From contig NZ_MDWE01000011.1 in NCBI RefSeq assembly GCF_001715195.1, positions 62,001 to 126,000 of the forward strand: DNA of 64,000 nucleotides. The letters are read 5' to 3'. A program made the position numbers and the translations under genes. The notes beneath the pieces are model-generated. The model was not told where the DNA came from, did no database searches, and saw only the letters and a list, made by a program, of their open reading frames with translations. Positions within the stretch are counted from its first letter, which is position 1, and each line of letters starts with the position of its first letter. This DNA is from Rhodohalobacter halophilus (lineage in GTDB: Bacteria > Bacteroidota > Rhodothermia > Balneolales > Balneolaceae). Of the stretch, positions 1-64,000 are shown in pieces.

Positions 1-654
1 GGTCCGGACTCGCTGGATGATTATCTGAATCGGGCTGAAGAGCGCGCCTCCATGAAAGAGGAAGAGCCGGAGCTACCCAAACCCAAAAGAAATTATTTAG
101 CCATTTTGGTCTTTTTAGTTGTAGGATTTTTTCTGGTGAGAGGTGTGTCTAACTTTTCCTTCAATCCCTTCTCATCCTTTTTCCAAACTGTATCCATAGC
201 CCAACCCAGTGAAGATCTTTTAAACCGAATGAACAACCGAATGGTGGAGATGGGATATACAGGTTTGAGCCATGACGAACTCCGCGATTTACGTAGCAAA
301 GGGGTCACCGCCACCTATATATCAAATGTCCGGGGTCTTGGTTTTACCGAATTGACCCTTGATGAAGCAGTGAGCCTGGCTCAGGCCGATGCGTCATCAG
401 CATTTATCGCCATGATGCTTGAACTGGGTTACGAGCCCACTGTAGAAGATCTTGTTAACCTCAGGCGCGCCGGAGTAACCGCGTTCTATACCAGTAATAT
501 TCACGATTTAGGTTATCGCGATGTTACCATGGAGCAGCTTATTCGAATGCAGAGGATCGGAGTAACAACTTCTTTGATTGAGCGCCTGCAAGCAGAGAGC
601 GGAGAGGATATCCCATTAGAGGAGATTATTCGCTACCGGATTAGTAATCAGTAG
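1..654 (+). CDS. C-terminal part of a membrane protein with four ~29-residue helical repeats (5' end outside window)
   Basis: The reading frame is open from base 1, so the gene starts before the window; 217 residues are visible. A short charged stretch leads into one hydrophobic segment (NYLAILVFLVVGFFLVRGV), consistent with a single membrane anchor. After it come about four repeats of 27-29 residues of the form GYxxLTxDELxxLRxxGVT, with the second repeat the most diverged. Similar repeats occur at the C-termini of BlaR1-like and anti-sigma-like proteins, but I cannot name the family without the missing N-terminus. A perfect hairpin follows the stop codon. The repeats are plain to see; a sensing or anti-sigma role is only a guess. 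Confidence 0.7.
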   Translation, partial: GPDSLDDYLNRAEERASMKEEEPELPKPKRNYLAILVFLVVGFFLVRGVSNFSFNPFSSFFQTVSIAQPSEDLLNRMNNRMVEMGYTGLSHDELRDLRSKGVTATYISNVRGLGFTELTLDEAVSLAQADASSAFIAMMLELGYEPTVEDLVNLRRAGVTAFYTSNIHDLGYRDVTMEQLIRMQRIGVTTSLIERLQAESGEDIPLEEIIRYRISNQ

Positions 655-691
655 CAGTTTCTTTTGATTGATTTTAAACCGCATTAAGATA

Positions 692-726
692 AAATCGACA
701 GTCACTTTAAAAGTGACTGTCGATTT
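692..726. terminator. Bidirectional intrinsic terminator
   Basis: A perfect 16-bp stem (692-707 with 711-726) closes on a 3-nt loop. It lies between two convergent genes, the one ending at 654 and ppdK ending at 742. The stem starts AAAT and ends ATTT, so a short U-rich end is present in both directions. Confidence 0.8.
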
Positions 727-741
727 GATTTATAGCTGTTA

Positions 742-3384
742 TTACTCCAGCGCTGCCTGAGCGGCTGCAAGGCGCGCCACCGGCACACGGAACGGAGAGC
801 AGGATACGTAATTCAATCCTTGCTTGTAGCAGAAAGCCACACTTTTCGGCTCCCCACCATGTTCACCGCAAATTCCAATTTTAAGATCCGGGTTTTCCTC
901 GCGGCCTTTTTGGGTTGCGAGTTCTACAAGGCGACCAACACCCTCCGTATCCAGTACCTGGAATGGATCGTGTTGCAGAATGCCCTCTTCAAGGTAGATT
1001 TTTAGAAATTTACCGGCATCATCCCGGCTGTATCCAAATGTCATTTGTGTGAGGTCGTTGGTTCCGAATGAGAAGAATTCCGCCTCCTTCGCAATCTGAT
1101 CGGCCACAAGAGTTGCACGCGGGATCTCAATCATGGTGCCCACTTTATACTCAACGCTATCACCTGTTTGTTCAAAAACCTCTTTGGCTACATCATCGAT
1201 TACCATCTTCTGGCTATGGAACTCCTGCGGGGTTCCAATCAACGGAACCATGATTTCCGGCAGTACAGCAACTCCCTCCTGTTTCAGTTCAACGGCAGCT
1301 TCAAGAATGGCCCTTGACTGCATTTCGGTGATCGCCGGGTAGGTGATCCCCAAACGGCATCCGCGATGACCAAGCATAGGGTTGAACTCCTTGAGCGATC
1401 GGACGATATCGGCAAACTTCTGAGGATCGATCCCCAGGTTATCTGCTACTTCTTTCTGTTCATCAGTTCCCTCGGGTAGAAATTCATGAAGTGGCGGATC
1501 GAGCAGGCGTATGGTTACCGGCAAGCCTCCCATCACCTTAAAGATTTTCCGGAAGTCTGACTTTTGGTAAGGCAGAAGAGTCATCAGAGCTTTCCGGCGC
1601 TCTTCATCCGTTTCAGAGATGATCATTTTACGAATTGCTGAGATTCGCTTCTCACCAAAAAACATATGTTCGGTTCGGCAAAGCCCGATTCCTTCAGCTC
1701 CAAATTCCCGGGCTCTTGCTGAATCTTCCGGACTGTCGGCATTTGCCCTAACCCCCATATTCCTGTACTCATCCACCCAGTTCATAAAGGTGTAATAATC
1801 ATCATCCATTTCAGGTTTTACAACTTCATGTTTTCCATCGATTACTGCACCGAGGGTTCCATCAATGGAAATCCAGTCACCTTCTTTAATAGTTTTAGAC
1901 CCGTTGGTGAACTGTTTTTTCTTATAATTGATCACAATATCACCGCAACCTGCAACACACGGTTTTCCCCATCCGCGGGCAACAACGGCTGCGTGGCTGG
2001 TCATCCCGCCTCGGGAGGTCAGAATTCCTTCTGCAGCGGCCATTCCGCCTACATCTTCAGGACTGGTTTCAATTCTCACTAAAATAACGGGATAGTCATC
2101 CGAGGCGAGCTCCTCCGCTTTCTCTGAGCTAAAAACAACATGTCCGACAGCGGCTCCGGGCGACGCAGGCAGACCTTTTCCCAGAACAGACTCTTCATCT
2201 ATCGAGTCAGAGTCAATCTGTGCGTGAAGTAACTGGTCAAGATGGTTCGGTTGGACCAGCAACTTGACAGCCGTTTGGTTATCAATTTTACCTTCCTCAA
2301 CCATTTCTACGGCAATTTTCACGGCTGCTGTGCCGGTTCGTTTCCCATTGCGTGTTTGCAGGATGTATAGTGTTCCCTTCTGGATGGTGAACTCAATATC
2401 CTGCATGTTGCCATAATGCTCCTCAAGGCGGGTGCAATGGGTAAGCAGTTCATCATAAGCTTCCGGCATCACTTTCTGCAGCTCGCTTATATTTTTTGGA
2501 GTTCTGATCCCCGCCACCACATCCTCTCCCTGGGCGTTAATTAAAAATTCACCATACAGTTTGTTCTCTCCGGTGGATGGATTTCGGGTAAAGCAAACGC
2601 CTGTTGCGCAATCATCTCCCATATTTCCGAAAACCATGGCCTGTACGTTCACAGCCGTTCCAAGAAGGCCGGTTATTTGATTAATTCGCCGGTACTTCAC
2701 TGCTCGTTCACTATCCCACGAATTGAACACAGCATTGATAGCGAATTGAAGCTGTTCGTAAGGGTCGTCAGGGAACATATGCCCGGTCTCTTTTCGGTAC
2801 ACGGCTTTATATCTGTCAACAACCTCTTTGAGATCGTCTATATCAAGGTCGGTATCATTTTCAACGCCTTTTTTCTTTTTAATCTCAGCGATTGCTTTTT
2901 CAAACTTGCTGTGGGAGATCCCCATTACAACATCACCAAACATATCGATAAATCGCCGATAGCTGTCGTATGCAAAACGCTCGTTGCCGGTATGCCGTGC
3001 AAGCGCTTCCATAGTGTCGTCATTTAAACCGAGATTTAACACGGTATCCATCATCCCCGGCATGGAGATCGCGGCACCTGACCGGACAGACAGTAACAAC
3101 GGATGCTCGGAGTCTCCTAATTTCGTATCCATGATATTTTCAACATATTGCACGCCTTCAGCAATTTTCTCTTTAAGCCCGTGCGGCCAACGTCCGTTGT
3201 GTTTGGAGAAGTAATCACAAGCTTCAGTTGAAATTGTGAATCCCGCCGGGACCGGCAGCCCAATGCTCGACATTTCAGCAAGATTTGCCCCCTTTCCACC
3301 AAGCAGCGCCTTCATTGAACGGTCGCCTTCTGCGTCTCCTGCTCCAAATGTGTAGACTTTTGCTCCTTTCGTCTCTACTTCCAT
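742..3384 (-). CDS. ppdK: Pyruvate, phosphate dikinase
   Basis: This 880-residue enzyme interconverts pyruvate + ATP + Pi and phosphoenolpyruvate + AMP + PPi, serving gluconeogenesis or PPi-linked glycolysis. Visible are the N-terminal nucleotide-binding part ([22 protein letters not shown]), the phosphohistidine loop [18 protein letters not shown], and the C-terminal PEP-binding barrel with [10 protein letters not shown] and an active-site Cys in YVSCSPFR. I place the start at the ATG at 3384: it is preceded by GGAGG at ideal spacing, and family members begin near this point. A longer frame would need a TTG at 3471 and adds 29 unrelated residues. The gene stands alone, with 272 bp before the divergent carrier gene at 3657; I recognised no promoter there. 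Confidence 0.97.
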
Positions 3385-3656
3385 CTCTTCCTCCGATTTG
3401 TATGTTTTAAATAAACCTTCTCTTTTTTTTACGGCTTTGAAAATGGTAGTTGTGAAATGCGATTCATTCAAAGCCTTATTAATAGTACTGAAAAAATTCC
3501 TCTAAACATCAACATACAATCAGTTTATGGCAAATTGTGAATTCAAATATTCAATGGTTCACAGGTAAACAAACGGTTTTTTTGGTTAGGTCTGATCGGC
3601 TGACTATTTTCCTGCCTGACTGACTAATAAAAATTTGAACGAATAGAGCTCTCTGC

Positions 3657-5030
3657 ATGAAATTTAAAATGCCTCACACGCTCACGCTGCTCTTTTTTTT
3701 GATGGTTGCGGCTTTGGTGGCAACCTGGATTATTCCTCAGGGGCAATTTGAAACGGAAGTTGTTAATGGTAGTGAAGTAGTTGTGCCGGGTACGTTTCAG
3801 GTGGTAGAGGATGGTGAACTGTTAAATCCAATTACGCTATTTACGGCAATACCAAGAGCTTTTGCAGCCGCTCAGGATATCATCTTTTTTCTTTTCATTA
3901 TTGGCGGTGTTTTAGCGGTAATCCGAAAAACCGGGGCCATTGATGCTCTTCTCGGCAGACTGTTGGAAAACCTTGGAGGAAGACCCGGCACGCTTATATT
4001 TATTACTGTATTTGTTTTTGCACTGGCATCAAGTGCAATGGGTGCCTCTGCAGAATATATCCCGTTTGTGTTGATTTTGGCGGCTCTCTGCCGAACTATG
4101 AAAATGGATACAATGACCGCAGTTGGAATTATTGTCGCCGGTTACGGAATTGGATACGGGGCTGCTGCATTTAATCAGTATACCGTAGTTGTGGCGCAGG
4201 GAGTTGCCGGGCTACCAACCTATTCCGGCTGGCCGGTACGCCTGGGAATTTTAATCCCATTTGTGATGATTGGGGCGCATCATGTCTATAGCTATTCCCG
4301 AAAAGTTCAGCGAGATCCCTCCGTAAGTTTGATGAGTGGAATTGCCCCACCTGAGCCGGACGTAACACCGAAAGAGTATCCAAAACTTTCTGCATCGCAT
4401 GTTGCCATTCTCTTCTCTTTTATACTTGCCCTGGGGGTAGCCGTGTGGGGAATTGCAACACGCGGATGGTATTTGAATGAGTTAGGTGCAGCTTTCGTGA
4501 TACTGGGTGTGGTTTCTGCTGTGATTGGGAAAATTGGACCGAGCCTGATGGCAAGAGAATTTGTAAAAGGTGCGAAAGATCTGACCGAAACTGCCCTGCT
4601 TGTAGGTGTTGCCCGTGGAATTGCATTGATTATGGAAGACGGTGAAATTCTTCACACCATTGTGAACGCACTATCTGTTCCGCTCTCCAGTGTAGGTCCG
4701 GAGCTCTCCGCTGTTGGAATGATGATCATGCAGACCATTCTGAACCTTTTTGTTCCATCAGGCAGCGGCCAGGCATTTGTAACGATGCCGTTGATGGCCC
4801 CTTTAAGTGATCTTCTTGGAGTATCGCGCCAGATCGCAGTCCAAGCGTTTCTGTTTGGTGATGGGTTTGCCAATATGATTGTACCAACCAATGCAGTGTT
4901 GATGGGTATTCTCGGTATGGCCGGCGTTCCTTATGACCGATGGTTTCGGTTCTGCTTGCCGCTTATTGCAAAACTGCTTGCGTTTGCGGCCATCTGTATG
5001 GTGGGAATGGTAATGTTTGGATTTTCCTAA
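3657..5030 (+). CDS. YfcC/C4-dicarboxylate anaerobic-carrier family membrane transporter
   Basis: This is a 457-residue inner-membrane protein with about 11-12 hydrophobic segments. It belongs to the YfcC/DcuC-like family (C4-dicarboxylate anaerobic carrier, also basic amino acid or peptide carriers). Recognisable features are the early periplasmic loop after WIIPQGQFE, the conserved SSAMGASAEYIPFVLIL segment, and the C-terminal NLFVPSGSGQAFVTMPLMAPL motif. The substrate cannot be read from sequence; dicarboxylates and amino acids are both plausible. It converges with the glpR-like gene, three bases apart. That might hint at shared carbon-source control, but the two genes are on opposite strands and no shared site was seen. 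Confidence 0.85.
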   Translation: MKFKMPHTLTLLFFLMVAALVATWIIPQGQFETEVVNGSEVVVPGTFQVVEDGELLNPITLFTAIPRAFAAAQDIIFFLFIIGGVLAVIRKTGAIDALLGRLLENLGGRPGTLIFITVFVFALASSAMGASAEYIPFVLILAALCRTMKMDTMTAVGIIVAGYGIGYGAAAFNQYTVVVAQGVAGLPTYSGWPVRLGILIPFVMIGAHHVYSYSRKVQRDPSVSLMSGIAPPEPDVTPKEYPKLSASHVAILFSFILALGVAVWGIATRGWYLNELGAAFVILGVVSAVIGKIGPSLMAREFVKGAKDLTETALLVGVARGIALIMEDGEILHTIVNALSVPLSSVGPELSAVGMMIMQTILNLFVPSGSGQAFVTMPLMAPLSDLLGVSRQIAVQAFLFGDGFANMIVPTNAVLMGILGMAGVPYDRWFRFCLPLIAKLLAFAAICMVGMVMFGFS

Positions 5031-5033
5031 GTC

Positions 5034-5801
5034 TTAGACGTCGGCCACCGTCACTCTAATCCCTTTCTTTTCCAGGTTTTGAATAACAGAATCCGGCGTA
5101 CCGGAGTCTGTAATGATGTGTTGAACAGAGTCGATCGTGCAAATCCGCCCAAAACCGCGTTTCCCAAATTTTGTGTGATCGGCCAGGGCAACCGTGTACT
5201 GTGCGATGTTGATAAACTTCTGATTCAGAGTAGCTTCCAGAAGATTTGTGGTTGTTAAGCCGTAATCCAGGTCAATTCCATCTACGCCAAGAAAAAGAAT
5301 CCCACAGGTGATGTTATCCAGAAACTGCTCTGCATAGGGTCCTACCACAGAGTTTGAGCTTGGCCTGAGCTGCCCTCCAAGCTGAGTGATCTCCACATTG
5401 TCGTGCCCGGACAGCTGAAGTGAAACATCAAGCGAAGAGGTGATGACATTGAGTCTGTTCGCGGGTTGAATGACATTTGCCAGGGCCGCAACTGTTGTGC
5501 CGGATGCAAGTATGATGGAGTCGTTATCCCCAATCAGCTTAACTGCTTCTCTTGCAATAGCCTCTTTTTCACGGGCTTGTACTTTCGCCTTTTCTGAAAC
5601 CGGCCGATCGCTGGTGTAAGGATTTGAACGAGTGGCACCTCCGTGAGTTCTGAAGAGGAGATTTTTGTCTTCCAGTAAACGCAGATCCTTTCTGATAGTG
5701 ACTTCCGAAACGGAAAGCTCTTCGCTCAACTCCTGAACATTAACTTTGCCACTCTCTTTCAGTTTATTAAGAATTATTTCGTGTCGTTCAGAAATATTCA
5801 T
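5034..5801 (-). CDS. glpR: DeoR/GlpR-family transcriptional repressor
   Basis: This 255-residue regulator has an N-terminal winged helix of DeoR type (residues 5-57, with VSEVTIRKDLRLLE as recognition region and the typical FRTHGGA end). A DeoRC sugar-phosphate sensor domain follows (ASGTTV, LGGQLRPSSNSVVGP, LGVDGID, ADHTKFGKRG). Such proteins repress catabolic operons and are relieved by a phosphorylated intermediate. It is divergent from glpD-glpK-glpF-porin with 218 bp between, so control of glycerol use by glycerol 3-phosphate is the simplest reading. The gene symbol rests on this context, not on sequence alone. The intergenic region carries repeated GAAA-type motifs that could be its operator. 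Confidence 0.85.
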   Translation of the reverse strand: MNISERHEIILNKLKESGKVNVQELSEELSVSEVTIRKDLRLLEDKNLLFRTHGGATRSNPYTSDRPVSEKAKVQAREKEAIAREAVKLIGDNDSIILASGTTVAALANVIQPANRLNVITSSLDVSLQLSGHDNVEITQLGGQLRPSSNSVVGPYAEQFLDNITCGILFLGVDGIDLDYGLTTTNLLEATLNQKFINIAQYTVALADHTKFGKRGFGRICTIDSVQHIITDSGTPDSVIQNLEKKGIRVTVADV

Positions 5802-5807
5802 AATAGT

Positions 5808-6021
5808 GTTTCATTTTGGGGGTAATATATGAAGAATACCCTGTTTCTCAAATTCTAATGTAGTATGTGAAATAAAATGAAATTTGTTATAAGCCATTGA
5901 GCCCCATGTGTTGGAAGATATTCGGCTTCTTTGTAGCATGATCGATTCGTATTATTCCGTTTGTACTTCATATTGTTTTGAATTATGTTTAAAACAGAAT
6001 GATGTGAAACTTAAACGAAAT
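5808..6021. promoter_or_regulatory. Candidate GlpR operator repeats in the glpR/glpD divergent region
   Basis: Three related boxes are visible: AAAATGAAAC read on the minus strand at 5808-5817, TGTGAAATAAAATGAAAT at 5866-5883, and TGTGAAACTTAAACGAAAT at 6003-6021. The last ends at the glpD start codon. Repeated GAAA/TTTC half-sites in a divergent regulator-operon gap suit a DeoR-type repressor. Assignment to GlpR is inference. Confidence 0.4.
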
Positions 6022-7621
6022 GACAAACATCATGGAAAGAGAAAGATTGATACAGCAATTAGAAGAGAGAGAAAATCATGAGTGGGATGTTATTATCATC
6101 GGGGGAGGAGCAACAGGATTGGGGGTTGCACTCGATGCAACATCAAGAGGATTGAGCACACTGCTGCTAGAGCAGTCCGATTTTGCAAAGGGGACATCCA
6201 GCCGAAGTACAAAGCTGGTTCACGGTGGTGTTCGGTATCTGGCACAGGGAAATGTGGATTTGGTACGGGAGGCATTAAGAGAGCGTGGGTTACTTCAGAA
6301 AAATGCACCACACCTGGTTCAGAATGAAACGTTTGTGATTCCAATCTATTCGCTATTTAATAAGCTTTTCTACACGGCTGGGTTGAAAATGTATGATCTG
6401 CTATCCGGTTCCCTAAGTCTGGGTAAATCGAAAGGAATTTCGAAACGTGAGACGATTGATCGGCTTCCAACAATTAAGCAGGGCGGACTTTCGGGTGGTG
6501 TCATTTATCACGATGGGCAATTTGATGATTCCAGACTTGCAGTGAATGTGGCGCAAACAGCGTGGGAGAATGAGGCAACGGTTTTAAACTATATGGAAGT
6601 GACGAACCTTTTGAAAGAGGGAGACAAGATTCGAGGTGTGGCAGCAAAAGATGCAGAGAGTGGAATCGAATACAGATTGAAGGGGAGAGCTGTTATCAAC
6701 GCAACCGGAGTTTTTGCAGATGAAATTTTGAAGATGGATCAGACGGATCACAAAAAAACGATCCGTCCCAGTCAGGGAGTTCATGTAGTACTGGATCGAG
6801 AATTCCTGCCCGGTAAAGACGCTATCATGATTCCAAAAACAGATGACGGCCGTGTTCTGTTTGCCGTTCCGTGGCACGATAAGGTTGTCGTTGGAACGAC
6901 AGATACACTTCTTGACGAGCACTCTCTTGAGCCGGTTGCCCTGGATGAGGAGATAGAGTTTGTACTCTCAACAGCTTCACGATATCTGACGAAAGCCCCG
7001 GTTCGAAATGATGTAAAAAGTGTTTTTGCCGGGCTTCGGCCACTTGCCGCCCCCAAGGACGGATCAGGGAAGACCAAAGAGATATCAAGGAGCCATAAGA
7101 TTATTGTATCGGATTCGGGGCTGATTACAATCACAGGGGGTAAGTGGACTACGTTCAGAAAAATGGGTGAGGACGCGATCGACAGAGCCATCAAGGTACA
7201 TGAACTTAAAGCCGGGAAGAGTCGGTCTGAACATTTGAAAATTCACGGTGCGGACAGTAGTGTAAATTTTGATGATCCGCTCTATTTCTACGGTTCAGAT
7301 AAAAAAGAGATTGAAAATCTGATTAAAAACCGACCGGAGTTAGGAGAACAGATCCACGAAAGTTATCCTTATGTAAAAGCTCAGGTTGTGTGGGCTGTAC
7401 AGAGTGAGATGGCCCGCACAGTGGAGGATTTTTTAGCCCGGCGAGTGCGCGTGCTATTTCTGGATGCCAGGGCGGCAATAGATATGGCACCGGAAGTGGC
7501 TAAGCTAATTCAAACCGAGCGTGGAATGGATAAGGTGTGGGCCGAGAATCAGATAGAAGAGTTTACCGGTCTGGCCAACAGATACTTGTTGCAGGAATAC
7601 AGGCCGGAACCAACAGTTTAA
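6020..7621 (+). CDS. glpD: Aerobic glycerol-3-phosphate dehydrogenase (FAD, GlpD/GlpA type)
   Basis: This 533-residue enzyme oxidises sn-glycerol 3-phosphate to dihydroxyacetone phosphate and passes electrons to quinone at the inner membrane. The FAD Rossmann motif is at residues 24-38 (VIIIGGGATGLGVAL). Family signatures SSRSTKLVHGGVRYL and ITGGKWTTFRKM follow, with the C-terminal DAO_C domain. It is first in an operon with glpK 24 bp downstream. No Shine-Dalgarno precedes the ATG at 6020; a second ATG at 6032 would remove four residues. The putative repressor box at 6003-6021 reaches the start codon, so repression could act on initiation of transcription or translation. Confidence 0.97.
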   Translation: MTNIMERERLIQQLEERENHEWDVIIIGGGATGLGVALDATSRGLSTLLLEQSDFAKGTSSRSTKLVHGGVRYLAQGNVDLVREALRERGLLQKNAPHLVQNETFVIPIYSLFNKLFYTAGLKMYDLLSGSLSLGKSKGISKRETIDRLPTIKQGGLSGGVIYHDGQFDDSRLAVNVAQTAWENEATVLNYMEVTNLLKEGDKIRGVAAKDAESGIEYRLKGRAVINATGVFADEILKMDQTDHKKTIRPSQGVHVVLDREFLPGKDAIMIPKTDDGRVLFAVPWHDKVVVGTTDTLLDEHSLEPVALDEEIEFVLSTASRYLTKAPVRNDVKSVFAGLRPLAAPKDGSGKTKEISRSHKIIVSDSGLITITGGKWTTFRKMGEDAIDRAIKVHELKAGKSRSEHLKIHGADSSVNFDDPLYFYGSDKKEIENLIKNRPELGEQIHESYPYVKAQVVWAVQSEMARTVEDFLARRVRVLFLDARAAIDMAPEVAKLIQTERGMDKVWAENQIEEFTGLANRYLLQEYRPEPTV

Positions 7622-7645
7622 CCTAAAACCAAAATCAACAATACC

Positions 7646-9142
7646 ATGGAACAGTACATTTTAGCATTGGATCAGGGAACAACAAGCTCCCGGGCCATCG
7701 TCTTTAACAAAAAAGGCGAAATTGTATCAACAGCGCAAAAAGAGTTTCGGCAGATCTATCCGCAGCCGGGCTGGGTTGAGCACGATGCGCAGGAAATTTG
7801 GTCAACACAGGCAGGTACCGCAGCCGAGGCAGTCGCTTCTGCAGGCATTAATGGAAAAGCGCTTTCAGGTATTGGGATCACCAATCAGCGGGAAACCACG
7901 GTTGTTTGGGACCGAGAATCCGGCCAGCCAATCTACAATGCCATTGTCTGGCAGGATCGAAGGACATCAGATTACTGTGATAAGCTGAAAGCTGACGGCC
8001 ATGCAGAGATGATACAGGATAAAACCGGATTGGTTGTGGACTCCTATTTTTCCGGAACAAAAGTGAAATGGATTCTGGATAATGTGGATGGAGCGCGAAA
8101 AAAGGCTGAAGATGGAAAACTGGCTTTCGGAACCATCGATTCATGGCTCATCTGGAATTTTACGCAGGGGGAACTGCACATTACAGATGTGACGAATGCG
8201 TCGAGAACGATGCTCTTCAACATCAATACCATGGCCTGGGATCATGAAATTCTGGAGCTGATGGACATCCCTAAAAGTATGCTTCCGCAGGTGAAGCAGT
8301 CGAGTGAGGTTTATGGAAATACAAAAACCACACTCTTTGCAAGCAAGGTGCCAATAGCGGGAATTGCCGGTGATCAACAGGCGGCGCTGTTCGGGCAGAT
8401 GTGTACAGAAAAAGGGATGGTGAAGAATACATACGGTACCGGATGTTTTATGTTGATGAACATCGGTGATAAGCCAATCAAATCAGAAAATAATCTGCTT
8501 ACCACGGTGGCATGGAAAGTGGATGGAAAAACTCAGTATGCGTTTGAAGGCTCTGTATTTATTGCGGGTGCAGTGGTTCAGTGGCTTCGCGATGAGATGA
8601 GCATCATTCAGGAGTCGAAAGATATCGAGTATTTTGCCAATAAAGTGGAAGACTCTGACGGTGTGTATCTGGTCCCTGCATTTGCAGGGTTAGGCGCACC
8701 TCATTGGAATCAGCATGCGCGGGGAACGATGGTTGGAATTACAAGAGGAACGAACAGAGCCCATATTGCCCGTGCAGCACAGGATTCCATCGCCTACCAG
8801 GTTATGGATCTGCTTAACGCAATGAATGCGGATTCAGGAATTCAGATCAAAGAGCTTCGAGTGGATGGCGGCGCAACGGTCAACAATACGCTGATGCAGT
8901 TCCAGAGTGACCTTCTTGAAGTGCCGGTGGTTCGTCCGAAAGTTACAGAGACAACCGCACTTGGTGCTGCCTATCTGGCCGGGCTTGCCGTCGGTTACTG
9001 GGACGATATCGAAGAGATTCGCCAACAGTGGATGGTAGACGAAGAGTTTACGCCTAAGATGGAGAAAGAAAAAGTGAATAAGCTGACCAATGGATGGCAG
9101 AGAGCCGTACGAGCTGCAATTGCATGGGCAGACGACAAGTAA
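7646..9142 (+). CDS. glpK: Glycerol kinase
   Basis: This 498-residue FGGY-family kinase phosphorylates glycerol to glycerol 3-phosphate, the likely inducer of the operon. It starts with the phosphate loop [15 protein letters not shown] and has the conserved [26 protein letters not shown] and [13 protein letters not shown] blocks. The loop before GIAGDQQ reads [12 protein letters not shown]. It lacks the His that HPr phosphorylates in Firmicutes enzymes and the Arg-containing FBP loop of the E. coli enzyme, so I expect neither control. It lies between glpD and glpF, with 69 bp to the latter. Confidence 0.98.
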
Positions 9143-9211
9143 GTAATAACTTCAGTTTTATCATTTAAACTTTTTGTTTTCAATAATTACAACAAAATGG
9201 AGTAATGGATT

Positions 9212-9976
9212 ATGAGTCCGTATATCGCTGAAATAATTGGTACTGCAATTCTGATGCTGCTTGGTAATGGAGTTGTGGCAAACGTATTGCTTAAAGATAG
9301 TAAAGGAAACGGGGGCGGCTGGATTACCATCACCTGGGGGTGGGGCATTGCCGTATTTACGGCTGTGTATGTTGTGGGGCAGTATAGCGGTGCTCACATC
9401 AACCCGGCCGTAACGTTAGGCCTGGCCTTTGGGGGACTGTTTGAATGGGCACATGTACCTTTCTACATCGGTGCTCAGCTGATCGGGGCTGCAATTGGAG
9501 CCTTGCTGGTATGGCTTACCTACAAAGACCACTACGCAAAAGAGGAGGATGCCGACCTGATCCTTGCAACACACTGTACAGCACCGGCCATCCGGAAATA
9601 TCCAAGCAACGTAATGACCGAAGCGATCGGTACGCTGATGCTGGTGTTTGGAGTTTTTTACCTGACCTCACCCGGATTTATTGATCTGAATGGAGAACTT
9701 CTTGAGGTGATTGTTATTGACGGTGTTGAAGTAGGGTTTGGACTCGGTTCACTTTCAGCCCTTCCTGTGGGATTGCTGGTACTAGGAATAGGGTTATCTC
9801 TTGGCGGCCCCACCGGTTACGCAATTAACCCCGCCCGGGATCTTGGGCCAAGAATTATGCACGCCCTTTTGCCAATACCCGGAAAGCGCGACAGCGACTG
9901 GGCATATTCCTGGGTTCCCATAGTTGGTCCCATTATTGGTGCGGCGATAGCAGCCGGACTCTTTGTGATCCTATAA
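9212..9976 (+). CDS. glpF: Glycerol uptake facilitator (aquaglyceroporin)
   Basis: This 254-residue MIP-family channel lets glycerol cross the inner membrane passively; trapping comes from GlpK. Both pore half-helices are present: AHINPAVTLG near residue 65 and YAINPARDLGPR near residue 205. The Asp after the second NPAR is the usual glycerol-facilitator residue and sets it apart from water-specific AqpZ. A GGAG lies 9 bases before the ATG. It follows glpK and precedes an outer-membrane porin gene in the same direction. Confidence 0.96.
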   Translation: MSPYIAEIIGTAILMLLGNGVVANVLLKDSKGNGGGWITITWGWGIAVFTAVYVVGQYSGAHINPAVTLGLAFGGLFEWAHVPFYIGAQLIGAAIGALLVWLTYKDHYAKEEDADLILATHCTAPAIRKYPSNVMTEAIGTLMLVFGVFYLTSPGFIDLNGELLEVIVIDGVEVGFGLGSLSALPVGLLVLGIGLSLGGPTGYAINPARDLGPRIMHALLPIPGKRDSDWAYSWVPIVGPIIGAAIAAGLFVIL

Positions 9977-9982
9977 TAAATT

Positions 9983-10019
9983 GTGTGGACGAACAGGCCT
10001 GCCCGCCTGTCATCCACAC
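9983..10019 (+). other. Intercistronic hairpin between glpF and the porin gene
   Basis: A two-part stem is visible: GTGTGGA (9983-9989) pairs with TCCACAC (10013-10019), and ACAGGC (9993-9998) with GCCTGT (10005-10010). It has no U tract. It could be a leaky terminator or a processing or stability element that sets porin expression apart from glpDKF. Confidence 0.6.
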
Positions 10020-10106
10020 CTCAACTCCCATACATCCAATCAATCATCCTGCGGCCGCCATTTGACGGAAAGCCACAGGCTAACAAGAATTAACAGGAGT
10101 TTTCTC

Positions 10107-11273
10107 ATGGAACTTAAGAAACTTTACGTCACTGCTCTACTTTTGATGGGTACCTTTCTTTTAAACATTTCAAATGCTGCCACAATACAGGCCCAGGGCA
10201 TTCAATACGAAAATGATTCAGGGTGGGGGCTGGATGTCACAGGTCAACTGCCTGTATTTATCAACCTGTCAAAACATGATTCCTTCAGTTCTGACGGCGG
10301 AGATCAATTTTCGAGCCGGATCATGTCCGGTTTTAACCCTGCAAATATCACATTTTCAGTATCTGCACCTGCAAAGGGGGGGATTTCGGTGAGAGGTATT
10401 TTTCAGATTAATCATCACCTTCAGGGAGCCGGTATACAAAATGATGGTCTGTTTGAGGGCAGAATCGCTGATATTGAGATCTCAGGAGAGTTCGGCACCG
10501 TAAACATGGGTAAAGGATTTGGCATTTTTGGAAGCAGCGCAATTGCTGATGCCGGCAGCGCAATGGGTGTTGGACGGTTTGGAGGACCTGATGCAGCAGA
10601 TGCAACGCTCGGTCGGATCGGTTCAGGTTATACGTACGCCAACTTCAACCCGAGGATCACATACACCACTCCGAGCCTTGGCGGATTGACGCTGAAAGCA
10701 GGGTTCATCAACCCGGAAAAACCGGATGGACCTTCTGATGATATTGAAACCACAATGCCTCGGTTTGAGGGGCAGGCAAACTATTTCATTGATTTAACGG
10801 CCGGCACAATGGATATCTGGGTTGGCGGTATGGCTCAATCTGTTGATGTAGTCAGTCAGGATTTTGAGTACACGATCTCCGGATGGGATGCCGGTACAAG
10901 AATCAATATCGGTGGCTTGCAGTTAACCGGGGCTTATTCTCAGACATCCGGCGTAGGTGCTGATGGATTAATAGGGCTGAACCTGAGTGGTTCTGGGCTG
11001 GATCAGGCGGAAGTGAAGGCTACACAGTGGTATACCGAAGCGGTATATACACTCGGTGATATTATCATCGGCGGCAGCTATGGAGAAGGATCACAGGATG
11101 CCAACTCAACGGTTATTGGAAGCTCTCCGGATATTACAAATCAGTTGCTTATGGTATTTACTCGATATAAAGTAACGGATCAGCTAACCTTGATTGGTGA
11201 AGTTCAGAATTTTGAATCAGATGCACAGTCAAATTACCGGGCTCTGATTGCGGGGATGCAATTCAACTTTTGA
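10107..11273 (+). CDS. Outer-membrane porin-like beta-barrel, last gene of the glycerol operon
   Basis: The 388-residue product begins with a signal peptide (MELKKLYVTALLLMGTFLLNISNA, cut near AQA/GIQ). It continues as alternating polar/apolar strands rich in Gly and aromatic residues and ends in Phe (AGMQFNF), as beta-barrels do. The fold resembles Gram-negative general porins. The ATG at 10107 has AGGAG 7 bases upstream; a longer frame from 9981 would bury the signal peptide and is rejected. Position suggests it supplies glycerol, or a glycerol phospho-compound, across the outer membrane. Function is inferred from context only. A strong terminator follows. Confidence 0.85.
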   Translation: MELKKLYVTALLLMGTFLLNISNAATIQAQGIQYENDSGWGLDVTGQLPVFINLSKHDSFSSDGGDQFSSRIMSGFNPANITFSVSAPAKGGISVRGIFQINHHLQGAGIQNDGLFEGRIADIEISGEFGTVNMGKGFGIFGSSAIADAGSAMGVGRFGGPDAADATLGRIGSGYTYANFNPRITYTTPSLGGLTLKAGFINPEKPDGPSDDIETTMPRFEGQANYFIDLTAGTMDIWVGGMAQSVDVVSQDFEYTISGWDAGTRINIGGLQLTGAYSQTSGVGADGLIGLNLSGSGLDQAEVKATQWYTEAVYTLGDIIIGGSYGEGSQDANSTVIGSSPDITNQLLMVFTRYKVTDQLTLIGEVQNFESDAQSNYRALIAGMQFNF

Positions 11274-11296
11274 GGTGTTTTTATATCAATGAAAGT

Positions 11297-11330
11297 AAAT
11301 AACTCCCTTGAGTAATGGAGGGAGTTATTT
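11297..11330. terminator. Bidirectional terminator after the glycerol operon
   Basis: A perfect 12-bp stem (AAATAACTCCCT at 11297-11308, complement at 11319-11330) has a 10-nt loop. It sits between the porin gene and the convergent tgt gene. Confidence 0.8.
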
Positions 11331-11354
11331 TGTGTGAAGTGGATTTTATATCAA

Positions 11355-12551
11355 TCAGATTTTTTGATCTACAGTCTCCATCATTTTTGGATACCACTCC
11401 GCAAACGTGTCATTATTGATCTGTTCCCTGATCTGCTCCATCAGCCAGAGGTAGAATGTGAGATTGTGTTTAGAAGTCAATTCTAGACCCAGAATTTCAT
11501 CCGACCTGATGAGGTGGTGGATATAGCTCATATTATATTTTTGAGCCAGTTCTGAGGGGAAATCACTGTCTAGCGGCTGGTGATGGTGCTTCCACTTGGC
11601 ATTTCGAACATTGATTTTGCCGTTTCGGGTAAAGATCATGCCGTTTCGGGCATTACGGGTTGGCATCACGCAGTCGAACATATCTACCCCGTAGGCTACA
11701 TTTTGCAGTAGATTGGCCGGTGTTCCAACACCCATCAAGTAACGGGGTTTACTCTTTGGCAGGTGATCTGTATTGAAATCTGTTATTTCGTACATCAATT
11801 CAGTCGGTTCACCCACACTGAGCCCGCCAATGGCCAGTCCTTCAAAATCGAGAGAGGCCATATATTCTGAGGATAGTTTTCGCAGATCTTTATGAACTCC
11901 GCCCTGAACAATACCAAACTGCATTTGATTGTGCCCATAAAGCGGATCGGTTTTGAGAAAATGTTCGCGTCCGCGTTTAGCCCATCGGTGCGTCAACTCC
12001 ATGGAATTTTCTACATAGTCCCGTTCAGCGGGATAGGGCGGGCACTCATCCAAAATCATCATAATGTCCGACCCAAGAATTCTCTGAGTATCCACCACAT
12101 TTTCGGGAGTGAAAAGGTGTTTTGAGCCGTCGATATGACTCTGAAATGTTGCGCCTTTCTCTTTCAGGTCTCGTATGTCAGCGAGGGAAAAAATCTGGTA
12201 GCCACCCGAGTCGGTAAGAATCGGTTTGTCCCAGCCCATAAATTGATGGAGTCCGCCGGCAGCCTTCATGATGTCGTTCCCGGGGCGCAGATAGAGATGA
12301 TAGGTGTTGCCCAAAATAATCTGGGCCTTTACCTTTTTAAGCAGATCGTCCTGATTTACCGCTTTTACAGTACCGAGTGTGCCAACAGGCATGAAGATCG
12401 GCGTCTGAATCTCTCCATGATCTGTTTTTAAAGTTCCGGTTCTGGCTTTGGTCTGAGATGATTCGTGATGTAGAGTAAACAAAGAAATATTTATTAATTG
12501 TAATGAGAAGGCGCTATTTTCAGCATTCTTGATGCAGAAAATACGCATCAT
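11355..12551 (-). CDS. tgt: tRNA-guanine(34) transglycosylase (queuine tRNA-ribosyltransferase)
   Basis: This enzyme exchanges guanine 34 for a queuosine precursor in GUN-anticodon tRNAs. The core is intact: MPVGTLGTVKAV, the catalytic region TDSGGYQIFSL, GLAIGGLSVGEP, and the nucleophile region GVDMFDCVMPTRNARNG. The C-terminal zinc site normally formed by three Cys and a His is missing its cysteines (PLDSDFPSELAQKYNMSYIHH), as I recall for some Bacteroidota enzymes. The frame gives 398 residues from the ATG at 12551, about 25 more than usual. A TTG just before FTLHHESS would give a normal N-terminus, so the start is uncertain. No Shine-Dalgarno decides it. Confidence 0.95.
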   Translation of the reverse strand: MMRIFCIKNAENSAFSLQLINISLFTLHHESSQTKARTGTLKTDHGEIQTPIFMPVGTLGTVKAVNQDDLLKKVKAQIILGNTYHLYLRPGNDIMKAAGGLHQFMGWDKPILTDSGGYQIFSLADIRDLKEKGATFQSHIDGSKHLFTPENVVDTQRILGSDIMMILDECPPYPAERDYVENSMELTHRWAKRGREHFLKTDPLYGHNQMQFGIVQGGVHKDLRKLSSEYMASLDFEGLAIGGLSVGEPTELMYEITDFNTDHLPKSKPRYLMGVGTPANLLQNVAYGVDMFDCVMPTRNARNGMIFTRNGKINVRNAKWKHHHQPLDSDFPSELAQKYNMSYIHHLIRSDEILGLELTSKHNLTFYLWLMEQIREQINNDTFAEWYPKMMETVDQKI

Positions 12552-12602
12552 CGCGAAGTAATAACAGCTAATATCTGATCAAACAGATAATCCAGATAGA
12601 TA

Positions 12603-13331
12603 ATGAGCTCCGATACGGTTGTCATTATACCCACATATAACGAAGCCCACAATGTGCAGCGGCTAATTGATACTGTGATGAATTTACAGCCTCATGTGGA
12701 TGTGCTGTTTATTGATGACGGATCACCGGATGGAACCGCAGATCTCATCAAAGAGAAAATGACTGTGTTTCACAACAGAATTTTTCTGATTGAACGAGAA
12801 GGGAAACTCGGACTTGGCACAGCATATGTGCGAGGGTTTGAATATGCGTTAAAGAATGGATATACCTACATCTGCGAAATGGATGCAGATTTTTCCCATG
12901 ATCCAAACGATCTTCCGAGACTTGTGGAATCGGTAAAAAGCGGTGAGGCTGACCTTGCCATCGGGTCAAGATATATCAAAGGAATCAGTATCGTAAACTG
13001 GCCGTTAAGACGTTTGATTCTTTCCTATTGTGCAAATTTATACGCTCGAATCATTACCGGAATTCCTGTGATGGACACAACCGCCGGCTTTAAATGCATC
13101 CATCGAAACGTGCTCGATACGATCGACCTGAAAAAAATTCGATCGAACGGATATGCTTTTCAGATCGAAATTCACTTCAGGGCATGGAAGGCCGGGTTCA
13201 ATCTCAAAGAGGTCTCCATCATCTTTAAAGAGAGGGAGGAGGGCGTTTCCAAAATGTCCAAATCTATTGTCCGGGAGGCGATCTGGAGAGTCTGGAGCCT
13301 GAAATTCAGAAGCCTGATTGGCAAGCTCTGA
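12603..13331 (+). CDS. Polyprenol-phosphate-mannose synthase-like glycosyltransferase (GT2)
   Basis: This is a 242-residue soluble GT2 enzyme of the DPM1/Ppm1 type. It has VVIIPTYNEAHNVQRLI at the N-terminus, DDGSPDGTADLI, the metal-binding EMDADFSHDP, and the family block IGSRYIKGISIVNWPLRRLILSY. Known members transfer mannose or a related sugar from the nucleotide donor to a polyprenyl phosphate at the inner membrane. No transmembrane domain is attached. It is transcribed away from tgt and converges with the Memo gene one base later. Exact donor and acceptor are not visible. Confidence 0.9.
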   Translation: MSSDTVVIIPTYNEAHNVQRLIDTVMNLQPHVDVLFIDDGSPDGTADLIKEKMTVFHNRIFLIEREGKLGLGTAYVRGFEYALKNGYTYICEMDADFSHDPNDLPRLVESVKSGEADLAIGSRYIKGISIVNWPLRRLILSYCANLYARIITGIPVMDTTAGFKCIHRNVLDTIDLKKIRSNGYAFQIEIHFRAWKAGFNLKEVSIIFKEREEGVSKMSKSIVREAIWRVWSLKFRSLIGKL

Positions 13332-13332
13332 A

Positions 13333-14556
13333 CTACTTGTAGAGAATGGACCCAAACGACACAGCGCTCTCAGTTCTCTGTTCATCCCACCAGTGGTAGT
13401 TGATCTGTTCTCCGTGTAACTCCGGAAATGCATTCATAAAGGTGAATAGCGGCGGGAATCCGCAAATTCGGGAGGAGTCGAAGTGTTCTGAAATTTCAGA
13501 GAGCAGATCTTCCGGGTTGTTGCGGACAGAAGCGTTTAGAAAGCGTTTGTCAATCTGCTCCACGTTTGGTTTCATCAGGTCGGCATGTACGCTGTCGCCA
13601 AATTTTTTCCCGATGTGAGACAGATCCCCGCTGATAAGATAGAATGTATCCGGAGTGTCGAGTTTATTCAGTTTTTTTGAAAACCGATTCAGCTTATCAG
13701 CAATATCACCTTCCGGATGGTACATCATCTCATCCAGCGAACCAACCAGAATGGGGACAATTTCAACATCGTGCTTCCAGATCTCCGAAATTAGCAGGAG
13801 GTGTATTTCAATACTGTGTTCAATCCGATGAGCCCGGTCGGAGAGGGTAAAGCCAGGTGCATTTTCTGCAAGCTTTTTCAGATAAGCCTGATCTGTTTCA
13901 AACGACCTGTGCGGCAAACGAAAAGTTTTTTCTGAACCGATAAACGGCGTTCCTTCATACTGATCGGGAAAATAGCCGGCATAGTGACTGGTAGCCAGAA
14001 TGACAACCCGCTTGGGCTGCAGATGTTTCAATGTTGAGAATGCCTCTGCATACTGCTCTTCACCCACCCGTAAATCGATGTGGGGAGCATAGAGGGCTTT
14101 GAACGATTGGGCGGTTGCCGCAGATTGGTCCTGATAGAGATCATTGAGGTACTGCTGAATTTCCTCCTCACGATCCGGGTAGCTGCTGCCATTCAGGATC
14201 GGTTTTCTCACGCTCAGTTTCTCAAACTCTTTTTCAATTCGGTTTGAAAACGTTCTGAAATGCTTGGTATTCAATATTCGATGCTGATCCAGAAGCTGGA
14301 CAAATTCCAGCAGCTCATCCTGTGATATATTTCCGTTCGACAGGTCGCAGATCTCCTTTACGGAAGTTTTTCCGTTGATGAGAGACAAAACAGTTTCCGT
14401 TTGAGAATCCAGAGCGAAATTTGGGGTAGTGTACCCCATTACATCATGAAAATAGAGAACGGACGTTCCATTATTTTGAACCGGAATTACCTGGATATCC
14501 CGGCGCAGTTCAGGAATGGGTGAGGTGTACGAGTCGAACAGGAGAGTGTCGTTCAT
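13333..14556 (-). CDS. Memo-family protein (AmmeMemoRadiSam system protein B) with N-terminal PqqD-like domain
   Basis: The 407-residue protein has two parts. Residues ~140-407 form a Memo/class III dioxygenase-like fold, with ATSHYAGYFP, RIEHSIEIHL, PILVGSL, YLISGDLSHIGKKFG and a final YHWWDEQRTESAVSFGSILY. The His/Asp set suits a metal-binding but undefined function. Residues ~45-100 (LDSQTETVLSLINGKTSVKEICDL and on) look like a PqqD-type winged helix. The start at 14556 shares an ATGA with the nth stop and has GAGAGG upstream, so translation is coupled to nth; the ATG at 14583 is less likely. The AMMECR1 and radical-SAM partners are not in this window. Confidence 0.85.
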   Translation of the reverse strand: MNDTLLFDSYTSPIPELRRDIQVIPVQNNGTSVLYFHDVMGYTTPNFALDSQTETVLSLINGKTSVKEICDLSNGNISQDELLEFVQLLDQHRILNTKHFRTFSNRIEKEFEKLSVRKPILNGSSYPDREEEIQQYLNDLYQDQSAATAQSFKALYAPHIDLRVGEEQYAEAFSTLKHLQPKRVVILATSHYAGYFPDQYEGTPFIGSEKTFRLPHRSFETDQAYLKKLAENAPGFTLSDRAHRIEHSIEIHLLLISEIWKHDVEIVPILVGSLDEMMYHPEGDIADKLNRFSKKLNKLDTPDTFYLISGDLSHIGKKFGDSVHADLMKPNVEQIDKRFLNASVRNNPEDLLSEISEHFDSSRICGFPPLFTFMNAFPELHGEQINYHWWDEQRTESAVSFGSILYK

Positions 14557-15323
14557 TCGTTTTGTCCTCTCATTTTCCAGCATTCACACTTCTTTCCATA
14601 TTTGATGCAGATGGGATGCTCGGGCGGTTCAGGGATTCTGGCTTTGCAGGCGTTCCGGCCGTGGTGAATCATTAGATGAGATAGGTTTGTCCAGTGCTCT
14701 TGTGGAAAGAGAGCCATCAAATCCTTCTCAATTTTATTGGTATTCTTTTTCTCACGTGTCAATCCAAAACGGTTCGATAGGCGTTTTACGTGAGTATCAA
14801 CAACAACGCCCACATTTTTGTTAAAAGCGTTACCCAATACCACATTGGCTGTTTTACGGGCTGCACCGCGCAGCTTAAGCAGATCCTTCATCGTGTCCGG
14901 AACCTCACCGTCAAACTCTTCCACAATGGTGGTTGACGCCTCTTTCAGAGATTTTGCCTTATTTTTGTAAAATCCCGTAGACCGAACCAGCTCTTCGAGA
15001 TCTTCAAGCGGAGCTTCAGACATTGCTTCTGGAGTAGGATAAGCCTCAAACAGATCCGGTGTTACCTTGTTCACGCGCTCATCGGTGCATTGTGCACTCA
15101 AAATCGTTGCGATCAGAAGCTCAAAAGGGTTCCGGTGATTGAGTTCGCAGTGAGGGTTTGGGTAGTGTTCGTAGAGTGCGTCAAGTATATCTTGTGCCCG
15201 CTCTTTTTGGGCTTTGCTTTTTCTTGGAAGTTTAGCCAATTCTGTCGGTTTGATTTTAAAATTAATACCAAAACTTATGAATGTCGATTCATAAATAAAA
15301 TTATGATCGAAAACGTTTGCCAT
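14553..15323 (-). CDS. nth: Endonuclease III (DNA glycosylase/AP lyase)
   Basis: This base-excision repair enzyme removes oxidised pyrimidines. The catalytic Lys lies in RGAARKTANVVLG and the catalytic Asp in VVVDTHVKRLSNRFGL. The helix-hairpin-helix reads LRGAA instead of the usual LPGVG. The C-terminus has four cysteines, but their spacing is C-X12-C-X6-C-X-C, not C-X6-C-X2-C-X5-C. The start is unclear: the ATG at 15323 has a GAGGCGGGG stretch before it and gives 256 residues. The first ~35 residues are AT-rich and unlike the family, so a non-ATG start near 15266 is possible. It is coupled to the Memo gene. Confidence 0.93.
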   Translation of the reverse strand: MANVFDHNFIYESTFISFGINFKIKPTELAKLPRKSKAQKERAQDILDALYEHYPNPHCELNHRNPFELLIATILSAQCTDERVNKVTPDLFEAYPTPEAMSEAPLEDLEELVRSTGFYKNKAKSLKEASTTIVEEFDGEVPDTMKDLLKLRGAARKTANVVLGNAFNKNVGVVVDTHVKRLSNRFGLTREKKNTNKIEKDLMALFPQEHWTNLSHLMIHHGRNACKARIPEPPEHPICIKYGKKCECWKMRGQNE

Positions 15324-15396
15324 CCCCGCCTCATTACTTTTCATGTAACCGATTGAATCCGTAAACTTGGCCACGTATCAAAATCAAAACAGTCTC

Positions 15397-16620
15397 ATGA
15401 AAAAGCACGCCGCTTACGGCACGGTACTACTCTTTACCATTATCTATATCCTCAGTTTTGTTGATCGCCAGATTGTAGCTGTGCTGGGGACTCAAATTCG
15501 GGACACACTCACTCTGAACAATCTGCAGATCGGGTTGCTATACGGGCCGGCTTTCTCGTTTGTCTATGCACTTGCAGGAATTCCAATGGGAAGAATTACC
15601 GATCGAACATCCCGTAAAATGATGATTTCGATAGGGTTGTTCGTCTGGAGTTTGATGACCGTTTTGAGCGGATTTGCCGCCTCGTTTGCATTCCTCATCA
15701 CGGCCAGGATTTTTGTAGGCTTAAGCCAGTCGATGCTGAGCCCGGCTGTGTACTCCTATCTTGCCGATACGTTTTCGCATGAAAAACGAGCAACCGTTTT
15801 CTCGATTTATGCGAGTGGCATTTTTATTGGAGTGGGCCTCTCTTTTTTGATTGGAGGAAATGTGTCTATGCAGTACGATTGGCGAATAGCCATGATTGTT
15901 GTTGGTATTCCCGGTTTGATTCTTGCACCCCTTACATGGTTTTTAGTGAAAGAACCGTCCCGTTCTGGCAATTCACAAAAACCGGAAGAGAGCGTATGGG
16001 TTGATATCCGAACCATTTTGGGAAAAAAATCTGTCAGGCTGCATTTAATTGGATTCTCCTTTTTAGCTTGTATGGGTTACACAATTCTGGCATTTGTTGG
16101 AAACGTCTTTAATGACATTCACAACCGGCCGGACCTTATTTCAAGCTATGGTTGGTTTATGTTTGGCGTGGGAAGTATGGTGATATTGTCGGGTAAGCTG
16201 GCCGACATCCTTGCTGAAACATCCCCAAACCGGCGTTTTTTAATGGGCGTGTTTGCAGCTTTGGGTGGGTTGCCATTTTATGGACTTGGTCTGTATGCTG
16301 CTTCGCCACAAGCGGCCTTTCTTCTGATGGGAATCGGGGTTTTATTTGCCTCGTCATACAATGGTGTGGCAGCAGCAATAATTCAGTATTTTGTGCCGGA
16401 CTCAAAGCGGGCATTGGCCGGAGGAATTTATCTTTTTGTGATCAGTATAGCAGGGTTTGGAATCGGTCCGCCTGTTACCGGCTGGTTGATGGATTACGTC
16501 TATTCCGGCGATTTAGCCGTGGCACACGCAATGTTTACGGTGATTGCTACCTGCTCGGCCGGAGCAACAATATTCCTTTTTTGGGCAATGAAATACTACG
16601 ATGAGGATGTAGTGAAATAA
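15397..16620 (+). CDS. MFS transporter, Spinster-like
   Basis: This 407-residue protein has about 12 membrane segments and the major-facilitator motif A in the loop between segments 2 and 3 (GRITDRTSRK). The N-terminus (ILSFVDRQIVAVLGTQIRDTLTL) resembles Spinster/hexuronate-type MFS carriers. I start it at the ATG at 15397; a TTG at 15367 would add ten residues. The transported compound cannot be told. The downstream DUF368 gene begins 18 bases after the stop, so the two are probably co-transcribed. The gene diverges from nth. Confidence 0.88.
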   Translation: MKKHAAYGTVLLFTIIYILSFVDRQIVAVLGTQIRDTLTLNNLQIGLLYGPAFSFVYALAGIPMGRITDRTSRKMMISIGLFVWSLMTVLSGFAASFAFLITARIFVGLSQSMLSPAVYSYLADTFSHEKRATVFSIYASGIFIGVGLSFLIGGNVSMQYDWRIAMIVVGIPGLILAPLTWFLVKEPSRSGNSQKPEESVWVDIRTILGKKSVRLHLIGFSFLACMGYTILAFVGNVFNDIHNRPDLISSYGWFMFGVGSMVILSGKLADILAETSPNRRFLMGVFAALGGLPFYGLGLYAASPQAAFLLMGIGVLFASSYNGVAAAIIQYFVPDSKRALAGGIYLFVISIAGFGIGPPVTGWLMDYVYSGDLAVAHAMFTVIATCSAGATIFLFWAMKYYDEDVVK

Positions 16621-16637
16621 TCAATTACTGAAATTGA

Positions 16638-17777
16638 ATGAATTCAGAAATAAAGAGTAAAAAAGTAAATCACGATAATACCGACTGGAAAGAATCCCCC
16701 TACCTTATTTTAAAGGGTTTTTTAATGGGTTCGGCGGATATTGTTCCGGGAGTCAGTGGCGGAACCATGGCTCTTATTACCGGTATTTATCAACGGCTGA
16801 TCTATGCGATTAAAAGTGTGGACACAAAAGCAGTAAAAAGCCTGTTTACACTACGTGTTCAGCGATTTTTTGAATACCTGCACTGGAAATTTCTGCTGCT
16901 TCTTTTCACCGGTATCATCCTTGCCATCATATTTTTTACTCGTGTTGTGCCACTTCAGGTCTACATGTTTACTCATCCTGAGTTGATTTACGGGCTCTTT
17001 TTTGGATTGATCCTGGGGTCTGTATTTTTGCTTCTGGCAGAGCTTGATGAGTCTGATCGAAAGTGGAGATCTTTATTGCCGCTATTTGCCGGTGCGGCCA
17101 TCGGGTTTTGGGTAGTAACCCTGGTTCCGGCAGACACACCTGAAACCTTCTGGTATGTGTTTATTAGTGGGGCGGTGGCTATTTGTGCGATGATTCTACC
17201 CGGTATTTCAGGCTCCTACATCCTGCTTATCTTCAGAAAGTACGATTATGTATTGGCTCAGCTCGGGGCAATTGGTTCACCCGAAACGGGCCAGGCCATT
17301 TTGAATATCATTCCATTTGCTTTGGGGGCCATTGTGGGGCTCATGCTTTTTTCAAGGCTCCTTTCTTGGCTGCTCGACAGATATTACGCGATTACACTAC
17401 TTGTTTTGATTGGGTTTTTACTAGGCTCCCTGTACGTAATCTGGCCTTATCAGGATCGGGAATTTGAAGAGATGGTGCGAAGCAGCGAGGTTTTACCGGC
17501 TGACCATCCTCGAGTACAGGAAATTTCGGAGCAGGGAATGGATCCCAATTTGCCCCGGTACGAACGCGTGGCAGAGAGGTTTGAGGATGAGGGCGGTTCA
17601 GAATTGGTGGTTATTGAAACCGTATCGAGAAAGTTGGTATCGAGCACACCGCTCTCACCGTGGGATGATGAGCCTGCAGGTGAATTGAAGACGGTTGAGG
17701 GGATTCTTGGAATCATCGGTGGACTGTTACTGATTATTGGTATTGCCTACCTGAGGAAGGCATCTCCAAATCGTTGA
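16638..17777 (+). CDS. DUF368 protein, PopT-like undecaprenyl-phosphate translocase
   Basis: This 379-residue polytopic protein carries the DUF368 signature GSADIVPGVSGGTMALITGIYQRL and a second, inverted-type block ICAMILPGISGSYILLIFRKY. DUF368 members (PopT) were reported to return undecaprenyl phosphate across the inner membrane for reuse in cell-wall and O-antigen synthesis. Unlike short members, there is a ~85-residue acidic hydrophilic insert (about residues 272-356) before the last membrane segment. It likely shares an mRNA with the MFS gene. The family call is firm; activity here is inferred. Confidence 0.9.
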   Translation: MNSEIKSKKVNHDNTDWKESPYLILKGFLMGSADIVPGVSGGTMALITGIYQRLIYAIKSVDTKAVKSLFTLRVQRFFEYLHWKFLLLLFTGIILAIIFFTRVVPLQVYMFTHPELIYGLFFGLILGSVFLLLAELDESDRKWRSLLPLFAGAAIGFWVVTLVPADTPETFWYVFISGAVAICAMILPGISGSYILLIFRKYDYVLAQLGAIGSPETGQAILNIIPFALGAIVGLMLFSRLLSWLLDRYYAITLLVLIGFLLGSLYVIWPYQDREFEEMVRSSEVLPADHPRVQEISEQGMDPNLPRYERVAERFEDEGGSELVVIETVSRKLVSSTPLSPWDDEPAGELKTVEGILGIIGGLLLIIGIAYLRKASPNR

Positions 17778-17925
17778 ATTATTTTCAGATAAGCGAAATA
17801 TTTCTTGCTTAATAGACGAGAAACTCCAAAATTTAAGTAGGGACGATAACCAAGTTTTAAGGTGTCAGGAGTTTTCACCGGTGGTGCAATAATTTGAATT
17901 TTAATATCAAAAACAGACAACAACC

Positions 17926-18918
17926 ATGATTACATTCAACAAAATTCTGGTGCCGACAGACTTCTCAAAAGGAGCAGAGGGAGCATACGCCGTAGCCCAA
18001 AAGATTGCGAAAAAATTTGGCGGGAAAATTGATTTCATTCATATCGTACCAACACTCAAGTATGTAAATGAAAGCATCAAGCGTCTGGGTGTTCCGCTCG
18101 ATATGAACAAGGATGTCTATCCGCGTGTGATTGAAGAGGCTGAGCAAAAAATTGATAAAGCGATGTCGAGCTACATTGTTGAACAAAATCGCGGGGATCA
18201 TTTTGTGAAAGTCGACCGCCGTCCTTCTGAAGCCATTGTAGAGCACGCCTCAAAAAACGGATATGATCTAATTCTGATTGGTGCAAAAGGTGCCCATGAA
18301 ACCAAAATGCTGCGCGGAAGCGTGACAGAACGCGTCATTCGCCGGTCGAAGGTGCCAGTATTTTCGGTAGGAGATCGTTTTAATGCCGATGACGTGAAAA
18401 ATATTATGGTTACTACCGATACCTCTGAACTGTCGCTTGCTTCATTTCCAATGGCAGCGGCACTTGCCGATTCGTTTGGGGCTAGTCTCACACTATTTCA
18501 TGTGATTGAACTCTACGGTAGTATATCTGAAGATATTCCAAGGTCTCCGGCCAAAGGAGAAGCGATTTCAATTTATGAAGCAATTATTGAACGGTTAAAT
18601 AACTACCTCACCAAGCGAAAAATCGAGAATATTCATGTGCAGAGAACGGGCGTGACGTTTGAGGATGAAGTCGTGATAACCGATGGCGACCAAAGCAGAA
18701 CCATACCGCTCTTTACAAAAATTGAGAAAGGAGTATCAGCACATTATGAAATTGAAAACTACGCTTCCGATTCAGCTGATTTGGTCATGATGGCTACACA
18801 CGGGCATAGTGGATTTGCCCACCTGATCCTCGGTTCAACGGCGGAAAAAGTGGCTCAATATGTATCCAAACCGGTGATAACAGTTCGGCCGGAAGAGAAA
18901 GATTTTGAAGAGGCGTAA
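17926..18918 (+). CDS. Tandem universal stress protein (two UspA domains)
   Basis: This 330-residue cytoplasmic protein has two UspA folds. The first begins ILVPTDFSKGAEGAYAVAQ and ends with the ATP-loop form LIGAKGAHETKMLRGSVTERVIRRSKVPVFSV. The second begins NIMVTTDTSELSLASFPMA and ends with MATHGHSGFAHLILGSTAEKVAQYVSKPVITV. Both have G-2x-G-9x-G(S/T)-like loops, suggesting nucleotide binding. Such proteins are induced in growth arrest or low oxygen in several bacteria. The gene has its own 148-bp upstream gap and is followed 52 bp later by a short-chain dehydrogenase, possibly the same transcript. Confidence 0.93.
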   Translation: MITFNKILVPTDFSKGAEGAYAVAQKIAKKFGGKIDFIHIVPTLKYVNESIKRLGVPLDMNKDVYPRVIEEAEQKIDKAMSSYIVEQNRGDHFVKVDRRPSEAIVEHASKNGYDLILIGAKGAHETKMLRGSVTERVIRRSKVPVFSVGDRFNADDVKNIMVTTDTSELSLASFPMAAALADSFGASLTLFHVIELYGSISEDIPRSPAKGEAISIYEAIIERLNNYLTKRKIENIHVQRTGVTFEDEVVITDGDQSRTIPLFTKIEKGVSAHYEIENYASDSADLVMMATHGHSGFAHLILGSTAEKVAQYVSKPVITVRPEEKDFEEA

Positions 18919-18970
18919 AAGGACTTCCCAATAAGGGAACTAACTTTAAATACAAATAGAGAGGTGTTTT

Positions 18971-19735
18971 ATGAGAGTAAGAGAGAAGTATATCGTGATT
19001 ACCGGTGGAGCCGGTGGAATTGGGTTGTCAACAGCTCAGAAAATGCTTGATGAGGGTGCCGGTGGGGTTTTATTGGTGGACCTTAAAGAGGATGCACTGA
19101 AGGAAGCCGCATCCACGCTCAAGAGTGATAAAGTTCACTATGTGGATGCTGATGTTACTTCATCCGGCGATGTGAAAAAGTACACAGATAAAGCCATAGA
19201 GCTTTATGGAAGAATTGATGTGCTTTTTTTAAATGCCGGTATCGAGGGGGTGGTAAAACCGATCGAAGAGTATCCTGAAGATACATACGATAAGGTTATG
19301 GCTGTAAATGTGAAGGGTGTGTGGCTGGGTATGAAACATGCATTTCCACACATGAAAAAGGGCGGGGGAGGAAGTGTAATCATTACATCCTCTGTTGCCG
19401 GACTTCAGGGGACACCAAACGTGAGCGCTTACGTTACCAGTAAACATGGAACGGTCGGTTTGATGAAGGTAGGGGCCTTAGAGGGTGCTGCAGATAAGAT
19501 CAGGGTGAACACGATTCACCCATCTCCGGTGGATAACCGAATGATGCGTTCACTCGAGGAAGGGTTTGCACCCGGACACGCAGAGGAGGCGAAAAAAGGC
19601 TTTGAACAAAGTATTCCTTTAGGGCGATATGCAAAAAATGAAGAGATCGCAGATCTTGCCCTGTTCCTGGCGTCGGATGAAAGTAAATTTATTACCGGAG
19701 CTCAATATGTAATTGACGGTGGACTTACCGTATAA
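18971..19735 (+). CDS. Short-chain dehydrogenase/reductase
   Basis: This 254-residue classical SDR has the cofactor motif TGGAGGIG near residue 11 and an acidic residue after the second strand (VDLKED), which favours NAD(H). It also has NAG, catalytic Ser in ITSSVAG, and YVTSK as the Tyr/Lys pair. The C-terminus ends ITGAQYVIDGGLTV, typical of 3-ketoacyl reductase or alcohol dehydrogenase relatives. The substrate is unknown. It follows the stress-protein gene and ends at a strong terminator. Confidence 0.92.
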   Translation: MRVREKYIVITGGAGGIGLSTAQKMLDEGAGGVLLVDLKEDALKEAASTLKSDKVHYVDADVTSSGDVKKYTDKAIELYGRIDVLFLNAGIEGVVKPIEEYPEDTYDKVMAVNVKGVWLGMKHAFPHMKKGGGGSVIITSSVAGLQGTPNVSAYVTSKHGTVGLMKVGALEGAADKIRVNTIHPSPVDNRMMRSLEEGFAPGHAEEAKKGFEQSIPLGRYAKNEEIADLALFLASDESKFITGAQYVIDGGLTV

Positions 19736-19755
19736 ACTTTTCAGCTTATATAATG

Positions 19756-19787
19756 AAAACCGACCTCTGCCGGAGGTCGGTTTTTTT
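19756..19787 (+). terminator. Rho-independent terminator after the SDR gene
   Basis: A 12-bp stem (19756-19767 with 19773-19784) with loop TGCCG runs into seven Ts at 19781-19787. This is a textbook intrinsic terminator. Confidence 0.95.
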
Positions 19788-19946
19788 GAGGATTGAGAAT
19801 TTTTAAGAAACTGTTCCTATCTATTTGATTTTCTAAATATTTGGTTGCAATATTTCTATGTAAAAAATCGGGGGATATGTGAATCTTTTATTCAACATTA
19901 GCGTAGACGAACCCGTCTTTTAACCAAAACTACAACACCATTCATT

Positions 19947-21479
19947 ATGGCGATAAGAAATAAGTTACTTTTAAGTCTGCTGAGTGTTCTGGCTTTACCG
20001 GGAATCATAAACTCTCAGGGCCTGGATACATTTGAGGAGAAGGTCACGGAGTTTACTCTGGACAACGGGCTGCACTTTATCATTTTAGAACGGCCGGTTG
20101 CACCGGTGGCAACTTTTGTCACATTTGTAAATGTAGGCAGTGTAAACGAACCGGTTGGGAATACCGGGGTGGCACACATTTTTGAACACATGGCCTTCAA
20201 AGGAACCAAGGATATTGGAACGACGGATTGGGAGAGTGAGAGCCGGGCGATTGCCAGAACAGACTATGTGTACAGGCAGTGGGTTCGTGAGCGAAGTAAA
20301 CCCAACCCCGATCAAGAAAGGTTGGAGCGGTTGAAACAACGTTTTGATGACCTGGTGGAAGAGGCTGATCAGTATGTGGTCAGTAATGAGTTTACCCAGA
20401 TTATTGAACAGAATGGCGGCACCGGTTTAAATGCATTTACCAGTGCTGATGCGACCGGATATTTCTACAGTTTACCTCAAAACCGGGCCGAACTTTGGTT
20501 TTCGCTGGAATCGGATCGGTTTCTGAATCCGGTATTCAGAGAGTTTTATGCTGAAAAGAATGTGGTGATGGAGGAGCGCAGAATGCGTACCGACTCAAAC
20601 CCGGTTGGTCGATTGATCGAGGAGTTTTTAAGTGTTGCATATTCAGCACACCCGTATAAAAATCCTGTTGTTGGCTGGGCTTCAGATATTCAGGGGACTT
20701 CTATTGAGGATGCAAAACGATTTTATCAGCAGTACTATACGCCAAGTAACATCACCATCGCTATTGCAGGGGATGTGGATCCGGACCGGATGAGAGAGCT
20801 GGCGGAAACCTACTTTGGCCGTATGAGTCCCGGACGCCCCGCACCTGAAGTGATCACAAAAGAGCCGGAACAACGGGGTGAACGCCGGTTTGTGATGATT
20901 GAGGAGTCTCAGCCATTTTTCCTGTCCGGCTACCACACAGTTTCTCAGACACACCCCGATTTTGCAGCGCTTCAGCTTGTGGGCTCTATCGTTTCTGAAG
21001 GAAGAACTTCCCGTATGTATAAGAGGCTTGTAGAAGATGAGCAGCTTGCACTCGCCGTACAGGCGTTTAACGGTTTTCCCGGTACCAAGTACCCGGGGCT
21101 GTTTTTAACGCTAGCCGTGCCGAATCAGGGAGTGTCACTGGACAAGATTGAATCGGTAATTGAAGAAGAAATTCAGAAAGTTAAGGATGGCGATATTACC
21201 CAGGAAGAGCTGGACCGTGCACTTACCAATGCCCGAGCCAATCAAGTGCGCAGCCTGAACAGTAATATGGGACTCGCCCTCGGTTTTGCAGAGGCACACG
21301 CCCAGCGAGGAAGCTGGAGAGAGTCGTTTAGAGCATTGGAAAGGCTGGAGTCGGTAACGCTTGAAGATCTTCAGCGGGTAGCTCAAACCTACTTTATTCA
21401 AAACAATCGAACGGTTGGAATGATTAAAAACCAATCTGGCGATGACGAGGAAGTTGCAATGAATTCTGAAGAAAATTAA
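19947..21479 (+). CDS. M16 family zinc peptidase (catalytic subunit)
   Basis: This 510-residue protein has an N-terminal signal peptide (MAIRNKLLLSLLSVLALPGIINS). The inverted zinc motif HxxEH is in GVAHIFEHMAFKGT, and a later Glu helix in FYAEKNVVMEERRM fits the third zinc ligand. A C-terminal M16-type domain follows. The family (pitrilysin/processing peptidase) degrades peptides or removes presequences; here it acts in the periplasm or at the outer membrane. The next gene, 10 bp on, encodes the partner with no HxxEH, so the pair should form a heterodimer as in known two-subunit M16B enzymes. Confidence 0.93.
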   Translation: MAIRNKLLLSLLSVLALPGIINSQGLDTFEEKVTEFTLDNGLHFIILERPVAPVATFVTFVNVGSVNEPVGNTGVAHIFEHMAFKGTKDIGTTDWESESRAIARTDYVYRQWVRERSKPNPDQERLERLKQRFDDLVEEADQYVVSNEFTQIIEQNGGTGLNAFTSADATGYFYSLPQNRAELWFSLESDRFLNPVFREFYAEKNVVMEERRMRTDSNPVGRLIEEFLSVAYSAHPYKNPVVGWASDIQGTSIEDAKRFYQQYYTPSNITIAIAGDVDPDRMRELAETYFGRMSPGRPAPEVITKEPEQRGERRFVMIEESQPFFLSGYHTVSQTHPDFAALQLVGSIVSEGRTSRMYKRLVEDEQLALAVQAFNGFPGTKYPGLFLTLAVPNQGVSLDKIESVIEEEIQKVKDGDITQEELDRALTNARANQVRSLNSNMGLALGFAEAHAQRGSWRESFRALERLESVTLEDLQRVAQTYFIQNNRTVGMIKNQSGDDEEVAMNSEEN

Positions 21480-21489
21480 GGGTACCGAA

Positions 21490-23559
21490 ATGAAGAAATT
21501 TATCTTAACAGTTATAGTACTGCTTTTTGCAGGATTACAGATTGCCGATGCACAGAAGAAGTGGAATGAAATTGACTTTCCGGCGATCAACAATTTTGAA
21601 ATGCCGGAGGTTGAAATTCTGGAGCTGGATAATGGCATCAAGTTTTACCTTGTAGAAGATCGTGAACTCCCGCTTATCAATCTCAACGTACGGGTTCGAA
21701 CCGGATCTTTCCTGGAGCCGGACAGTAAAATCGGATTGGCATCCATGACCGGTACTGTAATGAGAACTGGCGGTTCGGAAATGTACCCGGCAGATGATTT
21801 AAATGAGCTGCTGGAAAACCGTGCAGCCCGGATGGAAACCGGAATAGGTATGACCTCCGGATCTGCATCCATGAATGTGCTGAAAGAGGATTTTGAAGAA
21901 CTATTGCCGGTTTTTATTGATCTGATGCAAAATCCACTCTTTCCCGAAGATAAAATTGAACTGGCCAAAACACAGTCGAAGTCTGCCATATCACGCAGAA
22001 ATGATGATCAGGCTCCGATAGCAAGCCGTGAGTTCAGAAAATTAATTTATGGGGAGGGTAGTGTGTATGCACGCCATACAGAATATGAGACAATCGACAA
22101 TATCACACAGGAGGATATGGTCGAGTTCCACAACAGATCATTTGTAGGGAATAACATGCTGATTGGCGTGATCGGTGATTTCGAGATGGATGAGATGAAA
22201 TCTACTCTGAGAAGGGTATTCTCAGAACTTCCGGCCGGAGAGACGATTGAAATTGACCTGCCTGAAATAAATTATGCTTTCGAAAACTCCATCAATTTTG
22301 TCGACAAACAGGATGTAAACCAAAGTTACGTACTTTTGGGGCACATTGGCGGAATGAGAGACAATCCGGATTATGCAAAACTTCAGGTGATGAATCAGGT
22401 GTTGAGCGGAGGATTTTCCAGCCGCCTGTTTCAGGTGGTTCGATCAGATATGGGACTCGCCTACTCCGTATTCGGTTCGTACGGGAGCGGCACGTTCTAC
22501 CCCGGAACATTTACTGCGGGTGTAATGACTGCCAGTGAAACCACGGCTGAAGCGATTGATGCAATTATCGGCCAGATTGAACGATTGCAAAATGAACCTG
22601 TATCTGAAGAGGAACTGCAGCAAACGAAGGATCAATTCCTGAATTCACTGGTGTTCCGATACGACAGCCGCTCAAAAATTCTGAATGAAAGACTGAATTA
22701 CGACTATGCAGGTCTGCCGGAAGATACATTTGATCGGTTGGTCGAAGAGATCCGTGAGGTGACAACCGAAGACGTTATGGAAGTTGCACAGGAGTATCTG
22801 CGCCCTTCAGATGTACAGATACTGGTCGTAGGAAACTCACAAGAGATTGGTGATCAGCTATCCAAGTATGGAACGGTAAATGAGATTGATATTACCATTC
22901 CGGAACCGGCAGATGACCGGGAGGTTGTTGAGGGTGATGCAGAGATGGGTCGCGAGTGGCTGGAGCGAATGGCAACGGCCATTTTACCGAACGGTTCGTT
23001 TGATGCCGACCTGACATTTGAAGCAGATAACATTGTGCAGACTCCCGGCGGAGAGATGTCGATCGGAATCGAACAGACTCTCAACTTTCAGGAGGAAAGA
23101 ATTACTTCGATCGTGAATGCCCCGATGGGACAGGTTACCATCGAAATAGCCGATGGGCAGGGTAGAATGTTAGCCGGAGGAAATGAAATGCCGATGCCTC
23201 CACAACAGCTTCAGCAGTCCAAAGCTGAACTTTACAGGAATTATGTCTACCTGGCAATTAATAAAGATCAGCTGGATGTTGAATTCCTGGGTATGAAAGA
23301 GCTGGATGGGGAGGAGTATGCTCATCTGCGCATCAATGATGAACTGCCGTTGGAGATCTACCTAGACACAGAAACCGCACTTCCCGCCCAGACTGAGTAC
23401 CGGCAGATGGATCCCCAACAGGGAAGGCGAATTTCAGTGACCGTTGAATATGGTGACTGGCAGGAGCAGAGTGGAGTTCTGATGGCGTATGAAACGATTA
23501 GCTACTCCGATGGGAATCAGGTGTCAAGAACTGTGATTTCATCACATTCTGTTAACTAA
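21490..23559 (+). CDS. M16 family protein, non-catalytic partner with C-terminal extension
   Basis: This 689-residue exported protein (signal peptide MKKFILTVIVLLFAGLQIADA) has the M16 fold but no HxxEH: the matching place reads GLASMTGTVMRTGG. The C-terminal half keeps a region like the R/Y substrate-binding pair (FRYDSRSKILNERLNYDYAGLP). After residue ~460 comes an extra ~230-residue domain rich in beta strands, absent from the upstream subunit. Together they look like a split M16B protease with one active-site subunit and one substrate-positioning subunit. The function of the extra domain is unknown. Confidence 0.9.
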   Translation: MKKFILTVIVLLFAGLQIADAQKKWNEIDFPAINNFEMPEVEILELDNGIKFYLVEDRELPLINLNVRVRTGSFLEPDSKIGLASMTGTVMRTGGSEMYPADDLNELLENRAARMETGIGMTSGSASMNVLKEDFEELLPVFIDLMQNPLFPEDKIELAKTQSKSAISRRNDDQAPIASREFRKLIYGEGSVYARHTEYETIDNITQEDMVEFHNRSFVGNNMLIGVIGDFEMDEMKSTLRRVFSELPAGETIEIDLPEINYAFENSINFVDKQDVNQSYVLLGHIGGMRDNPDYAKLQVMNQVLSGGFSSRLFQVVRSDMGLAYSVFGSYGSGTFYPGTFTAGVMTASETTAEAIDAIIGQIERLQNEPVSEEELQQTKDQFLNSLVFRYDSRSKILNERLNYDYAGLPEDTFDRLVEEIREVTTEDVMEVAQEYLRPSDVQILVVGNSQEIGDQLSKYGTVNEIDITIPEPADDREVVEGDAEMGREWLERMATAILPNGSFDADLTFEADNIVQTPGGEMSIGIEQTLNFQEERITSIVNAPMGQVTIEIADGQGRMLAGGNEMPMPPQQLQQSKAELYRNYVYLAINKDQLDVEFLGMKELDGEEYAHLRINDELPLEIYLDTETALPAQTEYRQMDPQQGRRISVTVEYGDWQEQSGVLMAYETISYSDGNQVSRTVISSHSVN

Positions 23560-23583
23560 TCTGATTACATTACAAATTGAGTT

Positions 23584-23604
23584 AAGGCCGGTTTATCCGG
23601 CCTT
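23584..23604. terminator. Terminator after the M16 pair
   Basis: AAGGCCGG (23584-23591) pairs with CCGGCCTT (23597-23604) around loop TTTAT and is followed by TTC. It sits between convergent genes, so it may also serve the minus-strand glycosyltransferase gene ending at 23607. Confidence 0.85.
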
Positions 23605-23606
23605 TT

Positions 23607-24650
23607 CTATGTGATGGAGGCGTTAAAAAGCCGGGCTGATATCTTTTCTGTACGTGAATGAACACGGCCGGTGTACCGGATAATCAATTGAGTGAGCTGA
23701 TCAATATTGGCAGATTCGTCAAGTGTTATCAAGCTGCTATCATCAATCCAATGGTGTATACGTTCAGTAAATGTCTGATCTATCTCATAAACCACATGAA
23801 CGCCCATCTGTTTAAGTGCTGCTGCGTTACATAACTGCTCATACTGATTTTTGATTGGAATGGCGAGTAGCTTCTTGCCCAGAAACATCGATTCTGCACA
23901 CAGTTCAAACCCAGCACCGGCTATCACTCCTCGCGAAGATTCAAGGCTCTCAAGAAAAGGTCTGTTACCAACAGGGTGAACAATCACATTGCTCGATTGA
24001 TAACTCTTCTCGCATAGTGGTGAGAATATATGCCATTCAATACTTTCAAATTCTTGAAAATGTTTAGCGAGAAAATCCGGATGATAGGATGGTAAATATA
24101 CGGTTACGTGATTGCCTGTAACAGGAATAAGATTTCGAATCTCTCCACGAATGACCGGTGGCAGAATAAATGAGTCGTACCGCTTGAAGTGAAAGCCGAC
24201 CGGATGCTGAACAGGCGCAAAATATTTCAGTACAGCTTCAGATAAATAGGATTTTCGATCCGGTCGGGGAGACTTTTCTGATAAAAATGAGGCTTGATGG
24301 CTTAACCCGATAGAGGGAGTTTCAGACTGAATAGACGCCCAGGCTGTAATCGGTTCATAGTCGGAAATAACAAGGTCATATTCCCTTGGTTGAATGGTTT
24401 GCACATCTTTCAGAAATGTGACGGGCTGAAGGCTTCGCGCTGTTTCAAGAAATGAAACACCGCCCTGATCATTGTAAGCCAGGCTCACTCCGCGTTTTCT
24501 GGAAACAGCCACCTCATCGAGATGAAGCCTGCAGTTGTAGCCGCTAAGCAGAACATCAACCGATGCATGCTCAGTCAATTTTGGCAAGATTTCTTTTGCC
24601 CGGCTAATGTGTCCGTGGCCTGTTCCCTGTATTCCGTAGAGTATTCTCAT
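23607..24650 (-). CDS. Glycosyltransferase of the MJ1255/UDP-GlcNAc-transferase-like (GT-B) type
   Basis: This 347-residue protein starts MRILYGIQGTGHGHISRA, the glycine-rich N-terminus of MurG/MJ1255-like GT-B enzymes. The C-terminal half has the donor-site block GVIAGAGFELCAESMFLGKKLLAIPIKNQYEQLCNA. Such proteins move a sugar to a lipid or envelope acceptor. It overlaps the upstream phosphoesterase gene by ATGA (24647-24650), so the two are translationally coupled. The LpxH-like neighbour suggests a role in envelope glycolipid synthesis. The acceptor is not known. Confidence 0.82.
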   Translation of the reverse strand: MRILYGIQGTGHGHISRAKEILPKLTEHASVDVLLSGYNCRLHLDEVAVSRKRGVSLAYNDQGGVSFLETARSLQPVTFLKDVQTIQPREYDLVISDYEPITAWASIQSETPSIGLSHQASFLSEKSPRPDRKSYLSEAVLKYFAPVQHPVGFHFKRYDSFILPPVIRGEIRNLIPVTGNHVTVYLPSYHPDFLAKHFQEFESIEWHIFSPLCEKSYQSSNVIVHPVGNRPFLESLESSRGVIAGAGFELCAESMFLGKKLLAIPIKNQYEQLCNAAALKQMGVHVVYEIDQTFTERIHHWIDDSSLITLDESANIDQLTQLIIRYTGRVHSRTEKISARLFNASIT

Positions 24651-25462
24651 TGGATGATTATCTCGTCGTGGATCATTCTGTTTTTTACAAGTTTCTCAAT
24701 TCGGCGGTTCTCAAGCATTTCCTCCTCGGTGTAGCGATACATATCCCATTCCTCTCCGTCATACTCTAGTGCAGTGAGATTCTCAATCCAGTCGCCGCTG
24801 TTCATATATATCACAGATCCCTTATCATTTTCATAGCCTCTGATTTTTGGCTGATGGATATGACCGCAAATCACATAGTCGTAACCTTCATCAATAGCGA
24901 GCTCCATGGCTGTCATCTCAAAATCATCAATAAAACGAACTGCTTTTTTTACACTATCCTTAATTTTCTTACTCAAAGAGAGCTTTCCTTTTCCGAGCTT
25001 CGTTGATATTCGATTGATGGCTCGGTTGAGAAGAATCAATAAATCATATCCGCGTCCGCCAATTTTTGCGATCCATTTGCTATGTTTCATCGTCACATCA
25101 AAAATGTCTCCATGAAAAATCCATACCCTTTCACCTTTCAGGTTCAACACTAATTTGTCGCGGATAAAGAATGGACCGAGCTGCAGGCTGGATACCTTCC
25201 GAAGCACCTCATCATGATTTCCGGTTAAGTAGTAGATGTCCGTACCGTTAGCCATCATGGTCAGCAGCGTTCGCAATACCATCATGTGTGATTCGGGCCA
25301 GTAGTACTTCTTAAAATTCCATATATCAATAAAATCTCCATTCAGTACAATGATTTTAGGATCGATGGAATTGAGATATTGGAGCAGTTCCAGGGCATGA
25401 CACCCAACGGTGCCTAAATGAATGTCCGACAGAACAACAATTTCCAATGAACGTTTTTGCAT
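24647..25462 (-). CDS. LpxH-like metallophosphoesterase (UDP-2,3-diacylglucosamine diphosphatase family)
   Basis: This 271-residue calcineurin-type enzyme has all metal motifs: SDIHLG, NGDFIDIW, TGNHDE, HGDIFD and CGHIHQPK. The layout matches LpxH/LpxH2-like enzymes, which release lipid X from UDP-diacylglucosamine in lipid A synthesis. An insert with basic and hydrophobic residues (about 140-175) corresponds to the cap or membrane-contact part. Other lpx genes are not in this window, so the substrate is inferred from the family. It is the first gene of a two-gene unit with the glycosyltransferase. Confidence 0.85.
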   Translation of the reverse strand: MQKRSLEIVVLSDIHLGTVGCHALELLQYLNSIDPKIIVLNGDFIDIWNFKKYYWPESHMMVLRTLLTMMANGTDIYYLTGNHDEVLRKVSSLQLGPFFIRDKLVLNLKGERVWIFHGDIFDVTMKHSKWIAKIGGRGYDLLILLNRAINRISTKLGKGKLSLSKKIKDSVKKAVRFIDDFEMTAMELAIDEGYDYVICGHIHQPKIRGYENDKGSVIYMNSGDWIENLTALEYDGEEWDMYRYTEEEMLENRRIEKLVKNRMIHDEIIIQ

Positions 25463-25636
25463 GTAGAGGTATGTTTATGAAGTGCAGCGATTAACGTTGT
25501 ACGTAACGTCTTGCAGATTGCTAACTAAAGATCTTTACATCGTGTTACGTTATGATGTTGGCATCATTAGTTTTAAATGATGAGATTGTTAATGAATTGT
25601 AATCGCGAGGGTTCACACCCTTTAAAATTTGAGAAA

Positions 25637-26692
25637 ATGGAAAAGCGCTGGGTTCTTTATGGCAGTTATGGATATACGGGAAACCTGATTGCAGAGATCG
25701 CTTCAAAACGGGGGGCGAATGTAACGCTTTCCGGCAGGAATGAAGATAAACTTCGCGATCAGGCTGAGCGGTTGGGGCTGGATTATGAAGCTTCTGATTT
25801 AGCTGATACGGAATCAATGGATCATCTGTTGGGACGCCATGATGCAGTTCTTCATTGCGCAGGTCCATTTATTCATACATGGCAACCGATGGCCGAAGCC
25901 TGCCTGAGGAACAGATGTCACTATTTGGATATAACGGGTGAAATTCCCGTTTTTGAGTCACTCAAAAAATTAGACCCCCATTTTCAGAAAAAGAATTTGA
26001 TGGCGATGCCCGGTGTTGGGTTTGATGTGGTTCCGTCCGATTGTTTGGCCAGCTTACTTTATAAGAAACTCCCGGACGCGACACACCTTGAGCTTGCTAT
26101 TTCCGGATTGGGTGGCGGCTTATCGTGTGGAACAGCAAAAACCATGATCGAAAATTTGGGAAGTGGCGGTGCGGTACGAATTGGGGGTGAAATTGAGCAG
26201 GTACCTGCAGCGTATCTGGTTCGGAAAATCCGGTTTGGAGATCAGTGGCGGACAGCTGTTTCCATTCCCTGGGGTGATATTTCAACAGCTTACACCTCAA
26301 CCGGGATCGGGAACATTGTTGTTTATGCCGCCGTGCCTAAAAAAATGATCCAAAGAATGAAGTGGATGAACAGACTGGGGCCCGTCGTTAAGAATAACCG
26401 GGTAAAATCTTTCTTAAATTCACAGGTGGAAAAAGGAAAACCCGGCCCGACTAAAAAAGAGAGAGAAAAAGGCGAATCGTTGGTGTGGGGCACGGTATCC
26501 AATTCAAAAGGGGACTCAGTCGTTGCACTTTTAAAAACGATGGAAGGGTATAGGCTCACCGCCGAGACATCAAGCGAAATTGTTCATCGTGTCTTGAGCG
26601 GGAACTTCCGAAAGGGCTATCAAACACCTTCTCTTGTTTACGGAGGGGAGTTTATCCTGGAGTTTGAGAAATCGGAATTAAATTATTTGTGA
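25637..26692 (+). CDS. Saccharopine dehydrogenase-like NAD(P)-binding protein
   Basis: This 351-residue protein begins WVLYGSYGYTGNLIAEIAS, a Rossmann motif typical of the saccharopine-dehydrogenase-like oxidoreductases (trans-acting enoyl reductase group). It continues with LSGRNEDKLRDQAERLG, AVLHCAGPF and CHYLDITGE. Its role is not the lysine pathway, as no such genes are near. I choose the ATG at 25637 because the fold starts there; an in-frame ATG at 25577 adds 20 odd residues. The end overlaps the convergent small gene by 10 bp. Confidence 0.85.
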   Translation: MEKRWVLYGSYGYTGNLIAEIASKRGANVTLSGRNEDKLRDQAERLGLDYEASDLADTESMDHLLGRHDAVLHCAGPFIHTWQPMAEACLRNRCHYLDITGEIPVFESLKKLDPHFQKKNLMAMPGVGFDVVPSDCLASLLYKKLPDATHLELAISGLGGGLSCGTAKTMIENLGSGGAVRIGGEIEQVPAAYLVRKIRFGDQWRTAVSIPWGDISTAYTSTGIGNIVVYAAVPKKMIQRMKWMNRLGPVVKNNRVKSFLNSQVEKGKPGPTKKEREKGESLVWGTVSNSKGDSVVALLKTMEGYRLTAETSSEIVHRVLSGNFRKGYQTPSLVYGGEFILEFEKSELNYL

Positions 26693-27342
26693 GTGGGATC
26701 AATTCCTACCACCAGCTGAACGTGATTGCTTTTCACAGATCCATTCAACAGTAGTTTACTGTCGGGTAGATCTGAATCTGAAACGATGACAATTTTACCG
26801 GGGTTCTCTTTGTTCAGGGTATTAACAAATTCGTGCCAATATCCTACTCGCAGCCAGGTAAATGGATTTTCGTGGTCTGCACACAGCACAAACCAATTCA
26901 TCGATTTTGAAGGATCTTTTATCTGAAACTTTACTAAATCTGATTCCGAAAGTTGTTTCAAACTGAGTTGATTGGCTATTGCGTAATTTTTGAGCCCATC
27001 TACCATGATCTCTGAGTCCGAATATTGCCCAGCATCAGCGGGTGTTTTTTGTGGGTTGATTTGAGATGAAGGAAATGTTCGTATCGCCGCAATCAGCGAT
27101 GAATCATCAAAGTTTGGAAAAATCTGAATATGATGCTGAACTTTATTTTTGGTCATGTTTTGTCTGAGTGCCTGGAGAACTTTCCCAATACTGATGATCG
27201 CATTTCGGTAGTCGTTTTCATCTTCCCGGTAATCTTTACTGACTGACAGTTCCAGCATATTGTTGGAATAGCTGTATTTCCAGTATTTAACTCCATAGTG
27301 TTTCGGAGCTTTTTTGATTTTTTCGATCCACGTTTTTAGCAT
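26683..27342 (-). CDS. Conserved protein, possibly a distant nitroreductase-like (Acg-type) half
   Basis: I do not firmly recognise this 219-residue protein. The N-terminal part (WIEKIKKAPKHYGVKYWKYS, then DYREDENDYRNAIISIGKVLQALR) recalls the start of Acg/Rv3131-type FMN-free nitroreductase relatives, where a similar NTQPW-like and GAALxNLxLAL arrangement is seen, but that is weak. There is no signal peptide or membrane segment. The start is taken as the ATG at 27342 with GAGAGA upstream; a TTG at 27357 would overlap the YceI stop. It is the last gene of the minus-strand run after the YceI pair. Confidence 0.5.
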   Translation of the reverse strand: MLKTWIEKIKKAPKHYGVKYWKYSYSNNMLELSVSKDYREDENDYRNAIISIGKVLQALRQNMTKNKVQHHIQIFPNFDDSSLIAAIRTFPSSQINPQKTPADAGQYSDSEIMVDGLKNYAIANQLSLKQLSESDLVKFQIKDPSKSMNWFVLCADHENPFTWLRVGYWHEFVNTLNKENPGKIVIVSDSDLPDSKLLLNGSVKSNHVQLVVGIDPTHK

Positions 27343-27353
27343 TTCCGTCTCTC

Positions 27354-27929
27354 TCAAATACGTTTCGCAGTTAGATCGAAGTGAACGGTAAGTTCATCAT
27401 CTGCTTTAATCAGGCCAAAAAGCCCGGTTGGCGGCTCTATGTTAAAATCAGTCATAAATATTTTTTTACTGCCGCGCGCCCTCATTCTTCCGTCTTCAAG
27501 TATTTCACCATCTGCGGTGAAACTGATTTCTCTTGTAACGCCTGCCACCGTAAGCTCTCCAAGAATATTGTAACTGTCATCCGACAGTGATTCAGCGTTG
27601 TTGAATACAAATTTAATGGTAGGATACTGATCTGCTTTAAGCGCATCTTTCATGTCGTTGTTCATCTTTCGCTTACCGCAGTCGAATCCGTTTACGTCTA
27701 TTTCAACCTCCAGGGAAACACTTTGATTGACAGCATCCTGCACGATTGCTTCACCATCATAACTGTGAGCAATACAATCGAACCGATTAACATTTGAACT
27801 CCCTTCAATCCAAAGCCGGCTCACCTCTTCGTCAGCGGTGAACCGGTCTTGGGAAAAAATGTCTCCTTCAGCTACTGTAAAAAGCATAATCCACAGGTTA
27901 ATAAAGATGGAAATCTGAAGAAGTTTCAT
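27354..27929 (-). CDS. YceI family exported protein
   Basis: This 191-residue protein has a signal peptide (MKLLQISIFINLWIMLFTVAEG) and one YceI lipocalin-like barrel. Visible blocks are LWIEGSSNVNRFDCIAHS, DMKDALKADQYPTIKFVF, GELTVAGVTREISF and the closing FMTDFNIEPPTGLFGLIKADDELTVHFDL. YceI proteins bind isoprenoid or other lipophilic ligands in the periplasm. A second YceI gene lies 16 bp upstream in the same direction, and the two share only limited sequence, so the duplication is old. Two internal Cys (FDC, GFDC) are absent from the partner. Confidence 0.92.
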   Translation of the reverse strand: MKLLQISIFINLWIMLFTVAEGDIFSQDRFTADEEVSRLWIEGSSNVNRFDCIAHSYDGEAIVQDAVNQSVSLEVEIDVNGFDCGKRKMNNDMKDALKADQYPTIKFVFNNAESLSDDSYNILGELTVAGVTREISFTADGEILEDGRMRARGSKKIFMTDFNIEPPTGLFGLIKADDELTVHFDLTAKRI

Positions 27930-27945
27930 GTTATGGGTTTAAACC

Positions 27946-28545
27946 TTAGTTGAAATTCACGTTGAAAGTAATCACCATCTCATCTCTTGCTCGAACGGTT
28001 CCAAAAACGGCCGTTGGAGGGTCAATGTCAAAGCTGGTCATCAGTAGATCCTGTTCACCTACAAAGTTGATGGAGCCGTCATCATTCATTTTTGCAGTTA
28101 CGCTCATGGTGATGTTGTGATCCTTGCCTGCAGCATTTACAGTACCGTTTGCAGAAATGAGTGCTGAGCCGTCTTCCTGAACTTCAACACTGGTTACTTC
28201 ACTTAGGGTGAAAGTGATATTTGGATAATCATCTTCCTTCAGGTACTTGTGCATATTCTTGTTTAATCCGCCCGATCCGGAATCTAAGCTCTCTACTGGA
28301 ATAGTCAGGGTCATCTCTTTAAATGTGTCCGGTGTCAGATTTTGGATGGATCGCTCTTCCATCTCAGCAAGAACAAGTGAACCTCTAAGTTCGGTGATAT
28401 CAGCTCCCCAGCTTCGTACGTTTGCTTCTCCATCAAGTCGCATTTCGTAGTTGTCTTGAACATTAAGGGTAACATCCTGGGCAAGCACAGCGCCTGCCAT
28501 AAAAAGCATTAAAATCGAGGTGGTTATTAATTTTTTGAAATACAT
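27946..28545 (-). CDS. YceI family exported protein
   Basis: This 199-residue YceI-fold protein has a signal peptide (MYFKKLITTSILMLFMAGAVLA). The barrel shows LDGEANVRSWGADI, MHKYLKEDDYPNITFTL, GTVNAAGKDHNITM and MTSFDIDPPTAVFGTVRARDEMVITF. It starts after a clear AAGGAG ribosome-binding site. Upstream is an outer-membrane channel gene, with a strong hairpin between, and downstream a second YceI. The set may be one transcript with graded expression. The ligand is unknown; quinone precursors or fatty amides are known for the family. Confidence 0.93.
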   Translation of the reverse strand: MYFKKLITTSILMLFMAGAVLAQDVTLNVQDNYEMRLDGEANVRSWGADITELRGSLVLAEMEERSIQNLTPDTFKEMTLTIPVESLDSGSGGLNKNMHKYLKEDDYPNITFTLSEVTSVEVQEDGSALISANGTVNAAGKDHNITMSVTAKMNDDGSINFVGEQDLLMTSFDIDPPTAVFGTVRARDEMVITFNVNFN

Positions 28546-28569
28546 GGGTAGTCTCCTTGAGTTAAATAT

Positions 28570-28599
28570 AACCTGCAGAGCAATAACGCTCTGCAGGTT
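28570..28599 (-). terminator. Hairpin between the outer-membrane channel gene and the YceI pair
   Basis: A perfect 12-bp stem (28570-28581 with 28588-28599) has a 6-nt loop. On the minus strand it follows the channel gene stop but is trailed only by TATATTT, so it may be a partial terminator that lowers YceI expression. Confidence 0.75.
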
Positions 28600-28609
28600 G
28601 TAAGATTAT

Positions 28610-29875
28610 TTAGAAGCTAATTACTGCTTCGAGCATCAATCCGTTGAATTCTGCGTCGTTGAATACACTTCCGGTAGCAAAACCGTCGTATTTCTGACTT
28701 ACATATTCAACTTTGGCAAGGACATTCTTAGTTAGGAACCATCCGCCACCAACGTTGATTCGGCTAATGTCCACATCTTCACCGGCAGATGTATCACCTG
28801 TTACCAGGTTGTAGCGTCCACCGAGATAGAAGTTCTCCTTTTCTCCAAGCCGGTATAGAAGTTCTGCACCATACTGAGTGAAGTTACGTGTGTCAGGCTC
28901 TGCAGCAGCTTTGCCGGATGCAAACTCGAGCACTCCAAAGAACTCCAGCCCCTGGAACTTAACAAACGGGTTGATCATGATAGCCGTCATTTCGTTGCTA
29001 AAGCCCGGGTCAAATCGAGGGATACGAAATTCGCTTGAGCTTTCAGTAAGAATGTTGTAGTAACGTGATCCGGCGCGGTCACCTGCGTAGAGATATGTTC
29101 TTGCAGACTGTCCCGCGTGATATACAGAACCTGTAAGTCTTACACGAAGATCTTCGTTAACCTGAGAGTCATAACCCAGTTTACCTACCAGAGATACTCT
29201 GGTTGCAATTGCGCCCGGTGCAGGTTCTACAGTACTTTGATTCAGTTTACCGTTGGTTAAACCGATCATTGCAAGTAAACCATTGGACTGATAGTAAATT
29301 TCTCCACCAACCTCTGTTGTAAATGCATCCATGATATAGTTTCCAACAAACGGATTGTGGATAGCCTGACCGTTATCGGTTCTTCTAAAGTGAGCATCAC
29401 CATAGTTAATCTCCATGTGACCTACTTTGATTGTAACCTTGTCCATCAGTTCATCAAGAAGTCCATCCTGAATAAAATCAAGTCTGTCCACCTGCATGTA
29501 CCCACCTTTTACATAAGGCTGTCGATGGTGACGTGATGAGAGATAGGTGCGGAGGTGCATTCTCAGGCCGCGCTCAAGCTGTACATCAAGGTCGAGATTT
29601 GAAGTAGCAAGGTTAAAGTTCGGACCGAGCTCAAAAATTCCGCCTGCAGCGTTGTCTTGCTCAATAGCTTGGAATTGTAGGGTGTTTGCTCCGCCAATTC
29701 GAACTTTGACGCCGTCAAATTCTACATCTGTAGTTTTAGGTGATTCAAATACGTTAAGTCCGGTTTGGTCTGGTGCCCGGAAATATTGTAAGTCGCGTGA
29801 GGATTGCGCATTTGCAAAATCTGCCATAAGCAGAGAGGCGATAAGCACAACCATTGTCATCATTGTAGTTTTCAT
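28610..29875 (-). CDS. Outer-membrane porin-like beta-barrel protein
   Basis: The 421-residue product has a signal peptide (MKTTMMTMVVLIASLLMADFANA) and then strand-rich sequence with a central HMEINYGDAHFRRTDNG block. It ends in Phe (LEAVISF), as outer-membrane barrels do. The pattern matches phosphate/short-chain-anion porin-like proteins of Bacteroidota, but the substrate cannot be told. The ATG at 29875 is chosen for the signal peptide; a TTG at 29965 would add 30 non-signal residues. Its upstream region holds two tandem palindromes, and a two-component system lies behind it, which suggests regulation by that system. Confidence 0.83.
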   Translation of the reverse strand: MKTTMMTMVVLIASLLMADFANAQSSRDLQYFRAPDQTGLNVFESPKTTDVEFDGVKVRIGGANTLQFQAIEQDNAAGGIFELGPNFNLATSNLDLDVQLERGLRMHLRTYLSSRHHRQPYVKGGYMQVDRLDFIQDGLLDELMDKVTIKVGHMEINYGDAHFRRTDNGQAIHNPFVGNYIMDAFTTEVGGEIYYQSNGLLAMIGLTNGKLNQSTVEPAPGAIATRVSLVGKLGYDSQVNEDLRVRLTGSVYHAGQSARTYLYAGDRAGSRYYNILTESSSEFRIPRFDPGFSNEMTAIMINPFVKFQGLEFFGVLEFASGKAAAEPDTRNFTQYGAELLYRLGEKENFYLGGRYNLVTGDTSAGEDVDISRINVGGGWFLTKNVLAKVEYVSQKYDGFATGSVFNDAEFNGLMLEAVISF

Positions 29876-30179
29876 AACTGTGTGGTATTTGTTAGAAATT
29901 ATGGATAAAAACTTTTTTGTTGTTTGACTTCGGATAATTGAAGTTGTTTTATTTTGCTCGTTCAATCAAAACGACATGACCAATATCGGCACCGATCGGC
30001 TGCCGTGTTAGCGGTCAGTCGCTGATTGCGCAGTGGGGAATTCCCCGATACCAATAGGAATTTCCCCTATCGCACGCAAAGATCCATGCACATACGATAA
30101 TTGTTTTTTATGAACTTATACATTTATTAAACGTAAAAATACTTACTTATAAAAGTTTTTCCAGAAGACAGACTCTTCA
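29876..30179. other. Non-coding control region with a cluster of palindromes
   Basis: No credible gene is seen in these ~300 bases. The region holds an 8-bp palindrome CCGATCGG inside CGGCA...TGCCG (about 29986-30005), an imperfect TTAGCG/CGCTGA repeat, and the two GGAATTYCCC sites listed separately. The left part is AT-rich and should hold the promoter of the minus-strand channel gene, though I could not pick a clear -7 box. Confidence 0.6.
30035..30070. promoter_or_regulatory. Tandem palindromic operator-like sites
   Basis: GGGGAATTCCCC (30035-30046) is a perfect 12-bp palindrome. A related box, ATAGGAATTTCCCCTAT, lies at 30054-30070. Their centres are 20-21 bp apart, about two helical turns. 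The symmetry and GGGA/TCCC core resemble binding boxes of NarL/FixJ-class regulators such as DosR. Such a regulator is encoded next door at 30501-31157. Confidence 0.5.
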
Positions 30180-30473
30180 ATCTTTTTTTGGATTTGCAGC
30201 CTTTCACTTATTTGCAAAGTTCACGGTTGTGAATCTTCAGCATTTGTTCTTTCGATCGAAGATGAATTGAAACAGTTGAGTGAAGTTGAACTAACTGTGC
30301 GTTTTGAAGGCTCCTCGTCCGGATACAATTCCGGTGAAAATTACTACTCAACAGATGTTAATGAGGGATATTTGCTGTTAAGAGAGAAAGACCAATGTGG
30401 ATGTGACAAATTCACCTATTCAGTTTGGCAAACAACGTGGAGAATTCCATCCGGTACGAAACAAATGGTGTAA
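30180..30473 (+). CDS. Possible small exported protein with non-ATG start, or a gene remnant
   Basis: The frame is open from 30153 to the stop at 30471-30473. A hydrophobic stretch (IFFWICSLSLICKVHGC) is followed by about 80 polar residues with DQCGCDKFTYSVWQTTW, which look like a folded extracellular domain. The hydrophobic part would be a signal or lipoprotein leader, but no ATG, GTG or TTG precedes it. ATC at 30180 is the first possible start, and TTG at 30267 would discard the leader. It could be a decayed gene whose start was lost. I do not recognise a family. It converges with the response regulator gene. Confidence 0.3.
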   Translation: MFFWICSLSLICKVHGCESSAFVLSIEDELKQLSEVELTVRFEGSSSGYNSGENYYSTDVNEGYLLLREKDQCGCDKFTYSVWQTTWRIPSGTKQMV

Positions 30474-30500
30474 CTCTTAACTGTTTGGATAGGCTTTACC

Positions 30501-31157
30501 TTACCCGGAGGCACCTTCAACCCAGCGGACGGCGTGGCGCATCAGTTCGTTTGCAGTGTCAATCTGAAGTTTGTCCTTGATATTTGCCCGGTGGCTTTCA
30601 ACCGTTTTTACGGATATGTGAAGCTTTTCGCCAATCTCTTTTGTGGAGAGCCCTTTTCCGGTCAGTTCAAAAACTTCAAGCTCCCTGTCACTGAGCTGAT
30701 CCAGCGGGTTATCACTTTTCGAACTGTTGCCGGTGGCAAGTTTCATCAGCAATTTATTTCCAATCTTATTACTGAGGTAGATGCCGCCATTTAAAATTTG
30801 CTGAATAGCCTGAATCAGTACATCGACAGCTTCAAGTTTCATCAGATAACCTTTTGCTCCTGCGCGAAGTGCCCTCTCGGCATATAGCTCTTCATCATGG
30901 CGGCTGACAATCAAAATCTTCAGTTCCGGTACTTGGTGCAGCAGGTTTTTAACCAGCTCCAGGCCGTTCATTCCGGGAAGTGAAATATCAATAATGGCAA
31001 CATCAGGTTTGAGGGAAAGAATGTCGTTCATGGCATCCTCAGCCGATTCTGCCTGGCCGGCCAGCTCAAACTCTACCTCTTTTTCCAGTGTCATGGCAAG
31101 GCCTTTGCGCATCAGCGGATGATCATCAACAATATATATTTTCTTCTTTTCTGCCAT
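30501..31157 (-). CDS. NarL/FixJ-family response regulator
   Basis: This 218-residue protein has an N-terminal receiver domain with the acidic pair DD at residues 11-12, phospho-acceptor Asp57 in AIIDISLPGMNG and the conserved Lys near residue 107 (GAKGYLMKLE). A LuxR/NarL helix-turn-helix at the C-terminus reads LSDRELEVFELTGKGLSTKE and on through KTVESHRANIKDKL. The kinase gene lies 84 bp upstream in the same direction. The regulator should bind inverted-repeat DNA as a dimer; the tandem palindromes 430 bp away are the obvious candidate target. Confidence 0.95.
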   Translation of the reverse strand: MAEKKKIYIVDDHPLMRKGLAMTLEKEVEFELAGQAESAEDAMNDILSLKPDVAIIDISLPGMNGLELVKNLLHQVPELKILIVSRHDEELYAERALRAGAKGYLMKLEAVDVLIQAIQQILNGGIYLSNKIGNKLLMKLATGNSSKSDNPLDQLSDRELEVFELTGKGLSTKEIGEKLHISVKTVESHRANIKDKLQIDTANELMRHAVRWVEGASG

Positions 31158-31241
31158 AGGTTTAAAATCTGAAACCAGTTATCTCGGTTAGTAGCGGTGT
31201 GAAAGTTTAATAAAAAAGCGCATCATTCGCACAGGCAGATT

Positions 31242-32663
31242 CTATTTGAATGAGTAGTTGTTTCCAACCGGATAAAGCGTAATAATAATTTTGGCGCCTC
31301 CCAATGCCTCACTCGTGGCAATATCGAGATTAGCCCCGATCAGTCTTGATCGGAAATGCATGATTCGCACTCCCAGACCGCGCTCTTCCTCCCAGTCGTC
31401 AGAAAAACCGGTGCCATTATCTTCAATTTTAATCACAATACGTTCCTTACCCGGTTCAATGGAAATATACACTTCAGAAGCATTTCCGTGTTTAACGGCA
31501 TTGTTGGTTGCTTCCTGTATAATTCTGTAGAGGTGTGTGAGGCTTGTTGAATCTTCAAAATGGAGATTGTCCGGAATATCCAGCCTGCAGGTGATGTTAA
31601 AAAGTTTTTCGGCATTTTTGAGCATGCGTTCCAGTGCGGCTTTCAGTCCTTGTCCTTCAAATTCTACCGGAATCAAACCGCGCGATAGACTTCTTGCATA
31701 TTCATCAGCCTCTTTTACCAGTCGTGTGATGTCGTCTACTTCCTCAGCAAGTTCGTGCCCATCTTCTCTCAGGGAGTTGGCAATATTACGGTTAATCAGG
31801 CTGATACCTGTTAGCATCTGTCCGAGTCCGTCGTGTAAATCCTGCCCGATGCGATGCCGTTCGTGCTCACTGATGCGAAGCACCTCCTGTTCGAGGCGTC
31901 GCTGCTCGGTAATGTCTCGTACGATTCCGGTGTATAAGCGCTGCCCATTTACGTTTACTTCACTCACGGCCAGGTACATAGGAAATGTAGTGCCGTCTTT
32001 TCTCAAACCGGTAACCTCCCGCCCAATACCGATAATTTTTTTGTGTCCGGTTTGATGGTAGTTGTTAATATAGTCATCGTGTTCACGACGGTAGGGTTGA
32101 GGCATTAACAGCTTCACATTTTTGCCGATCACCTCAGATGCTTTGTAGAGAAAGAGATTTTCTGCTGCCTGATTGAATGTTCGAATCTGGGCATGTCTGT
32201 CGATGGTAATAATTGCATCAACGGTGGTCTTGAGAATACTTCGTGCCCGCGCCTCACTCTCTCTGAGTTTCTGTTCAATTAAAAACTGCTCCTCCTTGTT
32301 TCGTGCCATCTTTTCGGCAAAGGCGAGACGAACATCCAGGCGTTGTTCATCGAACAGAGATTCTGTTATGTACTGATCTACTTCTGCGTCCAAAACCCGA
32401 TGAAGATGATCCATCTGATCTTTGCTGATCACGGCTATAATGGTGCGATGTTTGCCGCGTTCACTTGCACGGGCAAGCCGGCAGAGCCGAAGTCCCTGAT
32501 CCGAAATATCACTTAATAGAACGAGGGAAATGTCTTCATTTTCGATCCTGTTGAGAAGTTCATCGTCCGGCTCACCTATTACAACCTGGTGATTCCGGCG
32601 CTCAAGGGCATTTTTTAAAATGTGAATTGAATCGCTGTTAAATCCTGTGACAACTGTTTTCAT
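31242..32663 (-). CDS. FixL-like PAS sensor histidine kinase (HisKA_3/NarX type) with degenerate N-terminal receiver
   Basis: This 473-residue cytoplasmic kinase has three parts. Residues 1-120 look like a receiver fold without a proper acidic pocket. Residues ~135-255 form a PAS domain very close to the FixL oxygen sensor. His195 in RREHDDYI matches the haem-ligating His of FixL, and Arg215 in IIGIGREVTG matches its distal Arg220; LRKDGTTFPM also agrees. The kinase part has phospho-acceptor His277 (IGQDLHDGLGQ), the N box EATNNAVKHG and the ATP loop EDNGTGF. There are no membrane segments. It pairs with the downstream regulator. Oxygen or redox sensing is inferred. Confidence 0.9.
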   Translation of the reverse strand: MKTVVTGFNSDSIHILKNALERRNHQVVIGEPDDELLNRIENEDISLVLLSDISDQGLRLCRLARASERGKHRTIIAVISKDQMDHLHRVLDAEVDQYITESLFDEQRLDVRLAFAEKMARNKEEQFLIEQKLRESEARARSILKTTVDAIITIDRHAQIRTFNQAAENLFLYKASEVIGKNVKLLMPQPYRREHDDYINNYHQTGHKKIIGIGREVTGLRKDGTTFPMYLAVSEVNVNGQRLYTGIVRDITEQRRLEQEVLRISEHERHRIGQDLHDGLGQMLTGISLINRNIANSLREDGHELAEEVDDITRLVKEADEYARSLSRGLIPVEFEGQGLKAALERMLKNAEKLFNITCRLDIPDNLHFEDSTSLTHLYRIIQEATNNAVKHGNASEVYISIEPGKERIVIKIEDNGTGFSDDWEEERGLGVRIMHFRSRLIGANLDIATSEALGGAKIIITLYPVGNNYSFK

Positions 32664-32799
32664 CGATGTAATTTGCTCTTGTGCATAACGTAACTTCAGG
32701 CTCTATTTTTTCTGCCTTTAACCTATCTGTCAGGTTGTTCATTAAAATAGTAAATGGTAACGAATAGTCTAATTGGGATTAGTCAGTAATCGGCTTGAT

Positions 32800-34137
32800 T
32801 TAACTCTTAATAATTTTCTCGGAACCATCTTCCCACTCAATCTCTGTGGTTTTTGAGGCGTTAAATGCACTCCTGGAGCGAATCCATTTACCATCCTGTA
32901 TAATTCTTGAAAACCCATGCTGAAGCGGAGCCATCGGGTTTACCTCTTCAAGTCGGGCTGCCGTTTGATGCAGAAGTGATCTTCTGGATTCCACGATACG
33001 CTCAAATCGGTTGTCGAGCCGTTCGGTAGCCACAGCCAGTGATTCCCCCCACTTCTGAAGCTGCAGTTGCGGATTTTTAGACTCAATCTGTGAGCCCAGA
33101 TGCCGGACCCGGTTCCTGAGATTCAGAATCATTCGGTCCACTCTGTTTTCCAGCTGATCATTCAATGACTGCACCCGTCCGGCCTGAAACTTCAGTTTTT
33201 CCTGCACCACAAGCAGCGCGTGTGAATTGGCCAGGCGGTCAACATAATCCCGGTGGTTCTGGATTTTCTGTTGCAAAACGGTTGCCAAACTCTGTGTGTA
33301 ATCCTCCACCAGGTATCGCAGCTCATTGATGTCGGGTGCCGCGATAATTACAGCCTGAGTGGGAGTTGCTGCCCGTGCATCGGCTACGAAATCGGAAATA
33401 CTGAAATCTACCTCGTGTCCAACAGCGCTGATTACGGGAATGGGACAGTTGAAAAGAGCCCGGGCCACCTGCTCTTCGTTAAAAGGCCAAAGATCTTCAA
33501 GTGAGCCTCCGCCGCGGCCAACAATCAGAACATCCACAGGTTCAGGCTGCCTCACAAACCACTCAATCGCTTTTACCAGCTCTGGAGCCGCATTCAATCC
33601 CTGAACAGAAGCGTGGTGCAGGTAGAGGGTTGCCACCGGCCATCGTTGTTCAAAAGTGGATTTTATATCATGAAAAGCCGCTCCGGTTGATGACGTAATC
33701 ACTCCAACTTTACGGGGAAATGGGGGAATCGGTTTTTTGTGGGCATCGCTGAAAAGCCCCTCTTTCTCCAGCTTTTTCTTGAGCTCCTCAAATTTCTGCT
33801 GAAGTTTCCCAATACCCGCCTGTTGGACCAGAGTTACCATCATTTGATACCGGCCGTGTGGTGCATAAACTTGAAGATCACCGCCCAGAACAACCTGCTG
33901 TCCATCTGTGATTTGTACTCCCAAACGTTGTGCAGTACTACGCCAGATAACACAGGGAAGCTGGGCACTATCATCCTTTACAGTAAAATAGTAGTGCCCG
34001 TTTCGGCTCTGATTTACATTACTGATTTCACCTTCAACCAGAATATCCCGAAAATTGTTTTCCAGAATTCCCTTGATCTTTTCGGTGATCTCAGTAACAG
34101 AGGGGACATCAAAAGAGAATGGAATTTGGTTTGTCAT
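32800..34137 (-). CDS. xseA: Exodeoxyribonuclease VII large subunit
   Basis: This 445-residue subunit degrades single-stranded DNA together with XseB. An N-terminal OB fold (LVEGEISNVNQSRNGHYYFTVKD) leads into the catalytic domain with GVITSSTGAAFHDI, VGRGGGSLEDLWPFNEE, PVISAVGHEVDFSISDFVADARAATPTQA. A long coiled coil (about 265-400) and the C-terminal PLQHGFSRI block follow. The small-subunit gene, often next to it, is not in this window. The neighbours on both sides look unrelated. Confidence 0.96.
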   Translation of the reverse strand: MTNQIPFSFDVPSVTEITEKIKGILENNFRDILVEGEISNVNQSRNGHYYFTVKDDSAQLPCVIWRSTAQRLGVQITDGQQVVLGGDLQVYAPHGRYQMMVTLVQQAGIGKLQQKFEELKKKLEKEGLFSDAHKKPIPPFPRKVGVITSSTGAAFHDIKSTFEQRWPVATLYLHHASVQGLNAAPELVKAIEWFVRQPEPVDVLIVGRGGGSLEDLWPFNEEQVARALFNCPIPVISAVGHEVDFSISDFVADARAATPTQAVIIAAPDINELRYLVEDYTQSLATVLQQKIQNHRDYVDRLANSHALLVVQEKLKFQAGRVQSLNDQLENRVDRMILNLRNRVRHLGSQIESKNPQLQLQKWGESLAVATERLDNRFERIVESRRSLLHQTAARLEEVNPMAPLQHGFSRIIQDGKWIRSRSAFNASKTTEIEWEDGSEKIIKS

Positions 34138-34248
34138 CTATCAGAAGTTGTTTTCGGCTTAGGGGTTTTTCGGTTTGATGAATGATAATGAAAATATAGG
34201 GCACTGTTTGAATGGATCTGTTCACGTTTGCGTGGTTGAGGGTGGAAC

Positions 34249-34851
34249 CTAATGGAGTGGTTTTATCCAGAAAACCATCTCCTTTTCTGATTCACTCGCT
34301 TCGTGCAAATCCTTCCAGGAAAAGCTGGTTGTGAGATCGGGACGTTTTTGGTAGCCATATTTACTCCAAATCGGTTCCAGAGATTGATAATTTTCCGGTT
34401 TCAGAGGATGGTCCACCGCACGTACAACCGCACAAAATGTGATCCAGTTAAACCCGTCCAGACTTTTGGCATGTTGCTCTCTCTCACTAAAAAAATATTT
34501 GTAGATTCCATGCCCGCGATACTTTTTCCTGAGGATTGACTCACCACAGTAAAAAATCTTTTCCGGATCGATCCCGGCCATCAAAAAGGGTTTTTGAAAT
34601 GCTTCATCCTCATCCCGGAGCGGAATTCCGGTTGAACACCCGACTAATTCTCTGTTGTCAAATACCAACACTGCAAAACTGTCGGGCGATTCTAGATAGG
34701 TTTTCAGGTACTCCTGTTCATATTCTTCGCTTCCATCATACAGGTAGGGAAACTCCCTGAAAACCTCGATTCTTAGTCGACCAATTTTTTCCAGATAGGG
34801 TTTCAGCTCATTTCCTACAACAGATTCGATCCTTATTTGATTGGATTTCAT
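34249..34851 (-). CDS. GNAT-family N-acetyltransferase
   Basis: This 200-residue protein has the GNAT fold: LRIEVFREFPYLYDGSEEYEQEYL near the N-terminus, a central strand with FAVLVFDNRELVGCSTGIPL, and the acetyl-CoA loop RKKYRGHGIYKYFF (motif R-x-x-G-x-G/A). The family transfers an acetyl group from acetyl-CoA to an amine; the substrate is not visible. It is a single gene with 106 bp to the divergent pyrC. Confidence 0.82.
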   Translation of the reverse strand: MKSNQIRIESVVGNELKPYLEKIGRLRIEVFREFPYLYDGSEEYEQEYLKTYLESPDSFAVLVFDNRELVGCSTGIPLRDEDEAFQKPFLMAGIDPEKIFYCGESILRKKYRGHGIYKYFFSEREQHAKSLDGFNWITFCAVVRAVDHPLKPENYQSLEPIWSKYGYQKRPDLTTSFSWKDLHEASESEKEMVFWIKPLH

Positions 34852-34924
34852 AACACATTTTTGATTTATACAGACAATTCGCCGGAAGTTCAGATCTCAA
34901 ATCGTAATTATGCAGAATTCGGCC

Positions 34925-34932
34925 TATATTTG
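34925..34932 (+). promoter_or_regulatory. Candidate -7 box of the pyrC promoter
   Basis: TATATTTG followed by C matches the Bacteroidota -7 consensus TAnnTTTG and lies 25 bases before the pyrC start codon. No convincing TTG -33 box is found at the usual distance, so this is tentative. Confidence 0.35.
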
Positions 34933-34957
34933 CACAAAAAATTAAACCTCATTTGAT

Positions 34958-36268
34958 ATGGAAGCCAAGCCCAACATTTTAATTAAAAATTGCATACCGG
35001 TCGGAGATAATTTTGACGGGAAAAGTTCGATGGATATCCGTATTTCGGATGGAAAAATTTCTGAACTGGGCAAGGAGCTTTCCTCAAACAAAGATGAACA
35101 GGAGTATGACGCCGGCGGGGCATTTGTTAGCGGCGGCTGGATGGATATGCATGTCCATTTTCGTGAGCCCGGATTTGAACACAAGGAGACTGTTGAGACC
35201 GGTTGCCGTTCCGCAATGTTTGGAGGTTTTACCGAAGTTGCCTGCATGCCCAACACCAAACCGGCAACCCACACCCGCGATGTTGTGGAGTTCATCAAGA
35301 AGAAGGCCGAAGGACAGCTCGTTGACGTACACCCGATTGGAACGGTAACCAAAGAACGGAGAGGGGAGTCGATTGCCGAAATGGCCGATATGCAAAAAGG
35401 TGGTGCTGTTGCATTCAGTGATGATGGAGATCCGGTTTATGACTCTCAGGTAATGCGTGTGGCTTTGGAGTATTCGTCCATGCTTGGTGTGCCGATTATT
35501 AACCACGAGGAGGATCTGGCACTCTCACGTCCTGGCCACATGAATGAAGGGGTGGTCTCAACCCGGCTGGGTCTGGAAGGAACTCCCGGAATTGCCGAAG
35601 AGACGATGATTGCCAGGGATATACTTTTGGCGGGATTTACCGGCGGACATATCCACGTGGCGCATATCAGTACTCGAAAGGCGGTTGATCTGGTTCGAAA
35701 AGCAAAAGCTGAAGGAATTAACGTAACCACAGAAGTTTGCACGCACCATTTTGATCTGACCGACGAAGAGATCGACAAGCGTCATTTCGATACGAATGTT
35801 AAAATGCACCCGCCGCTCCGTACTCAGGATGATGTAGACGCCATGATTGAAGGGCTGGCCGATGGAACCATTGACGTGATTTGCACCGATCATGCCCCTC
35901 ACGCCATCGAGGAGAAAGAGGTAGAGTTTATCTATGCGCCGAACGGGATTACCGGTTTGGACACAGCATGGTCTATTAGTGTGATGAGATTGATTAAGCC
36001 GGGCAAACTTTCTCTCAACCAGGTAATGGATAAGCTGGTTGTGAAGCCTCGGGAAATTCTGAATCTCTATGTGCCTAAAATTGAGGCAGGAGAGAACGCT
36101 AATCTGACACTCTTCAATACGGATGAGGAGTGGACCTACAGTGAAAAAGAGGTTCGATCAAAATCGAAAAACTCTCCATACATAGGTGATACCTTGACCG
36201 GCCGGGCCATAGCGGTATATAATCGCGGCCGTTTCCATGAAAACCTGCTAAAAGATAAAGCAGAGTAG
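34958..36268 (+). CDS. pyrC: Dihydroorotase (class I)
   Basis: This 436-residue zinc amidohydrolase closes carbamoyl-aspartate to dihydroorotate in pyrimidine synthesis. The metal motif DMHVHFREPG is present near residue 65, with MPNTKPATHT, the metal-bridging region INHEED, HVAHIST, and the second metal Asp in VICTDHAPHA. The class I length and C-terminal hydantoinase-like domain (KIEAGENANLTLFNTDEEW) are complete. It stands alone, with no other pyr biosynthesis gene beside it; pyrH is 27 kb away. Confidence 0.96.
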   Translation: MEAKPNILIKNCIPVGDNFDGKSSMDIRISDGKISELGKELSSNKDEQEYDAGGAFVSGGWMDMHVHFREPGFEHKETVETGCRSAMFGGFTEVACMPNTKPATHTRDVVEFIKKKAEGQLVDVHPIGTVTKERRGESIAEMADMQKGGAVAFSDDGDPVYDSQVMRVALEYSSMLGVPIINHEEDLALSRPGHMNEGVVSTRLGLEGTPGIAEETMIARDILLAGFTGGHIHVAHISTRKAVDLVRKAKAEGINVTTEVCTHHFDLTDEEIDKRHFDTNVKMHPPLRTQDDVDAMIEGLADGTIDVICTDHAPHAIEEKEVEFIYAPNGITGLDTAWSISVMRLIKPGKLSLNQVMDKLVVKPREILNLYVPKIEAGENANLTLFNTDEEWTYSEKEVRSKSKNSPYIGDTLTGRAIAVYNRGRFHENLLKDKAE

Positions 36269-36332
36269 GCCAATGCAACGGAGCAGGTGCCGTTTGTTGT
36301 TTTGTACCTGTCCGATTGAATAACTCTATATC

Positions 36333-38333
36333 ATGCTGCGACTGTCTCAAACTTTATTGGCGTTGGTTATTTTTGCGACTCCGCTTGAGCTATCGGCTCA
36401 ATTCGACAGCGATGAGATATTGCAGGAGCGGCAGATATTTTCCCGATTTGGCGATATTCCTCCATCCGATTTTGACTACAGTCCCGATCACTCCGAGCCA
36501 TATGAGTACCTTCTACGGGAAACATCCATTGAGTTTGATGAGACTGAGCGGGGAATTGTGGCCTATATTCACTATTTAGTCCGGATTAAAATCTTAACGG
36601 ATGATCCAATCCGGCAGACTGAAGCGGCGCTGGTCGGAATTCCATACTACGCCTCCGATAATATGGAGCGGGTCACAAATTTTGAGGGCTACACCTGGAA
36701 ACCGGATGGACAGTTCTACAGAATTGGTTCACAGGATATCCGAAATGCCGAGCTTAACAGTCGGTATCGGCTGGTTGAGTTTGAGTTTCCCGCCGTTGAG
36801 AGAGGGACTATTCTGGAGTATAAATATACACTCGAAAGAAGATATATTGAGGAGTTGCCCGATGTCTACCTGTCAGATCGTGTTCCCGTCCGGGAGGCAA
36901 ACATCTATCTGAAAAATGCAGATTATCTTCGCTACAATATTCTTGAAGAGAATGTCGATTTTGATCTGAACTACCGGGAATTCAGGGTTGATACGAGCAG
37001 TGTACCACTGGTATTCACCTATGAACGTCCTGATCCGGTAAGCGTAGAAAAGTGGAGTGCCAAACAAATCCCCGCTGTGGAGACAACCAGTTACATCTCA
37101 TCCATTGATGACATCAGAGCAAAACTAAAATTTCAGATCAGTGAATTTGGATTGCCAAGGCAGCCGCTGGAAAATAGCTGGGAGCTGGTGGCCGCACAGC
37201 TTCGTCGTAATAGCAATCCGTTCGAAGTCATTACCAATCACCGGGAGCTGCTGGAGGAGTTGAGTGAGTCGTTCAAGGAAATTGGAGATCCGGCTGCACG
37301 CCGCGATTCTATACTTATGTATGTCAACTCACATAGCAGATTCAACGGCATTTACACGCTATACGCGGAGGATGGGCTGAACTATATATCAAATGATGAA
37401 AGTGCCAATCAGGCCGAAATTAATACCTTACTGCTTGGGTTGCTTCGCCACAACAATATTGAAGCCTATCCCGTGTTTGTATCGAGCCGCGAATCGGGGC
37501 GTATCAATCAGGCGTTTCCCTCACTTTACCAGTTTAACCGTGTGCTGGTTGTGGCAGATGTTGAGAGAGAAAAAACTATTATGGATGCCTCTTTCTCTCA
37601 CAGTTTGCCCGGCCTGATACCGGTGGATTCATATAATCAGCAGGGGTTTGTACTGAAACAACGAGATTTTGAGTGGGCTTCGATTTCTCCTGATAAGAGT
37701 GTTTTTAATCTATTTGTTGAAATTAACGGAGCGTTGAGTGAAAGCGGAGCGCTTCGGGGGGAAATCGTCGCCGAAACGGCAGGCTATCCTTCTCGGGAGA
37801 TCAGAAGAAGTATATCCGTAGGCGAACCGGAGCGAGAGATTATTAAGAAAATCTTTCTGGAAGTCTACTCTGATGCTACTCTGCAGAATGCTAATATTGA
37901 GATTGATGATGAAGATCCCAATATCGTCCGGATTCAGTCGGGATTTGAAATTCCCAATTATGCTGTCTCATATACCGATGGATTGGATTATCGGCCAATG
38001 CTGGTCGGATATCTCTATCAAAACCCATTTGAAACAACAAGCCGGCGCGTTCCCATTACTCTTGATGCTCCTGAGCAGTTAACGGTTCAATACAATATTT
38101 CCCTGCCAAACAATTATGTTTCTGAGAGTTTGCAAGGCGAGCAGCGGACTGAGTTAAGTGATGCCGGGCTGAGGGAGAGTTATAATATTTCAGGAAATTC
38201 TCTGAACTACTCATTTGAGGTTGAAATTGGCCGGAAACAATTTTCCCCTGATGAGTATGCCCAATTGCGCCGTATTTATCAGCGATGGGTTGAATTGAGT
38301 AATGATACGTGGTTTATAGAAATTGATGGATAA
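36333..38333 (+). CDS. DUF3857/transglutaminase-like exported protein lacking the catalytic Cys
   Basis: This 666-residue protein has a signal peptide (MLRLSQTLLALVIFATPLELSAQ). Residues ~50-230 form the DUF3857 domain (RIKILTDDPIRQTEA, RLVEFEFPAVERGTILEYKY). The middle part (about 300-400) matches a transglutaminase-like fold, but the place where active members have GDCKD reads NDESANQAEINTLLLGLL, so the catalytic Cys is absent. The rest is a beta-rich tail like other DUF3857 proteins. Location is the periplasm or outer membrane. It is followed 16 bp later by tsaB, which looks functionally unrelated. Confidence 0.82.
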   Translation: MLRLSQTLLALVIFATPLELSAQFDSDEILQERQIFSRFGDIPPSDFDYSPDHSEPYEYLLRETSIEFDETERGIVAYIHYLVRIKILTDDPIRQTEAALVGIPYYASDNMERVTNFEGYTWKPDGQFYRIGSQDIRNAELNSRYRLVEFEFPAVERGTILEYKYTLERRYIEELPDVYLSDRVPVREANIYLKNADYLRYNILEENVDFDLNYREFRVDTSSVPLVFTYERPDPVSVEKWSAKQIPAVETTSYISSIDDIRAKLKFQISEFGLPRQPLENSWELVAAQLRRNSNPFEVITNHRELLEELSESFKEIGDPAARRDSILMYVNSHSRFNGIYTLYAEDGLNYISNDESANQAEINTLLLGLLRHNNIEAYPVFVSSRESGRINQAFPSLYQFNRVLVVADVEREKTIMDASFSHSLPGLIPVDSYNQQGFVLKQRDFEWASISPDKSVFNLFVEINGALSESGALRGEIVAETAGYPSREIRRSISVGEPEREIIKKIFLEVYSDATLQNANIEIDDEDPNIVRIQSGFEIPNYAVSYTDGLDYRPMLVGYLYQNPFETTSRRVPITLDAPEQLTVQYNISLPNNYVSESLQGEQRTELSDAGLRESYNISGNSLNYSFEVEIGRKQFSPDEYAQLRRIYQRWVELSNDTWFIEIDG

Positions 38334-38349
38334 CAGTTAGATTACGGTT

Positions 38350-39027
38350 ATGAAAAATATCTTAGCAATTGAAACTTCAACTCCGGTCTGCTCGGTTGCA
38401 CTTCAAACCGGCGATGGACGGATCAAAGAGAAGCGAATTGAAGGGCGGGGAGTTCACTCCGAATATACCGTTCAGTTTGTAAATGAGCTGCTGGAGCGTG
38501 CCGGGCTGCGGGTCGATGACCTGGATGCCGTTTATTTTAGTAACGGGCCGGGTTCATACACAGGGCTAAGGATAGGGGCAGCGCTGATAAAGGGGTTGCT
38601 TTTTCAGAAGGATGTGCCGCTTTTTCTGTTTCCAACGCTTCTTTCATTCATGGCCGGGCAGTCTGATAAGATTTCAAACAGCCAAAATTTACACGCGGTG
38701 ATTGATGCAAGGCGAAATCATCTTTATTATCAGCAAGCAAAGAGTGATTTTTCTGAAATATCTGAGCCGGAAGTGCTCGAACTGGGAAAGGTCACAGATA
38801 AGATAGAAAACGGAGATCTTGTAATTGGATCCGGCTGGGATCGTCTGAACCGGAAAGATTTTGCATCTGTACGGTGGCTTGGCCTCGAAGGGGTTACCGG
38901 GTCAAGCCTGATATGGGCAGCAAAGAACCCGGAACTGAAAAAATATTTTGTAAAAGGAGATGTGGAACTGTTTGAACCGAATTACTTAACCATGTCTCAG
39001 ATAAATAACACAACAATTGGCGGATAA
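38350..39027 (+). CDS. tsaB: tRNA threonylcarbamoyladenosine biosynthesis protein TsaB
   Basis: This 225-residue ASKHA-fold partner of TsaD is needed for t6A37 modification of ANN-decoding tRNAs. The N-terminus has ILAIETSTPVCSVAL, then YFSNGPGSYTGLRIGAALIKGL, the family hallmark; AVIDARRNHLYYQ is the usual middle block. Its length is normal. It starts 16 bp after the DUF3857 gene, so it may be co-transcribed with it. tsaD and tsaE are not in this window. Confidence 0.95.
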   Translation: MKNILAIETSTPVCSVALQTGDGRIKEKRIEGRGVHSEYTVQFVNELLERAGLRVDDLDAVYFSNGPGSYTGLRIGAALIKGLLFQKDVPLFLFPTLLSFMAGQSDKISNSQNLHAVIDARRNHLYYQQAKSDFSEISEPEVLELGKVTDKIENGDLVIGSGWDRLNRKDFASVRWLGLEGVTGSSLIWAAKNPELKKYFVKGDVELFEPNYLTMSQINNTTIGG

Positions 39028-39033
39028 AGATTT

Positions 39034-39061
39034 TTGCTTCGCCTGATATTCGTTATTTTTG
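39034..39061 (+). promoter_or_regulatory. Candidate promoter of accD
   Basis: TTG at 39034-39036 and TATTTTTG at 39054-39061 are 17 bp apart. This fits the TTG-N17-23-TAnnTTTG promoter form known in Flavobacterium. It lies 28 bases before the accD start codon. Confidence 0.45.
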
Positions 39062-39088
39062 AAAGCTACTTAATTTAAAATTTTTACT

Positions 39089-39931
39089 ATGTCTTGGTTT
39101 AAACGAAAAGATTCCAACATTCAGACCGACAAGAAAAAGGACATGCCCGAGGGTGTCTGGATCAAAGTTCCAACTACCGGCGACACGATTCACCGGCGCG
39201 AACTGGAAGAAAATCTTTGGGTGGATCCGATCAGCGGTTATCACTTTCGGATTGGCAGTAAAGAGTATTTCTCGATTCTGTTTGATGACGGTAAATTTGA
39301 AGAGATTGCTGATGATATTCTGCCGGCAGACCCATTGAAATTCGAGGATCGGAAGAAGTATTCGGATCGGATTAAGCAGACACAGAAAAAATCGGGTCTT
39401 TCGGATGCCTGCCGTGTGGGAGTTGGAAAGCTGAGTAAACAGGATGTGGTTATTGCTTGTATGGATTTTGCCTTTATTGGTGGCAGTATGGGATCTGTGG
39501 TTGGCGAGCGCCTCAGCCGAGCCATTGATCACGCCCGTGAAAAAAAATATCCGCTCATCATTATCTCGCAATCGGGCGGTGCGCGTATGATGGAGAGTGT
39601 TCTCAGCCTGATGCAGATGGCAAAAACATCAGCAAAGCTGGCTCAGCTCGATAAAGCAGGGGTCCCCTACATTTCATTTATGACCAATCCCACAACAGGT
39701 GGAGTGACTGCAAGTTATGCCATGCTGGGTGATTTTAATATTGCTGAACCGGGTGCCTTGATCGGATTTGCAGGGCCGCGGGTTATACGGCAAACCATCG
39801 GGCGGGATTTACCTGAAGGGTTCCAGACGGCTGAATATCTTGTGGATCACGGATTTCTGGATTTCATCGTGCCAAGAACAAAATTGAAGAGTAAGCTATC
39901 CCGGCTGTTAAAAATGCTTGCTGCAAAATAG
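39089..39931 (+). CDS. accD: Acetyl-CoA carboxylase carboxyltransferase subunit beta
   Basis: This 280-residue subunit, with AccA, moves carboxyl from biotin to acetyl-CoA for fatty-acid synthesis. It shows [54 protein letters not shown] and GFAGPRVI. The N-terminus ([20 protein letters not shown]) aligns with the zinc ribbon of E. coli AccD, but all four ribbon cysteines are replaced. This is, as I recall, the rule in Bacteroidota AccD and not damage. accA is not adjacent. A strong hairpin follows. Confidence 0.96.
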
Positions 39932-39968
39932 ATTTACTGCATAGTACGGCCGGAAAAAATTATAATTG

Positions 39969-40010
39969 AAACTAAAAACTCTGCTCTGCCATGCGCAGAG
40001 TTTTTAGTTT
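39969..40010 (+). terminator. Long hairpin between accD and obg, ending 17 bases before the obg start
   Basis: A perfect 16-bp stem (39969-39984 with 39995-40010) has a 10-nt loop. The right arm holds TTTTTAGTTT. It can terminate accD transcripts. Only the obg ribosome-binding site lies between it and the obg ATG, so it would also be part of the obg leader in any readthrough or upstream-start mRNA. Confidence 0.8.
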
Positions 40011-40027
40011 AAAGGAAGAGAAGGATC

Positions 40028-41026
40028 ATGAGATTTGCCGATTACGCGAAAATTTATGTTACAGCAGGAAAAGGTGGCGAGGGAATGTCCCACTTCCGCA
40101 GGGAGAAGTATGTACCCAAAGGCGGACCCGATGGAGGAGACGGCGGAAAAGGAGGTGATGTGGTGCTGAAGGGGAATCAGCAGCTTAACACACTGCTCGA
40201 TCTGCGGTACCGAAAGTTTATCAAGGCAGACCATGGGGAGCGCGGACACACCTCAAGAAAATCGGGAAAAGATGGTGAACCTGAAGTGCTGGAAGTGCCT
40301 CTTGGAACCGTGGTGTATGATGCAGAAACCCGCGAGCGGTTGGGAGAGATCACCGAACATGATGAAAAGATTGTTATTGCGAGAGGCGGGAAAGGCGGGC
40401 TTGGTAACTGGCACTTTAGGAGTGCGACCAATCAAACTCCTCAACATGCCCAGGAGGGGGAAGCCGGTGAGGAGAGAACTGTTGAGCTTGAGCTTAAGCT
40501 CATTGCGGATGTAGGATTGGTAGGATTTCCGAATGCCGGGAAGAGCACATTGCTTTCGGCTCTTTCTGAGGCTAAACCCAAAATTGGTGACTACCCATTT
40601 ACAACTCTCGAACCCAATCTCGGTGTGGTTACTTTTTCCGATTATCGTAGTTTTGTAATGGCCGATATCCCGGGAATTATTGAGGATGCCCACGAAGGAA
40701 AAGGATTAGGGCTGCAGTTTTTAAGACATATCGAACGTAACAAGCTGCTGCTATTTATGGTTGGTTGCGATACGGATATCAAGCAGGAATATCATGCACT
40801 ATTGCATGAACTGAAGGAGTACAGAGCAGACCTTCTCGAAAAACCGAGAATACTGGCCATTACTAAGATGGACCTTGTTGAAGGTTTTGAACTTGAAGAG
40901 CCCGTGGAGATTGAGGACGATACGGATATCGTATACATCTCATCGGCAACGGGACACAAAGTGGAAGAACTGAAAGAGCTGATTTGGAAAAAGCTGAACG
41001 AAATTGAGCCGGAAGAGACATCATAG
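40028..41026 (+). CDS. obgE: Obg family GTPase (CgtA)
   Basis: This 332-residue ribosome-associated GTPase acts in 50S assembly and stress response. The N-terminal Obg domain is glycine-rich (KGGEGMSHFRREKYVPKGGPDGGDGGKGGD). The G domain has G1 GFPNAGKST, switch I/II (YPFTTLEPNLG, DIPGIIEDAHEGKGLG) and TKMD. It lacks the extra C-terminal domain of Gram-positive forms. GAAGGA precedes the ATG at 40028. The end overlaps the dprA start by 23 bases. Its leader may hold the hairpin at 39969-40010. Confidence 0.96.
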   Translation: MRFADYAKIYVTAGKGGEGMSHFRREKYVPKGGPDGGDGGKGGDVVLKGNQQLNTLLDLRYRKFIKADHGERGHTSRKSGKDGEPEVLEVPLGTVVYDAETRERLGEITEHDEKIVIARGGKGGLGNWHFRSATNQTPQHAQEGEAGEERTVELELKLIADVGLVGFPNAGKSTLLSALSEAKPKIGDYPFTTLEPNLGVVTFSDYRSFVMADIPGIIEDAHEGKGLGLQFLRHIERNKLLLFMVGCDTDIKQEYHALLHELKEYRADLLEKPRILAITKMDLVEGFELEEPVEIEDDTDIVYISSATGHKVEELKELIWKKLNEIEPEETS

Positions 41027-42125
41027 AGCCCTTATTGCGCTGGATTTGATTCCTGAAATGGGACCGGGTCGTGCAAGAAAACTCATGCAGCTATCGGGTG
41101 TAGAGAGCGCAGATCAGCTGTTTGAATTGGATATCTGCGACTATCAAAAAGCAGACGGAATCGGGGAGCAGATAGCCGTAAATGTAAGCCGATTTGATGA
41201 GTGGGATAAAGTGGATAGAATTCTCGAAAAAACGGAAGACTCCGGCGCCGGGCTGGTAGCTTATGATGATGAAGACTATCCAGAATTGTTAAAGCATATC
41301 TATGATCCCCCGCTTATTTTGTGGTACAAAGGGGATCTGAATGCACTCAAAACTCCCGGAATAGCGGTTGTTGGAACTCGGAATCCGGGAAGTTATGGTT
41401 TAAAGCAGGCTGAACTCTGGAGCGAAAAACTTGTTCAAAAAGGGCTGGCTGTTAATAGCGGGCTGGCATACGGAATAGATGCGAAAGCCCATCAGACGGC
41501 AGTTGATAAAGGTGGGAAAACGGTAGCGGTTCTCGGTTCCGGGATTGATGTGATCTACCCCAACAGGAATAAACCCCTGGCAAAACGAATTATAGAAAAT
41601 AATGGAATCATTCTAACTGAATTTCCACCGGGTACTAAACCGGATGCGAAAAATTTTCCGGGAAGAAATCGTATTGTGAGCGGAATGAGTCATGGCGTTT
41701 TGGTCATTGAAAGTGGAGTGAAAGGCGGCAGCATGATCACAGCCCGATATGCACTTGATCAAAACCGTGAGGTATTTGTGATTCCGCACCAACTTGGCTA
41801 TATGAAGGGGGAAGGCTGCAACTATCTGATACAGAACGGACAGGGCAAGCTGGTTCGTGATATTGATGATATTCTGGAGGAGATCTCCGTAAATACTACA
41901 TCGTCGGAAGAGCTTGGCAAACCGGTACAGCCTGTTTGGAAACAGTTAGATCTGTCTGATAATGAGAAGAAGATTTGTGAGGTAATAGACGGCTCCGCAA
42001 AACATATCGATCAGCTCAGCGAGCTGATTGGCGAACCAACCTATAAATTACTTCCTGAGATGCTTTCATTAGAACTGAAAGGAGCAGTGGTTCAAAAAGC
42101 GGGTAAATATTTTGAAACAAAATAG
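41004..42125 (+). CDS. dprA: DNA-protecting protein DprA
   Basis: This 373-residue RecA loader binds incoming single-stranded DNA in natural transformation. The Rossmann-like core shows VVGTRNPGSYG, SGLAYGIDAKAHQ, VLGSGIDVIYP, FPGRNRIVSG and KGGSMITARYAL. N-terminal helices and a C-terminal winged helix (KICEVIDGSAKHIDQLSELIG) are also present. The start is a TTG at 41004 inside obg; the next ATG (41058) would cut into the N-terminal helix-hairpin-helix. Overlap implies coupling to obg. Confidence 0.94.
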   Translation: MSRKRHHRALIALDLIPEMGPGRARKLMQLSGVESADQLFELDICDYQKADGIGEQIAVNVSRFDEWDKVDRILEKTEDSGAGLVAYDDEDYPELLKHIYDPPLILWYKGDLNALKTPGIAVVGTRNPGSYGLKQAELWSEKLVQKGLAVNSGLAYGIDAKAHQTAVDKGGKTVAVLGSGIDVIYPNRNKPLAKRIIENNGIILTEFPPGTKPDAKNFPGRNRIVSGMSHGVLVIESGVKGGSMITARYALDQNREVFVIPHQLGYMKGEGCNYLIQNGQGKLVRDIDDILEEISVNTTSSEELGKPVQPVWKQLDLSDNEKKICEVIDGSAKHIDQLSELIGEPTYKLLPEMLSLELKGAVVQKAGKYFETK

Positions 42126-42161
42126 TATAGAATTGTTAACCATTCGAGGCGTTAACCGGTT

Positions 42162-42746
42162 ATGATACGAGTACAGGATGTAATATTAAGTGAAGACATC
42201 GCTACGGCCAAGTTTGCCTGCAATATCACCAAGTGTAAAGGCGCCTGCTGTGTGATAGGTGATGCCGGTGCACCGGTTGGCAAAGGCGAAATACCGGTGA
42301 TTCGAAAAGCATTTAAAAACTTAAAGTCGCGCTTAGACCCTGAAGCAGTTCAGAAAGCAGAGAAGGAAGGGATTGTGCTTGGCAATTCAGAAGAAGGGTA
42401 CGAGATCAATTGTATCGATTCCGGAGAGTGTATATTTGTTGAAAAAGATACTAATGGTGTGGCAACCTGTGCAATTCAAAACGCTTATTACAATGGTGAG
42501 TTTAACTGGGAAAAACCGATCAGTTGTCATTTATACCCTGTGAGGCTGAAACAGATTGCCGGGATGGATTATGCCAATTATGAGTATATCGAAGAGCTCT
42601 GCTCAGCCGCTTGCAGGAATGGCGAAAAAAATGGTATCTATCTTGCAGATTTTTTGAAAACGGCACTGATTCGCCGCTATGGTGAGCAGTGGTACGGAGA
42701 ATTTTTAGCCGCATGTGAAGAAGTGAGGGAAGCGAAGATTGCTTAA
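42162..42746 (+). CDS. DUF3109 family cysteine-rich protein
   Basis: This 194-residue cytoplasmic protein has a regular set of cysteines: KFACNITKCKGACCVIGDAG near the N-terminus, NCIDSGECIF, TCAIQNA, SCHLYPVR and LCSAACRNG. It belongs to DUF3109, related to YkgJ-type proteins thought to bind zinc or an iron-sulfur cluster. Its function is unknown. It ends eight bases inside rpoN, so the two should be co-translated, but I see no functional tie to sigma-54. Confidence 0.88.
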   Translation: MIRVQDVILSEDIATAKFACNITKCKGACCVIGDAGAPVGKGEIPVIRKAFKNLKSRLDPEAVQKAEKEGIVLGNSEEGYEINCIDSGECIFVEKDTNGVATCAIQNAYYNGEFNWEKPISCHLYPVRLKQIAGMDYANYEYIEELCSAACRNGEKNGIYLADFLKTALIRRYGEQWYGEFLAACEEVREAKIA

Positions 42747-44256
42747 GACAGGTCAGAATATATCGCAAAAGCAGAGTCAGCAGCAGAAGCTATCGCCACA
42801 GCAGATTCAGTTTGTGAAACTGCTGCAACTGCCTACGATTGGCCTCGAACAGCGTGTAAAGGAAGAGATAGAGATGAACCCAGTTTTGGAAGAAGCCGAC
42901 CCGATTGCGGAGGAGACGCTTCAGGAAGGCGAGCCGGAATGGGAAAAGGAGGAGAAACCTAAATCGGAGGATGAACCCGACATCGACCCGGTGGATCAAA
43001 ACGATGAGATTGACTGGGAAACGTTCATGCATAACACGGAGTATGATGGAAATATCTATTCCGGGTTCTCAAAGTCATCGGGTGAGGAAGATTGGCGGGA
43101 TTTGCCAAACCCATATCATCAAAGCTTACTGGAGGAGCTGGAGAGCCAGGTAACGCTGCTCGACCTGGATGAGGAGGAGATGCTGATTGCCGATCAGATT
43201 CTCGGCTCACTCGACAAAGATGGATATTTTCGACGCGAGACGGAGGCGGTGGTAGATAACATTGCATTCAATCACGGTAAGCTGGTCAGTGCGGATCAGG
43301 TTGAGCGCGTTAGAAAAATGATTCAGAAGCTCGACCCCGTTGGGATTGCATCGCGGGATTTGCGCGACTGCCTTTTGGTACAGCTCAGAAGCTCGAACCA
43401 TGAGAGTGAAATCAAGTCTGTAGCAATTCAGATGCTTGATGAGTATTGGGAAAGTTTTGAGAAGAAGCATTTCAGTAAACTCAAAAACCGGCTGAATATT
43501 GATGATGAAGAGCTCCGTGAAGTTTTTGAACTGATTAAAGGATTGAACCCAAAACCGGGTGGTGTTGCAAATCCGGATGAGGACAATCAGCAGTATATCG
43601 AACCCGATTTTGAGGTTTATTACGAACCATCGGATGAAGACGATGAGGGCGGGGAAGGGGAATTTATTATACGGTTGAGTCAGCGGAATGTGCCTCCGTT
43701 ACGAATATCACCGGAGTATAAACGGATGTGGGAGCAGCTAAAAAGCAAAGATGGGGGCGACAAGCAGGCCAAAAATTTCATCAAGGATAAAGTGGAGTCG
43801 GCGCAGTGGTTTATCGACTCGATACGGCAGCGGCAAAATACCCTCATGAAAACGATGCGCACCATTGTGTCTCTTCAGGAGGAGTTTTTTAAACATGGTG
43901 AAGGGTTAAAGCCAATGATCTTAAAAGATGTGGCTGATCGAATTAAGATGGACATCTCAACGGTTTCCCGTGTGGTGAATGGAAAGTATGTGCAGACCAA
44001 TTTTGGTGTATTCGAGTTGAAGTACTTTTTTAGTGAGGGGCTGGAAACGGAGAGCGGCGAAGAAGTTTCAAGCCGGGAAGTGAAGAATGTATTAGAGGAT
44101 ATTATTGACAATGAGGATAAAAATAAGCCGTATAGCGACCAGGCACTGACAGATTTATTGAAAGAGAAAGGGTATAAAGTTGCCCGGCGGACGGTCAGTA
44201 AATACAGGGAGCAGCTTCAGTTGCCTGTAGCCCGGCTCAGAAAGCAGATCATCTGA
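42739..44256 (+). CDS. rpoN: RNA polymerase sigma-54 factor
   Basis: This 505-residue alternative sigma factor needs an AAA+ activator to open promoters of the -24/-12 type. Region I starts GQNISQKQSQQQKLSPQQIQ. An acidic region II (about 55-95) follows, then the core-binding region. The C-terminal HTH (DVADRIKMDISTVSRVVNGKYV) and the RpoN box ARRTVSKYRE are also present. The start is a TTG at 42739 with GAGGGA nine bases upstream; it overlaps the DUF3109 gene. No sigma-54 activator and no convincing -24/-12 site was seen in the window. Confidence 0.96.
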   Translation: MLKTGQNISQKQSQQQKLSPQQIQFVKLLQLPTIGLEQRVKEEIEMNPVLEEADPIAEETLQEGEPEWEKEEKPKSEDEPDIDPVDQNDEIDWETFMHNTEYDGNIYSGFSKSSGEEDWRDLPNPYHQSLLEELESQVTLLDLDEEEMLIADQILGSLDKDGYFRRETEAVVDNIAFNHGKLVSADQVERVRKMIQKLDPVGIASRDLRDCLLVQLRSSNHESEIKSVAIQMLDEYWESFEKKHFSKLKNRLNIDDEELREVFELIKGLNPKPGGVANPDEDNQQYIEPDFEVYYEPSDEDDEGGEGEFIIRLSQRNVPPLRISPEYKRMWEQLKSKDGGDKQAKNFIKDKVESAQWFIDSIRQRQNTLMKTMRTIVSLQEEFFKHGEGLKPMILKDVADRIKMDISTVSRVVNGKYVQTNFGVFELKYFFSEGLETESGEEVSSREVKNVLEDIIDNEDKNKPYSDQALTDLLKEKGYKVARRTVSKYREQLQLPVARLRKQII

Positions 44257-45753
44257 TCAATGTCCGCTGAACGTTAGAGCCATTTGTAGGGGTTCGTGAA
44301 TGGACGGGAAATTAAACGCTGCCCAGAAGAGGTACCCAAAAAGCAGAATGTGTAAACCCACCGTAACGAGAAGATAGACCAGTTTGAGCCGTTCGAGATA
44401 TTTGGACGCATCGAGAGCAGCAAAGTTGAAGCTCATAAACCAGACGAACAGATAGGCAATCAGAATGGATGCAATCAGTGTATCACCGGGATTACTTCCA
44501 TAAAGCACGATAAATATTGCCGCGACTAAAAAGTTGATGTGCAAAGGCCATGCATAGAGATTTAGCGTCTGGCTCAGATGTCTCAGATTTTTGTTGGGCA
44601 GATGCAGCCAGAGAACCGATATCACCTGGAGAAAAACTGCAAGAACGAATCCGAAAATGAAAAGGGATAAATAGGGGTTCGAAGTCCACAAAATAGATGA
44701 GAAGTGATGACGTAACACTTCAAGGCCAATTGAGTTGAAAAGCATTTCTGCTGACAAGTAGAAGATAACTCCGGTAGTGAGCGCGTGTTGAAGTAATATG
44801 ATGAGACCGGGGATCATATTTCGAATCCGATGCTCCAGTACATCTTCAAGGTAGAATGAGTGATTGAAAAAGTAGCGCGATAGTGATGGAAGATAGGCCG
44901 GTTGCAGCCGGGCATGTACCAGAATGGACCCAAATATGACAAAAAGAAAAATGACGTTCCAGTTCATGGCCGGGGGTGTCTCAGCCCGGTATGGAATTGG
45001 AAATGGGATATGCACCCCGTCACGGTATGAGCTGAAAATAATTTCGAAATCTGGCTTCGTGGAGATTTCCTGAAAATACCATTCTGCCGGCAGGATGATC
45101 AGACTCTCCTCATGCCGGAGTGTTTCGACGACCAGTTGCTCCAACCTAATGAGTGATTCCCTCAAATCCTCTGAAGGTCGAAAGTGTACGGCATTTCGAT
45201 TTTGCACGGGATTATTTTCCAGATCGGTGTAAACTCTGAAGTCAACATGTTGTGGGCGCGGTCTCGATCCATCTGATAGAGCGGTTTGAAAAAATACCGG
45301 CAGTTGAACTCCTGCTTTTACAGAGTCTGCAATAGCTGCTGCCTGTACGTTAAATCGGGGGTGAATCTCATTCGGATATTTAAAAAGACCGACGGATGTA
45401 ATTTTACCTGGGTATCGGTTTGCTAGATCATTTGTCTCTGAAATGATCTCTCGAATGAACTGTGAAGACTCTGATTCGATTTTGCTGAGAGTTGGATATT
45501 CAATCGGGAATTGAAAAATCAGATAAAACGGTTCAACAGGAACTCCCTGTAACTGTTCCAGATGATTGAAAAGCAGAAAGTCGATGCCACCAGATGATGC
45601 TTGTTGATACTGATCTTCAGACAGATTTGGCAATTCTCCCTCCAGAGAAAGAGCGATGCGATGTCCCAGGGAGGTGTCAGTTTCCTGCTCGGAAGAACTT
45701 TGGTAAACATCCCCGAGACCCATTAAAAGGAATGCAAGAATCAGTGGCAGCAA
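44257..45753 (-). CDS. Uncharacterised exported/membrane protein with C-terminal polytopic domain
   Basis: I do not recognise this 498-residue protein. It starts with a signal-like stretch (MLPLILAFLLMGLGDVY) from a TTG with CGGAG upstream. A ~230-residue extracytoplasmic part follows, with GGIDFLLFNHLEQLQG and repeated strand-helix blocks. Residues ~268 to 490 hold six or seven membrane segments resembling the Yip1/DUF family layout. The gene starts ten bases after the Lrp-type regulator stop, so the two look like one operon. It ends back to back with rpoN. Confidence 0.6.
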   Translation of the reverse strand: MLPLILAFLLMGLGDVYQSSSEQETDTSLGHRIALSLEGELPNLSEDQYQQASSGGIDFLLFNHLEQLQGVPVEPFYLIFQFPIEYPTLSKIESESSQFIREIISETNDLANRYPGKITSVGLFKYPNEIHPRFNVQAAAIADSVKAGVQLPVFFQTALSDGSRPRPQHVDFRVYTDLENNPVQNRNAVHFRPSEDLRESLIRLEQLVVETLRHEESLIILPAEWYFQEISTKPDFEIIFSSYRDGVHIPFPIPYRAETPPAMNWNVIFLFVIFGSILVHARLQPAYLPSLSRYFFNHSFYLEDVLEHRIRNMIPGLIILLQHALTTGVIFYLSAEMLFNSIGLEVLRHHFSSILWTSNPYLSLFIFGFVLAVFLQVISVLWLHLPNKNLRHLSQTLNLYAWPLHINFLVAAIFIVLYGSNPGDTLIASILIAYLFVWFMSFNFAALDASKYLERLKLVYLLVTVGLHILLFGYLFWAAFNFPSIHEPLQMALTFSGH

Positions 45754-45762
45754 AATGCTCCG

Positions 45763-46251
45763 CTATTTTTTGATTTCAACAGTTCGTTCGATTGGGAGTT
45801 CGCGAGTCTCTTTAAAACTGGAGAGCACAATATTGGATCGAGTTCGGGATACGCCGTCCCAGGATTGTACAAGTGAGAGAAATTTTTCGAATGATTCGGT
45901 ATTCTTTGTGCGCACTTTAAGAATGTGGGATCCGTCTCCGGTAATGGAATGGCACTCCAGCACCTCAGGGTGTTCGGTAACATGCTCTACAAAGCTTGGA
46001 TAACGCTCTGATCCATCCACCTCTACAAAGATAAAAGCCGTTATGTCGAAGTTGAATTTCTTAGCATCCAGTATTGCGTTATAGTCTGAGATTAACCCTT
46101 TCTCTTCCAGCTTCCTCATCCTTTCTGAAACGGATGGAACGGATAGGTGGACGATATCTGCAATGGTGTTTCGCTGTGCCCGCCCGTGTTTTTGGAGATG
46201 ATTTAAAATTTTTATGTCTGTTTCATCCAGTTGATGGTTCATATCGGTCAT
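45763..46251 (-). CDS. Lrp/AsnC family transcriptional regulator
   Basis: This 162-residue regulator has an N-terminal winged HTH (DETDIKILNHLQKHGRAQRNTIADIVHLSVPSVSERMRKLEEKGLI, read in parts) and a C-terminal RAM domain for amino-acid binding (ITAFIFVEVDG, VLECHSITGDGSHILKVRT). It probably controls amino-acid genes or its own operon with the membrane protein downstream. An imperfect inverted repeat lies 32-55 bases upstream of the start (46283-46306), in the place expected for autoregulation. Confidence 0.92.
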   Translation of the reverse strand: MTDMNHQLDETDIKILNHLQKHGRAQRNTIADIVHLSVPSVSERMRKLEEKGLISDYNAILDAKKFNFDITAFIFVEVDGSERYPSFVEHVTEHPEVLECHSITGDGSHILKVRTKNTESFEKFLSLVQSWDGVSRTRSNIVLSSFKETRELPIERTVEIKK

Positions 46252-46282
46252 ATTTGCCTAAGATTTCTAATCTGTATAGAAA

Positions 46283-46306
46283 ATATCCTTAATTAGTTAA
46301 GATATC
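46283..46306. promoter_or_regulatory. Imperfect inverted repeat, possible Lrp-type operator
   Basis: The arms ATATCCTTAA and TTAAGATATC flank TTAG, pairing imperfectly (one base is missing in the right arm). The AT-rich dyad lies upstream of the Lrp-type gene. Binding is inferred from position only. Confidence 0.35.
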
Positions 46307-46391
46307 AATGGACTTTTGTGTGTGAATCGTAAAATTTTTTTTACAAAAAAATAGCCCGGGAGAAAAATTTCAATGCAGGTGTTTCGACTCG

Positions 46392-46399
46392 TATCTTTG
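46392..46399 (+). promoter_or_regulatory. Candidate -7 box of the serS promoter
   Basis: TATCTTTG fits TAnnTTTG and lies 62 bases before the serS start. A TTTC replaces the expected TTG upstream, so confidence is low. Confidence 0.3.
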
Positions 46400-46461
46400 G
46401 GTACATTTGGCGGTTGCTGCTCCGCTGAAATTCAACTTTAAACCGACACAAACCTCCATTC

Positions 46462-47730
46462 ATGCTTGATATCACATTTATCAGAGAAAATCCTGAGCTG
46501 GTTAAACAGGGGATGATCAACAAAGGCGAAAAGAGTGCCGATGCTGTTGACAAAGTCATTCAAAAAGATGAGGAGTGGCGTTCGCTTGTAACAGAGATCG
46601 ACACGCTTCGTGCAGAGAATAACAGTCTCTCCAAAGAGATCGGTAAACTGATGGGGCAGGGCAAGAAAGAGGAGGCTCAGGCGATTATTAAAGAGACGTC
46701 TGAAGGAAAAGAGAAGCTTAAAGAGCTGGAAGAGAAAGTATCGGTGGTGGCAGAGGAACGAGATAATCTTCTCTATAGCATACCGAATGTGCCGGATGCT
46801 TCTGTTCCTGTTGGATATAGCGAAGAGGATAATGAAGTCTTTAAAACCTGGGGCGAGCAAGCAGATGAAGAGTGGCTGCAGCCGCATTGGGATATCGCTG
46901 AAGATAAAAAATGGATCGATTTTGATCGCGGTTCAAAAGTGACCGGTGCAGGGTTTCCGTTTTATGTTGGCAAGATGGCGCGGCTGCAGCGGGCGCTTAT
47001 CAACTTCTTTTTAAATGAAGCAGTGGAACAGGGATATACCGAACTGCAGGCTCCCTATTTTGTGAATGAAGATTCAGCCAGAGGAACCGGTCAGATTCCG
47101 GACAAGGAAGACATGATGTATACCATTCCGCGGGATGGTTTTTTTGCCATACCCACTGCTGAAGTTCCGGTTACGAACTTCCACAGGGACGAGATTTTGT
47201 CAAAAGAAGAATTGCCCATTCGATACGCGGCCTACACGCCTTGCTGGCGGCGGGAAGCGGGAAGTTACGGGAAAGATGTACGCGGGCTGAATCGTCTCCA
47301 TCAGTTTGACAAGGTGGAACTGGTGAAAATTGTTCATCCGGATACGTCCGATGACGAACTGGAGTCTCTGCGGGAGTACGCAGAATCTCTTCTTGAGAAA
47401 TTAAAACTGCCATATAGAACTCTTTTGATGTGCACCGGAGACATGGGCTTTACGCAGACCAAAAAATACGATCTGGAAGTTTGGAGCCCGGGCCAACAGC
47501 GCTGGCTGGAAGTGAGTTCCTGCTCCAACTTCGGTTCATTTCAGGCTCGACGGATGCAGCTCCGTTTCAAAAATGAGAAAGGCAAAACAGAAATGCTCCA
47601 CACGCTGAACGGATCAGGACTGGCGCTGCCAAGGGTGGTTGCGGCTATTATTGAAACCTATCAAACCGAATCCGGTGATGTGAAAGTGCCGGAAGTACTG
47701 CGGCCGTTTATGGGGGCGGAAATAATCTAA
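46462..47730 (+). CDS. serS: Seryl-tRNA synthetase
   Basis: This 422-residue class II synthetase charges tRNA-Ser (and tRNA-Sec where present). The N-terminal coiled-coil arm spans residues ~28-105. Motif 2 is visible in YTPCWRREAGSYGKDVRGLNRLHQFDKVE, and motif 3 in TLNGSGLALPRVVAAIIETYQ; EVSSCSNFGSFQARRMQLRF lies between. Length and order are normal. It is monocistronic, with a repeat element downstream. Confidence 0.97.
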   Translation: MLDITFIRENPELVKQGMINKGEKSADAVDKVIQKDEEWRSLVTEIDTLRAENNSLSKEIGKLMGQGKKEEAQAIIKETSEGKEKLKELEEKVSVVAEERDNLLYSIPNVPDASVPVGYSEEDNEVFKTWGEQADEEWLQPHWDIAEDKKWIDFDRGSKVTGAGFPFYVGKMARLQRALINFFLNEAVEQGYTELQAPYFVNEDSARGTGQIPDKEDMMYTIPRDGFFAIPTAEVPVTNFHRDEILSKEELPIRYAAYTPCWRREAGSYGKDVRGLNRLHQFDKVELVKIVHPDTSDDELESLREYAESLLEKLKLPYRTLLMCTGDMGFTQTKKYDLEVWSPGQQRWLEVSSCSNFGSFQARRMQLRFKNEKGKTEMLHTLNGSGLALPRVVAAIIETYQTESGDVKVPEVLRPFMGAEII

Positions 47731-47744
47731 TCATATTCGAGTTT

Positions 47745-47970
47745 TTTCTCGCAGTTTTGCGCAGATTACCTCGTAGAATTTCGCTGAGGCTTTAACTTTA
47801 AGCCTTAAGCAATGCTAGAATAAATCTTAATTAAGGGCTAAAGCCCTGCTTGTGGGGTAAGCTTCTTCCAGCCCGTTGATTGAAGTCAACGGTAATAGAT
47901 AAATCAGGTAAAGTGCTTTGCTTTTTTTCTGCGAATCTCTGCGGCACTATCAGCGAGTATCTGCGAGAGA
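47745..47970. repeat. 226-bp element with imperfect inverted ends and internal palindromes
   Basis: The left end (47745-47788) and the reverse complement of the right end (47928-47970) agree at 28 of 43 positions without gaps by my count, best at the outer and inner edges (TCTCGCAG, TTCGC). Inside are small stems: GGCTT/AAGCC (47788-47804), AGGGCT/AGCCCT (47834-47847) and CCGTTGA/TCAACGG (47873-47892). Sequences like these recur between genes in many Bacteroidota, to my recollection. It has no gene and looks like a non-autonomous (MITE- or REP-like) insertion. The rest of 47731-48090 appears to hold only the S9-peptidase promoter. Confidence 0.6.
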
Positions 47971-48090
47971 CATTTTATATCTGGTTAGGAAATCCCGGAT
48001 TGATATTAACCAACTTTTTCAATCCTGTTATTTCATTTCTACATGCAACTCTTATATTGTGAACCAATTCACTAATCTAATTGGCTCACT

Positions 48091-50112
48091 ATGAAAAGAA
48101 TTGTTCTCTTTCTCTTTTTTACACTGTTCGTTTCGTCGGCTTTTGCTCAGAAGCGACCGATGACAACGGATGATATCATCAACATGGACCGGCTCGGTTC
48201 AGCTATGATATCACCGGATGGTAACGCAGTTATTTTTGGTAAATCAACCCTGAACTGGGACGATAATAAACGCGAAACCAAGTACTACTACATCCCGGCC
48301 GACAGCGGTGCCGTCTATCAATATATCGGAGAAGCGGGCGGCAGTGATATGAAGTACTCTCCGGATGGAAAGTACATCTCGCTTAAGCGCTCTGTTGACG
48401 ATAAACAGCAGCTCTTTTTATTACCTACAACCGGAGGTGAAGCGGTTCAGCTGACTGAACATAAAAACAGTATTGGTTCTTATGAGTGGGGGACGGATAG
48501 TAAAGCGATCTACTTTGTATCGAGTGTCCCTCGCTCTTCAGATGAGGAGAAAGAGTACAAAGCCGGTTACGACCAGCTATTTGTGGATGAACCTCCGCAT
48601 GGCCAAACGGAAGGAAGCTGGAATAACATCTGGAAGTTTGATATCGACTCAAAAGAAGAGACGAAACTTACATCAGGCGAGTTAATCGTGGGTAGTTTTG
48701 CGGTATCGCCAAACCAGGAGCGGATCGTTTACACTGCGCGGTTTGAAAATCGCAGAAATCAGCAGTATCTGTCAGAGATCTACTTACTTGAAGTAGGCGA
48801 CTCCACCGCCGTGCAGTTAACAGAAAATGAAGTGCCCGAGGGTGGGCTCAACTGGCTGCCCGATAATCAGCACATCCTATATTCGGCCGCTCATGATGAG
48901 GAGTGGGAATTGCACCAAAGTAAACTTTGGAGAATGCATGTTGACTCAAAAGAATATGAGATGATTTCCGGTCAGTTCAATGGAAATATCGGCTCTGTTC
49001 ATATGTCACCGGATGGTGAGACGATCTATTTTTCAGGCTCCGTAAAAACCAATTCCAACATCTTTTCGATGGACCTGCAGTCGGGTGAAGTCACACAGCA
49101 CACCGATCGTCAAGGGTCAGTTTCTATTGTTGATATGAATCGTACCAGGGATCATGTACTGTTTACATTCGAGGATGTTCAAACACCGCGTGATCTCTAT
49201 GCAGCCTCATTTGAAAACTTGGATGATCCGGTTCGGTTAACGGATCTGAATCCATTTGTGCGAGACAGCCTGATACTTGCTGATTATGAAGTGGTACAGT
49301 GGGAAAGTTACGACGGATTGGAAATTGAAGGATTGAAATACACTCCGGTAGATATTCAACAAGATGGATCAGCTCCATTTTTATTACACATTCATGGCGG
49401 CCCGGCAGGTGTTTTCAGAAATTCATTCAGTCCGCAATACCACGTCTGGGCCGGCCTTGGATATGTGCAGCTCGCTCCGAATGTGCGCGGGAGCACAGCT
49501 TACGGTGATGAACTTCTGAGAGGCAACATTGAAGACATCGGCGATGGCGATTATGAGGACCTGATGAGCGGCGTGGATATGCTGATCGATCAGAACTGGA
49601 TTGATGAAGAACAGATGGCCGTGCGCGGGTGGAGCTACGGTGGAATTCTGGGCGGAACCACCATCACCAAAACAGATCGGTTTAAAGCGGCATCATTGGG
49701 TGCCGGAGTATTCGACTGGACCTCTGAATATGCCATGGGTTTTAACCACGATGTGCGGTTGTGGTACATTGGCGGTGAGCCGTGGACGAATCCGGAGGGC
49801 TATCGGGAGCGATCGGCAGCCACTCATGCAGCAAATGTGAATACACCAACACTGTTTTTACATGGCGATCGTGATCGTGTGGATACTCCGCAACAGAGCC
49901 TGATTTTCTTCACCTTCCTGAAAGATATCGGAAAAGTAGATACCCGGTATATTGAGTTTAAGCGAGAAGGGCACGGAATTCGTGAACCAAGAAATCAACG
50001 TGTAAGGGATGTGGAAGAGATTCGATGGATTCAAAAATATGCACGCGGAATGGAGTGGGAGCCGTGGGAAAGGGAATTGAATAAAGAAGATGAGAATTCT
50101 GAGGAGGATTAA
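48091..50112 (+). CDS. S9 family prolyl-oligopeptidase-like serine peptidase
   Basis: This 673-residue exported enzyme has a signal peptide (MKRIVLFLFFTLFVSSAFAQ). A seven-bladed beta-propeller (about 30-400; repeated SPDG and SPNQ blade motifs) leads into an alpha/beta hydrolase. Ser lies in GWSYGGILGG, Asp in GDRDRVDTP and His in EGHGIREPRNQ, a complete triad. It likely takes dipeptides or oligopeptides in the periplasm (DPP/acylaminoacyl-peptidase type). The acidic tail NKEDENSEED is unusual but short. Confidence 0.93.
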   Translation: MKRIVLFLFFTLFVSSAFAQKRPMTTDDIINMDRLGSAMISPDGNAVIFGKSTLNWDDNKRETKYYYIPADSGAVYQYIGEAGGSDMKYSPDGKYISLKRSVDDKQQLFLLPTTGGEAVQLTEHKNSIGSYEWGTDSKAIYFVSSVPRSSDEEKEYKAGYDQLFVDEPPHGQTEGSWNNIWKFDIDSKEETKLTSGELIVGSFAVSPNQERIVYTARFENRRNQQYLSEIYLLEVGDSTAVQLTENEVPEGGLNWLPDNQHILYSAAHDEEWELHQSKLWRMHVDSKEYEMISGQFNGNIGSVHMSPDGETIYFSGSVKTNSNIFSMDLQSGEVTQHTDRQGSVSIVDMNRTRDHVLFTFEDVQTPRDLYAASFENLDDPVRLTDLNPFVRDSLILADYEVVQWESYDGLEIEGLKYTPVDIQQDGSAPFLLHIHGGPAGVFRNSFSPQYHVWAGLGYVQLAPNVRGSTAYGDELLRGNIEDIGDGDYEDLMSGVDMLIDQNWIDEEQMAVRGWSYGGILGGTTITKTDRFKAASLGAGVFDWTSEYAMGFNHDVRLWYIGGEPWTNPEGYRERSAATHAANVNTPTLFLHGDRDRVDTPQQSLIFFTFLKDIGKVDTRYIEFKREGHGIREPRNQRVRDVEEIRWIQKYARGMEWEPWERELNKEDENSEED

Positions 50113-50136
50113 ATCTTTAATTAAATTCGGTATTTG

Positions 50137-50616
50137 ATGAGCCGGACAGAACAGATGATAAAAGAGTTTTGGGCATATCGTGCCAACTTTCTGATATCAT
50201 TTGTCCTGATAGGCCTTGTCGCCTTGCCGGATGCTGAATTTTTTCATGAATGGGCTCTTGCAGGAATTGTCGGAGCCCTTCTTATTTCTGTTGTGAGAGC
50301 AATAAAAGCCGGCAAAGCAGCAGATAAGAAAACCGCTATAATTAATGGCCTTATCATTTTTCTGACTTCTCTGATTTGTACTGCAATATTCTGGTACAGG
50401 GCGTGGTTAAATCTCCCTTCAGGAATATTGATTGAACCTGTCTTTGACCTGGTTACAGGATTTGGTTTTTGGTGGCCCGGAATACTCTATGCGTCGCTTT
50501 TTCGGCATATCGACGAAGGTTGGAGTCCATCAAGCCGTGGAAGATTTCTGCAAAATCTGGCCATTGGGTTTGGAGGAAGTCTCTTGGGTTTGCTGATTGC
50601 CTGCATTTTACTGTAA
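50137..50616 (+). CDS. Small integral membrane protein
   Basis: I do not recognise this 159-residue protein. It shows four hydrophobic segments (ANFLISFVLIGLVAL, WALAGIVGALLISVV, INGLIIFLTSLICTAIFWY, and a last GFGGSLLGLLIACILL) with an acidic-basic stretch HIDEGWSPSSRGRF before the final one. An ATG at 50137 is preferred to a TTG one codon before. It follows the S9 peptidase gene by 24 bp and is probably on the same mRNA. Confidence 0.6.
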   Translation: MSRTEQMIKEFWAYRANFLISFVLIGLVALPDAEFFHEWALAGIVGALLISVVRAIKAGKAADKKTAIINGLIIFLTSLICTAIFWYRAWLNLPSGILIEPVFDLVTGFGFWWPGILYASLFRHIDEGWSPSSRGRFLQNLAIGFGGSLLGLLIACILL

Positions 50617-50633
50617 ATGGTGTAACATAGCTG

Positions 50634-51623
50634 CTATGCTACCGCGTAGAGTTTATCCTCCTTGAAGTTAAGCAATTTCTCAAGAATGGGCTGCATCTCT
50701 TTTTCGTTCATAATTTCACCGCGCAGCTTTTTCCCGTTTCGGATACCCTTCAGGTACTGTCCGTAATGTTTTTTCATGATGATGACGCCATAGCGTTCTC
50801 CATGGTGATCCACAGACAAGCGCAGCTGCTGAGCACACAGTTCAAGCCGCTCCTTTACGGTTGGATCCGGCAGGAGCTCCCCGGTTTCAAAGTAGTGGCG
50901 TGTCTGCTCAAAAATCCATGGATTTCCAATTGCACCGCGTCCGATCATTACACCGTCAACCCCGGTCTCATCAAACATCTGTCTGGCCTTCTCGGGAGAG
51001 TCGACATCACCGTTTCCGATGATGGGTATTTCCAGTCCTGGTGTTTCGGTTAGTTTTTTCAGATAGTCCCATCGGGCATCGCCTTTATATTTTTGAGCAC
51101 GGGTTCGTGCGTGAACCGTAAGCGCCTTCACGCCAACACTCTGAAGCATCAGTGCTACTTCCTGAATACGGATCGATTGATCGTCCCACCCAAGGCGTGT
51201 TTTAACGGTAACCGGAAAATCTCCGGCAGCATCGACAACGGTTCCGGCCATTCTCTCCATCATATCGAGATCTTTGAGGCATCCGGCTCCGGCGCCTTTC
51301 TTTACAATTTTGTAGACCGGACAGCCGAAATTGATATCTATCACATCCGGATTGTTTGCGACGGCTACTTTTGTGGCTCCTTCCATCGCCTCTTCGCGCC
51401 CGCCAAAAATCTGTATTCCAAACGGCCGCTCCATCTCCGCAAAATCCATTTTGTGCTGGGCGATATCCGAATCTCGAATGATAGCTTCCGAACTGATAAA
51501 CTCGGTATATACGATATCCGCGCCCTTTCGCCTGCATATTTGGCGAAACGGGGAGTCGGTTACATCCTCCATCGGAGCAAGAAAAAGCGGTCGATTACCT
51601 AAATCTATCTGATCAATTTTCAT
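50634..51623 (-). CDS. dusB: tRNA-dihydrouridine synthase (DusB type)
   Basis: This 329-residue FMN enzyme reduces uridines in the tRNA D-loop. It shows PMEDVTDSPFR at the N-terminus, the active Cys in NFGCPVYKIVKKGAGAGCL, TVKTRLGWDD, HARTRAQKYKG and the FMN-phosphate part GNGDVDSPEKA and MIGRGAIGNPWIF. A C-terminal helical domain ends the protein. It converges with the small membrane protein gene and stands alone. DusB is the likely paralogue, but the number cannot be proved from one copy. Confidence 0.93.
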   Translation of the reverse strand: MKIDQIDLGNRPLFLAPMEDVTDSPFRQICRRKGADIVYTEFISSEAIIRDSDIAQHKMDFAEMERPFGIQIFGGREEAMEGATKVAVANNPDVIDINFGCPVYKIVKKGAGAGCLKDLDMMERMAGTVVDAAGDFPVTVKTRLGWDDQSIRIQEVALMLQSVGVKALTVHARTRAQKYKGDARWDYLKKLTETPGLEIPIIGNGDVDSPEKARQMFDETGVDGVMIGRGAIGNPWIFEQTRHYFETGELLPDPTVKERLELCAQQLRLSVDHHGERYGVIIMKKHYGQYLKGIRNGKKLRGEIMNEKEMQPILEKLLNFKEDKLYAVA

Positions 51624-51813
51624 AAACTTATTTTTGGTTACAGACTTTCAAAAATAAGGATTTTTACGGTTTCTCACATAATGGTAGAAATTTATAAAAA
51701 ACAAAGCGCTTTCATGGATGGAATCCTGTTCAAGCAATAGCCATTTGATAATTGAACATGTATATTAATAGCTGCTTTAAAACAAATTTCAATAAATTAA
51801 CGGGAGTTAATCA

Positions 51814-52890
51814 ATGGCACTTGCAATTTCAGGAATTGAAGAGCTGCTGGGCGATGACGCCGATAAGCTGCTCAACCACACTTGCACAACTATTCCAAAG
51901 GAGAAACTACACATACCGTCATCAACGTACGTGGATGATGTTTGGTACCATTCAGACCGAAACAACCGGGTACTGGGAAATCTTGAGTGGATGTTAAACC
52001 ACGGCCGTCTGGCCGGAACCGGATACCTGTCAATTTTACCGGTCGATCAGGGGGTAGAGCACAGTGGCGGAGCTTCCTTTGCTAAGAACCCGGACTATTT
52101 TGACCCGGAGAAAATTGTTGAGCTCGCTATTGAAGGGGGGTGTAATGCCGTAGCTTCAACGTTTGGAGTGCTTGGGTCTGTAGCAAGAAAGTATGCTCAC
52201 AAGATTCCATTTCTTGTGAAAATTAATCACAACGAACTGCTTACTTACCCAAATACCTACGACCAGATTATGTTCGGCAGTATTCAGAAAGCCTACGACA
52301 TGGGCGCCGCGGCAGTGGGAGCAACCATCTACTTCGGTTCAGAAGAGTCAACCCGCCAGATTGTGGAAGTTGCCGAAGCGTTTGAGTATGCACACGAGCT
52401 GGGAATGGCTACTGTTCTGTGGTGCTATACCAGGAATTCTGCATTTAAAGTGGGCGGAAAAGATTATCACACATCTGCTGATTTGACCGGCCAGGCGAAC
52501 CACCTGGGTGTGACCATTGGAGCGGATATCGTGAAGCAGAAATTGCCAACGAACAATGGCGGTTATAAAGCTCTGAATACCGGAGATTCATCCTACGGAA
52601 AGCTTGATGAGCGTATTTATACTGAGTTGGCAACCGATCACCCGATTGATCTTACCCGTTACCAGGTTGCAAACGGATATATGGGGCGTGCAGGACTCAT
52701 TAACTCAGGCGGTGCTTCCGGCAGCGACGACTTTGCCGATGCGGTAAAAACAGCCGTAATTAATAAGCGTGCCGGCGGTATGGGGCTAATTAGTGGTCGT
52801 AAAGCGTTTCAGAGACCGATGAATGAGGGTGTGAAACTGCTCAACTTCATTCAGGATGTCTATCTCAATGACGAGATAACCATCGCTTAA
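51814..52890 (+). CDS. fbaB: Class I fructose-bisphosphate aldolase (DhnA/FbaB type)
   Basis: This 358-residue Schiff-base aldolase cleaves or builds fructose 1,6-bisphosphate. The DhnA-type markers are [22 protein letters not shown], the Lys region [26 protein letters not shown], and the phosphate-binding [13 protein letters not shown]. It is longer than the E. coli FbaB core and matches the form found in many Bacteroidota. GGGAG stands before the ATG. With PPDK and GlpD it can carry glycerol carbon toward hexoses. Confidence 0.95.
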
Positions 52891-52903
52891 TTTCTTATCT
52901 TCA

Positions 52904-52935
52904 AAAGGCCGTACAGAAAAATATGTGCGGCCTTT
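52904..52935 (+). terminator. Terminator after fbaB
   Basis: An 11-bp stem with one G-U pair (52904-52914 with 52925-52935) has a 10-nt loop and ends in TTTC. It closes the aldolase unit. Confidence 0.85.
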
Positions 52936-53002
52936 CTATTTATATAGAGAGTAAATATTTCTACAACGGGGTCTATATTCCCTTCCAAGAAAAATACATC
53001 AA

Positions 53003-54085
53003 TTGCAGGAAGCTGAAGAACATACAGAAAATAGCGGTTCACTGATCTCATTTCGATATATGGCACTGTCTATATCGTTGAGCATGATCAGTATGGCCGT
53101 TGTTATTTACCTTACATACACGCCCGGAATATTAGAGCATCTTGTTCCAAAACGTCTACCCGGTATTTTTATCGCAATTGGGGTGATGTTTTTAAAGGTC
53201 TATTTTTTTGCAGCAAAAATTCGTTTTCTGGCCGATAAGGCCATCGATTGGTGGGCTTCTATCAGGATTGCGCTTACCTGGGATTTTGCATCGGCTGTAA
53301 CTCCTTCCACAATAGGCGGAGCGCCTGTTGCTACCTATGCAATGACGCGAGAAGGGCTCAAGTTGGGTAAGTCCTCCGCTATTGTACTTTATGGTGTGCT
53401 TTTAGATCAATTTTGGTATGCTATGGCGGTTCCAATTCTGCTAATTTCGAGTATCTATTTTAATGTGATTCCGGATGGAATTGGGATGGTGGGTAACGTA
53501 ACGATGTTTTTGATATATGCCGGATTGTTGATTTATGGCGGATTGCTTACCTACGGGTTGCTTATTAATCCGGCCGCAATGAAGAGAATTATTGAAGTGG
53601 TTTTCAGACTTCCGGTATTACGCAAATTTGCCGATAAGGTGAATGCTGAAGCGGATAATATGGTCGATTATTCCAGGGAGCTCAGAAACAAACCGATGAG
53701 TTTTGTCATGAAAGCTTTTTTTCTGTCAACCATGAGCTGGCTCTGCAGGGTTGCTCTTCCTGTCATTGTAATTTTGAGTCTGCTGCCCGGTGATGAAATT
53801 CTTTTGATTCTCAGGAGTCTTTCGATGAATCTGGCATTTTTGGTGATTCCTACTCCCGGCGGTTCGGGCGGTGTGGAAGGTTTGTTTGCCGTTTTTTTGG
53901 GGCCGCTGATTGACCGTACTGCCTTTATCGGATTGGCCGTATTTGTCTGGCGATTTATTACTTACTATTTCGCCATAGGAATAGGAATTATAGCTATGCT
54001 CTGGTATGTGAATACAACGGTATCAGAAAAAATTGATGAGATAAATACAGAAGCAGACAAGGGTGGGGCAGATGGCGAAACCTAA
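53003..54085 (+). CDS. Flippase-like membrane protein (UPF0104/lysylphosphatidylglycerol synthase TM family)
   Basis: This 360-residue protein has about eight membrane segments and the family features TWDFASAVTPSTIGGAPVATYAMTREG and PTPGGSGGVEGLF. Members are thought to flip or bind membrane lipids, such as the aminoacyl-lipid flippase domain of MprF, but here no synthase domain is attached. The start is a TTG at 53003 (weak leader); the next ATG is at 53060, just before the first membrane segment. It overlaps radA by 14 bases. Confidence 0.85.
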   Translation: MQEAEEHTENSGSLISFRYMALSISLSMISMAVVIYLTYTPGILEHLVPKRLPGIFIAIGVMFLKVYFFAAKIRFLADKAIDWWASIRIALTWDFASAVTPSTIGGAPVATYAMTREGLKLGKSSAIVLYGVLLDQFWYAMAVPILLISSIYFNVIPDGIGMVGNVTMFLIYAGLLIYGGLLTYGLLINPAAMKRIIEVVFRLPVLRKFADKVNAEADNMVDYSRELRNKPMSFVMKAFFLSTMSWLCRVALPVIVILSLLPGDEILLILRSLSMNLAFLVIPTPGGSGGVEGLFAVFLGPLIDRTAFIGLAVFVWRFITYYFAIGIGIIAMLWYVNTTVSEKIDEINTEADKGGADGET

Positions 54086-55418
54086 AATTCAATATGAATG
54101 CTCTGCGTGTGGACACCTATCTGCAAAATGGCTTGGATTATGCCCGGCCTGTGGCGAATGGCATACGTTTGAAGAGAAGTTTACAGAGAAGAAATCAAGC
54201 TCAAAAAAACATAAGGTTGACATATCTAACACAGAGAGTCCGGATGCAGTTGCACTTTCTGAGGTTAAACAGTCGAAAGAGGAGAGAACCAGCACCAATC
54301 TGGTTGAATTTGATCGTGTTTTGGGCGGAGGGGTTGTGGATGGCTCATTTCTGCTTTTGGGGGGAGATCCCGGCATCGGGAAAAGTACGCTGATGCTGCA
54401 GGTAGCCAAAGAGAGGTCCGATCTGAAAATACTCTACATTGCCGGGGAGGAGTCCGCCTCACAGATTAAACAACGAGCCGGCCGAATTGGAATGAGCGGT
54501 GAAAACCTGCTTATTTATAACAATACCGATGTTCGCAATGTGATCGATCAGGCAAGAAAAATTAAACCGGACATTCTGGTGGTTGACTCCATTCAAACGG
54601 TATTTAGTTCGGAATTAAGCAGTCTTCCCGGAAGTGTACAGCAGATTAGAGAGTGCTCGGCTATGTTTCAGCAGTTGGCTAAAAAAGAGGGAATCACCAC
54701 GCTGATGATCGGGCACGTAACAAAGGAGGGGGATATTGCCGGGCCTCGAATTCTGGAACACATGGTAGATACGGTTCTCCATTTTGAGGGGGATCAAAGT
54801 CAGCTTCACAGGTTGTTGAGGGGCGTCAAAAATCGTTTCGGTCCCGCAAATGAAGTGGGAGTCTTTGAAATGCGAGATACCGGGCTGCATGAAGTTATTA
54901 ATCCATCTGACCTGTTTCTCGCAGAGATGAACAGTGATATCAGCGGAAACTGCGTGACCTGTATCATGGAGGGGTCCCGGCCAATTTTGATTGAAATACA
55001 GGCTCTTGTGACACCAAGTAACTATAGCACACCGCAGCGTACAGCAAGTGGGTTTGATCAGCGCAGGCTGTCGCTGTTGATTGCCGTACTTGAGAAGCGA
55101 GCGGCAATGGGTTTTGCCGGACAGGATGTCTACTTAAATGTGGCCGGCGGTCTAAAAATAAACGATACAGCCGCAGACTTGGCAGTCGTAGCTGCACTTG
55201 CCTCCAGTTTAAAAGACACACCTATCCGTGATAAATCACTCTATATAGGTGAAGTGGGACTTGGCGGTGAGGTGAGAAGAGTGCCGTTTTTAAAACAACG
55301 GTTGTCTGAAGCAGAGAAGATGGGATTTAAAAATGCTGTTCTGCCGGTCAGCGATACCGCGGGTACGTTTAACATGAAGTTGAACCCCGCGGATCATTTG
55401 ATGAAGGCTCTAAAATAG
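54072..55418 (+). CDS. radA: DNA repair protein RadA
   Basis: This 448-residue RecA-like helicase acts in recombinational repair and branch migration. An N-terminal zinc ribbon (YECSACGHLSAKWLGLCPACG) leads into Walker A GDPGIGKST, Walker B ILVVDSIQT, and the RadA hallmark KNRFGPANEVGVFEM. The C-terminal Lon-like domain shows NVAGGLKINDTAADLAVVAALASS. The ATG at 54072 is used; a GTG at 54063 would add three residues. It overlaps the flippase-like gene upstream. Confidence 0.96.
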   Translation: MAKPKIQYECSACGHLSAKWLGLCPACGEWHTFEEKFTEKKSSSKKHKVDISNTESPDAVALSEVKQSKEERTSTNLVEFDRVLGGGVVDGSFLLLGGDPGIGKSTLMLQVAKERSDLKILYIAGEESASQIKQRAGRIGMSGENLLIYNNTDVRNVIDQARKIKPDILVVDSIQTVFSSELSSLPGSVQQIRECSAMFQQLAKKEGITTLMIGHVTKEGDIAGPRILEHMVDTVLHFEGDQSQLHRLLRGVKNRFGPANEVGVFEMRDTGLHEVINPSDLFLAEMNSDISGNCVTCIMEGSRPILIEIQALVTPSNYSTPQRTASGFDQRRLSLLIAVLEKRAAMGFAGQDVYLNVAGGLKINDTAADLAVVAALASSLKDTPIRDKSLYIGEVGLGGEVRRVPFLKQRLSEAEKMGFKNAVLPVSDTAGTFNMKLNPADHLMKALK

Positions 55419-55435
55419 CAGCCCAAACACTGCCT

Positions 55436-55630
55436 TTAGTAGTTTTCTCTCTGACGTCTTCTCTCTTCGCGAATACTCTTCTTGAGAGCTTCTCGTCGCT
55501 CTTCAGATGGCTTTGTGTACTGCTGACGCTCTTTGTACTCATTCAGCACTCGTGAACGTGTTACCATTTTCTTGAAGCGATTAATCGCGCGGTCAATACT
55601 TTCGTTATCTTTAACTTTTACTCCGATCAT
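55436..55630 (-). CDS. rpsU: 30S ribosomal protein S21
   Basis: This 64-residue basic protein of the 30S platform helps base pairing of the mRNA leader with 16S rRNA. MIGVKVKDNESIDRAINRFKKM is the family N-terminus, followed by an Arg/Lys-rich tail (REERRRQRENY). Its size is usual. It is a monocistronic unit that converges with radA. In a genome where many genes lack Shine-Dalgarno motifs, its presence is of note but expected. Confidence 0.95.
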   Translation of the reverse strand: MIGVKVKDNESIDRAINRFKKMVTRSRVLNEYKERQQYTKPSEERREALKKSIREERRRQRENY

Positions 55631-55777
55631 ACCTAATGTTGAGTTTTTGAATTTTATACAGACTCCAAATATAAAAAGCTTTTAACAAAAAAACAGTTCC
55701 ATTCTTAAAAAAACATTCCTCTTGAAGATCTTATCTTATGGGACAGTATTTATAAGGAATCCGGTAAAAATATTGAC

Positions 55778-56455
55778 ATGATTCACACATTTATTCAAAC
55801 GTTAAAAGAGCTCCTAACCCATCCTCGCAATGTTATAGACCCGTTTCTGGAATTGGAGGAGAGAAAATATATGCACCCGTTTCTCTTTTTGATGGTGGCT
55901 GCTGTTGTTGTTACTATGGTTAACACACTCCTTGTTGATTTCGCATTTGAGCCGGTACTTACAGAAATGGAAACAGAAAATGAGCAGATGCAGGAGATTG
56001 CCGAGTGGATTCAGATAAGCACGGTTCGATCAACAACACAATTTTTACCCCTCTCTTCAGCGCTTATTCTGGTGCCCATGCTCGCAGTCGGAGGGCTATT
56101 TTTCTTTCGCGATTACCTGGCCGGATTTTTCAAACTGTTGGTGTTGAACAGCTATGCTGTAGGAGCTTCCATGCTGTTTCAGCTGGCTCTAATTCCAATC
56201 TGGATCTTTTCCGGAGTGCCGCTCAACGAGCCGCTTGCAAATGCAACGCTCCCCGCAGTATCGCTTGCAATACCTATTCTTTGGATTTATAAGTCGTATA
56301 TTCTGAATTCATCCTTTCTGATCTGGACCCGAATCATTTCCACTTTTGTAATCGGGTTTGTCCTTTACTCGATGCTCACGGGGTTTGCAGCCGCTGTGAT
56401 AGGATATATGATTTTTGCAATAAACCGAATTGTTGAGATGTCCGGGTCCCTATAG
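55778..56455 (+). CDS. Integral membrane protein, DUF3667/Yip1-like
   Basis: This 225-residue protein has five or six hydrophobic segments after an amphipathic N-terminus (TLKELLTHPRNVIDPFLELEERKYMHP). The layout resembles the membrane part of DUF3667 or Yip1 proteins, without the usual N-terminal zinc motif; the match is loose. Its end overlaps the convergent kynureninase-like gene by six bases. I cannot assign a function. Confidence 0.55.
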   Translation: MIHTFIQTLKELLTHPRNVIDPFLELEERKYMHPFLFLMVAAVVVTMVNTLLVDFAFEPVLTEMETENEQMQEIAEWIQISTVRSTTQFLPLSSALILVPMLAVGGLFFFRDYLAGFFKLLVLNSYAVGASMLFQLALIPIWIFSGVPLNEPLANATLPAVSLAIPILWIYKSYILNSSFLIWTRIISTFVIGFVLYSMLTGFAAAVIGYMIFAINRIVEMSGSL

Positions 56456-57631
56456 CATTTGAACGGCTTTTCCAAGTTCATCCACGGCAGACCGGCACTG
56501 TTCTGATGTTGTGTATGGTGCAGGACCAAATCGAATAATATCTCCGCGAGCATCTGTAAACACACCGGCATCGAGTAAGATTTGCCTCAATGTACGTGCA
56601 TGCGGAGCTTGAAGAGCTAAGAAGCCTCCCGTCTGGTCAACAGCCCTTGAGTTGGCGTGTTTGATAAGATGCTCATCAAATTGTTTCTCATCAAACAACT
56701 CCCGCAAATATTGAACCTGAGCGGAGTATTGATTGCTCAGAGTTTCTGAATTGAGTCCCATCCGGTCAAAAAAATGAGATACTGCAGCCGCCCTGTATTG
56801 TGAGATGGGATCGTACGTTCCGGTAGCAAACTTTTGATCCCCCTCATCAAATGATACAGCCCGGTCATCCCGCGGTTCATCGAGCGTTTCAAATGAGGCG
56901 AACCATCCGGTTACACCGGGTTTTAAGTTGCAGTCGGACGGAAAGCGAAGAAAACAGTTGGCTTCTCCCCACTGCAGGTATTTATACCCTCCAATAAGGA
57001 TATAGCAGTGCTCTAAGCCGTCTTGACGAATGGAGAGGGGCACTACATTGGTTCCGTGGTAGTCGTCGATCAGAATCGAAATTTCACGTTCTTTGGCAAT
57101 GTTTGCGATCTCTCCCAGTTTTGTGTTCACTTCGGATGTTTCAAAGTAAACCCGGGAGAGCATGATTGCCGATGTGTCTGAATCCGCTTCCCTGTTGATT
57201 TTTTCCAACAGCTTTTCATCATTTTCATGAGGCAGAAAAACCACATCCATACCAAGCTCTTTATATCTGCTGAGCTGACGATACATCGAGTGAAACTCAC
57301 CGGTGGTGGTGATAATCTTCGGTTTATTGGTCAGGTTGAGTGACGAAAGCCAGGAGACCATCAGCACATGGGTGTTTTGTTCTCTGCAGTACCTCCCGTC
57401 CGGATCATCATAATATCTTCTCAGATAATTTCTCAGAACTTCGGTTTTTTCAAAAGCAGGCTCCCATTTGGTGTCAACTTTGTCGGCAACCATCTGCATA
57501 TATTCGCGCACTCCGTCAAAAGCAACATCAGGCCAGGCTTGATGGGAATGACCGGTGAATAGCAGGCGGTTTGCCACATTGAAATGGGAGTAGTGGGGCT
57601 GAAGTGCTTTTGCCAGTTTATCGAAATCCAT
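56450..57631 (-). CDS. Kynureninase-like PLP enzyme (aminotransferase class V fold)
   Basis: This 393-residue fold-type I PLP enzyme has the Schiff-base Lys in GGYKYLQWGEANCFL. The Asp and His of the cofactor site lie in ILIDDYHGTN, and GTYDPISQYRAA is near the C-terminus, close to kynureninase. Kynureninase cleaves kynurenine to anthranilate and alanine. No other tryptophan-breakdown gene is near, so the true substrate is open. It stands 30 bp from mnmD on the same strand and probably shares its mRNA. Confidence 0.78.
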   Translation of the reverse strand: MDFDKLAKALQPHYSHFNVANRLLFTGHSHQAWPDVAFDGVREYMQMVADKVDTKWEPAFEKTEVLRNYLRRYYDDPDGRYCREQNTHVLMVSWLSSLNLTNKPKIITTTGEFHSMYRQLSRYKELGMDVVFLPHENDEKLLEKINREADSDTSAIMLSRVYFETSEVNTKLGEIANIAKEREISILIDDYHGTNVVPLSIRQDGLEHCYILIGGYKYLQWGEANCFLRFPSDCNLKPGVTGWFASFETLDEPRDDRAVSFDEGDQKFATGTYDPISQYRAAAVSHFFDRMGLNSETLSNQYSAQVQYLRELFDEKQFDEHLIKHANSRAVDQTGGFLALQAPHARTLRQILLDAGVFTDARGDIIRFGPAPYTTSEQCRSAVDELGKAVQML

Positions 57632-57661
57632 ATCTGGGTATGATTAAATTAAAGTCGTGAC

Positions 57662-58438
57662 TCAGTCGAAATCTCCTTTTCGGTAACGCTCTGTCAGACG
57701 CTGTTCATTCACCCGTTTTAGGCTGCCGAGAGCTTTTTCGTCCACGGCTGCAAGGGTCATTTCCCTCTTACCGAGTGCGCCCGGTGCTTTGGCGACTTTC
57801 CAGCCGCCAACGGCCATAGCTGCACGCGCCTTGGATGCGGCGCAATAGGTGGCCAATTTTGCGCTTTTTGCCGAAAATGAGTGAAGTCTGGTAAAAACGT
57901 CCGGAGTCCAGAGCTCTTCATTTACCTCTGGGGAGAACGGATCATGAAAAATATAGTGGGTCGGCTGGTCAGGGTCCGGCATCTCTTCAAACCGGCCGAT
58001 AAAGAGTTGTAATGTAAGATAGTCGTTAAGGTGAAATGTGTTCAATCCGGGTTTTACCTTCTCAAAAATTTGTGGCAGAAGTTCCCGGTAACCGGTTTGA
58101 TTGAGCTCATCTCCAAAATCAAAACCCTGTGCAGTCAACACATCCACGGGAAAAGCCTCAACAGAGTAGAATGTGACGCGGGGCGGATGGACAGACTTCT
58201 CAAGGTAATCCTTCAGCAGAATAAGGTTCAGGCCGGTACCAAATCCCATTTCAAAAATGTTCAACTGCTCTTTTTGGGGCAGATCATCAAGCAGTCCGGA
58301 AGTTTCAAAGAAGACAATTCTGCTTTCTGAAACAGCTCCGTTCGGATTGTGGTAGTGCTGATCAAACCGGGCCGAGTAGAGTGTAGTGGACCCATCTTTT
58401 GTTTTCGAAACGATGGGTTGATCAGGTACTGATTCCAT
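57662..58438 (-). CDS. mnmD: tRNA 5-methylaminomethyl-2-thiouridine methyltransferase MnmD
   Basis: This 258-residue standalone MnmD does the last methyl transfer from SAM to the wobble U34 of tRNA. The SAM loop FEMGFGTGLNLIL is near residue 65, with YHNPNGAVSES and the catalytic region HDPFSPEVNEELWTPDVF. In E. coli this is the N-terminal half of MnmC; no FAD-oxidase half (MnmC2) is attached here, as in many Bacteroidota. It lies between smc (2 bp upstream) and the kynureninase-like gene. Confidence 0.92.
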   Translation of the reverse strand: MESVPDQPIVSKTKDGSTTLYSARFDQHYHNPNGAVSESRIVFFETSGLLDDLPQKEQLNIFEMGFGTGLNLILLKDYLEKSVHPPRVTFYSVEAFPVDVLTAQGFDFGDELNQTGYRELLPQIFEKVKPGLNTFHLNDYLTLQLFIGRFEEMPDPDQPTHYIFHDPFSPEVNEELWTPDVFTRLHSFSAKSAKLATYCAASKARAAMAVGGWKVAKAPGALGKREMTLAAVDEKALGSLKRVNEQRLTERYRKGDFD

Positions 58439-58440
58439 CT

Positions 58441-61400
58441 TTACGCGCTTGCAACTTCATCCAGTTTCACTCCAACCAATCGGCTCACACCTGTCTCAGG
58501 CATAGTGATGCCGTACATCATTTCCGCTTTCGACATCGTTTTTTTGTTGTGCGTAATAATGATGAATTGAGTGTCTTCACTGAACTTTCGGATCATCGAT
58601 GCAAAACGCTCGATGTTGGCATCATCAAGCGGTGCGTCAACTTCGTCCAAAACACAAAACGGAGAAGGCTTTACCAGGTAGATGGCAAAGAGCAGTGCAA
58701 TCGCCGTCAAGGTTTTTTCACCGCCCGAAAGCTGGTTGATGCTCGACGGACGCTTACCTTTTGGATTTGCTTTGATGTCTATTTTAGCTTCCAGAGGATC
58801 TTCTGCATCCTGTTCAATCAGCAAATCACAATAATCATCTTCATGAAAAAGCGTGTTGAATACATTTTTGAAGTTCTCCCGGATCTTTTCAAACGTCTCG
58901 TTAAAGCGCTGGGTTGCTGTTTGATTAATCTCATCGATCGTCTCCCGCATCTCCTCCTCAGCCTGTCGGAGATCCTCAATCTGCTCCTCATAAAAGTCGA
59001 GGCGTTCTTTTTCCTCTTTAAACTCCTCAATAGCCAACGGGTTTACATCCCCGATTCTGTTCAGTTTTTGACGCAGCCATGCAATCCGCTCTTTGGCATC
59101 CTCCGGTTTCATATCCTCAGGGAGTGAATGTTCCACCTGATCCATCAATATTCCATAGGTTTCCCAGATGTGATCGGAAAGCGACTGGGCTTTCATCTCC
59201 AGTTTCTCATGTGCCATGGAGAGATGATGTACCAGCTCCAGATTTACATCTTTCCGTCGTCTCAGCTCCTTCAGCTCTTTCTCTATTTCGTTGATGATGC
59301 CCCGCTGCTTGCTGCTCGCCTCTTCAGCCGCTGCAAGTTTTTCATCCGCTTCCTGTTTACTCTCTTTTTTGATGGAGAGCTGTTTTTCAGTCTGCTCAAT
59401 AGCATACCTATACTTTTCGATCTTCTCCTTACTCTCCGTCATCAGCTCTTTGCGGGAAGTGAGACGGCTTTTCATACTCTTAATGCCGTTCTCGGCACGT
59501 TCAATATCCCGCTCCAGGTTATGAGCTTTGTTCTTTACATCCTGGTGTTTCAGCTGCGCATCATTATATCGATTCTGAGCAATCGCCCGTTCATCCTCAA
59601 GTTTTTGCAGTACATCCTTTTTTTGCTTCTGTTGCTTACTCAGCTCTGTAATTTTCTGCTGAAGCTCTTTTTGCTGAGGGTGAAGTGCATCCAGCTCTTC
59701 CTGTGCAGAGTCTAGGTTAGATTGCAGGTTGGATTTCCGATTCTTCAGATCGTTGATATTCTTCTCATATACCTGTGCATTGGAATTCCACCGGCTCGCC
59801 TGCTGCTCAAATTGGCGGATCGATTTCTGCACCTCTTTAATTTGTCGGCGAATGGATTCGGCATCCAGAGTTTCCAGCTCTCCATTTAGCTTGGAAAGCT
59901 CGTTCTCTTTTTTGTTTAGAGACTCCTCAACTTTTTGACGATTACCTTCCAGTTTTTCGAGTTTGTCTTTTAAACCGAGGCGTACACCGGCTTGCTTATT
60001 TTTACTTCCGCTCTTCAAAAACCGGTTAGCTGTGATTAGATCACCATCTTTGGTGACAGCAGCAGAAACACCATTTTTCAAGGCGCCTTTACCCACTTCA
60101 ATCGAATCGGCCAGGAGCGTGGTGCCCAGCAGCAGTTGCGCAGCTTGATCAAATTCAGAGTCGCAGTTCACCTTATGATAGATTGATTCCCCAAGCACTT
60201 CATAGTTGCTGTTCAGCTCGTTTAAGGGGATAAATGTGGCGCGTCCTTTGCTCTCTTCCTTCAAAATTTTAGAGGCCCGAATGGCGTCATCCATCGAGTC
60301 CACAATCAAAAAGTTGATCATTTCACCGAGTGCCATTTCCAGGGCCGGCGCAAGTTCTTCAGTCGTATGCAGAACATCACCGACCGGGGTTAATTTCGAA
60401 AAATTATCCGAATGGTTCTCGGTCAGATAGGTGATGGAGGAGGGGAGAGCTTCATTCGATTCCGCCAGACTCTCCATCAGGGAGATCTCCGACGAAACTG
60501 CATCTTTTCTACTTTTCAGAGAGCGTATTGCCTCCCGTAGCTCTTCTCGCTGGCTCTCAAGCTCGCGCCGTTTCTCCACAGCCTTCTCAAGCTTCACCTC
60601 TTTCTGTTCAAGTTCGCTGTTAGCTTCTTTCAATTTATCCTGAACAAGTTTCAGCTCGCCCTTTGCATTGATGACCTCCTCTTCCAGGTCTTCAATATCA
60701 CGATCAATCCGCAACCGGTCATCTTCACTGTTCTCCAGTTTCGATTCAAGTTTAATGCGGTCCGACTGAAGTTTGGTGAGTTTTTTATTGACGTCACTGA
60801 TCTCAATTTCCAGCTCATACAATTCATGACGTACTTTCGTAAACTTCTGCTGAACTTCGTTAAATCGTTCTTTTGAACTTGTCAGACTCTGTTCGGACTT
60901 TTCCCGTTCGTCGTCAAAATTTTCAAGCTTTTCGATACTCTCCTTTTTGAGCTGCTCGAGCTCCGTTAAATCCTTGGAGGCCTGTTCAATATCATTCTGG
61001 TGCTGCTCTATTACCCCCTCTTCGTTTACAATCTTCTCTTTGGTGATGCGCAGATTGGTCTCCATATCCCTGATGGATGCGTGGAGCTGACTTACCCTTC
61101 GTTGAGCTTCCGCCTGATTGCGCTCTTTTTCCAGCAACAGGTTTCGTGATTTCTCTTCATTTCCTTCAAGCTCTTCTACTTTTTGGGCAATTTCCTTTTT
61201 CTCCTTATCCGCGTTGTCAATCCGTTCCTGAAGCGGTTCGAGCTCATCTTTGACGGCATTGAACTGATGGAGAGTGTATCCCTGATCCAGGGAGGTCAGT
61301 TCTTTTTGATACGCTTTGGCTTTGGCAGCTTTGTCTGCCTGAATTTCAAGAGAACGTGCTTTTTTCCGAACTTCAACTAAAATATCCTCAAGCCGCTGAA

Positions 61401-61962
61401 GGTCTTTCATCGTCTCATCCAGCTTTCGGAACGTTTTTTTCCGCTGATCTTTATAGCGGGTTACACCGGCGGCCTCTTCAAACAGTCGCCGGCGATCATT
61501 ATTCCGGTCGTTCAGAATTTCCTCAACCATTTTGAGTTCAATCACGGAATAAGCGTCTGAACTCATCCCCGTGTCCATAAACAGTTCCATGATATCCTTA
61601 AGCCGGCAGGGTGTATTGTTAATCAGATATTCGCTGTCACCGGAACGATAGAGTCTTCGGGTGATGGTTAGCTCGCTGTACTCTACGGGCAGGATACCTT
61701 TGTTGTTCACAAAAGTTAGGGAGACTTCAGCCAGGCCGAGGGCTTTCTTTTTAGCTGTACCGTTAAAAATAACGTTGCTCATGGCACTTGAGCGGAGAAG
61801 GGTAGGGCGCTGTTCCCCCAACACCCATCTGAGGGCATCCACCACATTGGATTTCCCGCAGCCGTTCGGCCCTACAATTGCAGTGATACCACTGTCAAAT
61901 TTTACATGAGTTTTGTGTGCAAAACTCTTAAACCCGTGAAGTTCTAAATCGGATATATACAT
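58441..61962 (-). CDS. smc: Chromosome segregation protein SMC
   Basis: This 1173-residue ATPase organises the chromosome. The N-terminal Walker A is AIVGPNGCGKSNVVDALRWVLGEQ in parts (about residues 28-50). Two long coiled coils flank a hinge at about 505-660 (GDVLHTTEELAPALEMALGE). The C-terminal head has the signature QLSGGEKTLTAIALLFAI and Walker B PFCVLDEVDAPLDDANIERF. Length is normal. The start ATG at 61962 has no clear Shine-Dalgarno. A stem structure lies upstream, and mnmD follows directly. The scpA/scpB partners are elsewhere. Confidence 0.97.
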   Translation of the reverse strand: MYISDLELHGFKSFAHKTHVKFDSGITAIVGPNGCGKSNVVDALRWVLGEQRPTLLRSSAMSNVIFNGTAKKKALGLAEVSLTFVNNKGILPVEYSELTITRRLYRSGDSEYLINNTPCRLKDIMELFMDTGMSSDAYSVIELKMVEEILNDRNNDRRRLFEEAAGVTRYKDQRKKTFRKLDETMKDLQRLEDILVEVRKKARSLEIQADKAAKAKAYQKELTSLDQGYTLHQFNAVKDELEPLQERIDNADKEKKEIAQKVEELEGNEEKSRNLLLEKERNQAEAQRRVSQLHASIRDMETNLRITKEKIVNEEGVIEQHQNDIEQASKDLTELEQLKKESIEKLENFDDEREKSEQSLTSSKERFNEVQQKFTKVRHELYELEIEISDVNKKLTKLQSDRIKLESKLENSEDDRLRIDRDIEDLEEEVINAKGELKLVQDKLKEANSELEQKEVKLEKAVEKRRELESQREELREAIRSLKSRKDAVSSEISLMESLAESNEALPSSITYLTENHSDNFSKLTPVGDVLHTTEELAPALEMALGEMINFLIVDSMDDAIRASKILKEESKGRATFIPLNELNSNYEVLGESIYHKVNCDSEFDQAAQLLLGTTLLADSIEVGKGALKNGVSAAVTKDGDLITANRFLKSGSKNKQAGVRLGLKDKLEKLEGNRQKVEESLNKKENELSKLNGELETLDAESIRRQIKEVQKSIRQFEQQASRWNSNAQVYEKNINDLKNRKSNLQSNLDSAQEELDALHPQQKELQQKITELSKQQKQKKDVLQKLEDERAIAQNRYNDAQLKHQDVKNKAHNLERDIERAENGIKSMKSRLTSRKELMTESKEKIEKYRYAIEQTEKQLSIKKESKQEADEKLAAAEEASSKQRGIINEIEKELKELRRRKDVNLELVHHLSMAHEKLEMKAQSLSDHIWETYGILMDQVEHSLPEDMKPEDAKERIAWLRQKLNRIGDVNPLAIEEFKEEKERLDFYEEQIEDLRQAEEEMRETIDEINQTATQRFNETFEKIRENFKNVFNTLFHEDDYCDLLIEQDAEDPLEAKIDIKANPKGKRPSSINQLSGGEKTLTAIALLFAIYLVKPSPFCVLDEVDAPLDDANIERFASMIRKFSEDTQFIIITHNKKTMSKAEMMYGITMPETGVSRLVGVKLDEVASA

Positions 61963-62001
61963 GTTCTAATTTGTATAAATAGGGAACGGCTGAAAATAAA
62001 A

Positions 62002-62078
62002 AAACATGGTATTTATACCATCGCTAAATCAGTTTGCTCAGTACAAGAAAACAGATTTGACGATGAAATACCATGTTT
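62002..62078 (-). promoter_or_regulatory. Alternative hairpins between frr and smc (attenuator-like)
   Basis: On the minus strand, AAACATGGTATTT (62078-62066) can pair with AAATACCATGTTT (62014-62002), a perfect 13-bp match. The second segment also forms its own short hairpin ATGGTATAAATACCAT (62022-62007), trailed by seven Ts. The two pairings exclude each other. This is the shape of an attenuator or a weak terminator. Confidence 0.5.
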
Positions 62079-62105
62079 AAAAATAGAGGGGATCAAACTG
62101 CACAA

Positions 62106-62675
62106 TTATACAGTCATAATCTCTTCTTCTTTGGTTTCCAGCATCTTGTCAACCATTTCAATGTATTTGTCTGTCAGCTTCTGAATTTCATCTTCCCCTT
62201 CAAAACGGCTGTCTTCAGGGAGAGACTCTTCCTGTACCGTTTTTTTGATTTCGTCATTCGCATCCCGCCGCGTATTTCGAATACTTATACGCGCTTTCTC
62301 TCCAACTTCCTTGGCATGTTTTACCAACTCTTTTCTGCGCTCTTCAGAGAGCATAGGAAGGGGAATACGAATAATATTGCCGTCGTTGTTTGGATTCAGG
62401 CCGAGTCCGGAAGACATGATCGCCTTCTCAATATCCTCCATGGATGATTTATCGAACGGTTGTACAACCAGCAGGCGGGCTTCCGGTGCAGAAACAGATG
62501 CAAGCTGATTCAATGGAGTTTGTGAACCATAGTAGTTCACTTTAATTCCGTCAAGAAGGGACGTAGTGGCTTTACCTGCCCGAATATGAGAGAGCTCTTT
62601 TTTACAAAAAGCGGCAGCCTCCTTCATCTTGTCATCGGCATCGTCAATAATCAACTGAATTTCTTCTGGTATCAT
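62106..62675 (-). CDS. frr: Ribosome recycling factor
   Basis: This 189-residue protein splits the post-termination ribosome with EF-G. The family blocks are MKEAAAFCKKELSHIRAGKATTSLLDGIKVNYYG in parts, ARLLVVQPFDKSSMEDIEKAIMSSGLGLNPNNDGNIIRIPLP in parts, and a C-terminal long helix with NTRRDANDEIKK. It lies 99 bp after pyrH in the usual order tsf-pyrH-frr, seen in many bacteria. smc follows after a 143-bp gap with an RNA structure. Confidence 0.97.
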   Translation of the reverse strand: MIPEEIQLIIDDADDKMKEAAAFCKKELSHIRAGKATTSLLDGIKVNYYGSQTPLNQLASVSAPEARLLVVQPFDKSSMEDIEKAIMSSGLGLNPNNDGNIIRIPLPMLSEERRKELVKHAKEVGEKARISIRNTRRDANDEIKKTVQEESLPEDSRFEGEDEIQKLTDKYIEMVDKMLETKEEEIMTV

Positions 62676-62774
62676 GGCAGTCTGTTCAATTTAATCTGAA
62701 AGTTTACTCGCGGGTTCATGAAAATCGAACCCTAACAGCAGGTTTTTAATCAATGTGTGAATTTAAGAAAACTG

Positions 62775-63497
62775 CTACTCATCCCAAACAACGGTTGTAC
62801 CGACAGCGTGTTCCGAACAGACAACTTTTTTGAGATTACCCTTCTCATTCATGTTAAATACAATGATTGGGGTTTCGTTGTCCCGGCAGAGGGTGAAGGC
62901 TGTAAGGTCCATCACGCTTAGCCTGCGGCGTAAAATTTCATCGCCGGTGATTCTGTCAAATTTAACGGCGTCGTTGTTCTGTTCCGGATCTGAATCGTAA
63001 ATTCCATCAACACGTGTACCTTTTAGAATGACATCCGCCTCAATTTCTATGGCACGCAGCGAGGCGGCTGTATCAGTGGTGAAGTAGGGATTCCCGGTTC
63101 CGGCGCCAAAAATCACAACCCGGCCTTTCTCCAGGTGCCGGATGGCTCTTCGTCGAATATAAGGCTCGGCAATCTCCTCCATCCGGATAGCGCTCATTAG
63201 TCTGGTGTGTACCCCTTTACGTTCCAATGCATCCTGAAATGCCATGCTGTTGATCATAGTGGCCAGCATTCCCATGTAATCTCCCTGCACGCGATCCATT
63301 CCTTCTGTCGCGCCTTTCACACCGCGAAAAATATTTCCTCCGCCAATTACCACGGAAACTTCAACTCCCTCTTCCTGAACTGCCTTTACCTCGTCTGCAT
63401 ATTGAGAGAGGATATCCGCGTCAATCCCGTGTCCCTGTTCTCCTAAAAGTGCTTCGCCGCTTAACTTGAGCAGTATTCGCTTATATTGATTTGCCAC
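62775..63497 (-). CDS. pyrH: Uridylate kinase (UMP kinase)
   Basis: This 240-residue bacterial UMP kinase makes UDP. It begins [20 protein letters not shown] and shows [11 protein letters not shown], the UMP site around [36 protein letters not shown], and [14 protein letters not shown]. The length is typical of the hexameric enzyme. It stands between tsf and frr on the minus strand, a conserved order. A terminator lies between it and tsf, so it probably has its own promoter or relies on readthrough. Confidence 0.97.
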
Positions 63498-63526
63498 TGG
63501 TTATTTATTTAGAAGTTCATAGATAT

Positions 63527-63559
63527 AAAAAAGGCCACCTTTTGAAGGTAGCCTTTTTT
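63527..63559 (-). terminator. Intrinsic terminator after tsf
   Basis: A 15-bp stem with one mismatch (63527-63541 with 63545-63559) has a 3-nt loop. Read on the minus strand it ends in six Us, just after the tsf stop. Confidence 0.9.
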
Positions 63560-63572
63560 GAAGATAAATAAA

Positions 63573-64000
63573 TTATGCTTCGCCAAGCTGCAATCGATAG
63601 AAGTTCTTGACGAGGGGAGCATTGTTTTGCTCCAGATACTCTTTCACGGAAATTCCGTTGTCTTTCACGAATTTCTGTTCGTGGAGAACGCGTTCTTCGT
63701 AGAAACGTCGGAGTTTTCCTTTTGCTGCTTTCTCAGCAATCTCTTCCGGTTTTCCTTCGTTGATGAGTTGCTCTTTTGCAATCTCAAGTTCTTTCTCAAC
63801 AACGGAAGCGTCAACGCCGTCACGTGTAGCAGAAAGCGGATTCATAGCAGCAATCTGCATCGCTATATCTTTTCCAACGTTGTCGTCAGAAAGGTCTCCG
63901 TCAAAATCTACAAGCACGCCAAGCTGATTGCCCGGATGGATGTAGTCGATCAGGGTTCCGTCCGTTTCAACGAGTACAACACGGGCGATTTCGATTTTCT
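63573..64000 (-). CDS. tsf: Elongation factor Ts, C-terminal part (5' end outside window)
   Basis: The frame runs open to the window's end, so the start lies beyond 64000; 141 residues are seen. Family signatures are IDYIHPGNQLGVLVDFD, AMQIAAMNPL, and the closing helices EEIAEKAAKGKLRRFYEERVLHEQ in parts, then VKEYLEQNN. EF-Ts exchanges GDP for GTP on EF-Tu. An internal GTG at 63917 is not the real start. Just after it come a strong terminator and pyrH. rpsB, normally before tsf, should lie outside the window. Confidence 0.96.
   Translation of the reverse strand, partial: KIEIARVVLVETDGTLIDYIHPGNQLGVLVDFDGDLSDDNVGKDIAMQIAAMNPLSATRDGVDASVVEKELEIAKEQLINEGKPEEIAEKAAKGKLRRFYEERVLHEQKFVKDNGISVKEYLEQNNAPLVKNFYRLQLGEA

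Follow-up and report, generated by a model that had tools for sequence, protein, structure and literature searches.

A Memo domain fused to a predicted PqqD/RRE-like domain in Balneolaceae and their relatives: a possible self-contained enzyme acting on peptides or proteins

Background

Memo proteins range from archaea to humans, and the human member, MEMO1, was reportedly found by Qiu and colleagues to have an active site that binds a phosphopeptide. According to PMC11081632, residues H49, H81 and C244 of MEMO1 bind iron and copper, the iron being held in a dioxygenase-like site, and the standard substrates tried by its authors are stated to have given no dioxygenase activity. The unfused Memo protein of bacteria is protein B of the AmmeMemoRadiSam system (TIGR04336), in which its partners are AMMECR1 and a radical-SAM protein.

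Fusion of a Memo domain to a domain of the RRE fold has been mentioned once in the literature known to us: Bregman et al. (2025, mSystems) count the Memo-like family (PF01875) among RRE fusions "unprecedented in RiPPs" (PMC12710340). Like the protein described here, their fusions combine an RRE-fold domain, predicted with high confidence, with a Memo-like domain, but they are treated in one sentence, and the section on fusions names no organism or partner for them and offers neither a mechanism nor an analysis of their distribution (PMC12710340). Our search of the literature found no functional or distribution analysis of an RRE-Memo fusion, and further mentions may be present in the survey of Memo families by Burroughs et al. 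(2019). The present analysis adds the delineation of a fused clade, its near exclusion of AMMECR1 and the radical-SAM partner, its kept metal site and its gene contexts.

Domain architecture and metal site

The gene lies in a window of 64,000 nucleotides (positions 62,001 to 126,000 of contig NZ_MDWE01000011.1) from Rhodohalobacter halophilus (Balneolaceae). Its features, numbered from the first base of the window, are as follows.

13333..14556, minus strand: whole gene (407 aa), encoding a PqqD/RRE-like domain, a linker helix and a Memo domain
14266..14556, minus strand: predicted N-terminal PqqD/RRE-like domain, residues 1-97 (profile and structure comparisons)
14218..14265, minus strand: linker helix, residues 98-113 (DSSP on the models)
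13336..14217, minus strand: Memo domain, residues 114-407 (Pfam and NCBIfam; VIA Z 31 to human MEMO1 for residues 113-407)
14080..14082, minus strand: His159, equivalent of the MEMO1 metal ligand H49 (profile alignment; invariant in 55/55)
13984..13986, minus strand: His191, equivalent of the MEMO1 metal ligand H81 (profile alignment; invariant in 55/55)
13462..13464, minus strand: Cys365, equivalent of the MEMO1 metal ligand C244 (profile alignment; invariant in 55/55)
14553..14556, minus strand: ATGA overlap (4 bases) of the nth stop and the Memo start (sequence)
14553..15374, minus strand: nth, endonuclease III, longest frame (Pfam HhH-GPD; TIGR01083, E 1.7e-77)

The initial annotation, made from the letters alone, had described a Memo domain preceded by an N-terminal domain in a gene overlapping nth by ATGA, and its coordinates, strand and overlap all hold in the sequence. 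The Memo domain is recognized by Pfam (PF01875, residues 120-404, E 8.7e-34, 117.4 bits against a gathering score of 27) and, above the cut-off, by NCBIfam (TIGR04336, AmmeMemoSam_B, residues 117-385, E 2.1e-26). The true start of nth probably lies inside its longest frame; most relatives are 227-240 aa long. Neither Pfam nor NCBIfam assigns a family to residues 1-110 of the Memo protein; the N-terminal domain is conserved across 53 aligned sequences and folds confidently when modelled alone. Since the complete architecture is present in 59 of 296 genomes drawn from the phylum, it is not a chance frame. A phage or plasmid origin was rejected, with no match in phage or plasmid collections, and promoter-like sites are no commoner in the interval than expected by chance (5 found, 5.1 expected).

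Conservation of the Memo domain was assessed in an alignment of 55 sequences, which covers 28 of the 35 Balneolaceae genomes with the fusion (seven near-duplicates were set aside), one of the two named contigs and 26 other loci. Residues H159, H191, C365, D311, H314 and H247 are invariant in all 55 rows, and because the first three align with H49, H81 and C244 of MEMO1, we conclude that the Memo metal site has been kept. The fused protein shares this His-His-Cys site with MEMO1 at 23% identity, and its model superimposes on the MEMO1 structures with a VIA Z of 31 (7kq8 and 3bcz, over 274 and 268 residues with rmsd 2.7 and 2.3, respectively). MEMO1 itself has no counterpart of the N-terminal domain, as its chains are 293-294 residues long and the match begins at MEMO1 residues 4-5.

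The N-terminal domain as a predicted PqqD-type fold

For the N-terminal domain we used an alignment of 53 rows, from which two loci without this domain (L056 and L058) were omitted. The model built from it has a mean pLDDT of 92.2 and comprises strands at residues 21-28, 31-38 and 47-50 followed by helices at 51-59, 66-72 and 79-91, that is, the three strands and then three helices given for the PqqD/RRE fold in the corresponding part of PMC12710340 and seen in the domains of lasso B1, LynD, TbiB1 and PbtF. In profile-profile comparison (hhalign), the domain matches an alignment of PqqD-family proteins (20 of 25 loci fetched, from the same phylum) with a probability of 95.3% and E 2.1e-8 (94.2% in a separate run), against 0.2% for a control alignment of MarR winged-helix proteins (1 of 25 rows dropped); PqqD against MarR gives 1.2%. 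Among the 14 matches listed when the profile was run against PDB sequences, the best two are to the PqqD part of PqqC/D (E 0.0017 and 0.018), and LynD (E 0.46) and PaaA (E 0.57) rank lower; the same hmmsearch also returned the unrelated chains SMC5, OTUB1 and Hsp70 (E 0.029-1.9).

The structural neighbours agree in kind. VIA places lasso B1 with its leader peptide first (6jx3, Z 7.5), also finds MINA53 (2xdv, Z 7.1), and has TigE, LynD, TbiB1, the PbtF RRE, TruD and one GATOR1 chain among its best ten, so that the neighbours are mostly RiPP leader-binding domains and the winged helices of ribosomal oxygenases; all these PDB matches are below Z 8, a range that can mean just a common arrangement. 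The five best Foldseek matches in the PDB are to TruD and LynD (probability 0.99-1.00, E 0.014-0.032), and none of its PDB matches has E below 0.001. Single comparisons of this sort are not conclusive, but combined they support a PqqD-type fold, and the PqqD-like N terminus suggested by the initial annotation is thus upheld by modelling and by comparison with PqqD/RRE structures.

The domain nevertheless differs from described PqqD/RRE domains: it falls below the Pfam threshold, it has near-invariant PxxR and D residues of its own, and no precursor was found near it. The PF05402 (PqqD) model gives no match in the window protein even at E 10 and a weak one in 2 of the 53 N-terminal domains (best E 0.003). 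Other weak Pfam matches of single domains (TcaA, HTH_47, DUF4423 and others) were dismissed as noise, given that the profile methods agree on PqqD; the commonest such family was hit by 9 of the 53 members, with a best E of 0.0011. The near-invariant positions are P15 (52 of 53 rows), R18 (53 of 53) and D38 (52 of 54), which on the strength of their conservation are candidates for interface or substrate contact.

Distribution and phylogeny of the fused proteins

The 59 genomes that encode the fusion comprise 35 Balneolaceae (family f1 of our genome tables) and 24 outside this family; one Balneolaceae genome of the same draw, G175, gave no match. In a set of 58 Balneolaceae genomes, a Memo frame of more than 400 residues is present in 47; of the remaining eleven, one gives a weak match only and ten, mostly small genomes, are devoid of Memo. 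A scan of genome contigs added two named relatives, one labelled Balneolaceae and the other Chitinophagaceae. The latter (LKNA01000104.1) is the closest named relative, and its label is probably wrong or outdated, since the locus shares its gene order, and 64% identity, with the Balneolaceae-type locus described here.

In a midpoint-rooted tree of 77 Memo domains, 53 fused domains and two lacking the N-terminal domain (L056 and L058, kept as a group of their own) are separated from 22 unfused ones by a split with support 97/96, so that the fused proteins, which have the same Memo domain as AmmeMemoRadiSam protein B, lie on the opposite side of the tree from it. We regard the fused domains, together with the two lacking the N-terminal part, as a single, supported clade. 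Branching within it has little resolution, and in the tree long branches lead to L002 and to L159/L163. The two members without the N-terminal domain come from genomes G275 and G283; their position inside the clade indicates that this domain is dispensable in some lineages, and secondary loss is likely, the inner branching being too poor for proof. Long N-terminal stretches in three unfused Memo proteins (L165, L166 and L170) were considered as possible N-terminal domains and rejected; we read them as upstream frame added by the longest-ORF rule.

Absence of AMMECR1 and the radical-SAM partner

The initial annotation had noted that the gene is coupled to nth rather than to AMMECR1 and radical-SAM genes. 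Our search for distant copies extends this from the locus to the genome: in the window genome (97.8% complete) neither AMMECR1 nor the TIGR04337 radical-SAM protein was found, while the same searches were positive in 5 of 14 control genomes for AMMECR1 and over the cut-off in 4 of 14 for TIGR04337. Nor did this genome give any match to SPASM, the DUF692 oxidase or discrete PqqD (PF05402).

The pattern extends to the 296 genomes, of which 59 have the fused Memo, 47 AMMECR1 and 65 TIGR04337 over the cut-off. AMMECR1 occurs in 1 of the 59 fused genomes against 37 of 53 with unfused Memo only, and TIGR04337 in 1 of 59 against 46 of 53; all 47 genomes with AMMECR1 also carry TIGR04337. The sole fused genome that has both, G160, encodes a separate Memo-AMMECR1 protein. 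Fisher tests treat genomes as independent, and because related genomes are not, we give the p-values no weight; the same pattern is seen by family, with fused Memo in 8 families, AMMECR1 in 11, and an overlap of one (f38, that of G160). Sub-threshold TIGR04337 matches in some fused genomes (e.g. G042, G065, G127 and G128) are taken for other radical-SAM proteins.

Two side observations concern these partner families. The Memo-AMMECR1 fusion of G160 (L087:2036-3538) has 500 residues and a signal-peptide-like start. Four genomes of family f5 (G003, G008, G050 and G058) contain an orphan TIGR04337 protein (E down to 5e-198; e.g. L098:6845-8065 in G003, which belongs to the same class as the window genome) and show no match to AMMECR1 or to the window Memo protein.

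Proposed mode of action and alternatives

The N-terminal domain belongs by prediction to a class that holds peptides, it appears docked on a Memo domain whose metal site is kept, and two components of the usual system are missing; together this suggests a single-chain enzyme that acts alone on a peptide or protein. The docking is read from the full-length model (pLDDT 95.3, pTM 0.92), in which the N-terminal domain would be fixed on the Memo domain. The near-invariant P15, R18 and D38 and the reported phosphopeptide binding of human Memo also speak for a peptide or protein ligand. We therefore favour, at a probability of roughly 40%, a self-contained Memo enzyme whose N-terminal domain would grip a stretch of a peptide or protein chain and present one of its residues to the 2-His-1-Cys site, where it would be oxidized at a putative iron-type centre, in a reaction that would need neither AMMECR1 nor the radical-SAM protein of the AmmeMemoRadiSam system. 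Its target would more likely be a cellular protein or peptide that is constitutively present than the precursor of a classical RiPP.

Precedents for such an arrangement exist, which are analogous to the fused protein and not relatives of its Memo domain. The ribosomal oxygenases MINA53 and NO66, whose catalytic domain is JmjC, a fold other than Memo, combine a non-haem iron oxygenase with the winged helix that resembles the N-terminal domain. According to PMC6182338, this winged helix is C-terminal, in contrast to the N-terminal domain of the fused Memo. In TglHI, as outlined in PMC9016710, an RRE protein has a part in delivering the peptide on which a non-haem iron oxidase acts; VIA finds the TglHI structure (8hci) as a weak neighbour of the N-terminal domain (Z 2.9). 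A bolder proposal, namely a class of stand-alone protein or peptide oxidases built on the Memo metal site, with a PqqD-like domain as built-in grip, that replaces the AMMECR1- and radical-SAM-dependent Memo system, modifies a conserved housekeeping protein and is a convergent counterpart of the ribosomal oxygenases, strikes us as unlikely; if true, it would make the search for the substrate of a Memo protein tractable. A fused clade devoid of the usual partners narrows the Memo question to one gene and one docking surface, and with a peptide-binding-type domain fused to Memo and the partners gone, substrate capture becomes practical.

The alternative that survives best, though we consider it somewhat unlikely, is that the N-terminal domain serves as a cap, structural or regulatory, or as a dimerization piece on a metal-handling or redox protein active without any peptide. 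A fixed, docked domain, as the pTM implies, would suit this role, as would its greater variability relative to the Memo domain (mean entropy 2.24 against 1.98 bits) and its absence from two members of the clade; the winged helix of the ribosomal oxygenases is likewise presented in PMC6182338 without a clear function. On the other hand, domains of the PqqD/RRE fold are known above all as binders of peptides, and the conservation of P15, R18 and D38 seems to exceed what packing alone would require.

The neighbourhood of the gene bears on another possibility, a winged-helix-like domain that binds DNA or tRNA and a Memo domain that modifies or repairs a base. A link of Memo to nucleobases is said to have been proposed by Burroughs and co-workers. 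Of the 35 fused Balneolaceae genomes, 28 have nth upstream in the same orientation within the flank fetched (seven are without it); in 25 of these no predicted gene intervenes. The pair persists while the genes downstream vary (GldC-like, glycosyltransferase, transporter); its divergent neighbour is often an MFS gene. The 24 fused loci outside Balneolaceae adjoin varied housekeeping genes; nth is absent from all of them within the stretch fetched, and a CCA tRNA nucleotidyltransferase lies at most three genes upstream in 9, which belong to two families. These contexts do not overlap and each is limited to one or two families, so that synteny by descent explains them, and we read both as lineage-specific housekeeping neighbourhoods. 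Together with a profile unlike that of DNA-binding MarR proteins (0.2%), this makes a role in nucleic-acid modification distinctly unlikely. Of the tie to a DNA repair gene drawn in the initial annotation, the ATGA overlap stands and suggests translation coupled with nth, which need not imply a shared pathway, whereas the tie to repair is weak: a link confined to Balneolaceae and missing from the 24 outside loci is not in itself evidence of DNA repair.

Housekeeping neighbours of this kind do not point to a peptide either, which counts against the single-chain peptide or protein enzyme that we favour. So do the modest structural scores of the N-terminal domain, the inactivity of MEMO1 on the standard substrates, the two clade members that lack the domain, and the want of a peptide substrate, SPASM, DUF692 or discrete PqqD. 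The neighbours also count against a RiPP tailoring enzyme served by a precursor peptide of its own. Such an enzyme would agree with the RRE-like fold and with the retrieval of RRE-Memo fusions in the RRE survey (PMC12710340), yet the fusion is found in nearly all members of the family, and the short ORFs lying up to 6 kb away at 20 Balneolaceae loci include no convincing precursor peptide. Clusters of short ORFs spanning at least four Balneolaceae loci were rejected as candidates, being mostly positioned at the GldC-like gene and looking like its other frames; this does not cover two three-locus clusters (L088, L089 and L091, at overlapping positions). Combined with the lack of SPASM, DUF692 and discrete PqqD in the window genome, the want of a convincing precursor argues for a cellular protein as substrate, and we give the RiPP reading little credence. 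A divergent AmmeMemoRadiSam member with partners encoded far away, to which the above-threshold AmmeMemoSam_B score might point, deserves practically none, since 58 of the 59 fused genomes lack both partners, and it is already refuted for the window genome unless both genes fall in sequence that the assembly lacks.

Related domains outside the fusion

The window genome encodes a second, degenerate Memo protein (L002:1480-2250, contig C8; Pfam 46.7 bits), flanked by a phosphopantetheinyl transferase (PF01648) and a DUF2520 Rossmann gene, and judging by size and start sequence both neighbours are apparently kept in most loci of this kind. In an alignment of this protein with nine other Balneolaceae copies (L175-L183), neither His nor Cys is conserved at the three metal-ligand positions; a conserved acidic DE.DDF block is present instead.

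When the profile of the N-terminal domain was scanned against the 296 genomes, it matched in 63, in 59 of them within Memo fusions and in four, weakly, within other proteins. Three of these four (L083, L084 and L085) match in the N-terminal stretch of M50-peptidase-like membrane proteins, two of which have a weak Pfam M50 match and one no Pfam match; each of the three genes adjoins what appears, from labels assigned by eye, to be a gene of the terpene synthase/cyclase type.

Follow-up and report, generated by a model that had tools for sequence, protein, structure and literature searches.

What does the histidine kinase encoded at this locus sense, and which genes does it control? The window, that is, the whole stretch of 64,000 nucleotides from Rhodohalobacter halophilus analysed here, contains an open reading frame that an initial annotation had read as a FixL-like haem-PAS domain joined to a NarX-type kinase core and a degenerate receiver. 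The open reading frame is present where the annotation placed it. It lies on the minus strand, starts with ATG and encodes 473 amino acids; the plus strand over the same interval is not an open frame. Start and length are common to 23 orthologues of about equal length (57-87% identity), drawn from the own genus and one neighbouring genus, and the genome carries one copy of the gene. Three Pfam domains score above cut-off, PAS (residues 140-251), HisKA_3 (268-332) and HATPase_c (376-463). The features of the locus are collected in Table 1.

Table 1. Kinase, partner regulator, palindromes and predicted target genes, with positions in the window.
Feature	Positions	Strand	Basis
Sensor histidine kinase, pseudo-receiver - FixL-type PAS - HisKA_3 - HATPase_c, 473 aa	31242..32663	minus	ORF and profile searches
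N-terminal pseudo-receiver, residues 1-120	32304..32663	minus	AlphaFold2, Foldseek, VIA, residue alignment
FixL-type haem PAS, residues 137-253, with H195, N201, K209, I210, R215	31905..32255	minus	51% identity to BjFixL
HisKA_3 dimerisation/phospho-acceptor domain, residues 268-332, H277-D278-x-x-x-Q282	31668..31862	minus	Pfam 4.2e-11
HATPase_c catalytic domain, residues 376-463	31275..31538	minus	Pfam 1.2e-11
Partner response regulator, 218 aa, REC and LuxR/GerE HTH	30501..31157	minus	Pfam, PDB
Palindrome 1, TAGGGGAAATTCCTA, predicted regulator-binding box of porin operon	30055..30069	minus	shared motif
Palindrome 2, TCGGGGAATTCCCCA, 21 bp downstream of palindrome 1	30034..30048	minus	shared motif
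Porin-like outer-membrane beta-barrel, predicted target	28610..29875	minus	sequence character, synteny
YceI-family protein, predicted same operon as porin	27946..28545	minus	Pfam YceI 1.3e-11, synteny
Second YceI-family protein, predicted same operon as porin	27354..27929	minus	Pfam YceI 3.6e-17, synteny
Uncharacterised protein closing the block	26683..27357	minus	synteny in genus and L070

The sensor domain is indeed close to FixL. PAS residues 137-253 share 51% identity with Bradyrhizobium japonicum FixL, and the best PDB matches are FixL structures (1e-35), far above DosP (1e-15) and LOV (1e-3). The NCBIfam FixL model gives the PAS segment 158 bits as compared to 70.6 bits for the DosP model, and the scores to NifL models are also far below FixL. 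Thus the profile searches, which the initial annotation had named as one way its reading could fall, did not place the domain outside the haem-binding group. By alignment, H195 corresponds to the haem ligand H200 of FixL and R215 to the O2-binding R220, both as the annotation had claimed; K209 stands at the position of His214, and I210, L231 and V233 occupy those of the distal residues Ile215, Leu236 and Ile238. The FixL numbering in this alignment agrees with PMC10765370. H195, N201, K209, I210 and R215 do not vary in 24 orthologues, and H195 and R215 are found together in all 49 homologues of more than 40% identity. Domain identity and conserved residues can be read directly from the sequences; from them we infer that the domain binds haem and that the ligand is probably oxygen.

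FixL R206, the propionate-binding arginine conserved in rhizobial FixL, is replaced by N201, an exchange that the initial annotation had already noticed. Since the same 49 homologues mostly carry Asn at this position (N 41, S 4, R 2, Q 1, H 1), Asn201 is a trait of the group and not an oddity of a single protein. Two relatives, L036 and L061, have Arg there and offer a natural comparison for the role of Asn201. In B. japonicum FixL, the R206A exchange strongly reduces the inhibition of the kinase by O2, and S. meliloti FixL R200 variants still bind haem, O2 and CO, yet autoxidise during aerobic purification (PMC10765370). Because Arg206 is absent here, and in the light of these variants, the coupling of haem to kinase may differ from that in FixL. 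If the missing propionate contact made the haem easy to oxidise, the kinase could be a haem redox or NO sensor, reading ferrous versus ferric haem or NO, instead of a reversible O2 sensor. Both the prevalence of Asn and the behaviour of the FixL variants would fit such a function. However, R215, which one would expect in an O2 sensor, is invariant, Lys209 beside the propionate could compensate, and L036 and L061 combine Arg with an otherwise similar pocket, so that we regard a redox or NO sensor as rather unlikely. The kinase is more probably a haem-based oxygen sensor, judging from its sequence, with NO, CO or haem redox as possible signals. All claims about the haem pocket leave aside the full-length AlphaFold2 model, whose quality in the PAS and kinase regions is too low (mean pLDDT 66.7; PAS blocks mostly 35-75).

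The kinase core is HisKA_3 (PF07730; 43.7 bits, 4e-11) followed by HATPase_c (PF02518; 45.4 bits), both passing the Pfam cut-off, and HisKA gave no Pfam match in the kinase, in line with the initial annotation. The HDGLGQ motif of HisKA_3 is unchanged in 24 orthologues. Being of the HDxxxQ type, it suggests that the kinase may also dephosphorylate its regulator once the signal is off. The N-terminal domain is best called a pseudo-receiver. Pfam Response_reg matches residues 12-102 below threshold (19 bits, cut-off 30.2), but the N-terminal 125 residues modelled alone with AlphaFold2 adopt a (beta-alpha)5 receiver fold with a pLDDT of 93.8. This model resembles CheY-like receivers in Foldseek (E 1.5e-5, TM about 0.75) and receivers in VIA (Z about 15-16, rmsd about 2.2 A over about 120 residues). 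In place of the acidic pair there are G7 and F8/N9, and E101 stands where the conserved Lys would be. The annotation's view of a receiver without its acidic pocket therefore holds, with the addition that D52 is retained: in a profile alignment it matches the phospho-acceptor Asp of Helicobacter pylori CheY, and it is kept in 23 of 24 orthologues. The domain is less conserved (mean majority residue 67% in 24 orthologues) than PAS and DHp (86%). The usual Mg2+-dependent phosphorylation is probably beyond it, and its role atop the signalling helix is probably structural, or that of a dimerisation or docking module. On the strength of the sequence, the overall picture of a putative haem-PAS gas sensor with HisKA_3 kinase and degenerate receiver is well supported.

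The build had been called unusual in this phylum, which is true for one part only. In a phylum-level sample, the core of PAS and HisKA_3 (E below 1e-60) is found in 57 of 392 genomes and 26 of 178 genera, and a single class accounts for all of them; class-wide it is ordinary, and the build is not a one-off. The own genus and near genera typically have the pseudo-receiver form; elsewhere, the N-terminus placed on the core is a GAF domain, GAF plus a receiver-like domain, multiple PAS domains or no recognised domain. A search for the haem-PAS and HisKA_3 pairing across genome contigs gave three weak matches only. Among the plasmid matches that were read, none is a true counterpart of the pairing: the Azospirillum match aligns in the His-Asp column but is HisKA according to Pfam, the rhizobial matches L187 and L188 lack the HisKA_3 His-Asp, and the Pandoraea match L186 lacks the distal Arg.

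About ten genomes of the genus, among them G021, G023, G003, G005, G016, G019, G009, G001 and G024, encode kinases of a second, more distant lineage, with about 36-42% identity across PAS and kinase; the own genome has none. Universal stress protein genes near the kinase are reminiscent of the mycobacterial DosR regulon. In several families, class-level relatives (L075, L078, L080) carry matches to the window's universal stress protein beside or near the kinase; in the window, the tandem universal stress protein gene lies at 17926-18918 and has no box of the kind described below.

Downstream of the kinase and on the same strand lies its partner regulator, a NarL/LuxR-type protein with REC (8.5e-26) and GerE HTH (1e-16) domains in Pfam. 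Its closest PDB structure is Mycobacterium tuberculosis DevR (DosR; 2.3e-30), followed by VraR and NarL, with FixJ well behind. Kinase and regulator are neighbours in the syntenic loci of the order, as also in several class-level relatives, and none of the kinase-lacking genomes that were tested yielded the regulator. Paralogous regulators of about 55% identity are present in the genus. The regulator is followed by the porin-like gene and two YceI genes, an arrangement shared by three families of the order (kinase-regulator-porin in f1, f3 and f4). Neither Pfam nor NCBIfam matches the porin-like gene, whose name is therefore drawn from sequence character; we place its start at a conserved Met at 29875, instead of the TTG at 29965 used in the list of open reading frames. 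The product of the last gene of the block has no Pfam match either. A probable glycerol uptake operon, a row of glycerol kinase-like, aquaporin-like and Porin_4 genes, lies elsewhere in the window (7646-11273).

Kinase and regulator appear to control the nearby porin operon via a palindrome, first seen in the gap between regulator and porin of 11 genomes. The consensus from 25 porin promoters, TAGGGGAAATCCCTA (15 bp, TAGGG(G/A)AA(A/T)(C/T)CCCTA), has half-site columns of mostly about 1.4-2 bits. A second copy at 21 bp, two helical turns, is the commonest spacing and is found in 11 of the 25 promoters. At a score of at least 11.5 the box is present in 19 of 28 porin upstream regions as compared to 0.24% of dinucleotide shuffles, a count that is partly circular, since the first 11 porin regions had served as seed for the scoring; mtnA, dksA and most later porin sites were left out of the seed. 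At a score of at least 11.3 it is found in 25 of 27 genomes with the kinase-regulator pair (the exceptions are G048 and G007), in none of seven without the pair and in none of four with only a kinase of 36-48% identity (38 genomes; Fisher 6e-8, uncorrected for relatedness). The porins of other genera that have only the distant kinases show no box. Exact strand matches to the box number 20 in 58 genomes, and eight of these adjoin the kinase gene. In the whole own genome, the box with one mismatch is no commoner than a reversed control; the analysis therefore relied on its conserved position in different genomes. Concerning autoregulation, the gap upstream of the kinase holds no box at the threshold used.

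Two further genes carry the box within the genus. Upstream of a DksA/TraR-like gene it lies at a near-fixed distance of 63-84 bp in most of 24 genus genomes, scoring at least 11 in 17 of them as compared to 0.9% of shuffles and in none of six genomes outside the genus. Copies at this gene are seen, for example, at G000:C4, about 69033-69607 (L084, L193). Upstream of mtnA a score of at least 10.5 is reached in 18 of 22 genus genomes and again in none of six outside. At G000:C37, about 30064-31228 (L087 6065-7232), an exact palindrome stands 103 bp upstream of mtnA (IF-2B family), and G024 and G015 have a site likewise upstream of mtnA, in G024 with a divergent YgaP-like membrane gene on the other side. 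Another exact palindrome, at G016:C105:157801 (L100), lies beside a flavoprotein resembling sulfide dehydrogenase/quinone oxidoreductases; together with mtnA this makes a link to sulfur possible.

Who reads the box? In G014 (a 91% complete assembly) the dksA box is present, but no kinase or regulator passed the search thresholds; G001 and G009 carry this box too, with the distant kinase alone. Another, perhaps paralogous, regulator may therefore read the box, and the regulators of about 55% identity in the genus would be at hand. The box might then belong wholly to such a regulator, and the kinase-regulator pair would merely adjoin the porin operon. This is difficult to reconcile with the porin box tracking the pair (25 of 27 versus 0 of 11), or with its presence in G015, G019 and G021 even though the porin contig there is without the kinase. 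GGG/CCC palindromes suit the DevR/NreC regulator class, the NreC box being a GC-rich palindrome (PMC8139620), and ownership by a different regulator appears improbable to us. Pairing, synteny, the box and its co-occurrence with the pair are observed directly; from them we predict that the partner regulator binds the box.

We thus consider it likely that the locus encodes a cytoplasmic haem-based O2-sensing two-component system acting on the porin-YceI-YceI operon via the box. Haem b held by His195 of the PAS domain would take O2, possibly NO or CO, with Arg215 stabilising the ligand. By analogy with FixL, the O2-free form would let HisKA_3 autophosphorylate at His277, and the phosphate would pass from there to the DevR/NarL-type regulator encoded next to the kinase. 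Once phosphorylated, this regulator would bind the tandem TAGGGG-N4-CCCTA-like palindromes and change the transcription of porin-YceI-YceI and, in the genus, presumably also of the dksA-like gene and mtnA; the sign of the response would again follow FixL. That the PAS domain is haem-free in vivo, a structural or other-ligand domain retaining a FixL-like sequence, is very improbable, for although sequence cannot show haem binding, the His ligand, the distal Arg and the distal hydrophobic residues are kept class-wide amid about 50% divergence elsewhere.

How does this predicted haem-based system relate to known ones? It has in common with rhizobial FixL/FixJ a haem-PAS domain of 51% identity, in which haem ligand and distal Arg agree, and a LuxR/GerE-type regulator. 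FixL differs in having a HisKA core, Arg206 and an own N-terminus, where here HisKA_3, Asn and the pseudo-receiver are found, and the partner regulator resembles DevR/NarL more than FixJ. By whole-protein criteria the kinase is not FixL, because of its HisKA_3 core and because the NCBIfam FixL equivalog gives 158.5 bits (cut-off 850) with a match covering the PAS domain only. A role as nitrogen-fixation regulator was rejected, the cbb3 subunit FixO not being found in the genome; the NifH-family search was uninformative, since all 14 controls matched too. We found no paper on FixL-like sensors with a HisKA_3 core in the open-access literature that was searched.

The mycobacterial DosS/DosT-DosR (DevS/DevR) system likewise joins a haem-based sensor to a DevR-type regulator; DosS is a HisKA_3-type kinase, and the DosR box is a GGG/CCC palindrome like the box described here. 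The ATPase domain of DosS is a weak PDB match to the kinase. The comparison with DosS, proposed in the initial annotation, is apt for kinase and regulator; for the sensor it is not, since DosS holds its haem in a GAF domain, GAF-A (PMC4082495), and not in a FixL-type PAS. Pfam finds no GAF in the kinase, which is therefore not DosS. NreB/NreC of staphylococci resembles the system in its cytoplasmic PAS sensor for O2, its NarL-type regulator and its GC-rich palindromic box, and NreB is a HisKA_3-type kinase. It differs in sensing O2 by a [4Fe-4S] cluster instead of haem (PMC8139620) and in its targets, the genes of nitrate/nitrite respiration. NarX/NarL has the HisKA_3 core and the NarL-family regulator in common with the pair. 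NarX sits in the membrane and senses nitrate on the periplasmic side, whereas the kinase studied here is a cytoplasmic protein with a putative haem-PAS domain. The best reading is a system that is FixL-like in sensing and DosS/DosR-like in output.

New here is the pairing of kinase and regulator beside a conserved porin-YceI-YceI operon, together with the palindrome. As a wider and still tentative proposal, which is less likely than not, the class would possess a haem-PAS/HisKA_3/DevR-like family that works without the Arg206 switch and hence by another route from haem to kinase, that governs a low-oxygen (or redox) regulon of porin-YceI, DksA-like factor and mtnA via TAGGGGAAATCCCTA, and in which interchangeable N-termini (pseudo-receiver, GAF, PAS) tune the response. 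If true, a regulon of the porin-YceI operon, a DksA-like factor and mtnA was previously unknown. A FixL-type sensor would be joined to a DosS/DosR-like output with a concrete, testable DNA target. Moreover, Asn in place of Arg206 occurs naturally, being fixed in the genus and common in the class, and lends itself well to testing whether FixL-type signalling needs the Arg206-propionate contact.
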